A stretch of 32,569 nucleotides of DNA, from positions 1 to 32,569 of the forward strand of contig JACSRI010000173.1 in the NCBI GenBank assembly GCA_014879845.1, read 5' to 3'. The translations under genes and the position numbers were made by a program. The notes below the pieces were generated by a model. The model was not told where the DNA came from and did no database searches. It worked only from the letters and a program-made list of their open reading frames with translations. This stretch comes from Opitutaceae bacterium. GTDB lineage: Bacteria; Verrucomicrobiota; Verrucomicrobiia; Opitutales; Opitutaceae. The number at the start of each line of letters is the position of its first letter. Position 1 is the first letter of the stretch. Positions 1 to 32,569 of the stretch are shown here, piece by piece.

Positions 1-1971
1 GTCGGCGAGCGCGAGGGCCTCCTCGCGACGGCCGAGCGCCGCGAAGGCGTAGGCCTGTTGCAGCGCCTCTTTCGGCGAGGCGGCGCGGCGCGTGCGGCCC
101 GGTGCGAGCTGACGGCGCAGCTCGGTCTCGATCTCGGCGGCGAGGGGTTCCCGCGCCCAGCGGGCGAGGCGCAGGAGATGGGCGTTTTCCTCGGCCGCCT
201 GGGTGGACCATCCCTCGGGGGTCGCGACGCTGGTGCGATAGGCGAGAAAGGCTTCGGCGGGCCGGCCGAGTGCGAGGAGCAGCTGCGCCTCGCACCACGC
301 GACCGTGCGATCGCGGCGCTCGGCTTCAGGCAGCGCACGCAGGTCGCGCAGGGCGCGCGTGGGCTCGGGATCGGCCAGCCAGCGATACCAGGCGCGGACG
401 AGCCGGCGGTAGGCCGGACGCGGGTCGATGCGCAGCGCGTCCTCGATCCACACCACGGCGTCGCCATACTCGCGCAAATGGCCGTGGACCCAGGCGAGGA
501 GCTGGCGCGGCTGCGGCGAATCGGGCTCGAGTGCGGTGAGGCGGCGCTGCAGCGAGGCCTTGGCCTCGCGCCAGCGTCCCAGTTTGATCGCGGCGCGGCC
601 GTGGATGCCTTGCAGGCGCACGTCGCCGGGCAGCTCGGCGGCGAGCGCGGCGAGCTGGGGCCAGGCCTCCGCGGCGCGGCCCTCGGCGTTGAGCAGGGTG
701 ATGGCGCGGGCGCAGCGTGTATCCACGCTCTGAGGATCGAGCGCCTCGGCCCGCTCGGCAGACTGGCGCGCGAGGTCGCGCCGCGCCTGCGTGGCATCGA
801 TGCCGAGCGAGACCATCGTGGCATGCAGCAGGCACAGTTCCGCGTGCGCCGCCGCCAGGTCGGGCGCGAGCTGGACGGCGCGCGTGAGTTTCGCGGTGAA
901 GCCCTCGATGAGCGCGAACTGATACCCCTCCCGGCCCGCCTGGGCGCGCACCTCGGCGACGAGTCGGAGGGCCTCGGCCACCGGTGCCTCGGGGGCGTTC
1001 ACCGGTGCTCCCGCGAGCCAGCGCTCGAGATCGTCGGCGACCTCGAGCGCGGTGCCGTAGCGATCGGCAGGCCGCTTGGCCAGGCAGCGCAGCGTGATCG
1101 CGTCGAGCGGAGGCGGCACGCCGGGACGAAGCGCTCCCGGAGGACGTGCTGGATCCGAGGTGACGCGTCCGAGCACTTCCAGCGCGGTCTCCCCCTCGAA
1201 CGGCGGGCGCCCGGTCAGGGTGAAAAACAACAGGCCGCCCAGCGCATGGATGTCGCCGGCCGGTGAGCTCTGCCCGATCGCCTGTTCCGGCGCCATGAAG
1301 GCGGGCGAGCCGAGGATCTGGCCGGTGCGCGTGAGGTCGGCCGGCTCCTGTATCCAGCGTGCGATGCCGAAGTCGACCACGCGCGGCGTCTCGTCCGCGT
1401 CGAGCAGCACGTTGGAGGGCTTGAGGTCGCGGTGCACGATCCCGGCCTCGTGCGCGTGGTGGATGGCGCGCGCGACGGCGGCGACCAGCTGCGCCGCGTC
1501 ATGCGGATCGAGCGGGTCCGGCACGCAGACGCGCGTGAGGTCCAGCCCGTCGACGAGGTCCATCGCATAGTACAATCGTCCCTCGAACCGGCCGGCGGCG
1601 TGCACGGCCACGATGTTGGGATGGTGCAGTCGCGCGATCGACACCGCCTCGCGCTCGAAGCGCGATTGCGCCTCCGGAGTCGTCGGCGTGGTGCCGCCGA
1701 GGACCTTGAGCGCGACGATGCGATTGAGGCCCGGCTGACGCGCCGCATAGACCACGCCCATGCCGCCGCGCCCGAGTTCTTCGATCAACTCGAATTCCCC
1801 GAGGCGGCCCGGCACGGTGAGCCCGGCTGGGGGCGCCCCGCCATGCTCGTCCTCGGTGCGCAGGGCCCAGGTCCCCAGGCAGGCGAGGCACAGGGCGCCG
1901 GGGCCGGTCGAGGTGGGCGAGCCGCAACTCCGGCACGTGTGCGAGTCGGGAGATGCGGGATCATCACGCAT
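1..1971 (-). CDS. Serine/threonine protein kinase with N-terminal zinc ribbon and helical-repeat tail (C-terminus beyond window)
   Basis: Hanks-type kinase expected to phosphorylate Ser/Thr of cytoplasmic targets. The frame is open from ATG 1971 to the left edge, giving 657 codons without the C-terminus. Residues 13-31 hold a CX2C-X11-CX2C zinc-ribbon pattern (C13, C16, C28, C31). The kinase domain runs from about 59 to 320: glycine loop GRGGMG at 68-73, VALK lysine K89, catalytic HRDLKPSN at 180-187, DFG at 200-202 and APE at 228-230, so it looks active. The rest is Ala/Leu-rich helical repeat resembling TPR, probably for protein binding. No transmembrane segment is visible in the part present, so the protein looks cytosolic. 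The start is 9 bp after the stop of the upstream sigma factor gene, implying one transcript. This pairing is common in Planctomycetes and Verrucomicrobia. Targets cannot be inferred. Confidence 0.9.
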   Translation of the reverse strand, partial: MRDDPASPDSHTCRSCGSPTSTGPGALCLACLGTWALRTEDEHGGAPPAGLTVPGRLGEFELIEELGRGGMGVVYAARQPGLNRIVALKVLGGTTPTTPEAQSRFEREAVSIARLHHPNIVAVHAAGRFEGRLYYAMDLVDGLDLTRVCVPDPLDPHDAAQLVAAVARAIHHAHEAGIVHRDLKPSNVLLDADETPRVVDFGIARWIQEPADLTRTGQILGSPAFMAPEQAIGQSSPAGDIHALGGLLFFTLTGRPPFEGETALEVLGRVTSDPARPPGALRPGVPPPLDAITLRCLAKRPADRYGTALEVADDLERWLAGAPVNAPEAPVAEALRLVAEVRAQAGREGYQFALIEGFTAKLTRAVQLAPDLAAAHAELCLLHATMVSLGIDATQARRDLARQSAERAEALDPQSVDTRCARAITLLNAEGRAAEAWPQLAALAAELPGDVRLQGIHGRAAIKLGRWREAKASLQRRLTALEPDSPQPRQLLAWVHGHLREYGDAVVWIEDALRIDPRPAYRRLVRAWYRWLADPEPTRALRDLRALPEAERRDRTVAWCEAQLLLALGRPAEAFLAYRTSVATPEGWSTQAAEENAHLLRLARWAREPLAAEIETELRRQLAPGRTRRAASPKEALQQAYAFAALGRREEALALAD

Positions 1972-1980
1972 GGCGATGAC

Positions 1981-2721
1981 TCAGCGCGCGAGCGCGAGGC
2001 GCAGGTGCGCCATCTCCGCGCGCACCGCGGTGGGATCGGCGACGGTGTCGGCCACCTCGCGGCGCACCAGTTCGATGAGGCGCTGGTTGAGGCGGTGGAC
2101 GCGCAGGGCGACCTGCGTGCGCGAGATGCCCGTCTCGCGGGCGATCTCCGCGTAGCGTCCGGGCGCGACGTCGCCGCCCAGGCACGGGCGCAGTTGTGCG
2201 AAGGCCCCGGCGCGTCCCGCCTCGGTTTGCTCGGCCTCGAGACGGGCGAGCGCGCGGCCGAGCAGGGCATGCGCCCAGGCGCGCTCATAGGCTTCGTCCG
2301 GCCCCGGCGCCGCGTCGACCAGCGCCTCGAGCCAGGCCTCGGGCTCACCGGGTCGCAGCAGCAGCCCGGCGCCGCCGCCGCGTTTCTGGGCGGCCGCATG
2401 CTGGCGCTCTCGAGCGAGATGGCGGCGCAGCGCGCCGATCAGGTAGCCGCGAAACCGCCCGCGATCCGGGTCCGATCGATCGAGAAAATCGCTCTCAAGC
2501 AATTCGAGGAAGAAACTCTGCGTGAGGTCCTGTGCATCAGCCGGCGTGTAGCCGCGCCGCCGCAGGTAGCCAAAGACCGGCGGCCAGTAGGTGCGACAGA
2601 GCCGCTCGAGGGCCGCGCGACGCGAGGCACTGTCGGTCCGAGCCGCGATCACGAGTGTCCAAGCCGTCGACTGGAAGGCCTCGGGAGCCGGTGCAGCCGG
2701 GGGTGGCGAGGCTCGGTCCAT
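1981..2721 (-). CDS. ECF-like RNA polymerase sigma factor, kinase-associated type
   Basis: Sigma-70 family factor of 246 residues. Region 2 lies at about 38-100, with the acidic motif DAQDLTQSFFLELLESD and the following RGRFRGYL segment. The C-terminal region-4 helix-turn-helix is around 188-215 (YAEIARETGISRTQVALRVH). A linker of about 70 residues separates them, longer than in a minimal ECF factor. It is the first gene of an operon with the Ser/Thr kinase, whose ATG follows 9 bp after this stop. In related kinase-linked sigma groups, phosphorylation of the sigma factor is thought to replace anti-sigma control. That mechanism is an inference here, and no anti-sigma gene is adjacent. ATG 2721 is used; no strong Shine-Dalgarno is visible. 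It diverges from the secreted protein gene across 90 bp. Confidence 0.85.
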   Translation of the reverse strand: MDRASPPPAAPAPEAFQSTAWTLVIAARTDSASRRAALERLCRTYWPPVFGYLRRRGYTPADAQDLTQSFFLELLESDFLDRSDPDRGRFRGYLIGALRRHLARERQHAAAQKRGGGAGLLLRPGEPEAWLEALVDAAPGPDEAYERAWAHALLGRALARLEAEQTEAGRAGAFAQLRPCLGGDVAPGRYAEIARETGISRTQVALRVHRLNQRLIELVRREVADTVADPTAVRAEMAHLRLALAR

Positions 2722-2811
2722 GGGGGCAGGGAAAGAAAAGTGCGGGGGATGTCAAAAGCCTGAAATCGCCCGCCGGGTTTTGGCAGATCGACGCATGCAC
2801 CACCTCATCAC

Positions 2812-5046
2812 ATGCGCTCACACTCGATCCTCCTCCACCTCTCGTTCGCCGCCGCACTCGCGGTTTCGGTCCTTCCGCATCCGACCCACGCCCAGTGGTC
2901 GGGTGTTCCCGGGATCAACAATCCCGTCGTCGTGGATACGTCGATCAACCCACAGGAGGTTGTGATGGTCTCGGATGGAGCCGGCGGCGCCGCGTTCCTC
3001 TGGCGCGACCACCGCGCCGGCGTCAATGATTCCAATCTCTACGCCCAGCGCCTCGATGCCAACGGCGCGCGCATGTGGGGCGACAACGGCTCCGCGATCT
3101 GCGCGCTCCCCGGGCACGTCGACACGCACGCGATGGTGCCGAATGGCGCCGGCGGCTTCTATCTCGCCTGGGTCGACCAGCGCACGATCAACGCGACCGC
3201 CACGCGCCACGTCTGGCTGCAGCGCCTCGACGCCGATGGCGAGGCGCAGTGGGAGCCGGACGGCCGGCTCCTGCGGGAGTTTGGCTCGATCGGGTATACC
3301 AACCTTGGCGGCCAGCTCCTCGCCGACGGCGCCGGGGGGCTCTATGTCTTCACCAGTCCGCAGCCGCTCGGGACGACCGACTATGCGCAGCGCCTGTGGC
3401 GCCTCACCGCCGACGGCCAGCCGCCCGTGGGCTGGCCGGGCTCGGGATTGGACGTGGCCGTCGGTTATGTGACCTACGCCGCGGCTCTGATCACCGATCA
3501 ACCTGCGGGCGGGAGCGGGGAACACGGCGTGGTGCTCATCTTGATCACGCAGGGCGGAGGGATCATCGCCCGCCGCGTCACCGCCGCGGGGGCGCTGGGG
3601 TTTTCCGTCCCGATCGACAACTACTTCGGAACCTACGGCTTCAAGGGCGCGTGCAGCGACGGGCAGGGTGGGGCGTTCATCGTGACGGGCTCCAATGCCG
3701 ACCTCTACTACCTGCATCTCCAGGCCGACGGCACGTTGGCGTGGCCGGAGAACAACCGTCGTGTCGCACTCCCCGGCGGCGTCGTCGCCAGTGGGGTCAC
3801 GGTCGTGTCCGACGGGGCGGGCGGCGCCATCGTCACGTGGCTGGGGAGTGCGCCGGGCAGCACAAGCTATCGCATGACGGCGCAGCACCTCGGCGCCGAC
3901 GGCTCCCGGCAGTGGGGCGACCTCGGCGTCGAGGTGCACGATCCCGGTGCCGTGTATGCGGGCGCGGCCGTGAGCGACGGAGCCGGAGGCGTCATCGTGA
4001 CGTGGGGTGTCGCCGATCCGTCGCAGGTGCGCGCGCAGCGCCTGGATGCCGCGGGGTCGAGGCTCTGGCCCGCCGCTGGCGTGCTTGTGTCGGAGCCGTG
4101 GGGGCTGACCCAGCTGGTGACCGACCAGGCAAGCGGCGCTGTCTACTCGGTCGTCGCCGGCAGCGGCGGTGGCGGCACCACTTTTGGCGCCAAGCGCACG
4201 ACGCTCACCGGCACGCTCGGCAGCAACACGCCCTCCGCGCGCCTGGCCAACATCTCGGCCCGTGCGCAAGTCGGCGGCGGCAGCGGCGTGCTCATCCCGG
4301 GCTTCGTCGTATCCGGCGGCTCACTTCAGCTGCTGGTGCGCGGCGTCGGACCGCGTCTCGCGGGATTCGGCGTGGGTGGCGTGCTGCCCGATCCACAGCT
4401 CTCGCTCGTCAACGGCTCCGGCGTGACGATCGCGACCAACGATGACTGGGGCTCCGCCTCCAACCTGGCCGAGCTCACCGCCGCGTCGGCGCAGGTCTAT
4501 GCATTCGGCCTCGGATCGGGATCGAAGGATGCGGCCATGCTCGTGACGCTGCCGCCCGGCCTCTACACCGCGGTGATGAGCAGCGCCGTGGCGGGCGAGA
4601 CGGGTGTGGGCCTGGTCGAGCTCTACGAGATCGACGGGGCGTCCGCGCCCGGCCGGCTGGCCAATATGTCCGTGCGCGCGCAGGTCGGAACGGGCGAGGA
4701 GGTGCTCATCCCCGGCATCGTCGTGGGTGGCACCGGCGCGCGCACGCTGCTCGTGCGCGCGGTCGGTCCGCGGCTTGCGAGCTTTGGCGTGGCCGGGGCG
4801 CTGGCCAATCCCACGCTGACGCTCTTCAGTGGCTCGACGGCGATCGGCACGAACGACAACTGGTCGACGCCGAACGGCACGCAGATCGCCGCGGTGGCCG
4901 CGCAGGTTTATGCGTTCTCGCTGCCCAATGGCAGCGCCGATGCCGCGCTGCTCGTCACGCTCGCGCCCGGCACCTACACCGCGCAGGTCAGCGGTGTGGG
5001 CGGCACGACCGGCGTGTGCTTGGTGGAGGTCTACGAGGTGCCGTAG
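2812..5046 (+). CDS. Large secreted repeat protein with two C-terminal Opitutaceae-type domains
   Basis: A 744-residue exported protein of unknown function. A signal peptide covers about residues 1-27 (basic start, hydrophobic core, cleavage after THA). From about 40 to 460 there are at least five degenerate repeats of the form 'SDGAGG-x(3-5)-W ... AQRLDAxGxxxWGxxG', which suggests a beta-propeller or similar beta-rich fold. Residues about 476-610 and 612-744 are two copies of one domain, each starting RLANxSxRAQVG, with a LVRxVGPRLxxFGV core and ending in VELYE or VEVYE. I associate this module with verrucomicrobial extracellular proteins, but I know no proven function. No catalytic motif was recognised. 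The downstream gene converges from the other strand and a hairpin overlaps the stop codon. No Shine-Dalgarno is evident, but the signal peptide supports this ATG. Confidence 0.85.
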   Translation: MRSHSILLHLSFAAALAVSVLPHPTHAQWSGVPGINNPVVVDTSINPQEVVMVSDGAGGAAFLWRDHRAGVNDSNLYAQRLDANGARMWGDNGSAICALPGHVDTHAMVPNGAGGFYLAWVDQRTINATATRHVWLQRLDADGEAQWEPDGRLLREFGSIGYTNLGGQLLADGAGGLYVFTSPQPLGTTDYAQRLWRLTADGQPPVGWPGSGLDVAVGYVTYAAALITDQPAGGSGEHGVVLILITQGGGIIARRVTAAGALGFSVPIDNYFGTYGFKGACSDGQGGAFIVTGSNADLYYLHLQADGTLAWPENNRRVALPGGVVASGVTVVSDGAGGAIVTWLGSAPGSTSYRMTAQHLGADGSRQWGDLGVEVHDPGAVYAGAAVSDGAGGVIVTWGVADPSQVRAQRLDAAGSRLWPAAGVLVSEPWGLTQLVTDQASGAVYSVVAGSGGGGTTFGAKRTTLTGTLGSNTPSARLANISARAQVGGGSGVLIPGFVVSGGSLQLLVRGVGPRLAGFGVGGVLPDPQLSLVNGSGVTIATNDDWGSASNLAELTAASAQVYAFGLGSGSKDAAMLVTLPPGLYTAVMSSAVAGETGVGLVELYEIDGASAPGRLANMSVRAQVGTGEEVLIPGIVVGGTGARTLLVRAVGPRLASFGVAGALANPTLTLFSGSTAIGTNDNWSTPNGTQIAAVAAQVYAFSLPNGSADAALLVTLAPGTYTAQVSGVGGTTGVCLVEVYEVP

Positions 5047-5073
5047 GCGGGTGTTCGGGCGCGGACGCCCGCC
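5046..5073. terminator. Hairpin between convergent genes, possible bidirectional terminator
   Basis: GGCGGGTGT (5046-5054) pairs with ACGCCCGCC (5065-5073), 9 bp with one G-T wobble. It begins in the stop codon of the secreted repeat protein and lies just after the end of the convergent receiver gene. There is no T-tract, so Rho-independent function is uncertain. Confidence 0.35.
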
Positions 5074-5083
5074 TGGCGCGCCC

Positions 5084-5683
5084 TCACCCGCCGCGCAGCG
5101 CGCGGTCGAGGTCGGCGGGCAGGAAGGGCTTGGTCATGAAGGTGCGGATACCGAGCAGCGCGAGCGCGTCGGGATCGATCTCCATGACCAGGCCGCTCAC
5201 CAGGATGATCGGCCCGGTGAAGCCCGCGGCGCGGGCGCGGTGCGCGAGATCGGAGCCGTTCATGCGGGGCATGACGACGTCGAGCAGCAGCACGTCGAAC
5301 TCGTGCATGCGGCCCTGCAGGCTCTTCCACGCCGAGGTGCCGTCGAGCGCATGGATCACGGTGTGGCCGAGCCGACGCAGCACCGCTACGGTGCTGCGCG
5401 CGACCATCGGATCGTCCTCGGCGAGCAACACGCGCAGGCCCGCGGCGCACGTTTTGGAAGCTGGTGCCGCCGCGTCGGGGGTCGTGTCGGCCTCGCCCGG
5501 GACGGGGCGCGCACGGTGGCTCGGCGCCGGCCCCGTCGCCGGGGTGATCGCTCCCAGGACCGCCGGCGGACGCGACTCAAGGAACGCGCGCGGTACGCGG
5601 CGCTGCATGCCGCGGGAGGCTGCGGCGGGTGCGGCACGGCGTGCCTTGGGACGAATGCGGCTGGACGATGACGAGCGATTCAC
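5084..5683 (-). CDS. Single-domain response regulator (CheY-like receiver) with long N-terminal tail
   Basis: The receiver domain occupies about residues 83-197. The acidic pair is D90/D91 in LLAEDDPM, the phosphoacceptor is D135 in LLLDVVMPRMNG, and the conserved lysine is K185 in MTKPF. No output domain follows. The first 80 residues are Ala/Pro/Ser/Arg-rich and look disordered. The frame opens at GTG 5683; an internal ATG at 5608 (residue 26) is an equally plausible start. The receiver closely resembles the one ending the hybrid kinase at 6884-9475 (shared LLAED-PMVAR-T, LLLDV-MPR and KPFL segments). It therefore probably belongs to the same pathway and may have arisen from a detached hybrid-kinase receiver. 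It lies 344 bp downstream of the acetylesterase on the same strand, so it may have its own promoter. Confidence 0.82.
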   Translation of the reverse strand: MNRSSSSSRIRPKARRAAPAAASRGMQRRVPRAFLESRPPAVLGAITPATGPAPSHRARPVPGEADTTPDAAAPASKTCAAGLRVLLAEDDPMVARSTVAVLRRLGHTVIHALDGTSAWKSLQGRMHEFDVLLLDVVMPRMNGSDLAHRARAAGFTGPIILVSGLVMEIDPDALALLGIRTFMTKPFLPADLDRALRGG

Positions 5684-6027
5684 GGGGCAGGAGAACGTCG
5701 CGATTTAGCAGGTCTTTAACGAGCCGACCAGAATCACGGCGTCGACCGTAGCGCGGAGGTTGGACCTTGTTTAGAGGAATCTGCGGGGTCGGCGTGAATT
5801 CGGCGAGTCGGAGCCGCGCCGCCGTGCCCTTTCTCCATGCGATCGATCGTGTCACTGAATAGGCCGTCCCGCCGCTCGGTGAAGGGCTCCACTCACTCGC
5901 CCATGCCTCGCGGGCACGCCTGCAAGGATGAGCGGCAGGCCTGGCTGTAGTTCGGGCATGGACGTGCCTGACCTGCTGGTGAGGCACCTGCCCGCGTCGT
6001 CCGGATGACCGGCGGTGACGGGCGCGA
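5684..6027. other. Intergenic region upstream of the receiver gene
   Basis: Holds no convincing gene. The part around 5700-5800 is less GC-rich than its surroundings, as expected for a promoter of the receiver gene, but no clear -35/-10 pair was found. A weak 6-bp inverted repeat (GTGCCT 5964-5969, AGGCAC 5982-5987) lies just after the acetylesterase stop. Confidence 0.4.
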
Positions 6028-6825
6028 CTACTTCACCCAGGCCTGCAGCGGCAGCTGCTGGCGCAGGATCTCCTGCACGACCAGCGCGGCGACGCGGCCG
6101 GCGCCATAGGCGGAATAGTGGGTGTCGTCCTGCCATCCCTCGGGACGCCGCTCGTAGCGGCCGGCCGGGATCCACAGGTGCAGGCGTTTCGAACCCTCCA
6201 CGCCGTGCGCCTCCTCGAGGGCTCGCGTGAGGACGAGCAGGTCGAACAGCGGCACGCCCTCCGCCCGCGCGAGGTCGCGCACCGCCGCCGGGTAGTCGCC
6301 GTGCGTCTCGACGAGCGCCGAACCGGCCTCGTCCCACTTGCGGCGGGCGACCGGTGTGCACAGGACGGGGTGGGCGCCGCGCCCCCGCACGTCGCCGACG
6401 AAGCGGCGGAGGTTTTCCGTGTATCCGTCGCGTGGAGCCGTGTAGCGCTTCGGGTCCTTGTCCTTTTCGTCGTTGTGGCCGAACTGGATGATGACCCAGT
6501 CGCCCGGCTGCAGCGCGTCCACGAGGGCCTGCCAGCGGCCCTCGTCGATGAAGCTCTTGGTCGAGCGGCCATTCTGCGCGTGGTTCACGACCATGTCCGG
6601 CTCGCTGAGGAACTGCGGCAGGAGCTGGCCCCAGCCGTGCTCTGGATTGGGCGGGGAGGTCGGCTTGTCCGCCGCGGTGGAGTCGCCGGCGAGGTGGATG
6701 CGGGGCACACGGACGGGGACGGATGCCGGCCCGGCGAGCGGCGTGTCGGCGCGGGCACTGGCGCTCAGGAACAGCACAACTCCGGCGAGTGCCGACACGA
6801 GGGTGGGGCGCAAAGGACGGGTCAT
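6028..6825 (-). CDS. Secreted rhamnogalacturonan acetylesterase-like SGNH hydrolase
   Basis: A 265-residue SGNH/GDSL esterase of the rhamnogalacturonan acetylesterase type (carbohydrate esterase family 12), expected to remove acetyl groups from pectin rhamnogalacturonan I. ATG 6825 gives a clear signal peptide (residues 1-26, ending SASARA); the frame is open further upstream but lacks that feature. All SGNH blocks are visible: G47-D48-S49 (nucleophile) in LAGDSTAADK, the N85-G86 block II, G116-H117-N118-D119 in FGHND, and D233-x-x-H236 in WQDDTHYS. The size is typical. The gene lies 58 bp downstream of the hybrid sensor kinase on the same strand and is probably co-transcribed with it, suggesting that the sensor responds to a plant-polymer-derived signal. 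The exact substrate is inferred from family resemblance. Confidence 0.88.
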   Translation of the reverse strand: MTRPLRPTLVSALAGVVLFLSASARADTPLAGPASVPVRVPRIHLAGDSTAADKPTSPPNPEHGWGQLLPQFLSEPDMVVNHAQNGRSTKSFIDEGRWQALVDALQPGDWVIIQFGHNDEKDKDPKRYTAPRDGYTENLRRFVGDVRGRGAHPVLCTPVARRKWDEAGSALVETHGDYPAAVRDLARAEGVPLFDLLVLTRALEEAHGVEGSKRLHLWIPAGRYERRPEGWQDDTHYSAYGAGRVAALVVQEILRQQLPLQAWVK

Positions 6826-6883
6826 GGCCACGAGCGTGGCGCGCTGTCCGGCCGGGCCAATCCGGAACCATCCAGCCCGCGGC

Positions 6884-9475
6884 TTAGGCGCGGGCGCCGA
6901 CCGGCCCGGATCGGTCGGCGGCCGAGACCCCGCCGTCGCGGGCGAGTGCGGTCTGCAGGTCGCCTTGGAGAAACGGCTTGGGCAGGATGTAGTCCACGCC
7001 GAGGGCGCGGAGCGTCGCGATATCCTCCTCGGCGACACGACCGCTCATCATCACGACGCGCCCGGCGTAGCCCAGGCGGCGCACGCGGCGCACGAGGTCC
7101 ACCCCGCTCAGGCGTGGCATGTTCACGTCGAGCAGCAGCACGTCGAAGGCGCGTGAGTTGCGCTCGAGCAGTTCCCACGCGGCCATGCCGTCGGGTGCGT
7201 GCGTCGCGCTGAAGTCCATCTGGGAAAGCAGACGCAGGGTGGTGCGCGCGACCATCGGCTCGTCTTCGGCGAGCAGGATGCGGCCGCACTCCCGGCGTCG
7301 CGGCACGGCCGGATCCGGCCCGGGGGCGTCGGCGCGTGCGGGACCGGCGTCCGCCGCGGTCTCGGGCGCATGCGGCAGCAGGATGTGGAAGCGCGATCCC
7401 TCGCCAGGGCGGGAGTCGACCTGCACGTCGCCGCCGGCCTCGGTCACGGTGTGCCAGACGGTGGCCAGGCCGAGGCCCGTGCCCTTGCCCGTCTCCTTGG
7501 TGGTGAAGAATGGCTCGAAGATGCGGTCGATCACCTCGGGCGCGATGCCCTCGCCGTTGTCCTCGACGGTGATCCGTACCCAGCCATCGACGACACGACC
7601 AGGGCCGGGCCTGCGCGGCTGGTGGGCCGGCGGCGGCAGTGCGCCCGCGGTGACGCTCAGGCGCGGCGTCCAGTCCGGATCGTGCGGGCGGGCGAGGCGC
7701 GCGAGCAGCGTGTCGCGCGCGTTGATGACGAGGTTGAAGAGGACCTGGTTGAGGTCGACGGGGTTGATGGCGGGCTTGGGCAGGTCGGCGGGCACGGCGG
7801 CGTGCCACTGCACGCGCCGGTCGACGGTGGGCTTGAGCATGTCGAAGCAGCTCTGCACCGCGTCGGCGAGGCGCACGGCCGCAGGGTGTTCCTCGGTGCG
7901 GCGGCCGAAGGTGAGCAACCGACGCGTGAGGTCAGCGGCACGGCGCGCGGCCTGGTCGACGAGGGCGAGGTCGCCCTGGAGCGGGGCGTCGTCGCGCCGT
8001 TCCGTGCGCAGGAGGTTGGTCGTGCCGATGATCGGCGTGAGCAGGTTGTTGAACTCGTGGGCGATCCCGCCGACCAGTTCCCCGAGTGCGCGGAGGCGTC
8101 GCGAGTGCGAGAGTTCCTCGTCGGCGAGGCGTCGGTGGGTGATGTCGGCCAGCAACACGCACACGCGGTGGCCTGACGCGCCGGCGTGTCCGAGCGACAC
8201 GACGGTGGTCTCGAGCAGCTGGCGGCTCCCGGGCAAGCGCGACTCCCAGGTCTCGGGGGTCTCGCGGGTCTTGCCGCGGGCGAGTGCCTCGTGCATGAGC
8301 GCCGCGAGATCAGGAGCGAGCTGCAGTTGGTCGAGACCGGTGCCCGGCCCGGTCGCGGGTGGGAGACGCAACAGGCGGGCAGCCTCGGGATTGATCGACA
8401 CGAGCAGGGGCGCCTGCCCGGGCGCGAGGGCGAAGATCAGCGTGGCCAGCGGATGGCGCTCGTGCAGCGCGGCGAGGAGGGATCGCTGCTCGGCCAGCTG
8501 GTCGGACTGGCCATGGATGCGGCGCAGGAGCGACCGCTGGCGCAGCAGCCCCCACATCGCGGTCATGAGCGCCAGCAGCAGCGCGGCGGACACGTAGGCC
8601 AGCACTTCCGTCCGCGTGTAGTGCCGACCCACGTGGCGGCCGAACCACCGCTGGAAGATCGCGTCGAATTCGCCGGTCGTGCGGATGATGGCGAGCCCCT
8701 CGTTGAGATGACCGAGCAGCGCGACGTCCTCCCTGCGCACGGCGAAACAGTAGCGCACGTCGTAGTCGTGCCCGGGTATCGGTGCATCGAGTACGCGCAG
8801 GTTGCGCAGGCCAAAGCGCTCGATCATCGACACGGCCGTGAGGCGCGAGAGCACGGCCGCGTCGTAAGTGCCGGCCGAAACCTTGCGGAGAAACTCCTCG
8901 GTCGTCGGGTCCTCGGCGGCGGTCGCGGTCGGGTGGTTTTCTCGCAGGTAACGTGCGCCGACGGTGCCGGGCTGGCCGATCGCCACGACTTTGCCCGCAA
9001 GGTCGGCCGGGGTCCTGATCCGCGGCTCGTCGCGGCGCACCACGATGATGGTCTCGAAGGTCACGATCGGCACGGAAAACGCCGCCCACTCGCGACGCGC
9101 CGGTGTCTCGCTCCAGAATTGGATGACCTCGACCTTGCCGCCGCGCAGCGCGTCGCCCAGGGCGGCGTTGCCCAGCGTGACACGCTCGATGCGCAGCGCC
9201 TTGGCCCGGGCCACCGCGTCGGTGATGTCGACAGCGAAACCCTTCAGCTGGCCGTCGTCGTCGCGGTAGGAATATGGGTAAAACACCTCCGAGGCGGCGA
9301 TGACGATCGGCTCGTCCATCTCCGGCGCCTCGGCTGAGACTTCCGCGGCCGCTCCCCAGGCCCAGGTGAAGACGGCGAGCACGCCGACAGCCCGTCGCCA
9401 CCCGGATCGCGACGGCGTGCTGGCGATGAAGGGCGTGACACGCGGCACACGATTCGCATCGGATGCGTTTACCAT
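6884..9475 (-). CDS. Hybrid sensor histidine kinase with periplasmic amino-acid-binding-type (SBP_bac_3) sensor, PAS and receiver
   Basis: An 863-residue membrane sensor. Domains in order: signal sequence (about 22-45), extracellular SBP_bac_3 solute-binding domain (about 55-282), transmembrane helix (about 290-311), PAS-like region (about 335-447), dimerisation domain with phospho-histidine H473 in IAHEFNNLL, ATP-binding domain (N-box NLVINARD 581-588, G1 DNGEG 639-643, G2 GKGTGLGL 663-670), and a receiver (about 732-848) with D738 in the acidic cluster, phosphoacceptor D783 and K833. All key residues are present, so ligand-dependent phosphorelay is likely. ATG 9475 is chosen because it gives the signal sequence; the frame is open upstream. 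It lies downstream of a paralogous sensor without kinase and upstream of the acetylesterase. A separate receiver at 5084-5683 could be a further partner. The ligand is unknown. Confidence 0.9.
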   Translation of the reverse strand: MVNASDANRVPRVTPFIASTPSRSGWRRAVGVLAVFTWAWGAAAEVSAEAPEMDEPIVIAASEVFYPYSYRDDDGQLKGFAVDITDAVARAKALRIERVTLGNAALGDALRGGKVEVIQFWSETPARREWAAFSVPIVTFETIIVVRRDEPRIRTPADLAGKVVAIGQPGTVGARYLRENHPTATAAEDPTTEEFLRKVSAGTYDAAVLSRLTAVSMIERFGLRNLRVLDAPIPGHDYDVRYCFAVRREDVALLGHLNEGLAIIRTTGEFDAIFQRWFGRHVGRHYTRTEVLAYVSAALLLALMTAMWGLLRQRSLLRRIHGQSDQLAEQRSLLAALHERHPLATLIFALAPGQAPLLVSINPEAARLLRLPPATGPGTGLDQLQLAPDLAALMHEALARGKTRETPETWESRLPGSRQLLETTVVSLGHAGASGHRVCVLLADITHRRLADEELSHSRRLRALGELVGGIAHEFNNLLTPIIGTTNLLRTERRDDAPLQGDLALVDQAARRAADLTRRLLTFGRRTEEHPAAVRLADAVQSCFDMLKPTVDRRVQWHAAVPADLPKPAINPVDLNQVLFNLVINARDTLLARLARPHDPDWTPRLSVTAGALPPPAHQPRRPGPGRVVDGWVRITVEDNGEGIAPEVIDRIFEPFFTTKETGKGTGLGLATVWHTVTEAGGDVQVDSRPGEGSRFHILLPHAPETAADAGPARADAPGPDPAVPRRRECGRILLAEDEPMVARTTLRLLSQMDFSATHAPDGMAAWELLERNSRAFDVLLLDVNMPRLSGVDLVRRVRRLGYAGRVVMMSGRVAEEDIATLRALGVDYILPKPFLQGDLQTALARDGGVSAADRSGPVGARA

Positions 9476-9647
9476 CGTTTCAATCAGGGACGGGCGAATC
9501 GGGTGACGACCGCATCCCGCGCTCGGGTGGACGCCGTAGTCGGTCGGGCGCGCCCCGTGGAGGAGAGCCTCGCGGTCCAGCCCCGGGGCAGGCGCCGCCT
9601 TCCGGGTCCGCCCGACTGATGAGCGTGAGCTGCGCCGGGGCCCCGGC

Positions 9648-11006
9648 TCAAAAGGGAGTGGGGCGGCGCGGGTTCTCGACCGACACGACACAAAGTCGGC
9701 GCCGATGCTCGCCGGTGCTCAGCGGACGCAGGGTGGTCTCGAGTGTGCGGCGCGAATCGAGCAGCGACTGCGTCAACACGACGGTGCTGTCGTCGTCTGG
9801 CCAGCGCGCCTCGATCTCGGCCAGGCAAGCCTGGATCTCCGACCGCAGGCCGAGCCCCGCCAGTGTGCACCCCGCGGACACCGCGGAGTCGATTCCGTAA
9901 AGCGAGGCGGCGGCGCGGTTGGCTGAGACGAGGCGTGCGGGTGCACCCGGGGCGTCCGCCTCCAGCACCAGCACGGCGGCGGGGTGCGTGTCGAAGAGCA
10001 TGGCCTGGAGGGTGCGTTCAGCGCTGAGTTCGCGAGCCTGCTCCACGAGCCGGCCCGACAGCCGCCGCTGGCGCAGGACGGGGATGAGGAGGATGACCAG
10101 GCCGAGGGCCAGGGCCGCCGCCACATAGGCGACCACCTGCTCGCGAGTGAAGCGCCGGGGCTCGTGCCGCCCGAACCATGCGTCGTAGATCCGGGCGTAG
10201 CTGCCGTCGCGGTGGATCAGCGTAATGCCTTCGTTGAGACGAGCGAGCAGGCGGTCGTCGCCACGCCGCACCATGAACCCGTAGCGCACGTCGTAACCCT
10301 CGATGCCCTCGTCAAGGATGCGGAGGTTCTTCAGCCCGAGGCGATCGATCCGCGCGGCGGCAGTAAGGCGGGAGAGCACGGCGGCATCGGCCAGGCCGGA
10401 TGAGACCTGCATGAGGATCTCCTCCGGATGCGTGGCGAACACCTCGGTGGCGCCCTTCACGTGGTCGCGCACGTAGGTCGAGGCGACCGTGCCGCGCGAG
10501 CCCGTGGCGATGACGCGTCCCTCGAGGTCGGCCGCGGTCCGGATGCGCTGTTCGTCCGCGCGCACCACGACCACGGTCTGCAACGTGAGCAGCGGGGTGG
10601 AGAGGGACATCTCCTTTTGGCGCTCGGGCGTCTCTGCCCAGAAGAGGATCAGGTCGATGCGGCCGGCCATGAGCATGGTGCCGGCGTTGTTGTTGTTGAT
10701 CGGCAGGCGGCTGGCTTTGATGCCCATCTCGCGCGCCACCGCGTCGAAGATGTCGACGGCAAAACCCTGCAGACGTCCGCCCTCCTCGTAGGCGTACGGA
10801 TACATGTTGGTGGCGGCGCCGACGATCACGGCGGCGTTGGATGGTCGGCCCTCGATGGATATGCCGCCGGCTTCGTCCTGCGCGTGGGCCGGCGCACACA
10901 GCCAGCCGACGACGAGGAGCGACACCGCCGTGGCCCGGACGCTCCGCGTCACGATTCGACATCCAGCCGGGAATGGGGTGGTTGCGCACCAGCGGGCGGC
11001 TTGCAT
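9648..11006 (-). CDS. SBP_bac_3/PAS sensor protein lacking the histidine kinase part
   Basis: A 452-residue paralogue of the sensory half of the downstream hybrid kinase. Signal sequence at about residues 19-42 (basic VTRSVR, hydrophobic core, cleavage after AHA), then the SBP_bac_3 domain (about 60-285, with a MYPYAYEEGGRLQGFAVDI segment matching the paralogue), a transmembrane helix (about 300-320) and a PAS-like region. It stops with VSVENPRRPTPF exactly where the paralogue enters its dimerisation domain (LLADITHRR...). The following 172 bp hold no recognisable kinase sequence. It may be a natural sensor-only partner or a truncated hybrid kinase. The start is ATG 11006; GTG 10952, which begins right at the signal peptide, is a good alternative. 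It diverges from the methyltransferase-like gene across 87 bp. Confidence 0.82.
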   Translation of the reverse strand: MQAARWCATTPFPAGCRIVTRSVRATAVSLLVVGWLCAPAHAQDEAGGISIEGRPSNAAVIVGAATNMYPYAYEEGGRLQGFAVDIFDAVAREMGIKASRLPINNNNAGTMLMAGRIDLILFWAETPERQKEMSLSTPLLTLQTVVVVRADEQRIRTAADLEGRVIATGSRGTVASTYVRDHVKGATEVFATHPEEILMQVSSGLADAAVLSRLTAAARIDRLGLKNLRILDEGIEGYDVRYGFMVRRGDDRLLARLNEGITLIHRDGSYARIYDAWFGRHEPRRFTREQVVAYVAAALALGLVILLIPVLRQRRLSGRLVEQARELSAERTLQAMLFDTHPAAVLVLEADAPGAPARLVSANRAAASLYGIDSAVSAGCTLAGLGLRSEIQACLAEIEARWPDDDSTVVLTQSLLDSRRTLETTLRPLSTGEHRRRLCVVSVENPRRPTPF

Positions 11007-11093
11007 ACCGGGAATGAGGCTATCGTGCCGGGTGACTGGTTCAATGTCCGAACGCGTGCGCGTTTCGGACGCGACGTCGTGGACGGCGTGTCC

Positions 11094-11918
11094 ATGGTCG
11101 GGCGCATGATTCGCGAATGGATCCGCACCCTCCGGGCCCAGTGTCCGCCGTGGGCGCGTCAGCTCGATCTCGTCTATGAGCATGCCGCCATCGCGGCGCG
11201 CCATCGGCGCATGCGCACAGCCTGGCAGCCGCACCTCGCGCGCAGCCGCGAGATCGTGCTCGAAGGAGCGGGGCGTTGCACGAGCTTCGGCCGGGCGCTG
11301 GTCATCGGTGCGGGCGACTGCCTCGACGTGCCGGTCGACGACCTGGCGGCTCGTTTTGGCGAGGTGGTCCTGGCTGACATCGTCGTGAGTCCGGTCGCGC
11401 GGGCGCTCGCCCGCCGCCATCCCGGCCGGGTCCGCTGTGTGTCGTGGGATGCCACCGGGGCCCTGGAAAAGCTCGCGGCCGTGCGCGCCACGGTCGTGTC
11501 GGCCGGAGCGCGCCGCATCTTCGAGGAGGCCGATCCCGGTCCGCCACCGGGCGGAGAACCCGACCTGGTCGTCTCGGCCAACTGCCTCTCGCAGCTCGGC
11601 CTCGTGCCCGGCCACGCCCTGCCGGCCGCGCGTGTCGATGACGCCCTGCCGGATCGCTGCGGCACGACGGCGGCGAAGCAGCATCTCGCCTGGCTCGGGC
11701 AACGTGTCGGGGCCGTGCGTGTCCTTCTCGCCGACACGGCCCGCCTCGACCTCGGACCCGACGGCCGCGAGATCAAGCGCGAGAACCTGCTCGCGCGACT
11801 TCCGCTGCGCCGCCCCGACCACGCGTGGCGCTGGAACCTGGCTCCGATTCCCGAATACAGTCCCGACATCGCGCGCATCCACGAGGTGGGGGCGTGGATC
11901 GACGTTCCGGCCGCTTGA
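11094..11918 (+). CDS. Rossmann-fold, SAM-methyltransferase-like protein of unknown function
   Basis: A 274-residue cytosolic protein that I do not recognise as a named family. Residues around 60-105 read RALVIGAGDCLDVPVDDLAA followed by GEVVLADIVVSPVARALARR. This resembles motif I (VIGAG-x-C) and the acidic end of strand 2 (LADIV) of class I methyltransferases. Near the C-terminus are WRWNLAPIPEY and HEVGAWIDV segments. No catalytic residues can be named. ATG 11094 is used; ATG 11106 (residue 5) is also possible, and upstream codons in the frame overlap the divergent sensor gene. No Shine-Dalgarno is clear. It stands alone between minus-strand genes. A methyltransferase role is inferred from the nucleotide-binding fold only. 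Confidence 0.7.
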   Translation: MVGRMIREWIRTLRAQCPPWARQLDLVYEHAAIAARHRRMRTAWQPHLARSREIVLEGAGRCTSFGRALVIGAGDCLDVPVDDLAARFGEVVLADIVVSPVARALARRHPGRVRCVSWDATGALEKLAAVRATVVSAGARRIFEEADPGPPPGGEPDLVVSANCLSQLGLVPGHALPAARVDDALPDRCGTTAAKQHLAWLGQRVGAVRVLLADTARLDLGPDGREIKRENLLARLPLRRPDHAWRWNLAPIPEYSPDIARIHEVGAWIDVPAA

Positions 11919-11995
11919 GTCGGGTCTGCTTCCGTGGGTCGAGCGTCCCTGCCTGACACTCTTGCCGACCCGTCCCTCGAGGGCCGTGCAGGCGC

Positions 11996-12715
11996 CTACT
12001 CCAACGGCACGAGCAGCGTCTGGTCGCCTAGCGCGAGTGTGTAGGCGGTCTTCGTCACGCCTGCGATCGTCACCACGTAGTCACGCTCGAGCTTGACCGT
12101 GATCGTCTGGCCGGCCCGCAGGCGCTGGCCGTCGAGCAGCAGATGATACTCCGAGCCGATGAGCGCCGTGCCCATGGGACGCAGCCGGCTGCGCGCCGCG
12201 GCCAGGACCTCGGCCGGCGTGCGCGGCGTGGGCGCAGGCGGCGCGGCCTGGGGCATCACCGCGACCGCGGCGATGTCGAGCTGGCGCACGAGCGCGGCCT
12301 TGCGGGCGGGCACCTCCTCGGCGAGGAGCTTGTCCCAGCGGATCTTTACGGCGTCTAGCTCGCCGAGGATCAACTCGGACTCCTCGCGCGTGAGCTGCGT
12401 GCAGCCGAGGATGGCGCGGCGGCTTTGGGAGAGCTGACCGCGCGTGAGCGCGAGGGTTTCGAGAAACGCCAGCTGCTCGCGGGCCTTGTCCGCCGAGAGG
12501 CGCGTCACATCCCTCTCCAGGGCGGTGAAGGCCGCGGCTTGTTTGCCGGCGGCGGCGAGCACGTCGGCGACGAACTCCTCATACGCGGCGCGCGCCGTGG
12601 CGCTGCCGAGCCGGCTGGCGAGCGGAGCGGGGGAGGTCGCGGGTGACGTGTCGGCCGCGATGGCGGCGAGACACGACGCGGCGAGTGTGAGAAGCAGGAG
12701 TGCGATGCGGTTCAT
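11996..12715 (-). CDS. Small secreted protein with helical middle region, unknown function
   Basis: A 239-residue exported protein with a signal peptide at residues 1-20 (MNRIALLLLTLAASCLAAIA). A central helical region (about 40-150) is rich in Ala, Leu, Glu and Lys. A C-terminal part (about 170-239) has alternating hydrophobic residues (AGQTITVKLERDYVVTIAGV) that suggests beta strands. It resembles no family I can name. The ATG lies 18 bp after the stop of the GH2 gene on the same strand, so the two are probably one operon, and this protein may act in the same periplasmic or extracellular process. No catalytic motif is visible. Confidence 0.75.
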   Translation of the reverse strand: MNRIALLLLTLAASCLAAIAADTSPATSPAPLASRLGSATARAAYEEFVADVLAAAGKQAAAFTALERDVTRLSADKAREQLAFLETLALTRGQLSQSRRAILGCTQLTREESELILGELDAVKIRWDKLLAEEVPARKAALVRQLDIAAVAVMPQAAPPAPTPRTPAEVLAAARSRLRPMGTALIGSEYHLLLDGQRLRAGQTITVKLERDYVVTIAGVTKTAYTLALGDQTLLVPLE

Positions 12716-12733
12716 GGGCGTGCGGCAGGAGGA

Positions 12734-14581
12734 TCAGTTCTTCGGCGGCGCCTCCGCGGCGGCTTTCTCCTCGTAGAACGCGCGCAGCACGAAGAACGCC
12801 TTCTTGCGCGAGCCATTCTCGCCGATCAGTCCCTTGCGGTTCCAACCGTCCTGGATGTGCGGCAGCGGGCGGCGCGGCGAGCGGAAGTCGCAGAGGATCC
12901 ACGGTGTGAGGCCACGCAGCTGCGGGATGCGCTCCAGCATGGGCAGCGTCTTGCGGTAGAGGTCCTCCTGATACTCTTCGGTGAAGCGCGCGAGCCGGTC
13001 GCCGTGGCGGCCCTGCAGCGCGTCGGCCCCGAATTCGCTGATAAGGACGGGCTTGTTGTAGTTGACGACCCACTTCACCTTGGCGCAGTCGTCGGGCAGG
13101 CCGGTGTACCAGCCGATGTACTGGTTGAAGCTGACGATGTCGGTGAACTCGGCCAGCGGGTCCTCGACGACCTTGGTGTTGATGTCGGCCGGGTCGGCGT
13201 GCACCTCCATCGCCGCCGAGATCAGGCGCGTGGGGTCGGCGGCGCGCGTCTGCTCGCACAGGCGACGCAGGAAGTCCGTGCGCGCCGCGGAGACCGGCGT
13301 CTCGTTGGCCATGGACCAGATGATCACGCTGGCGCGGTTTTTGTCGCGGGCGATGAGCTCGCGCAGCTGCGCGCTGGCGTTGGCGAAGGTGGCGGGGTTG
13401 TCCCAGTGGATCGTCCAGTAGACGGGGACCTCCTCCCAGAGGAGCAGGCCCATTTCGTCGGCCACGCGCGCGACGTGCTCGTTGTGCGGGTAGTGGGCCA
13501 GGCGCACGAAATTGCAGCCGAGCTCGCGCGCCCAGCCGAGGAGCAGGCGCGCCTCGCCCGGCGTGGTGGCGCGGCCGCCGCGCAGCGGGTTCTCCTCGTG
13601 CAGGCAGATGCCGCGCAGGAAGACCGGCTGGCCGTTGAGCAGGATGTCGTGGCCGCGCGTCTCGATCGTGCGGAAGCCGATGCGCTCGGCCAGGCGGTCG
13701 CCCGCGGCGGAGACGGTGACCTCGTAGAGCCGGGGATGCTCCGGCGACCAGAGTTCGAGTCCGGGGATGTGCAGGTCAAAGGTGGCCACGCCCTGCGCGT
13801 CGACCGCCGCCTCGGCACTGAAGGTCAGCTCCGCGATTTCGAGCCGCGCCGTCGCGCCGGCGGCCGGGGCATCGAGCCGCACGCTCGCGGTCACGCGGTC
13901 GGTCGTGCCGCGCTGCAGCGTGAAGGTCGCGTCGTGGATGTAGCGGGCCGGCGTCTCGAGCAGCGCGATGTCGCGCGTGAGACCGCCGTAGTTCCACCAG
14001 TCGGTGTTGACCGTGGGCACGCCCTCGGGGTGGCGCTGGTTGTTGACGCGGATGACCAGGCTGTTGCCGGTCGGGCGGAGCTGGCCGGTCACCTCGAACT
14101 GGAATGGCGTGAAGCCGCCCACGTGCGCGCCGAGCTTTTTCCCGTTGAGGTAGACGTGTGCCTCGTAGTTGGCGCCGCCGAAGTGGAGGAAGTGCCGCGC
14201 GCCGGGTGCCGCGGGCGGCGCGTCGAAGAGCCGCCGATACCACACCGTGCCCTCGTAGTAGAAGAGCCGGTCGTCCTGCGAATTCCAGTCGCCCGGCACG
14301 GCGAGGGACGGGCTGGTGTCGAAATCGTATTCGATCAGCTCGCTCGGCGTGGCGGGATCGCGGTCGAGGAAGTAGCCTCCGCTCGGCCGCTCCGCCGCGT
14401 CATAGGGCTGCAGGCGGTAGTTGAAGTAGCCGTTGTCGTAGGGATCGACGATCACGTGCCAGCGGCCATTGAGCGAGAGCACGGCACGCGCATCGGCGTG
14501 GGTCATGGCGGTCCCGGGCAGCGATGCGGCGTGGACGACGGGAGCGAGGAGCGACGCAAGAAGAAGGGCGTGAAGTCTCAT
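12734..14581 (-). CDS. Secreted glycoside hydrolase family 2 enzyme, probable beta-glucuronidase
   Basis: A 615-residue retaining glycosidase of family GH2. Signal peptide 1-19 supports ATG 14581 over the longer open frame. Domains: sugar-binding jelly-roll (about 30-210, ending in the family-typical WWNYGGLTRDI), immunoglobulin-like domain (about 212-305) and TIM barrel (about 308-610). The acid/base is E427 in WSMANETP and the nucleophile is E516 in ISEFGAD. N581-R582-K583-G584 reproduces the N-x-K-G signature that binds the uronate carboxylate in beta-glucuronidases, followed by the RKKAFFVL segment seen in GUS proteins. This favours beta-glucuronidase over beta-galactosidase. It is the first gene of an operon with the small secreted protein and diverges from the adenylate kinase gene across 193 bp. 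With the acetylesterase nearby, it suggests breakdown of plant or algal polysaccharides containing uronic acids. Confidence 0.88.
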   Translation of the reverse strand: MRLHALLLASLLAPVVHAASLPGTAMTHADARAVLSLNGRWHVIVDPYDNGYFNYRLQPYDAAERPSGGYFLDRDPATPSELIEYDFDTSPSLAVPGDWNSQDDRLFYYEGTVWYRRLFDAPPAAPGARHFLHFGGANYEAHVYLNGKKLGAHVGGFTPFQFEVTGQLRPTGNSLVIRVNNQRHPEGVPTVNTDWWNYGGLTRDIALLETPARYIHDATFTLQRGTTDRVTASVRLDAPAAGATARLEIAELTFSAEAAVDAQGVATFDLHIPGLELWSPEHPRLYEVTVSAAGDRLAERIGFRTIETRGHDILLNGQPVFLRGICLHEENPLRGGRATTPGEARLLLGWARELGCNFVRLAHYPHNEHVARVADEMGLLLWEEVPVYWTIHWDNPATFANASAQLRELIARDKNRASVIIWSMANETPVSAARTDFLRRLCEQTRAADPTRLISAAMEVHADPADINTKVVEDPLAEFTDIVSFNQYIGWYTGLPDDCAKVKWVVNYNKPVLISEFGADALQGRHGDRLARFTEEYQEDLYRKTLPMLERIPQLRGLTPWILCDFRSPRRPLPHIQDGWNRKGLIGENGSRKKAFFVLRAFYEEKAAAEAPPKN

Positions 14582-14774
14582 GAAGATCCGGGGTGCATGG
14601 CTGGAGGCGAATCGCAGCGCAGGCGGCATGCTTCCGCAAGCGGGGTCGCGGTGCGAGCCTGGAGCATGCCTGCTGCCGCGGTGCCGCAGCGGTGCTCCAG
14701 TGTTGGTCCGGGTTCCGCGTTGTGCCGGGCCGCGCCGTGGGATTGTCTCCGCGGCAGCCCCCCGCCTAGACCCC

Positions 14775-15947
14775 ATGTTCAACCTCGCCCTCTTCGGACC
14801 ACCCGGCGCAGGCAAGGGCACGCAATCCGAGGCCCTCATCCGCCGCTACGACCTCATCTACATCTCCACCGGAGAGCTCTTGCGCAAAGAGATCCGCGAC
14901 GGCACGCGGCTCGGCCAGGAGGCGCAGGCGATCATCGCCTCCGGTGGACTCGTCTCCGACGAGATCATCGTCCAGATCATCGAGAAGACCATCACCGGCA
15001 ACCCCGGCGCGGGCGGTTTTCTCTTCGACGGTTTTCCCCGCACCTATGTGCAGGCCTACATCCTCGACGGCCTGATGCACAACCTCAACACCTCGCTCCA
15101 CGCGCTCGTCAGCCTCGAGGTGCCGGAGGAGGAGTCGGTGCGCCGCCTGCTCGATCGCGGCCGCTCGTCCGGCCGTTCCGACGACAACGACGCCGTCATC
15201 CGCACGCGCCTGCGCGAGTATCGCGACAAGACGCTGCCCGTCCTCGCCTTCTATCGCGAGCGCGGTCTCTGCCACGAGATCGACGGCACGCGCTCCGTCG
15301 AGGAGGTTGGCGCCTCGATCCAGTCAATCGTCGCCCATGAGCTGCGCAAACGCCTGCTCAATGTCGTGGTCTTCGGCTACCCGGGCTCCGGCCGCGGCTC
15401 CCAGAGCGCGGCCCTCGCGCAGAAATACGGCCTCGAGTTCGTCGCCACCGGACGGATGCTCGAGGAGGAGATCCGTCGGGACACAGCGCTCGGCCGCCGC
15501 ATCAAGCAGCTCTATGAAAACGGCGAACTCGTGCCCGACGAGATCGTCATCCAGCTCATCGAGCAGCGCCTCGAGCAGACCCGCGACACAGCCAAGGGTT
15601 ACATCTTCAAGGGTTACCCGCGCACGCTCGTGCAGTCCTACATCCTCGACGGCCTCCTGCGCAAACACGGCTCGACGCTGAACATGATCCTCGAGATCGA
15701 GGTGCCGATGCTCGAGTTGATCACGCGGCTCGATGCCCGCTCCAAGACGGACCGCGCCATGCCTTACGACAGCGCGCTGCCCAGGATCGTGAGACGACTC
15801 AGCGAGCACGAGACCAAGACGCTCCCGGTCATCGAGCGCTATCGCAAGCTGCGCGGCGTGCAGGTGATCGACGGCCGCGGCTCGTTCGAGGAGGTGTCCG
15901 CGCGTGTGTCCGCCGCCGTGGAGGAGGGCTTCCGTCTGCTGCGCTGA
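14775..15947 (+). CDS. Tandem adenylate kinase-like (nucleoside monophosphate kinase) fusion protein
   Basis: A 390-residue protein made of two adenylate-kinase-like halves, each about 190 residues. The first half (1-190) has an intact P-loop GPPGAGKGT (8-16, K14), NMP-binding STGELLRKEI, FDGFPRT (84-90), and an Arg/Asp-rich segment GRSSGRSDD (129-137) before RLREYRDKTLPV. It has the short-lid form and looks catalytic (ATP + AMP to 2 ADP, or another NMP). The second half (193-390) keeps the order (GYPGSGRGS 201-209, ATGRMLEEEI, FKGYPRT, HETKTLPV). However, the Walker lysine is R207 and the GR-x-DD segment is replaced by KTDRAMPYD, so it is probably inactive or altered. ATG 14775 is the natural start, matching the canonical N-terminus MFNLALFGPPG. 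A 7-bp hairpin follows the stop. No neighbour suggests a specific pathway. Confidence 0.88.
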   Translation: MFNLALFGPPGAGKGTQSEALIRRYDLIYISTGELLRKEIRDGTRLGQEAQAIIASGGLVSDEIIVQIIEKTITGNPGAGGFLFDGFPRTYVQAYILDGLMHNLNTSLHALVSLEVPEEESVRRLLDRGRSSGRSDDNDAVIRTRLREYRDKTLPVLAFYRERGLCHEIDGTRSVEEVGASIQSIVAHELRKRLLNVVVFGYPGSGRGSQSAALAQKYGLEFVATGRMLEEEIRRDTALGRRIKQLYENGELVPDEIVIQLIEQRLEQTRDTAKGYIFKGYPRTLVQSYILDGLLRKHGSTLNMILEIEVPMLELITRLDARSKTDRAMPYDSALPRIVRRLSEHETKTLPVIERYRKLRGVQVIDGRGSFEEVSARVSAAVEEGFRLLR

Positions 15948-15952
15948 GGCGT

Positions 15953-15970
15953 CGCGACCGGCGGGTCGCG
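15953..15970 (+). terminator. Short GC hairpin after the adenylate kinase fusion gene
   Basis: CGCGACC (15953-15959) and GGTCGCG (15964-15970) pair perfectly around a 4-nt loop, 5 bp after the stop codon. There is no T-tract, so its role as terminator is tentative. Confidence 0.35.
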
Positions 15971-16064
15971 CGCTTGAGTCGGCCCGTTGCTTCTCGCGAA
16001 AGTCTGCGTCCATTGCAGATCCCGTGCGTCTTCACCGGTGTCGAATCCCACACCGGCCGTGATC

Positions 16065-16682
16065 ATGCCCGCCCCATCCACGCCTTCGTCCGCCGTCGTC
16101 CCGCCCGCCCAGACGGGCGAACTCCGCGCCGCCGTGCGGCGTTTCATTGGCGCGCGCGTCCGCGGCGCGGCCACGGCTGAGGACCTCACGCAGGAGGTCT
16201 TTCTCAAGATGCAGCGCCACGTGGCCGAAGTGCGCGACCCGCGCCGACTCATGGGCTGGGTCATCCAGGTCGCGCGCCACGTCATCGCCGACCACTTCCG
16301 GCGCACGCGCCCGACGGAGTCCTTCGATGAGGCGCACGTCGCGGCCGACGCCACGGCGCCGGCGACCGACGACCGCGAGGAGGCGCGCCTGCGTGACGAA
16401 CTCGCCGCCTACATCCGCTGTGTCGTGCAGGGCCTGCCGCCGATCTACCGCGAGGCGCTCGAACTCACCGAGTACGACGGCCTCTCCCAGGTCGAGCTGG
16501 CCCGCCGCCTCGGCCTGAGCGTGTCCGCGGCCAAATCCCGCGTGCAGCGCGCCCGCGCCCTAGTGCGCGCGACGGTCGACCGCTGTTGCCACTTCGAGGT
16601 CGACCGATACGGCACCGTGCTCGACTACACCCCGCGCCCGCGGCGCTGCGGCTGCGACGGTCGCGGCTCTGGCTGCTCGTAG
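16065..16682 (+). CDS. sigZ: SigZ-like ECF RNA polymerase sigma factor with Cys-rich tail
   Basis: A 205-residue ECF sigma factor. Region 2 is at about 35-85 (AEDLTQEVFLKMQRH and RRLMGWVIQVARHVIADHFRR), and region 4 at about 125-180 with the helix-turn-helix LSQVELARRLGLSVSAAKSRVQ. The C-terminal tail after residue 180 contains a CCHFEVDRYGTVLDY segment and a terminal CGCDGRGSGC cluster, together two Cys plus His and then three Cys. SigZ-annotated proteins carry a similar CCH..D-G-..DY tail. The tail could bind metal or metalloid; this is an inference. The stop lies 94 bp before arsR and the gene leads the arsenic locus, so it may control or respond to it. ATG 16065 is chosen; the frame is open upstream but without sigma-like sequence. 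No anti-sigma gene is adjacent. Confidence 0.83.
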   Translation: MPAPSTPSSAVVPPAQTGELRAAVRRFIGARVRGAATAEDLTQEVFLKMQRHVAEVRDPRRLMGWVIQVARHVIADHFRRTRPTESFDEAHVAADATAPATDDREEARLRDELAAYIRCVVQGLPPIYREALELTEYDGLSQVELARRLGLSVSAAKSRVQRARALVRATVDRCCHFEVDRYGTVLDYTPRPRRCGCDGRGSGCS

Positions 16683-16704
16683 GCGGCCCGCGAGCGGGCC
16701 GCCT
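16681..16704 (+). terminator. Strong GC hairpin after the sigZ-like gene
   Basis: AGGCGGCCCG (16681-16690) and CGGGCCGCCT (16695-16704) form a perfect 10-bp stem with a CGAG loop, starting in the TAG stop codon. It lacks a T-tract, but its place before the arsR promoter fits a transcription boundary between sigZ and ars. Confidence 0.5.
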
Positions 16705-16740
16705 ACGGGACGACGGTCGCGCCGGGCGACCACATACCGA

Positions 16741-16770
16741 TTGACGAATATTCCCGCGCAGGTATATAAA
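16741..16770 (+). promoter_or_regulatory. Sigma-70-type promoter of arsR
   Basis: TTGACG (16741-16746) is followed by TATATA (16763-16768, 16-bp spacer) or TATAAA (16765-16770, 18-bp spacer). This is an unusually AT-rich island in a GC-rich region. Transcription would begin at about 16775-16778, on or next to the arsR ATG (16777), implying a leaderless mRNA. An 8-bp palindrome GAATATTC (16746-16753) between the two boxes could be part of an ArsR operator. Confidence 0.65.
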
Positions 16771-16776
16771 TGGGGC

Positions 16777-17130
16777 ATGGAGCTCGTCCAGATCTACGAA
16801 TGCCTGTGCGACCGCACGCGGCTGCGCATCGTCCACCTGCTCACGGGCGGGCCGCTCTGCGTCTGCCACCTCCAGGAGATCCTCGACGAGCCGCAGGTGA
16901 AGGTCTCCAAGCACCTACGCTACCTCAAAGAGCACGGCATGGTCGAGCGTGAGCGGCAGGGCGCGTGGATGATCTACCGCCTCCCCGGGAAACCGCCGCG
17001 CGAACTGCGCGCCAACCTCGCGTGCCTACAGGACTGTGCACGCGAGGATGCCACCTTTGCGCGTGATGCGAAACGTGCGGCCAGGCTCCGGCCGGCGCTG
17101 GCGAAGAGCGGCCCGTTCTGCGCGTGCTGA
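16777..17130 (+). CDS. arsR: ArsR-family arsenic-responsive repressor
   Basis: A 117-residue winged-helix repressor. As(III) binding is expected to release it from the ars promoter. Residues 1-70 form the winged helix: DRTRLRIVHLL (12-22), recognition-helix region EPQVKVSKHLRYLKEHGMV (38-56) and wing RERQGAWMIYRL. The sensor motif LCVCHL (C28, C30) matches ELCVCDL of classical ArsR. Extra cysteines at 9 and 11 (ECLCD), 83 and 87, and a C-terminal CAC (C115, C117) could add a third thiol ligand. ATG 16777 is chosen because the -10 box ends 6-8 nt before it; an upstream TTG at 16741 is actually the -35 hexamer. The ACR3 gene follows after 43 bp, so arsR and acr3, and probably arsC, form one operon with autoregulation. 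Confidence 0.92.
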   Translation: MELVQIYECLCDRTRLRIVHLLTGGPLCVCHLQEILDEPQVKVSKHLRYLKEHGMVERERQGAWMIYRLPGKPPRELRANLACLQDCAREDATFARDAKRAARLRPALAKSGPFCAC

Positions 17131-17173
17131 GCGCGGCAGCCGGCCGCGCCCTTCCCAGGATTTTCCTCTGCCG

Positions 17174-18256
17174 ATGACCTCTGCCTCCACCAAACGCCTC
17201 GATTTCTTCGAGCGCTATCTCTCCCTCTGGGTGCTCGCCTGCATGGTCGTGGGCGTCGCGCTCGGGAAACTACTTCCCGGCCTCACCGCGACACTCAGTG
17301 GTTGGGAGTTCGGGACCGACTCGCACGTCAACATCCCCATCGCCGTGCTCATCTGGCTGATGATCACCCCGATGATGCTCAAGATCGACTTCGGCGGGCT
17401 CGTCGGCGTGGCGCAGCGGCCCAAGGGCCTGCTCGTGACGCTTTTCATCAACTGGCTGGTCAAGCCCTTCAGCATGGCGTTGCTCGGCTGGGTGTTCGTG
17501 CGGGTCCTCTTCAGCGACACGCTGGGCTGGATCACGCCGGAGGCGGCGAAGGACTACTCGGCCGGGCTCATCATCCTCGCGGCCGCGCCGTGCACGGCGA
17601 TGGTGTTTGTCTGGAGCTACCTGACCGACGGCGACTCCGCCTACACGCTCGCGCAGGTCGCGATCAACGACCTGATCATGCTCGTGGCCTTCGCGCCCAT
17701 CGTGATGTTCCTCGTCGGTGTGAGCGGCGTGGTCGTGCCCAAGGGCGTGCTCATCACCTCGGTCGTGGTCTTCATCGTCGTGCCGCTTGCCGCCGGCTGG
17801 CTCACGCGCACGGCGCTCATTCGCACGCGCGGCGAGGCGTGGTTCACCGCCAGTTTTCTCCCGCTCTTCAAGCCCGTGACGATCCTTGCGCTGCTCGCCA
17901 CGCTCGTGCTCATCTTCGCCTTCCAGGCCGAGAATCTCCTGCGCAATTGGTTCGCCGTCGTGCTCATCGCAGTGCCGATCGTCATTCAGGTCTACTTCAA
18001 CTCCGGCCTGGCCTACCTGCTCATGCGCCGACTGCGCGTGCCGCACAATGTCGCGTCGCCCGGCGCGCTCATCGGCGCGAGCAACTTCTTCGAACTCGCG
18101 GTGGCCGTGGCCATCACGCTCTTCGGCGCGACTTCCGGCGCCGCGCTCGCGACGATCGTCGGCGTGCTCGTCGAGGTGCCGGTCATGCTCTCGGTCTGCC
18201 GCATCTGCAACCGTTCGCGCACCTGGTACGGCCGCGCCCTCGAGCCCTCCGCCTGA
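17174..18256 (+). CDS. acr3: ACR3-family arsenite efflux transporter
   Basis: A 360-residue integral membrane protein of the bile/arsenite/riboflavin transporter superfamily, exporting As(III) with the proton motive force. About ten hydrophobic helices are visible, starting at residues 16-36. The conserved thiol C140 in ILAAAPCTAMVFVWSYLTDGD corresponds to the essential cysteine of ACR3, and GALIGASNFFELAVAVAITLFG near residues 300-321 is the second family signature with a conserved glutamate. Length is normal. ATG 17174 is chosen by alignment to family N-termini; an AGGA element lies about 12 nt upstream. It sits between arsR (43 bp upstream) and arsC (200 bp downstream, with an inverted repeat in the gap). 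Confidence 0.95.
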   Translation: MTSASTKRLDFFERYLSLWVLACMVVGVALGKLLPGLTATLSGWEFGTDSHVNIPIAVLIWLMITPMMLKIDFGGLVGVAQRPKGLLVTLFINWLVKPFSMALLGWVFVRVLFSDTLGWITPEAAKDYSAGLIILAAAPCTAMVFVWSYLTDGDSAYTLAQVAINDLIMLVAFAPIVMFLVGVSGVVVPKGVLITSVVVFIVVPLAAGWLTRTALIRTRGEAWFTASFLPLFKPVTILALLATLVLIFAFQAENLLRNWFAVVLIAVPIVIQVYFNSGLAYLLMRRLRVPHNVASPGALIGASNFFELAVAVAITLFGATSGAALATIVGVLVEVPVMLSVCRICNRSRTWYGRALEPSA

Positions 18257-18275
18257 GCGAATCCGGAACGAAGAG

Positions 18276-18396
18276 AACCACAGATTGCACAGATGACACG
18301 GATAGGGGCGAAACACACGTGGAGCTGAGAGACTGCCGGCCGGCCTGCTCCGCTCCTCTCCATCCGGATCTGTGCCCATCCGTGTAATCCGTGGTT
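18276..18396. repeat. Intergenic inverted repeat with 9-nt words (AACCACAGATTG family)
   Basis: The left arm (18276-18302) starts AACCACAGATTGCACAGATG. The right arm (about 18370-18396) ends TCCGTGTAATCCGTGGTT, its imperfect reverse complement. Both arms are built of 9-nt words (CACAGATTG, CACAGATGA, CACGGATAG). The same family occurs at 30252-30386. It lies between acr3 and arsC without disrupting either gene. Confidence 0.8.
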
Positions 18397-18456
18397 CATC
18401 ATCTTCCTTCGAGTGCGTCTTCCGTATCCCTCTGTGGTTAACCCGCCTTTTTCTGC

Positions 18457-18894
18457 ATGAAACCCAGCGTCCTCATTCTCTGCACGGGCAACTCCTGCCG
18501 CAGCCACATGGCCGAGGGCATCCTGCGCGCCGCGGCCGGCGATCTCGTCGACGTGTTCAGTGCCGGCTCCAAGCCCGCGGGTTTTGTGCACCCGAAGGCC
18601 ATCGCGGTGCTGGCCGAGATCGGCATCGACATCTCCGCGCACACCTCGAAGCACATGAACGAATTTCTCACCCGCCCGATTACGACGGTGATCACGGTGT
18701 GCGGCCGCGCCGACCAGCTCTGCCCGGTGTATCCCGGCCAGGCCTACCGCCACCACTGGGGCTTCGACGATCCCGCCCACGCCATCGGCTCGGAGGAAGA
18801 GATCCTCGCCGAGTTCCGCCGCGTGCGCGACGAGATCCGCCTCGTCTTCGGCGCCTACGCCGCCGGCCTGCGCGAAGGGCGTGCGCTCCCGTGA
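18457..18894 (+). CDS. arsC: Thioredoxin-coupled arsenate reductase ArsC
   Basis: A 145-residue low-molecular-weight-phosphatase-type arsenate reductase, converting As(V) to As(III) for export by ACR3 and methylation by ArsM. The catalytic loop is C9-TGNSCRS-16, with C9 the nucleophile and C14 the second loop cysteine. C82 and C89 ([13 protein letters not shown]) are at exactly the positions of the redox cysteine pair of the staphylococcal plasmid enzyme, so the full intramolecular disulfide relay is present and thioredoxin is the expected reductant. WGFDDPA (101-107) contains the general-acid aspartate. Length is normal. It follows acr3 after 200 bp containing an inverted repeat, so it may still be read through from the ars promoter. 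Confidence 0.95.
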
Positions 18895-18912
18895 TCGACG
18901 GAGACGGGTCTT

Positions 18913-19052
18913 GGCCACGGAGACACGGTGGCACGGAAAAGGCCTCGTAGAAGGGATGGCCACGGCCGGCACAGCAGGCTCAGGATTTCGAGTCAGTTTC
19001 TTGTGCCTCTTGAGCCCATTCCTGTCCTCCGTGCCTCGGTGCCTCCGTGGCC
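18913..19052. repeat. Intergenic inverted repeat with 9-nt words (GGCCACGGAG family)
   Basis: Left arm 18913-18937 (GGCCACGGAGACACGGTGGC...) and right arm 19028-19052 (...GGTGCCTCCGTGGCC) are imperfect 25-nt reverse complements about 90 nt apart. Each arm is made of 9-nt words around CACGGAG. It lies between arsC and arsM and could form a long hairpin in the transcript. Confidence 0.78.
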
Positions 19053-19127
19053 AATTCCTCCTCTTGACCGACCGGCCGTCGCAAAAACCCTGCGTCCTTT
19101 TGCGGCCTGGCCCGTCTTCCTGGGTGT

Positions 19128-20039
19128 ATGAAGACTACAAACACGCTGGATCCTGAAGTCATCCGCGAGGAAGTGCGCCGTCGGTATGGCGCGATCGCCC
19201 GCGGCACCGCCGCGGCGACCGGCCTCGCCGAGTCGTCGTGCTGCAGTGCGTCGACGTCCACCCCATCCGCCACCTGCTGCGCCGAGCCCTCGGCTGCGGC
19301 CACCACGTCGCCGGAGAGTTGCGGTTGCTCCGCCGATGCCCAGGCGCGCACGCTCGGCTACTCCGACGCCGAACTCGCGGCCGTGCCCGAGGGCGCCAAC
19401 CTCGGCCTCGGCTGCGGCAATCCCGTGGCCATCGCCTCGCTCCAGCCCGGCCAGACTGTGCTCGATCTCGGTGCCGGCGCGGGCTTCGACGCCTTTCTCG
19501 CCGCGCGTGCGGTCGGTCCGACCGGGCGCGTGATCGGCGTGGACATGACGGCCGACATGGTCGCCAAGGCGCGGGCCAACGCGAAGAAGTCCGGGCACAC
19601 CAACGTCGATTTCCGCCTCGGCGAAATCGAGGCGCTTCCCGTCGCCGATGGCATCGTCGACGTCATCCTCTCCAACTGCGTGATCAACCTCTGCCCGGAC
19701 AAGCGCCCGGTCTATCGCGAGGCGTTCCGTGTGCTGCGGCCCGGTGGCCGCATCGCCGTGTCCGACGTGGTCGCGCGCGGCGAGTTGTCGGAAGCAGTGC
19801 GGCGCGACCTCGAGCTCCGCTGGACCTGCGTTGGCGGCGCCACGCCCCACGGCGAGCTGCAGGCCATCCTGCGTGAGGCCGGTTTTGTCGACATCGTCAT
19901 CCGCCCGCGCGGCAATACCGACGAGGTGATCGGCAGCTGGGACGGTCAGGGCGGTCTCGCTAAGCAGGTCTTCGCCGCCGAGGTGCTCGCGCGCAAACCG
20001 GTTGCCGCTGCGTCCACCGCCGCGCGCTGCTGCGGCTGA
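19128..20039 (+). CDS. arsM: Arsenite S-adenosylmethionine methyltransferase ArsM
   Basis: A 303-residue enzyme that methylates As(III) with SAM to mono-, di- and trimethylated forms. SAM motif I is [13 protein letters not shown] (111-123), followed by the acidic VIGVDMT (135-141). The three cysteines that define ArsM are present: C96 in LGLGCGNP, C184 in LSNCVINL and C234 in [22 protein letters not shown] (203-214) is the usual post-motif segment. Between residues 37 and 67 is a Ser/Thr/Ala-rich insert with cysteine pairs (CC at 38-39 and 50-51, CGC at 65-67), and the protein ends in CCG. These extra cysteines may hold As(III) before methylation, which is an inference. It is the last gene of the arsenic locus, separated from arsC by an inverted repeat. 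Confidence 0.95.
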
Positions 20040-20365
20040 GCGCGCCCGACGCGCATCCCGACTGGCCTCCGTCGTCCGTGCGATGACGGAGGCCAATCTG
20101 GCGGCCGCCTGCGCGCTCGGGTCGACGAGTTCGAGCCTTCCGTCCTTTGCGCCTTTGCGCTCTTTGCGCGAGAACGGGTCGAGGCCTTTTCCGAGCCGAG
20201 TTTCTCGCCCGGCGCGCGCAGCCCGCGCCTCAAGACGCCCGAGCCGCCAGTGAATACGACGGAGGACGTACCGAGTACCGATGACTGAAGGTCGGAGACA
20301 GAGGACAGTCCATCTCTGTGCTCTCGGTGACTACCCCTTGCCCGTCGTGTCCCTTCCGATCCCGC
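20040..20365. other. Intergenic region between convergent arsM and DUF1846 genes
   Basis: No gene is supported. It contains one arm of a 9-nt word repeat (20144-20176) and otherwise mixed sequence with no convincing terminator or promoter. Confidence 0.5.
20144..20176. repeat. Single arm of a 9-nt word repeat (CTTTGCGC family)
   Basis: CCTTTGCGC, CTTTGCGCT and CTTTGCGCG follow each other at a 9-nt period. No clear opposite arm is found within the region, so this is a half-element or decayed copy of the kind of inverted repeats seen elsewhere in the window. Confidence 0.6.
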
Positions 20366-21883
20366 TCAGGTGAGGTAGAGCAGCTTCGTGGCGAACTCGG
20401 GGTCGCTCGTGAGCTGCACGCCGAGCTTGCGTAGGCCGGCGGCGTCGCCGGGCGTGGGGATGTGCGTGAGGTGCACGTCGCAGCCGCTCAGGTCCTTGAG
20501 TTTATCGATCGCGGTGGCGGCGGCGGGATTCATCGTCGCGCTGATGCTCAGGGCGATGAGCGTCTCCTCGAGGTCGAGGCTCATGACGTTGCGCTTGAGC
20601 ACGTCCTTTTTGAAATGCGCGAGCGAGGTGGTGATGATCGGCGGCAGCAGGTGCATGCTGTCGGGGATGTCGGCGAGCAGCTTGATCGCGTTGAGCACAA
20701 GGCTGGCGGCGGCGTGCATGTGCGGGGAGTTCTTGCCCGTCACGATGCGGCCGTCGCGCAGCTCGATGGCGGCGGCGCAGCAGATGCCGCCGCGGCCCTT
20801 GCCGGCGGCGAGGCCGGCGCGCGCGGCTTCGTGCGCGGGGCGCACGACCCGGCGGTCCTCGGGCGAGAGGCCGTGGGTCTCGAGCAGCAGCTCCACGCGC
20901 TGCACGGTCTCCTTGTCGACCAGGCCCATGGCGTATTCGCAGGCGTAGCTGTAGTAGCGGCGGATGATCTCCTGGCGGCCGGCCTCGCGGCAGGCGGCGT
21001 CGTCGACGATGCCGAAGCCGGCGCGGTTTACCCCCATGTCCGTGGGCGATTTGTAGAACGACGGCTCGCCGGTGATGCGCTCGATGATGCGGCGCAGGAG
21101 GGGGAAAGCTTCGAGGTCGCGGTTGTAGTTCACGGCCTGCTGGCCGTAGGCCTCGAGGTGGAAGTGGTCGATGAGGTTCACGTCGCGCAACTCGGCCGTC
21201 GCCGCCTCGTAGGCGACGTTGACCTCGTGCTTGAGCGGGAGATTCCAGATCGGGAATGTCTCGAACTTCGCGTAGTGGGCCTTCACCCCGCGGCGGTGCT
21301 CATGGTAGAGCTGGCTCAGGCATGTCGCGAGTTTCCCACTACCGGGACCGGGGCCGGTCACGACCACGATCGGGCGATCGGTCTCGATGAATGGGTTGGC
21401 GCCGTAGCCGGCCTCGCTCGCGATCGTGTCGATGTCGGACGGGTAGCCGCGCGTGGCGCGGTGCGTGTAGACGCGGATGCCGCGGCGCTCGAGGCGGTTC
21501 TTGAAGGCCACGGCCGCGGGCTGCTCGTCGAAGCGCGTGATCACCACGGCGCGCACCTCGACGTCCCACTCGCGCAGGTCGTCGATCGTCTTGAGCGTGT
21601 CGGTGTCGTAGGTGATGCCGAAGTCCGCGCGCATCTTCTTCTTCTCGATGTCGCCGGCGTAGATGCAGATCACCACCTCGGCCTGGTCGCGCAGGCGCTG
21701 CAGCAGCCGCATCTTCACGTTCGGGCTGAAGCCCGGCAGCACGCGCGAGGCGTGGTAGTCGAAGAGGAGTTTCCCGCCGAATTCGAGGTAGAGCTTGCTC
21801 GCGAAGCCCTGCACGCGCTCGAGGATGGCCGCGCTCTGCTGCTCAAGGTAGCGTTCGTTGTCGAAACCGGTCCGGGGTGCCAT
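20366..21883 (-). CDS. DUF1846 family protein
   Basis: A 505-residue cytosolic protein matching the length and conserved blocks of the DUF1846 family (Pfam PF08903). The N-terminal start [20 protein letters not shown] contains the family's GFDNEKY-like beginning. A P-loop-like [20 protein letters not shown] at 177-196 and [13 protein letters not shown] at 140-152 are further family blocks, followed by [16 protein letters not shown]-like and [12 protein letters not shown] segments. Biochemical function is not established to my knowledge; the glycine-rich loop suggests nucleotide binding. ATG 21883 is chosen from family N-termini; upstream codons would run into the structured leader. The leader carries one of the window's two related RNA elements, in sense orientation about 90 nt before the start. 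Confidence 0.9.
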
Positions 21884-22261
21884 GGGGAACGTCGACCATT
21901 GCGGACCTGCGCCGCCCCGGGGACAACTGCCGAGTGCGTGGCACGCGGGCCTGGCCGCGAAGCGACTCTCGGAAAACACGAGACCCGGACACCTCCCCAG
22001 GTGTCCGGGCCGTGATTTCCTGTTGAACCCTGTTTTACCCAATTACCCCTGCTGCGCAGGGCGTGAGGGGAATGTGGCCCGGCGCCCTGCGTGGGGCAAG
22101 CGAACCCGTCCAAGCTTACAGAGTCGTAATCCGCAGGTAAGTTTTCCCCGGGGCGATCCTTTCCGCGCAACGAAGCGACAGGTCCGGCGGACGCGCATCG
22201 GGTGTCGCGTCCGGGTTTTCTCCATCCGGTATTTGATCGGACCCGACGTCTCTCGCGCGTC
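21884..22261. other. Leader region of the DUF1846 gene
   Basis: 378 bp without a supported gene, between the glycosidase stop and the DUF1846 start on the same strand. The middle (21971-22091) holds the structured RNA element annotated separately. The rest shows no further clear signal. Confidence 0.55.
21971..22091 (-). ncRNA. Candidate structured leader RNA, copy 2 (upstream of DUF1846)
   Basis: Read on the minus strand, the elements are in order: (i) stem CGCAGGGCG/CGCCCTGCG (22083-22091 with 22055-22063, 9 bp); (ii) an overlapping short hairpin CCCTGC-GCA-GCAGGG (22061 down to 22047) that is mutually exclusive with (i); (iii) TTGGGTAAAACAG (22042 down to 22030); (iv) a long hairpin with CCCGGACACCT/AGGTGTCCGGG core (21984-22009) and outer arms 21971-21980/22011-22020 pairing at 9 of 10 positions. 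The layout matches the plus-strand element at 24767-24860. It ends about 90 nt before the DUF1846 ATG and points towards it. A run of T (TGTTTT) inside the last outer arm could serve as a weak terminator tract. The class is unknown, and it could also simply be a terminator of the upstream glycosidase. Confidence 0.55.
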
Positions 22262-23785
22262 TCACCTGGGGACTTCGGTCAGGTAGACAGGTGTGATGCC
22301 GACGGGCACGGTGAGCGTTCCGGCGGTGATCGTGACCATCGGCGTCTCGCCGAGCGCGTCGAGCGCCTCGGCCTTGTCCCATGTCGTGGGGAGGGTGAAC
22401 GTGACGGCGGGCGCATCCTCGCCGCTGAAACGATCTCGGCGCTCCCACACGACCAGCGCAAGGCCGCGGGATCCGCGATCCACCTCGAAGAGCACGATCG
22501 AGGGATGCTCCGGGACGGGAGTGCGCCTCACGGACGTGACACCGTCCAGGACGGAAACCATGCGCCGATACGCGGCGGCGGTGATCGTGGGCTTCCACGT
22601 GCCGTCGCCGTTCTCCACGAGGCTGAACTTGGCGAACATCAGCCCCATGATGTCGTCGCGTTCATTGGTGGCGGGTGAGTATTGCCAGTACAACGACCGC
22701 CGCACGCCGGCTGCGAGCGCGAAGACGTTCTGCATGACGAGCGTGCGCGACTGGATACGGCGATATTTCGCCTCCAGTTCCGGCGGACAGCCCCTCATGA
22801 ACATCTGCGTCTGCGGCGCAAGCGTCGCCATCGTGTCGTAGAGGCGGGCGATGTCCTGGCCGATGCTCGGGTCGACCACGGCATTGCCGTGATCGTCAGG
22901 CTTGACCGCCCACCGCGTGACGAGGTCCAGGTATTTGTAGTTTTCCGGGAACTCGAAGAAGCTCGGTCCGCCGTATTCGCCGCCGAGGATCGGCTTTTCG
23001 CAGCCGTGCGCGCGCATGCGCTCGCGGATGTATTCGACGCGCGGCGCGATCAGCTCCGGGTCGAGGTAGAGCCGGAGATCGAAGACATCGAAGGCATCCG
23101 GGGCCTCGGCCATGACGTGCTCGAAGAATCCGAGCGCGGCATCCTGGTGCGGTATCGGCGGGATCGGATCGCCGGCCGGAGTCTTCATGCCGGGAGGCAC
23201 GAAGATCCCGTCGCAGCCGCCGAGCACGACGAGGGCCTCCGGGTCCGCCGCCTTGACCGCACGGTGAAAGATGCGGAGTTGCTCAACGAACTTCTCCTTG
23301 CCGCCCGACCAGAACGCGGGATTGGTCGGCTCGGCGTCGTTGCCCCAGTAGCGCACACGGCCGCGATGGCGGCGCACGGTCTCGTAGACGAAACGGTAGT
23401 AGTCCTCCGGATCCTTGGCCGGCGCCGCCGGCATGAGCATGGCCGGGACCTGCGTGGCCCACATCGACGCCGCGTAGAGCGTGATGAACCCTTCGTCCGG
23501 GCTGCGCAGTTCATTCACGTAGGTATCCAGCACCGACCAGTCAAACCGACCCTTCTGCGGCTCGAGCTGGTGCCAGAAGAGGATCACCCGGCTGAAGCCC
23601 GCGCCGTAGTCGCGCACGGCCGGCAGGTACGGGCGAGTCGTGGTACCCAGATGTCCATACAGATAGCCCCAGTCGATGCCGAAGGGTGATGGCTCGGCGC
23701 GATCGGGTGCGCCGAGCGCGAGTCGTGATGAGGTGAAGAGCGCGAGGATGGCGCCCAGCGTGGCGATGTGACGCAAGGACTTCAT
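22262..23785 (-). CDS. Secreted clan GH-A glycoside hydrolase-like protein
   Basis: A 507-residue exported protein. Signal peptide at residues 1-25 (MKSLRHIATL..., cleavage near ALG-A). The remainder looks like a TIM-barrel glycosidase of clan GH-A, resembling GH39-type proteins. It has an early barrel segment FSRVILFWHQLEPQKGRFDWSVLD (64-87), a likely acid/base E152 in YWGNDAEPTNPAFW, and a likely nucleophile E270 in ILGGEYGGPSFFEFPE. A small beta domain follows, rich in strand-like segments (SIVLFEVDRGSRGLALVVWE). The family and substrate are not certain. The ATG overlaps the stop of the tetR gene by 4 nt (ATGA), so it is translated from the tetR mRNA and should be controlled by that repressor. 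Confidence 0.78.
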   Translation of the reverse strand: MKSLRHIATLGAILALFTSSRLALGAPDRAEPSPFGIDWGYLYGHLGTTTRPYLPAVRDYGAGFSRVILFWHQLEPQKGRFDWSVLDTYVNELRSPDEGFITLYAASMWATQVPAMLMPAAPAKDPEDYYRFVYETVRRHRGRVRYWGNDAEPTNPAFWSGGKEKFVEQLRIFHRAVKAADPEALVVLGGCDGIFVPPGMKTPAGDPIPPIPHQDAALGFFEHVMAEAPDAFDVFDLRLYLDPELIAPRVEYIRERMRAHGCEKPILGGEYGGPSFFEFPENYKYLDLVTRWAVKPDDHGNAVVDPSIGQDIARLYDTMATLAPQTQMFMRGCPPELEAKYRRIQSRTLVMQNVFALAAGVRRSLYWQYSPATNERDDIMGLMFAKFSLVENGDGTWKPTITAAAYRRMVSVLDGVTSVRRTPVPEHPSIVLFEVDRGSRGLALVVWERRDRFSGEDAPAVTFTLPTTWDKAEALDALGETPMVTITAGTLTVPVGITPVYLTEVPR

Positions 23786-24414
23786 GATGTCTTGGCCTTT
23801 CGAATCGTGCTCGTGCGTGTGTCTTTCCGGGTGGCGAGGTCGAAGGTGGTCACCAGCTCGGTGGCGTAGTCGCTGAGGGACAGGCTCGGGTCGGCGACCC
23901 ACTGGCTCAGCGCCCCGTTCACGGCCTGGAGGATCGTCGCCGCCATGGGTCGGACCGAGAAGGAGCGGAACTCGCCGCGCGCCTGCCCGTCTTCGAGGAT
24001 GGTGGTGATCGCCGCGAGCGCGTCGTTCTCGGCCTTGGTGCGGAGGTGAAACTCGCCGCGCCGGTTGCGGTGGTTGACCAGGATGTAGGACACGGCGAGC
24101 AGGTGTGCGCGGTGCTGCTCCAGGAACAGGAGCTGCGACTGGATGAACGCCCGGAGGCGACCGCGCGCCTCCGGCTCCGCGAGGAGACGCGGCACGATGA
24201 ACTCGCTCAACTCGCGGAGAATCTCGTTCACGGCCATCTCCACGAGCGCGTCCTTGTTTCGAAAGTGATACAGGACCGCTGCCTTGCTGATGCCCGCCCG
24301 TCGCGCGACGCTGGCGAGCGAGGCGCCGGCGTAGCCCTCCTCGGCCACGCTGGTGATCGCGCACGCGATGAGCTGGCGATGACGCGCCTGCTCGATGAAC
24401 GAAGGGCCTGGCAT
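23782..24414 (-). CDS. TetR-family transcriptional repressor
   Basis: A 210-residue regulator. The N-terminal helix-turn-helix domain is at about residues 10-58 (ITSVAEEGYAGASLASVARRAGISKAAVLYHFRNKDALVEMAV), typical of TetR proteins. The C-terminal domain (about 70-200) is all-helical and would bind the ligand and dimerise. It somewhat resembles the BetI-like subgroup, which is weak evidence. ATG 24414 is preferred because the promoter predicted at 24443-24473 places transcription start near 24436; ATG 24438 (8 residues longer) would require a leaderless mRNA. A perfect 16-bp palindrome lies within this promoter, implying autoregulation. The glycosidase gene overlaps its stop by 4 nt, so regulator and enzyme form one operon. 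Confidence 0.88.
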   Translation of the reverse strand: MPGPSFIEQARHRQLIACAITSVAEEGYAGASLASVARRAGISKAAVLYHFRNKDALVEMAVNEILRELSEFIVPRLLAEPEARGRLRAFIQSQLLFLEQHRAHLLAVSYILVNHRNRRGEFHLRTKAENDALAAITTILEDGQARGEFRSFSVRPMAATILQAVNGALSQWVADPSLSLSDYATELVTTFDLATRKDTRTSTIRKAKTS

Positions 24415-24442
24415 TTTCGAGCGCCGCTTGGACCGCATGGAC

Positions 24443-24473
24443 AAAATACTGACCGATCGGTCAGGAATGTCAA
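24443..24473 (-). promoter_or_regulatory. tetR promoter with embedded palindromic operator
   Basis: On the minus strand TTGACA (24473-24468) and TATTTT (24448-24443) are separated by 19 bp, most of which is the perfect palindrome CTGACCGATCGGTCAG (24449-24464). An operator between -35 and -10 is a classical TetR autorepression layout. The 19-bp spacer is long, so MerR-like or weak basal activity is possible. Confidence 0.75.
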
Positions 24474-24766
24474 TCGTCTTGAACCGGCGCGGGCCGAGGT
24501 CTCCAGGCCATAGACCGCGGGAGCGGAGGACGCGCGCGCCCACGGCCAAGGCTCCCGCTGCCCGCATGTTTCGAGCGGTCGTGGCCCGGGTGCGTGCCCC
24601 TGAGGGCCGCGAACGCCAGACCCGCACACTGGCGTCAACGTGGCGCGCGTGGGGCAGGTGGAGCAGCGCGTTGGCTGCGAGGTGAGGCACCGTGGTGCGC
24701 CCTGGGAACGCAGTCGGGCGAGCGCGATTTTGCGCAGATGCCGGGGTTGTCAGACTTGGCACGGAA

Positions 24767-24860
24767 GCCGCTAAGGAAAGCATGTCCCGCTTAGCGGGAC
24801 TTGGGGTAACACAGAAAACTATGGCCCGGACGCTTAGGGGTAGGCGTCCGGGCCTTCTGT
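24767..24860 (+). ncRNA. Candidate structured leader RNA, copy 1 (upstream of cytochrome c)
   Basis: Elements in order: (i) stem CCGCTAAG (24768-24775) with CTTAGCGG (24790-24797); (ii) a competing hairpin GTCCCGC-TTA-GCGGGAC (24784-24800) that shares bases with (i); (iii) the box TTGGGGTAACACAG (24801-24814); (iv) a long hairpin GGCCCGGACGC (24823-24833) with GCGTCCGGGCC (24844-24854), loop TTAGGGGTAG, flanked by ACAGAA (24811-24816) pairing with TTCTGT (24855-24860). The same order and the core of (iii) and (iv) recur at 21971-22091 on the other strand. The outer pairs of (iv) differ in sequence yet still pair in both copies. It ends 134 nt before the cytochrome c ATG. A cis-regulatory or riboswitch-like role is inferred; no known class was recognised. 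Confidence 0.6.
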
Positions 24861-24875
24861 TGCCTGGGCGGGGGG

Positions 24876-24931
24876 ACGTTCCGGCGTCCAAACTCGCAGT
24901 TGCTCGCCCATGGCACCGGCTGCCGGAACGT
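24876..24931 (+). repeat. Inverted repeat in the cytochrome c leader
   Basis: ACGTTCCGGC (24876-24885) and GCCGGAACGT (24922-24931) are perfect 10-nt reverse complements with a 36-nt loop, between the structured element and the cytochrome c start. It could be a leader stem or a protein-binding site. Confidence 0.5.
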
Positions 24932-24994
24932 GCGACCACGCCGACCGGTGAATAGGAGGCGCCATGCCGCCGTCCCAGCAGGAAAGGATTCACC

Positions 24995-25330
24995 ATGACA
25001 CGATCTCTTTTGCTCTTCGCCCTAGTCGCCGCGCTCGGTTGCGCGAGTGTCTCGCACGCCGCCGATGCGACCACCAACTGGAAGGCGCAGTGCGCGAAGT
25101 GCCACGCGTCCGACGGCTCGGGCAAGACCAGCATGGGCGCACGTCTCGCCATCAAGGACTACACAGTCGCCGCCTCACTTGCCGACATGACGGATGCGCA
25201 GCTCACCGAGGCCATCGCCAGCGGCGTGAAAGTCGAAGGCAAGTCGGTCATGCCCGCCTACGCGGCCAAGCTCACCGCCGAGGAGATCGCCGAGCTCGTT
25301 GCGCACATCCGCGCGATGGCGAAGTCGTAG
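24995..25330 (+). CDS. Small monohaem class I cytochrome c
   Basis: A 111-residue periplasmic electron carrier. Signal peptide about 1-22 (MTRSLLLFALVAALGCASVS, cleavage after SHA); C16 within it is not a good lipobox. Haem is attached at C33-AKC-H37, and the distal ligand is M86 in GKSVMPAYAAKLT, the usual class I pattern. The C-terminal helix EEIAELVAHIRAMAK is typical. The start is supported by a purine-rich site GGAAAGG about 6-12 nt upstream. The gene stands alone, so its redox partners are not evident; a cytochrome b561-type protein is encoded about 3.3 kb away. Its leader carries the structured RNA candidate. Confidence 0.92.
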   Translation: MTRSLLLFALVAALGCASVSHAADATTNWKAQCAKCHASDGSGKTSMGARLAIKDYTVAASLADMTDAQLTEAIASGVKVEGKSVMPAYAAKLTAEEIAELVAHIRAMAKS

Positions 25331-25337
25331 GTATGAG

Positions 25338-25375
25338 GCCGGGCGCGCGCGGACCGAGTGCCGCACGCGCGCGGC
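25338..25375. terminator. Long GC hairpin between convergent cytochrome c and secreted-protein genes
   Basis: 25338-25352 pairs with 25361-25375 at 13 of 15 positions around an 8-nt loop. Position between two converging genes suggests a bidirectional terminator, although T-tracts are absent. Confidence 0.5.
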
Positions 25376-25380
25376 GAGGC

Positions 25381-25938
25381 TCAGAATGGCACGCGCTGCT
25401 GCTCGCGGCGCGGGCCGGCATCGAGGGTGAGCACCCAGGCGCCGCCTTCGAACTGCAGGGTGAACGACTCGCCCTTTTCCGGATGGCGAAACGCGTATTC
25501 CTTCAGCACCTCGGGCGCGACGACCGTGCCGGTGATGCGCGACGGGACGCGTTCCGCCGACATGTCGTGGTCGGGCAGCACTCCGAAGCGCACGAGATAG
25601 CCGAGGGGGATCGTCACCTTGCGGTCGCTGCCGGCGGGCGCGATCGTCCAGTATCCGTTGTCATGGTTAGTCAGTACGACTTTCGCGCCGCGGCGCACGC
25701 CGTCCACGCCGAGGGCGGTGAGCCGGGCGGGGTCGGCCACGGTGGCCGTGACCTCGTCGGTCCATTCCGAGTGGTCGGGCAGGCCTTCGGACGCGAGGCC
25801 GAGAGCGGGGCCGTAGTAGCTCATCCAGGCGCCGGAACTCTCGGGCTCGGCACGGGCGGTGCCGAGCGCGGCGGTGATCGCAAGAACTCCCGCGAGGACG
25901 GTCGCGGGCGACAGACCCAGGCGATGGTGTGCGTGCAT
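25381..25938 (-). CDS. Small secreted protein of unknown function
   Basis: A 185-residue exported protein. Signal peptide about 1-30 (MHAHHRLGLSPATVLAGVLA..., cleavage after ARA). The mature part starts with a short motif SSGAWMSYYGPALGLASEGLPD, and then has alternating beta-like segments (KVVLTNHDNGYWTIAPAGSD, SFTLQFEGGAWVLTLDAG). I do not recognise a family. The last gene-like feature is a basic terminus RREQQRVPF. It converges on the cytochrome c gene with a hairpin between them. No operon partner is adjacent. Confidence 0.72.
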   Translation of the reverse strand: MHAHHRLGLSPATVLAGVLAITAALGTARAEPESSGAWMSYYGPALGLASEGLPDHSEWTDEVTATVADPARLTALGVDGVRRGAKVVLTNHDNGYWTIAPAGSDRKVTIPLGYLVRFGVLPDHDMSAERVPSRITGTVVAPEVLKEYAFRHPEKGESFTLQFEGGAWVLTLDAGPRREQQRVPF

Positions 25939-26095
25939 GGTGGCTGGTCCCCGCGGGTGGGGAGTCTGAACTATAACTCAACCTGTTCCGTTCTCACGCC
26001 CTTCGCAGCGGAGCGAGCGAGTATCAGCCGCCGTCACCTTCCCCATAAACAGGCTTGAGTCGCGCGGGAAACCGCCGGCGTGGTAGTGGGCAGCG

Positions 26096-26689
26096 ATGAG
26101 CCGAAGCGACGAGCCTGGATTTTGGGAGGAGCGCTACCGCGCCGGTCGCATGCCGTGGGATGCGGGTGGCGTGCCTGTCGCGCTGCAGAGGTTTCTGGCC
26201 GCCGACCTCACGCGCGGGCGCGTGTTGATCCCGGGATGCGGCTCGGGCTACGAGGTGGCGGCGTTTGTCGCGGCGGGGTGGATCGTGGATGCGATCGACT
26301 TCTCGCCGGCGGCGGTGGCGCGTGCGCGACAAAGCCTCGGGCCGCACGGTGCGTGCGTGCGCGAGGGGGATTTCTTCGCGGAGCCGGGCCCGGCCCGCTG
26401 CGATCTCATCTACGAGCGCACCTTTCTGTGCTCGCTGCCGCCGGAGCGCTGGCCTGAGTATGCGGCGCGCATGGCGGCGCTGCTGCGGCCGGGCGGGCGG
26501 CTGGTCGGCCTGTTCTACTACGGTGTCGAGCCGGAGCCGCCACCGTATCCGCTGACCGATGGCAGCGCGCGGGCGCAGCTCGGCGAAGCGTTCGAGCGCG
26601 TGGAGAGCCGGCCCGTGCCGGCCGCGCAATCGCTCCCGCTCTATGCCGGCGCCGAGCGTTGGGAGATCTGGCGCCGCCGGCCGGCATGA
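26096..26689 (+). CDS. TPMT-family SAM-dependent methyltransferase
   Basis: A 197-residue methyltransferase resembling the thiopurine S-methyltransferase family. The N-terminal FWEERYRAGRMPWDAGGVP (9-27) is the family's W-x-x-R/Y-W-D-like entry. SAM motif I is VLIPGCGSGYEVAAF (43-57), the acidic residue follows in VDAIDFSP (64-71), and LIYERTFLCSLPPERWPEYAARM (104-126) matches the family's post-motif segment. Bacterial members methylate thiol, selenium, tellurium or halide substrates; which one applies here cannot be read from the sequence. ATG 26096 is used. The permease gene starts 91 bp downstream on the same strand. Confidence 0.87.
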   Translation: MSRSDEPGFWEERYRAGRMPWDAGGVPVALQRFLAADLTRGRVLIPGCGSGYEVAAFVAAGWIVDAIDFSPAAVARARQSLGPHGACVREGDFFAEPGPARCDLIYERTFLCSLPPERWPEYAARMAALLRPGGRLVGLFYYGVEPEPPPYPLTDGSARAQLGEAFERVESRPVPAAQSLPLYAGAERWEIWRRRPA

Positions 26690-26779
26690 GGCCGGAGCGC
26701 GTGGGTGGATCGGCGGCTGATTCGGGAGCGAGGGGTCTGCCATTGCCTTTGGCGCGCCGTCTGTAAACGGTCGCGACGC

Positions 26780-28288
26780 ATGAGCCTGTTTCGGACCAAA
26801 ACGGTGGCCGCGCTCATCTCGGAATCCAAGGGCGGCACGCATGGCGGCATGAAGCGCGAGCTGGGATCGATCAATCTGATCAACCTCGGCATCGGCGCAG
26901 TGGTCGGCGCGGGCATCTTCGTCCTCGCCGGCACGTCGGCCGCCAACTACGCCGGCCCGGCCATCGTGCTGTCGTTCATCCTCTGCGGCATCTCGTGCCT
27001 CTTCGCGGGGCTCTGCTACGCCGAGTTTGCCACGATGATCCCGGTCGCCGGCAGCGCCTACACCTACACCTACGCCACCATGGGCGAGTTCCTCGCCTGG
27101 ATCATCGGCTGGGATCTCATCCTCGAGTACCTGTTCTCTGGCGCGGCGGTCGCTGTCAGCTGGTCGGGTGCGATGCAGGGGTTTCTGAACGAGTTCGGTG
27201 TCACGCTGCCCGCGGCCTTCGGTTCGGCGCCGTTCGCGATCGACCGCGCGCAGATGGTCACGACCGACCTTTTTCTTTTTTCGTTCGAGCATCACCCGCT
27301 CGTCGCGACCGGCACGCTCGTCAATCTCCCCGCCGTGTTCATTTCCCTCGCGCTCACCGTCGTGCTGGTGATCGGCATCAAGGAGTCGGCCAATTTCAAC
27401 AACACGATGGTCTTCATCAAGGTCGGCGTGCTGCTCGTCCTCGTCGCCTACGGCGCGTGGTGGATGATCGGCCACCAGGATGTGGTCGCGGCCAACTGGA
27501 CGCCCTTCATTCCGGAAAACAGCGGCCGGTTCGGCGAGTTCGGCTGGAGCGGCGTCTTCAAGGGTTCCGCCGTGATCTTCTTCGCCTACGTCGGATTCGA
27601 CAACGTCTCGTGCGCGGCGCAGGAGGCGCGCAATCCGCAGCGCGACATGCCGATCGGCCTGCTGGGCACGCTGGGCGTGTGCTCCCTGCTCTTCATCGCC
27701 GTGTCGCTCGTGCTGACCGGTATGGTCAACTACACCGACCTCAACGTCGACGCGCCGTTTGTCTTCGCGCTGCAGCAGGTCAATGCGCCGCCGGTCCTGC
27801 GCTTCAGCATCGAGATCGCCACGCTGGCGGGCCTCACCTCCGTGGCGATGGTGTGCCTGCTCGGCCAGCCGCGCATCTTCTACTCGATGGCGAAGGATGG
27901 CCTGCTGCCGTCCATGTTCAGCCAGCTCCATGCGCGCTTTCGCACGCCGCACAAGGCGACCATCCTGACCGGAGTCGTCTGTGCGATCGTCGCCGGCGTG
28001 ATGCCGCTCGACCTGCTCGGCGAGCTCATCTCCATCGGCACCCTGATGGCGTTCGCCCTCGTGTGTGCGGGCGTGTGGGTGCTGCGCGTCAAGCGTCCGG
28101 ACCTGCCCCGGCCCTTCCGCGCGCCCCTGCTCCCCGTCGTTTCGCTGCTCGGCGTCGGCACCTGCGTGCTGCAGATGTACATGCTGCCGGGCGACACCTG
28201 GCTGCGCCTCGCGATCTGGATGGGGCTCGGGTTCGTGATCTACTTCGGCTACAGCCGCCGCCACAGCAAGGTCGTGCACCGGCACTGA
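26780..28288 (+). CDS. APC-superfamily amino acid permease (cationic amino acid transporter type)
   Basis: A 502-residue inner membrane transporter with about twelve to thirteen hydrophobic helices. The family motif GAGIFVLAG is at 43-51, following INLINLGIGAVV. Next come IPVAGSAYTYTYATMGEFLAWIIGWDLILEY and VFFAYVGFDNVS-like segments (IFFAYVGFDNVSCAAQEARNPQRDMP), which are conserved in YfnA/CAT-type permeases. The N-terminus FRTKTVAALISES is also typical. Substrate is probably one or more amino acids taken up or exchanged; this cannot be fixed further. ATG 26780 is chosen by homology of the N-terminus. A decayed 9-nt word repeat follows the gene. Confidence 0.93.
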   Translation: MSLFRTKTVAALISESKGGTHGGMKRELGSINLINLGIGAVVGAGIFVLAGTSAANYAGPAIVLSFILCGISCLFAGLCYAEFATMIPVAGSAYTYTYATMGEFLAWIIGWDLILEYLFSGAAVAVSWSGAMQGFLNEFGVTLPAAFGSAPFAIDRAQMVTTDLFLFSFEHHPLVATGTLVNLPAVFISLALTVVLVIGIKESANFNNTMVFIKVGVLLVLVAYGAWWMIGHQDVVAANWTPFIPENSGRFGEFGWSGVFKGSAVIFFAYVGFDNVSCAAQEARNPQRDMPIGLLGTLGVCSLLFIAVSLVLTGMVNYTDLNVDAPFVFALQQVNAPPVLRFSIEIATLAGLTSVAMVCLLGQPRIFYSMAKDGLLPSMFSQLHARFRTPHKATILTGVVCAIVAGVMPLDLLGELISIGTLMAFALVCAGVWVLRVKRPDLPRPFRAPLLPVVSLLGVGTCVLQMYMLPGDTWLRLAIWMGLGFVIYFGYSRRHSKVVHRH

Positions 28289-28305
28289 GGGCAGCGGTGG
28301 TGTTC

Positions 28306-28460
28306 AACCACGGATGGGCACGGAGTCGGAGGCAGGAACCGCCGATTCGCGCTGATCATCGCTGATAGCGGCACGAGCCGTTGTCGTCCCCGCATCGCGT
28401 GAGGACGGCTATTCCAAAAGCGTCCATCAGCGCAGATCAACGGTTCGTTGATTTCGCGGT
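28306..28460. repeat. Intergenic inverted repeat with 9-nt words, decayed
   Basis: Fills part of the 337-bp gap between the permease and cytochrome b561 genes. AACCACGGATGGGCACGGA (28306-28324) resembles the arm at 30252. A second arm 28337-28367 (AACCGCCGATTC..CGCTGATCATCGCTGAT) has an imperfect inverse at 28426-28460 (ATCAGCGCAGATCAACGG...). The words again recur at about 9 nt. Confidence 0.6.
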
Positions 28461-28462
28461 GC

Positions 28463-28561
28463 TCAGCCGCGCTTCGTGCGCTCGATCTCGTCTTCGCCGG
28501 GCAGCTCGCGCCAGTGATGGCCGGTCTTCGTGACCGGTCGTCCGTGCGGATGTCTGGATTG
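28463..28561 (-). pseudogene. 3'-end remnant of a DUF2238-like gene
   Basis: On the minus strand this short frame ends in ELPGEDEIERTKRG-stop, resembling the end of the DUF2238 protein at 29434-30159 (APLGEDEIERMRRG-stop). At DNA level 28461-28502 and 29432-29473 match at 36 of 42 positions, mostly differing at third codon positions. The frame has no usable start codon after the preceding TGA (28562-28564), so it is a remnant of a duplication rather than a gene. No further homology upstream was seen. Confidence 0.6.
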
Positions 28562-28625
28562 TCATCCACTGTTCACCGATTGTTCAGGTGGGAGCGTGTA
28601 CTATTGCGGGCGGTATCAACCACCC

Positions 28626-29372
28626 ATGAAGACGACCCTGATCTGGGACCTACCCATCCGCCTGTTTCACTGGGCTTTTGCCGCTTCGTTGACTGCGTCG
28701 CTTGGCTTCGCCCTGGTTGTTGATGACGACAGTCCGCTCTTCCAGCTCCACATGCTTTTCGGGCTCGTGGCTGCTTTTCTGGTCGGCGTGCGGGTGGTGC
28801 TGGGACTGGTGGGTTCGCGGCATGCTCGTTTTGCCAACTTTCCGCTCCGACCCGCGGAGACGGCGCGCTACTTACTGGGCGTCTTCACCGGAGGCGCGAG
28901 GACCTATGCCGGGAACAACCCCGGCTCAGCCCTGGCTGCGCTGGCGATGTTCGCGCTCGTCCCATTGCTCACTCTGACCGGAGTCGCGGGCGGTGGCGAA
29001 TCCTCTGAGGACGTCCATGGCGTGCTCGCCTACATCCTGCTTGGCGTGATCGGGGCGCATCTCTTGGGCCTGGCTCTGCACGCCATCCGACATCGCGACA
29101 ACGTCGCGGCGGCGATGATCACCGGCCGCAAGGACAGCCCCGCGGGCGACGGCATCGCGTCGGCACACCCCGTCTGGGGCGGTGTGGTCTTCGCGGCAGT
29201 CGTGGCCTGGGTGACCGCGCTCTTTGCCGGCCACGATGCCGGGGCCGCGACGGTCAAGGTGCCGCTGATCGGTGCGATCGTGCAACTCGGTGAGTGCGAG
29301 GACGGCGAACACGAACGCCGCGGCGGCGCAGACCGGGGTGAGCACCGCGATCACGATGACGATGACGACTGA
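28626..29372 (+). CDS. Cytochrome b561-type membrane protein
   Basis: A 248-residue diheme-type membrane cytochrome b of the family that includes Ni/Fe-hydrogenase b-type subunits. It starts with the family signature WDLPIRLFHW (8-17, with a haem-ligand histidine). It has about four helices, a second His in FQLHMLFGLVAAF, later His residues in DVHGVLAYILLGVIGAHLLGLALHAIRHRDN, and VAAAMITGRK, which usually follows the last helix. The C-terminus is long, charged and His/Asp-rich, ending HRDHDDDDD, possibly metal binding. It probably passes electrons between quinones and a periplasmic cytochrome c, for example a carrier such as the one encoded at 24995-25330; that link is speculative. The gene is flanked by an imperfect 42-bp direct repeat. 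Confidence 0.88.
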   Translation: MKTTLIWDLPIRLFHWAFAASLTASLGFALVVDDDSPLFQLHMLFGLVAAFLVGVRVVLGLVGSRHARFANFPLRPAETARYLLGVFTGGARTYAGNNPGSALAALAMFALVPLLTLTGVAGGGESSEDVHGVLAYILLGVIGAHLLGLALHAIRHRDNVAAAMITGRKDSPAGDGIASAHPVWGGVVFAAVVAWVTALFAGHDAGAATVKVPLIGAIVQLGECEDGEHERRGGADRGEHRDHDDDDD

Positions 29373-29433
29373 TCTGCGTCGGTGTCACGTCGGGGCGTGA
29401 TGGCTCGCGCCAGCCTCGGCCCGGCCGCGGAGC

Positions 29434-30159
29434 TCACCCGCGCCTCATGCGCTCGATCTCGTCCTCACCGAGCGGGGCGCGGCCCTTCACGCGCAGGCTG
29501 TCGACGAACTCGCGTGCGAAGTCGCGCTGGAAGCGGACGTTGAGCGCCGCGGTGATGAGCATGGCGATCATCGCGCCGGTGGTGGCGAGCAGCATGTCCT
29601 TGTGCGCGTCCCAGATGTCGCCCTGCGTGCCGAGGTAGGCGGCACCGAGTTCGCCGCCAAAGGCCTCCGCCGCGAGCCACTCGATGAGCTCGTAGATCAT
29701 CGAGGTCGACATGGTGACATCCAGGGGCAGGAAATAGGCCCATAATCCGCGTGCCTCGGCCACGCGTACGAAGACCTCGCGGACCGGATACGCGAGGAGC
29801 AGGCCGTAGGAGAAATGCACGAGCCGGTCGAAGTGGTTGCGCTGCCAGCCGAGCATGTCGTTGAGCGACGTGCCGAAGAGCGTGCGGGTCCAGTCGTTGT
29901 AGGGCACCTCCGAGTATGTCCAATGTGCGCCCGTTTCGTGCAGGCAGAGGAAAAGGAAGATGAGCGTGTAGCTCACGCGCGAGAGTGGCAGTCGGCGGTA
30001 GGTCGCGGCAAGGAAGGCGATGAAGCCGAGCACGAGCGCGTTCTCCAGCCACCAGTCGTGCGGGTAGTGCGCGCCGATGCCGGAGAGGACGACGACGATC
30101 ACGAGCAGGACGGCGAGCGCGCCGATGTAGCGGCCGCGGGGCAGGCGGGTCAGCAGCAT
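29434..30159 (-). CDS. DUF2238/YjdF-family membrane protein
   Basis: A 241-residue membrane protein with about five to six helices. Family blocks are clear: CLHETGAHWTYSEVPYNDW, GWQRNHFDRLVHFSYGLLLAYPVREV, and YELIEWLAAEAFGGELGAAYLGTQGDIWDAHKDML, the latter with conserved acidic and His residues. The function of this family is not established to my knowledge. ATG 30159 is chosen because it precedes a basic segment and the first hydrophobic helix; a TTG at 30222 would give a longer N-terminus without support. The 3' end is duplicated as a remnant at 28463-28561. An inverted repeat lies upstream. Confidence 0.85.
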   Translation of the reverse strand: MLLTRLPRGRYIGALAVLLVIVVVLSGIGAHYPHDWWLENALVLGFIAFLAATYRRLPLSRVSYTLIFLFLCLHETGAHWTYSEVPYNDWTRTLFGTSLNDMLGWQRNHFDRLVHFSYGLLLAYPVREVFVRVAEARGLWAYFLPLDVTMSTSMIYELIEWLAAEAFGGELGAAYLGTQGDIWDAHKDMLLATTGAMIAMLITAALNVRFQRDFAREFVDSLRVKGRAPLGEDEIERMRRG

Positions 30160-30251
30160 GGCGGCAGAAAATCCCCCGAGGCCGGTGCGCTCGAGGGAAA
30201 AGTGGACAAGGAGCTGCAGCAACCCGGGCTGAACCTGAAAAATACAGTTGA

Positions 30252-30386
30252 AACCACGGATTGCACAGATGGCACAGATGAGAAACGAGATGCGTTGAAG
30301 GTCCTGCTCACCCTAAGAGTGATGAACTTCGCATCTGCTTTTGGGTTCGTGTCCTTGTATCCGTGTTATCTGTGCAATCTGTGGTT
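30252..30386. repeat. Intergenic inverted repeat with 9-nt words (AACCACGGATTG family)
   Basis: Left arm 30252-30278 (AACCACGGATTGCACAGATG...) and right arm 30360-30386 (...ATCTGTGCAATCTGTGGTT) are 27-nt imperfect reverse complements separated by about 80 nt. This is the best preserved copy and belongs to the same family as the one at 18276-18396. It lies in the gap between the DUF2238 gene and the uncharacterised protein genes. Confidence 0.82.
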
Positions 30387-30416
30387 CACTCCATCTGCTC
30401 CATTTGGGCTGAAACT

Positions 30417-31583
30417 TCAGGGTGCGGGCCGGCGTAGCAAGGTCGCGAATTGACGGCCTACGTTGGTTTGATCGAGAGCGGTACGTGCTTCGGGCGAGAG
30501 GCCGGCGGTGACATCGTCGTAAACTCGCTGGATGCGCGCAAAGCGCGCTTCGAGACCCTCCTCGGGAACACGATCGAACACGGTCAGGTAGATGCGGCGC
30601 CGGTTCAGGATTTCCGCACTCGACAGATTGGCGGACTTCAGAATCTCGATGCCTCCTCGGAAGGTCCCTTCCCGGCTGAATGCGTAGTCCAAGGCGGCGT
30701 CCGTGCCGCCGATGCGCTGGACGAGGTCGACCTCGAGGTTGACCTGCTCGGTCCCGGCTGAGGGCGCGTCCTTTCGTGCGTCCTTGAGCGCGTGGTAGAT
30801 GGCGGCGTATTGCTCGTCGTTGATGTCGGTGGTGATCAGCGCGCGCTGGAGTTCCTTTGCCTCCTGCGAGAAGTAGAGCATGTAGTGATCGTATTCCTCC
30901 GGGCTGAGCACGGCGCGAATCGGATCCATCGCCGCGACCCTCGCGGCCTCGAGATCGGTGGGGAGTTGCGGGCGCTGGCCGGTGCGATATATCTCGGACC
31001 GCGCCCGGCTTTGCTCGACCTGGAGTTGGTGGAGTTGCTCGCGCTTTTCCAGGGGAATGGCGGCGAGGCGAGGGTCGTCGATAAATTCGCGTGGTGCACC
31101 GGTTGACTCGACCGAGCCGGCAAGGATCTCGCGCACAAGAGCCTCGCGTTCTTCGTCGAGTGCGTTCTGGCGGTCCGCTGGCAACATGCGGCCGGCGTCG
31201 ATCTTCTGCCATTCATAGTGCACGAGCGCGCTGGCCTCGCGTCGTGCTTTTTCCGCCAGCGCCTCGTTGGCGAGACTCTGGGCGATGATTCGCAGGGTCT
31301 CGTCCGGCACGCCGTTGGATCGGAGTCGCGTGATCATGTCCCGGAACTCGGCCATGACCTCGTCGCTGGAGCGCGAAGGTGTCGTCGGAGATGGTTCACT
31401 CGACTCGGGCGCGACCGTGGTTGGAGAAACGGCCCGCGGGATCTCGTCGGCAAGGGCGGCGTGAGCGTCCGCGGATGCAAGCGCTGCGGGCTGCTCGGAG
31501 CCGACGGTGTGCGAGCGAAGATACACGGCACTCGTCAGCGCGACGTTCAGGAGGACGGACAGGGTGAGGAGAATGCGATACAT
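30417..31583 (-). CDS. Membrane-anchored or exported protein of unknown function, paralogue of its upstream neighbour
   Basis: A 388-residue protein. A short N-terminal hydrophobic helix (about 3-21, ILLTLSVLLNVALTSAVYL) suggests a membrane anchor or signal peptide, followed by a low-complexity Ser/Pro/Thr linker and a long helical region rich in Glu, Arg and Ala. I recognise no named family. It shares order and short motifs with the next gene upstream: VLSPEEYDHY here against ILTPEEYERY there, and DDVTAGLSPEARTALDQ against EAVTAGLSDEQRTALER. ATG 31583 is chosen because a GGAGG site (31592-31596) sits 8 nt before it; GTG 31604, ATG 31601 and ATG 31589 lie in the same frame. The start is 17 bp from the stop of the upstream gene, so the two are co-translated. 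Confidence 0.75.
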   Translation of the reverse strand: MYRILLTLSVLLNVALTSAVYLRSHTVGSEQPAALASADAHAALADEIPRAVSPTTVAPESSEPSPTTPSRSSDEVMAEFRDMITRLRSNGVPDETLRIIAQSLANEALAEKARREASALVHYEWQKIDAGRMLPADRQNALDEEREALVREILAGSVESTGAPREFIDDPRLAAIPLEKREQLHQLQVEQSRARSEIYRTGQRPQLPTDLEAARVAAMDPIRAVLSPEEYDHYMLYFSQEAKELQRALITTDINDEQYAAIYHALKDARKDAPSAGTEQVNLEVDLVQRIGGTDAALDYAFSREGTFRGGIEILKSANLSSAEILNRRRIYLTVFDRVPEEGLEARFARIQRVYDDVTAGLSPEARTALDQTNVGRQFATLLRRPAP

Positions 31584-31600
31584 GGACATGGCCTCCGGCA

Positions 31601-32569
31601 TCACGGTGTGCGGCGCTTGGCGTTGGCGGCACGTTTAAGCCGGCTGCCGGCACTGGAGCGCTCGAGCGCGGTGCGTTGTTCGTCCGAGAGCCCGGCTGTG
31701 ACGGCTTCGTAGTCGGCCGCGGCTCGGGACGTGTCCTGGGGCGGCGTGCGGTAGGCTTGCAGCACCAGGTAGCGGCGCGCGATTTCGCCGGCCTCGAGCC
31801 CGGCAGACTCGAGCACCACGAGGGCGGACGGCTGAGAGCGGTCCATAGTCCTGGCATAGGTGAGGGCCGCCTTCGGACCGGCCTCGGCAAGGATGATCTC
31901 GACGAATGGCGCGAGCGTCTCGTTCGACGAACCGGTCCCGAGCGGATCGGCGGCCCGGGCGCGTCGGCTGATGGCCGCGAACTGCGCGTCGTCGACGTCG
32001 GCGCCGGCGAGGCCGCGCCGCAGCAGATACATGGCGGGAGCGGTGGCGGCCTGGTAGCGCTCATACTCCTCCGGTGTAAGTATGGCGCGGATATCCGCGT
32101 CCTTGTCGCCGGCGACGCGAACCGCGGTAGCGTGGGCGGAGTCCATGCTGCCCTGGCCCATGGTGAGAGCCTTGGCGGCCGAGTAGTCGGTTTCGATCAG
32201 CAGAACCTGCCTGACCTTTTCCGGGGGGAGTCCGCCAAAACGCGGGCCCGAGACCATCGAGTCGGGAAAGCGACCGATGAGGTAGTCGTCGCCCATCAGG
32301 GCGAGCATGATGTCGTCGCGCTTGAGTGTGTGCTCGCGGCCGGCGGCCATCTTCTCGCGGGGGAGATTTCCGCCGGAGACTCCATACTGCCAGGTGTAGC
32401 GCACCTCTCCGAAGAGCATGTGTCGCCTCTCGGCGAAGAGCCTCTGCAACACGATCATCGAGCCGGCCATGTAGCGAATCTCCGGGGAAAGGCCTTCCGC
32501 GCGCATCGCCTCCAGGATGCGCGCCACGTCCTCAAATCCTGCGAGCACGTCGCCTGGGTTGGCGTGTTG
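31601..32569 (-). CDS. Protein of unknown function, tandem paralogue (N-terminus beyond window)
   Basis: The frame is open to the right edge, so the N-terminus is missing; 322 residues are visible. It is helical and rich in Ala, Arg and Glu with a LGGLPPEKVRQVLLIE-like middle section. The segments ILTPEEYERYQAATAP, GLAGADVDDAQFAAISRRAR and EAVTAGLSDEQRTALERS align with the downstream gene at 30417-31583, showing a tandem duplication. The C-terminus is basic (RLKRAANAKRRTP). Neither function nor localisation can be read from this part. A GTG at 32548 would be an alternative start within the window but has no support. Confidence 0.72.
   Translation of the reverse strand, partial: QHANPGDVLAGFEDVARILEAMRAEGLSPEIRYMAGSMIVLQRLFAERRHMLFGEVRYTWQYGVSGGNLPREKMAAGREHTLKRDDIMLALMGDDYLIGRFPDSMVSGPRFGGLPPEKVRQVLLIETDYSAAKALTMGQGSMDSAHATAVRVAGDKDADIRAILTPEEYERYQAATAPAMYLLRRGLAGADVDDAQFAAISRRARAADPLGTGSSNETLAPFVEIILAEAGPKAALTYARTMDRSQPSALVVLESAGLEAGEIARRYLVLQAYRTPPQDTSRAAADYEAVTAGLSDEQRTALERSSAGSRLKRAANAKRRTP

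Follow-up and report, generated by a model that had tools for sequence, protein, structure and literature searches.

A structured RNA family of Opitutales whose best-conserved copies look like free-standing small RNA genes

Introduction

Protein-sequestering RNAs of the CsrB/RsmZ type repeat a short motif, ANGGA, in loops and single strands, and sX13, a small RNA (sRNA) of Xanthomonadaceae, acts in trans through C-rich loops. The tip of a terminator hairpin is normally little constrained. The RNA described here, which we found in the bacterial order Opitutales, is similar to the CsrB/RsmZ type in repeating a short motif in loops and single strands, but its motif is GGGGUA and CsrA does not track its occurrence.

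A further described system is FopS, a paralogous sRNA family of Bacteroides thetaiotaomicron that is bound by the RRM protein RbpB. As reported by its authors, the FopS RNAs are ~65-70 nt long and consist of a single-stranded 5' seed stretch followed by a terminator, the related paralogues GibS and FopS have different promoters, and the FopS structure was deposited in Rfam (PMC11697453). The Opitutales RNA is likewise a multicopy family of paralogues with an intrinsic-terminator-like hairpin at the end, a host with RRM proteins and promoter-like sequences that differ between paralogues; unlike FopS as described there, it forms two hairpins, and the tip of its terminator hairpin hardly varies. 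It also differs in that the copies searched match no Rfam family and that its protein and target are candidates only. For the PVC group as a whole, the table of one review contains 8 sRNAs (PMC9029176), and our literature search found no description of this RNA and no sRNA study of Opitutales. The family adds a strongly covarying RNA that lacks an Rfam entry to an order for which the search listed no sRNA study.

Two related elements in one contig

The window analysed (32,569 nt, the whole of the stretch taken from contig JACSRI010000173.1 of an Opitutaceae bacterium) contains two homologous structured elements, at 24785-24860 on the plus strand and 21976-22061 on the minus strand, as the initial annotation had proposed. 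They are paralogues of one structured RNA of ~100 nt that is absent from the Rfam catalogue. Copy 1, a scattered paralogue (class C), lies between a divergent TetR-family regulator gene (23782-24438, minus strand; PF00440) and a small cytochrome c gene (24995-25330, plus strand; PF13442, PF00034). In its minimum free energy fold, hairpin 1 (GTCCCGC-TTA-GCGGGAC, 24784-24800, plus strand) is followed by the linker (TTGGGGTAACACAGAAAAC, 24801-24819, plus strand), which carries the first G4 motif, is conserved across the family and includes the box TTGGGGTAACACAG (24801-24814, plus strand), and then by hairpin 2, a terminator-type stem of the form GGCCCGGACGCTTA-GGGG-TAGGCGTCCGGGCC (24823-24854, plus strand, with the GGGG loop at 24837-24840). 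Copy 2 is a divergent member upstream of a DUF1846 gene (20366-21883, minus strand; PF08903, PF20921) and has the same order on the minus strand: hairpin 1 (CCCTGC-GCA-GCAGGG, 22061-22047), the box TTGGGTAAAACAG (22042-22030), and a GGGG-loop hairpin 2 with the tail TCGTGTTTTC (21982-22011), located by folding and by a terminator scan. The distances first given to the downstream genes are correct: 134 nt separate copy 1 from the start of the cytochrome c gene (24995), and 92 nt separate copy 2 from that of the DUF1846 gene (21883).

For both copies the folding energy was far below that of shuffled sequences (z -5.09 for copy 1 and -4.16 for copy 2). Model R1 was made from three genomic copies, with copy 1 among them and copy 2 excluded. 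It nevertheless recovered copy 2 with a score of 38.5 bits (E 2.7e-7), which only copy 1 exceeded within the window. Model R2, which includes copy 2, scored it at 44.3 bits; copy 1, a member of both models, reached 105.7 bits with R1 and 91.7 bits with R2.

The initial annotation had also described an upstream stem competing with hairpin 1, and the outcome differs between the copies. At copy 2 the upstream competitor is strong: the probability of hairpin 1 fell from 0.98 with 20 nt of upstream sequence to 0.0 with 60 nt. At copy 1, CCGCTAAG (24768-24775, plus strand) can pair with CTTAGCGG (24790-24797), but this stem, at -12.2 kcal/mol, is weaker than the optimal structure of the same 40-nt segment, in which hairpin 1 is formed (-15.5 kcal/mol). 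Its CCGCTAA was found up to 80 nt upstream in 2 of 106 copies, both from this genome, so the competitor is no family feature and switching through it was rejected.

A covarying family of Opitutales

Rfam 15 gave no match at gathering score in the window and none up to E 5 in nine loci with strong copies, riboswitch aptamer classes in Rfam included, which bears out the earlier failure to assign the element to a known class. Two Rfam matches near the window copies were both far below gathering score. Searches of related Opitutaceae genomes with the covariance model produced the further covarying copies that a functional RNA should have: all 37 same-family genomes had a match (E up to 0.1), with 1-6 strong copies per genome (E up to 1e-5). 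Across the order, 134 of 223 genomes matched (E up to 0.001), and in a sample of 288 Verrucomicrobiota genomes all 42 that matched belonged to Opitutales. The neighbour and promoter counts below refer to 106 copies, namely 105 from the same-family search together with copy 2; the weaker matches of that search and those on the opposite strand did not enter them.

Each family member is built from hairpin 1, a linker with GGGGUAA and a terminator-type hairpin 2, whose tip UAGGGGUA is nearly constant while its stem covaries. TAGGGGTA of hairpin 2 is present in 99 of the 106 copies. In alignment A6, comprising the 100 copies that reach E 1e-4 and used to build R2, 24 of 26 base pairs showed changes on both sides and 94.2% of cells were paired, versus 42.6-49.9% when the pairing was slid. 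Alignment A7, restricted to other families, gave the same 24 of 26 pairs and 90.7% paired versus 41.7-54.6%; among its 39 matches one row (L284 1836-1912, plus strand) is the opposite-strand shadow of another, and five loci (L135, L137, L139, L143 and L144) also have rows in A6. The view of the element as an unclassified, covarying structured RNA is well supported by these alignments. The covariation first noticed in the outer arms was a less fortunate example: the family does covary, but of all its helices the outer arms preserve pairing least, in 68.7 and 85.1% of cells, compared with 96.6 and 98.9% for the two hairpins. Helix 1, with 96.6% of cells paired, had both-side changes in all six of its pairs.

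We considered whether the element could have spread as DNA, in the form of a REP or MITE-like palindromic mobile repeat. The 1-6 strong copies per genome are dispersed or in tandem, and one 16-nt inverted repeat flanks copy 2, as such a repeat might leave. On the other hand, copy number is low, two loci are syntenic across many genera, the stems change compensatorily on both sides while linker and tip stay nearly fixed, and promoter-like sequence and a U-run stand at set positions, which together make a mobile repeat highly improbable. A narrow test of phage origin, with one exact 19-nt pattern against the viral_contigs set, returned no match. A small ORF running through ATGGCG and the loop was rejected by eye, with no conserved start or frame among the copies listed, and mimicry of a tRNA D-arm by the tip was rejected because AGGGGTA occurs in none of seven tRNAs (two 400-kb samples).

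Gene neighbourhood and orientation

With a crude ORF caller, which overlooked the DAHP synthase gene in L087 and L133, 102 of the 106 copies were intergenic. Two groups recur at syntenic loci across many genera. Class A adjoins a DAHP synthase gene and comprises 33 of the 34 copies of two neighbour groups, G023:C13 being omitted for having 12 bases of upstream sequence. Class B mostly precedes a PhoH/PIN gene and has 22 copies: 14 with that gene next, 7 sharing the upstream neighbour and one (G018:C37) assigned by sequence likeness. A contig-edge copy of the window's own genome (G000:C15) was left out. The gene names rest on a Pfam scan of one member of each group together with blastp clustering. 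Apart from the genes of these two groups, no gene family recurs as downstream neighbour at this scale, and the neighbours of the window copies (DUF1846, cytochrome c, TetR and an unclassified 507-aa protein) stand beside no other copy among the loci compared.

The initial annotation had read the copies as switching leaders. A cis-acting attenuator or riboswitch of this kind would end the next gene's transcription at hairpin 2 unless a ligand or protein acted on hairpin 1 and the linker. Several observations fit it: DAHP synthase is present in 30 of 100 loci and is, by clustering, the next same-strand gene in 28 (the caller itself scored the DAHP group as 25 same strand, 1 opposite and 2 flagged inside an ORF), so that a leader would also suit this group; class B has 15 next genes on the same strand and 7 opposite; both window copies precede genes at short distance; and hairpin 1 of this genome's class A copy is followed by T-rich sequence. 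Outside the DAHP group and class B, however, the crude caller placed the next gene on the same strand 23 times and on the opposite strand 29 times; two of the opposite calls are caller errors, which gives ~25 same and ~27 opposite among 52 scorable copies, with no preferred strand. The consistent orientation to a downstream gene that marks a cis-leader was therefore not found. Moreover, in G002 and G005, class-A-type copies have no DAHP synthase within their 3-kb flanks and retain TTGAC and the U-run, and two complete units of G005 face an oppositely oriented gene. Taken with the rarity of the competing stem of copy 1 (2 of 106 copies), the lack of a recurring downstream gene beyond the two groups and the promoter- and terminator-like sequence in both syntenic groups, this led us to reject a riboswitch or leader as the general explanation, and we regard it as unlikely. 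The window copies themselves may still be leaders.

Promoter-like and terminator-like sequence

The patterns scored here were defined after the sequences had been inspected. TTGAC was found within 95 nt upstream of all 33 class A copies, versus 90 of 1820 control windows, and its distance to hairpin 1 is 50-53 nt in 32 of them and 60 nt in the remaining one; TTGA combined with a -10-like box was present in 21 of 33 versus 19 of 1820. In class B, an ECF-sigma-like pattern was present in 17 of 22 copies versus 57 of 1232 controls (16 of 21 when G018:C37 is removed, and 11 of 14 among the copies directly followed by the PhoH/PIN gene). Among the 50 scorable copies outside both classes, TTGAC occurred in 13 and the ECF-like pattern in 5. 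A strict scan found no sigma-70-like site near the window copies, and it likewise detected none at this genome's class A copy.

A U-run followed hairpin 2 in 32 of 33 class A copies, 22 of 22 class B copies and 9 of 10 from other families. Of 41 further copies of the family, 29 had one, 9 fell short and in 3 the script did not find hairpin 2. The family thus shows the GC-rich hairpin and U-run of an intrinsically terminated, trans-encoded sRNA; the window copies, with 5 T in their best 8, are below the threshold of 6 of 8, and a looser scan (at least 5 T) lists hairpin 2 of both as terminator-like.

The best-conserved copies look less like riboswitch leaders than like free-standing small RNA genes, each with a putative promoter and terminator of its own. 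We consider it likely, judging from sequence, that the element represents a family of independently transcribed, paralogous, trans-acting sRNAs of Opitutales, an order almost devoid of Hfq. A typical gene would have its own promoter and, from the position of the -35-like box, a start ~16 nt before hairpin 1. The predicted transcript would run through hairpin 1 and the linker with GGGGUAA and an A-rich stretch and end at hairpin 2, which would serve as intrinsic terminator and has a GGGG-bearing tip that ranks with the best-conserved parts. The class A paralogue at the DAHP-synthase locus would use a housekeeping-type promoter and the class B paralogue, mostly at the PhoH/PIN locus, an ECF-sigma-like one, so that related RNAs would be made under different conditions. 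The near-invariant terminator tip and the sigma-70-like versus ECF-like promoters of the paralogues lend themselves to simple direct tests. The window copies are atypical members of this family, scattered paralogues in which no promoter could be recognised and the U-runs are weak. They may belong to leaders, be expressed in some other way or be decaying.

Candidate partners

Action in trans appears most probable, with the two G4 motifs presented to a partner that could be either a dedicated protein that binds RNA or C-rich stretches within a limited number of mRNAs. An Hfq match was present in 1 of the 223 genomes of the order and none in the window's own genome, and Hfq was rejected as general partner; the RNA may accordingly offer a route to the chaperone or mechanism that serves instead. 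Broad antisense action was also rejected: complements of the linker and loop at translation starts numbered 60 versus 57.9 expected and 11 versus 16.4 in G004 (311 genes), and 21 versus 33.8 and 13 versus 10.7 in G033 (263 genes), with no overall enrichment in these two 400-kb samples, a small target set being outside the reach of the test.

The protein option was also weighed as an explanation in its own right. In this view an RNA-binding protein, perhaps one of the RRM proteins that are common in the order, would be recruited by the G4 tips, and the RNA would function as a sponge or scaffold in the way that CsrB-type RNAs do with CsrA. It is consistent with the GGGGT motif occurring twice in 97 of the 106 copies (within a stretch that begins 30 nt upstream and ends with the match), and, by reading of the copies listed, the hairpin 1 loop of one family (G047) carries AGGGGUA as well. 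RRM proteins were found in 124 of 134 RNA-positive versus 46 of 89 RNA-negative genomes, raw counts that may follow genome size and ancestry. Against it, no RRM match was obtained in 10 of the 134 RNA-positive genomes, and completeness is at least 95% for four of these ten (G026, G045, G047 and G168). CsrA itself was rejected as general partner, since it does not track the RNA (19 of 134 RNA-positive versus 27 of 89 RNA-negative genomes, the window's own genome being CsrA-positive). We hold this reading to be a credible one, of somewhat less than even probability.

A bolder and rather doubtful extension of the trans-acting sRNA family is an order-wide RNA regulon hub working without Hfq. Paralogues under one housekeeping-type promoter and one ECF-type stress sigma factor would show GGGG tips on the terminator hairpin itself, to be read by a dedicated protein or in an RNA-RNA contact of a kind undescribed for sRNAs, and scattered leader copies such as those of the window would form the regulated end of the system.

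A last observation concerns sX13 (RF02232), which gave a non-significant match (15.9 bits, E 7.7, far below its gathering score of 50) to the strand opposite copy 1 hairpin 2; the Opitutales RNA differs from it in having G-rich loops.

Detection and distribution of the RNA

The two elements described in the initial annotation, ahead of the cytochrome c gene (copy 1, window 24785-24860, plus strand) and the DUF1846 gene (copy 2, window 21976-22061, minus strand), were confirmed in the window. The Infernal/Rfam check that it had proposed returned no match at gathering score in the window, with two matches around the copies both far below that score, and none up to E 5 in nine loci bearing strong relatives of the RNA. 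Our literature search found no paper describing this RNA.

Pattern and DNA searches located two close extra copies in the source genome (G000, contigs C80 and C148). From these and copy 1 we built a covariance model (R1), which recovered copy 2, not included in the model, at E 2.7e-7 in a search of the window. Further copies in related genomes, with the covarying pairing expected of a functional RNA, were then found by covariance-model search. At E up to 0.1, R1 had matches in 46 of 57 relatives, the source genome included (37/37 of the same family, 9/20 of other families), part of these matches being weak or opposite-strand shadows; with the cutoff lowered to E 1e-5, each genome of the family held 1-6 copies, 93 in total. 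A second covariance model (R2), made from 100 matches, gave matches at E up to 0.001 in 134 of the 223 genomes of the order Opitutales. In a sample of the phylum, 42 of 288 genomes matched, all 42 belonging to the same order. For an exact 19-nt pattern in a named collection, the matches listed carried the titles Opitutaceae, Opitutae, Opitutales, Ereboglobus, and Cephaloticoccus, as well as less specific Verrucomicrobia and bacterium titles and one record titled Parcubacteria.

Structure and covariation

Across the family, hairpin 1, with a mostly 3-nt loop, is followed by a linker containing GGGGUAA and an A-rich stretch and by hairpin 2, which has about 14 pairs and the tip UAGGGGUA. Of 106 copies, 99 contain TAGGGGTA and 97 have the GGGGT motif twice. 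In an alignment of 100 copies (A6), 24 of 26 pairs showed changes on both sides and 94.2% of cells were paired, with a covariation score of 0.409; shuffles scored 0.157, and slid controls no more than 0.090. An alignment of 39 matches with rows from other families only (A7; five loci in common with A6, one row a shadow) likewise gave 24/26 pairs, 90.7% of cells paired, and a score of 0.625 versus 0.204 (shuffles) and at most 0.144 (slid). Both alignments were fitted to the covariance model, which biases them in favor of the structure; evidence against model fitting as the cause of the covariation comes from the slid controls and from RNAalifold, which predicted 19 pairs for A6, 18 of them changed on both sides.

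Several loci carry variants. At L139, L138, and L140 of genome G047, TAGGGGTA is also found in the hairpin 1 loop, repeating the hairpin 2 tip. At L045 (2731-2747), TTTTTGGGG comes after hairpin 1, so this RNA holds two successive terminator-like hairpins. A variant with GGGGT(A/T)A..CATGGA ahead of an extra hairpin occurs in G000, G020, and G010 (L046 3001-3064, L095 3001-3066, L070 2395-2459); in L046 and L095, a CGAGAA/TTCTCG closing arm replaces the U-run. Two or three complete units lie on one strand at L296, L297, L289, L284, L290, L279, L060, and L077, mostly within a few hundred bases and 7.7 kb apart at L290.

Genomic loci and promoter-like sequence

According to a crude ORF caller, 102 of 106 copies are intergenic, and two syntenic groups stand out. 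Class A copies lie between a GCV_T-domain gene that is divergent (29 copies, 28 genomes) and a DAHP synthase gene on the same strand (28 genomes by clustering); by tblastn, DAHP synthase is present in 30 of 100 loci. In class B, a PhoH/PIN gene is next in 14 of the 22 copies used, the rest sharing the upstream neighbor, apart from one copy placed by sequence. The Pfam scan covered one member per neighbor gene group. For copies in neither the DAHP group nor class B, the same caller placed the next gene on the same strand in 23 cases and on the opposite strand in 29, about 25 versus 27 after two caller errors were corrected. Homologous proteins lie downstream of a scattered copy at L049 1322-2755 (G000) and L076 1614-2906 (G013); the G000 protein, the one of the two that was scanned, has no Pfam family.

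TTGAC was found upstream of all 33 class A copies compared to 90 of 1820 control windows, starting 50-53 nt ahead of hairpin 1 in 32 of these 33 copies, and TTGA with a -10-like box in 21/33 versus 19/1820. In class B, a GGAAC/GAAAC-type box precedes a CGTC-type box in 17/22 copies (16/21 without one copy assigned by sequence) versus 57/1232 controls. A U-run 3' of hairpin 2 is present in 32/33 class A and 22/22 class B copies. Class-A-type copies of G002 and G005 keep TTGAC and the U-run, with DAHP synthase absent from the fetched flanks. Judged from sequence, the loci, orientation, and promoter-like and U-run features give the copies the anatomy of free-standing sRNA genes.

Mode of action and candidate partners

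The RNA likely acts in trans. Hfq (1/223 genomes of the order) and CsrA (46/223; 19 of 134 RNA-positive) are too rare for either to be a general partner, and both were ruled out as such. RRM proteins are encoded in 124/134 RNA-positive versus 46/89 RNA-negative genomes, a co-occurrence that ancestry and genome reduction could explain. The nearest described system in behavior is FopS/RbpB of Bacteroides, with paralogous sRNAs, a terminator hairpin, and an RRM protein (PMC11697453); membership is not implied. In two 400-kb samples, translation starts showed no enrichment of complements of the linker and loop, which disfavors a broad antisense role and leaves room for a small target set. We assign about the same probability to base pairing with a small number of mRNAs and to binding of a protein.

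Copies in the source genome

Copies 1 and 2 are members of neither class. Elsewhere, the source genome has a class A gene with TTGACC and a T-rich tail (C148:2670-2746) as well as, at a contig edge, a diverged copy next to a PhoH-group gene (C15:8622-8695). A strict scan detected no sigma-70-like site near the window copies, and it missed this class A copy too. In the tails of the window copies, the most T-rich 8 nt hold 5 T versus a threshold of 6, and a looser terminator scan picked up both hairpins 2. None of the genes next to the window copies lies beside another copy in the loci compared. The window copies may sit in leaders, be expressed in some other way, or be paralogues in decay.

Between them lies a minus-strand gene (window 22262-23785) whose 507-aa product gave no Pfam match up to E 1e-5. 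Some way out on either side of copy 2 are the arms of a 16-nt inverted repeat with 94% complementarity (window 21913-21928 and 22140-22155); the repeat may be due to chance or may bound a small inserted unit.
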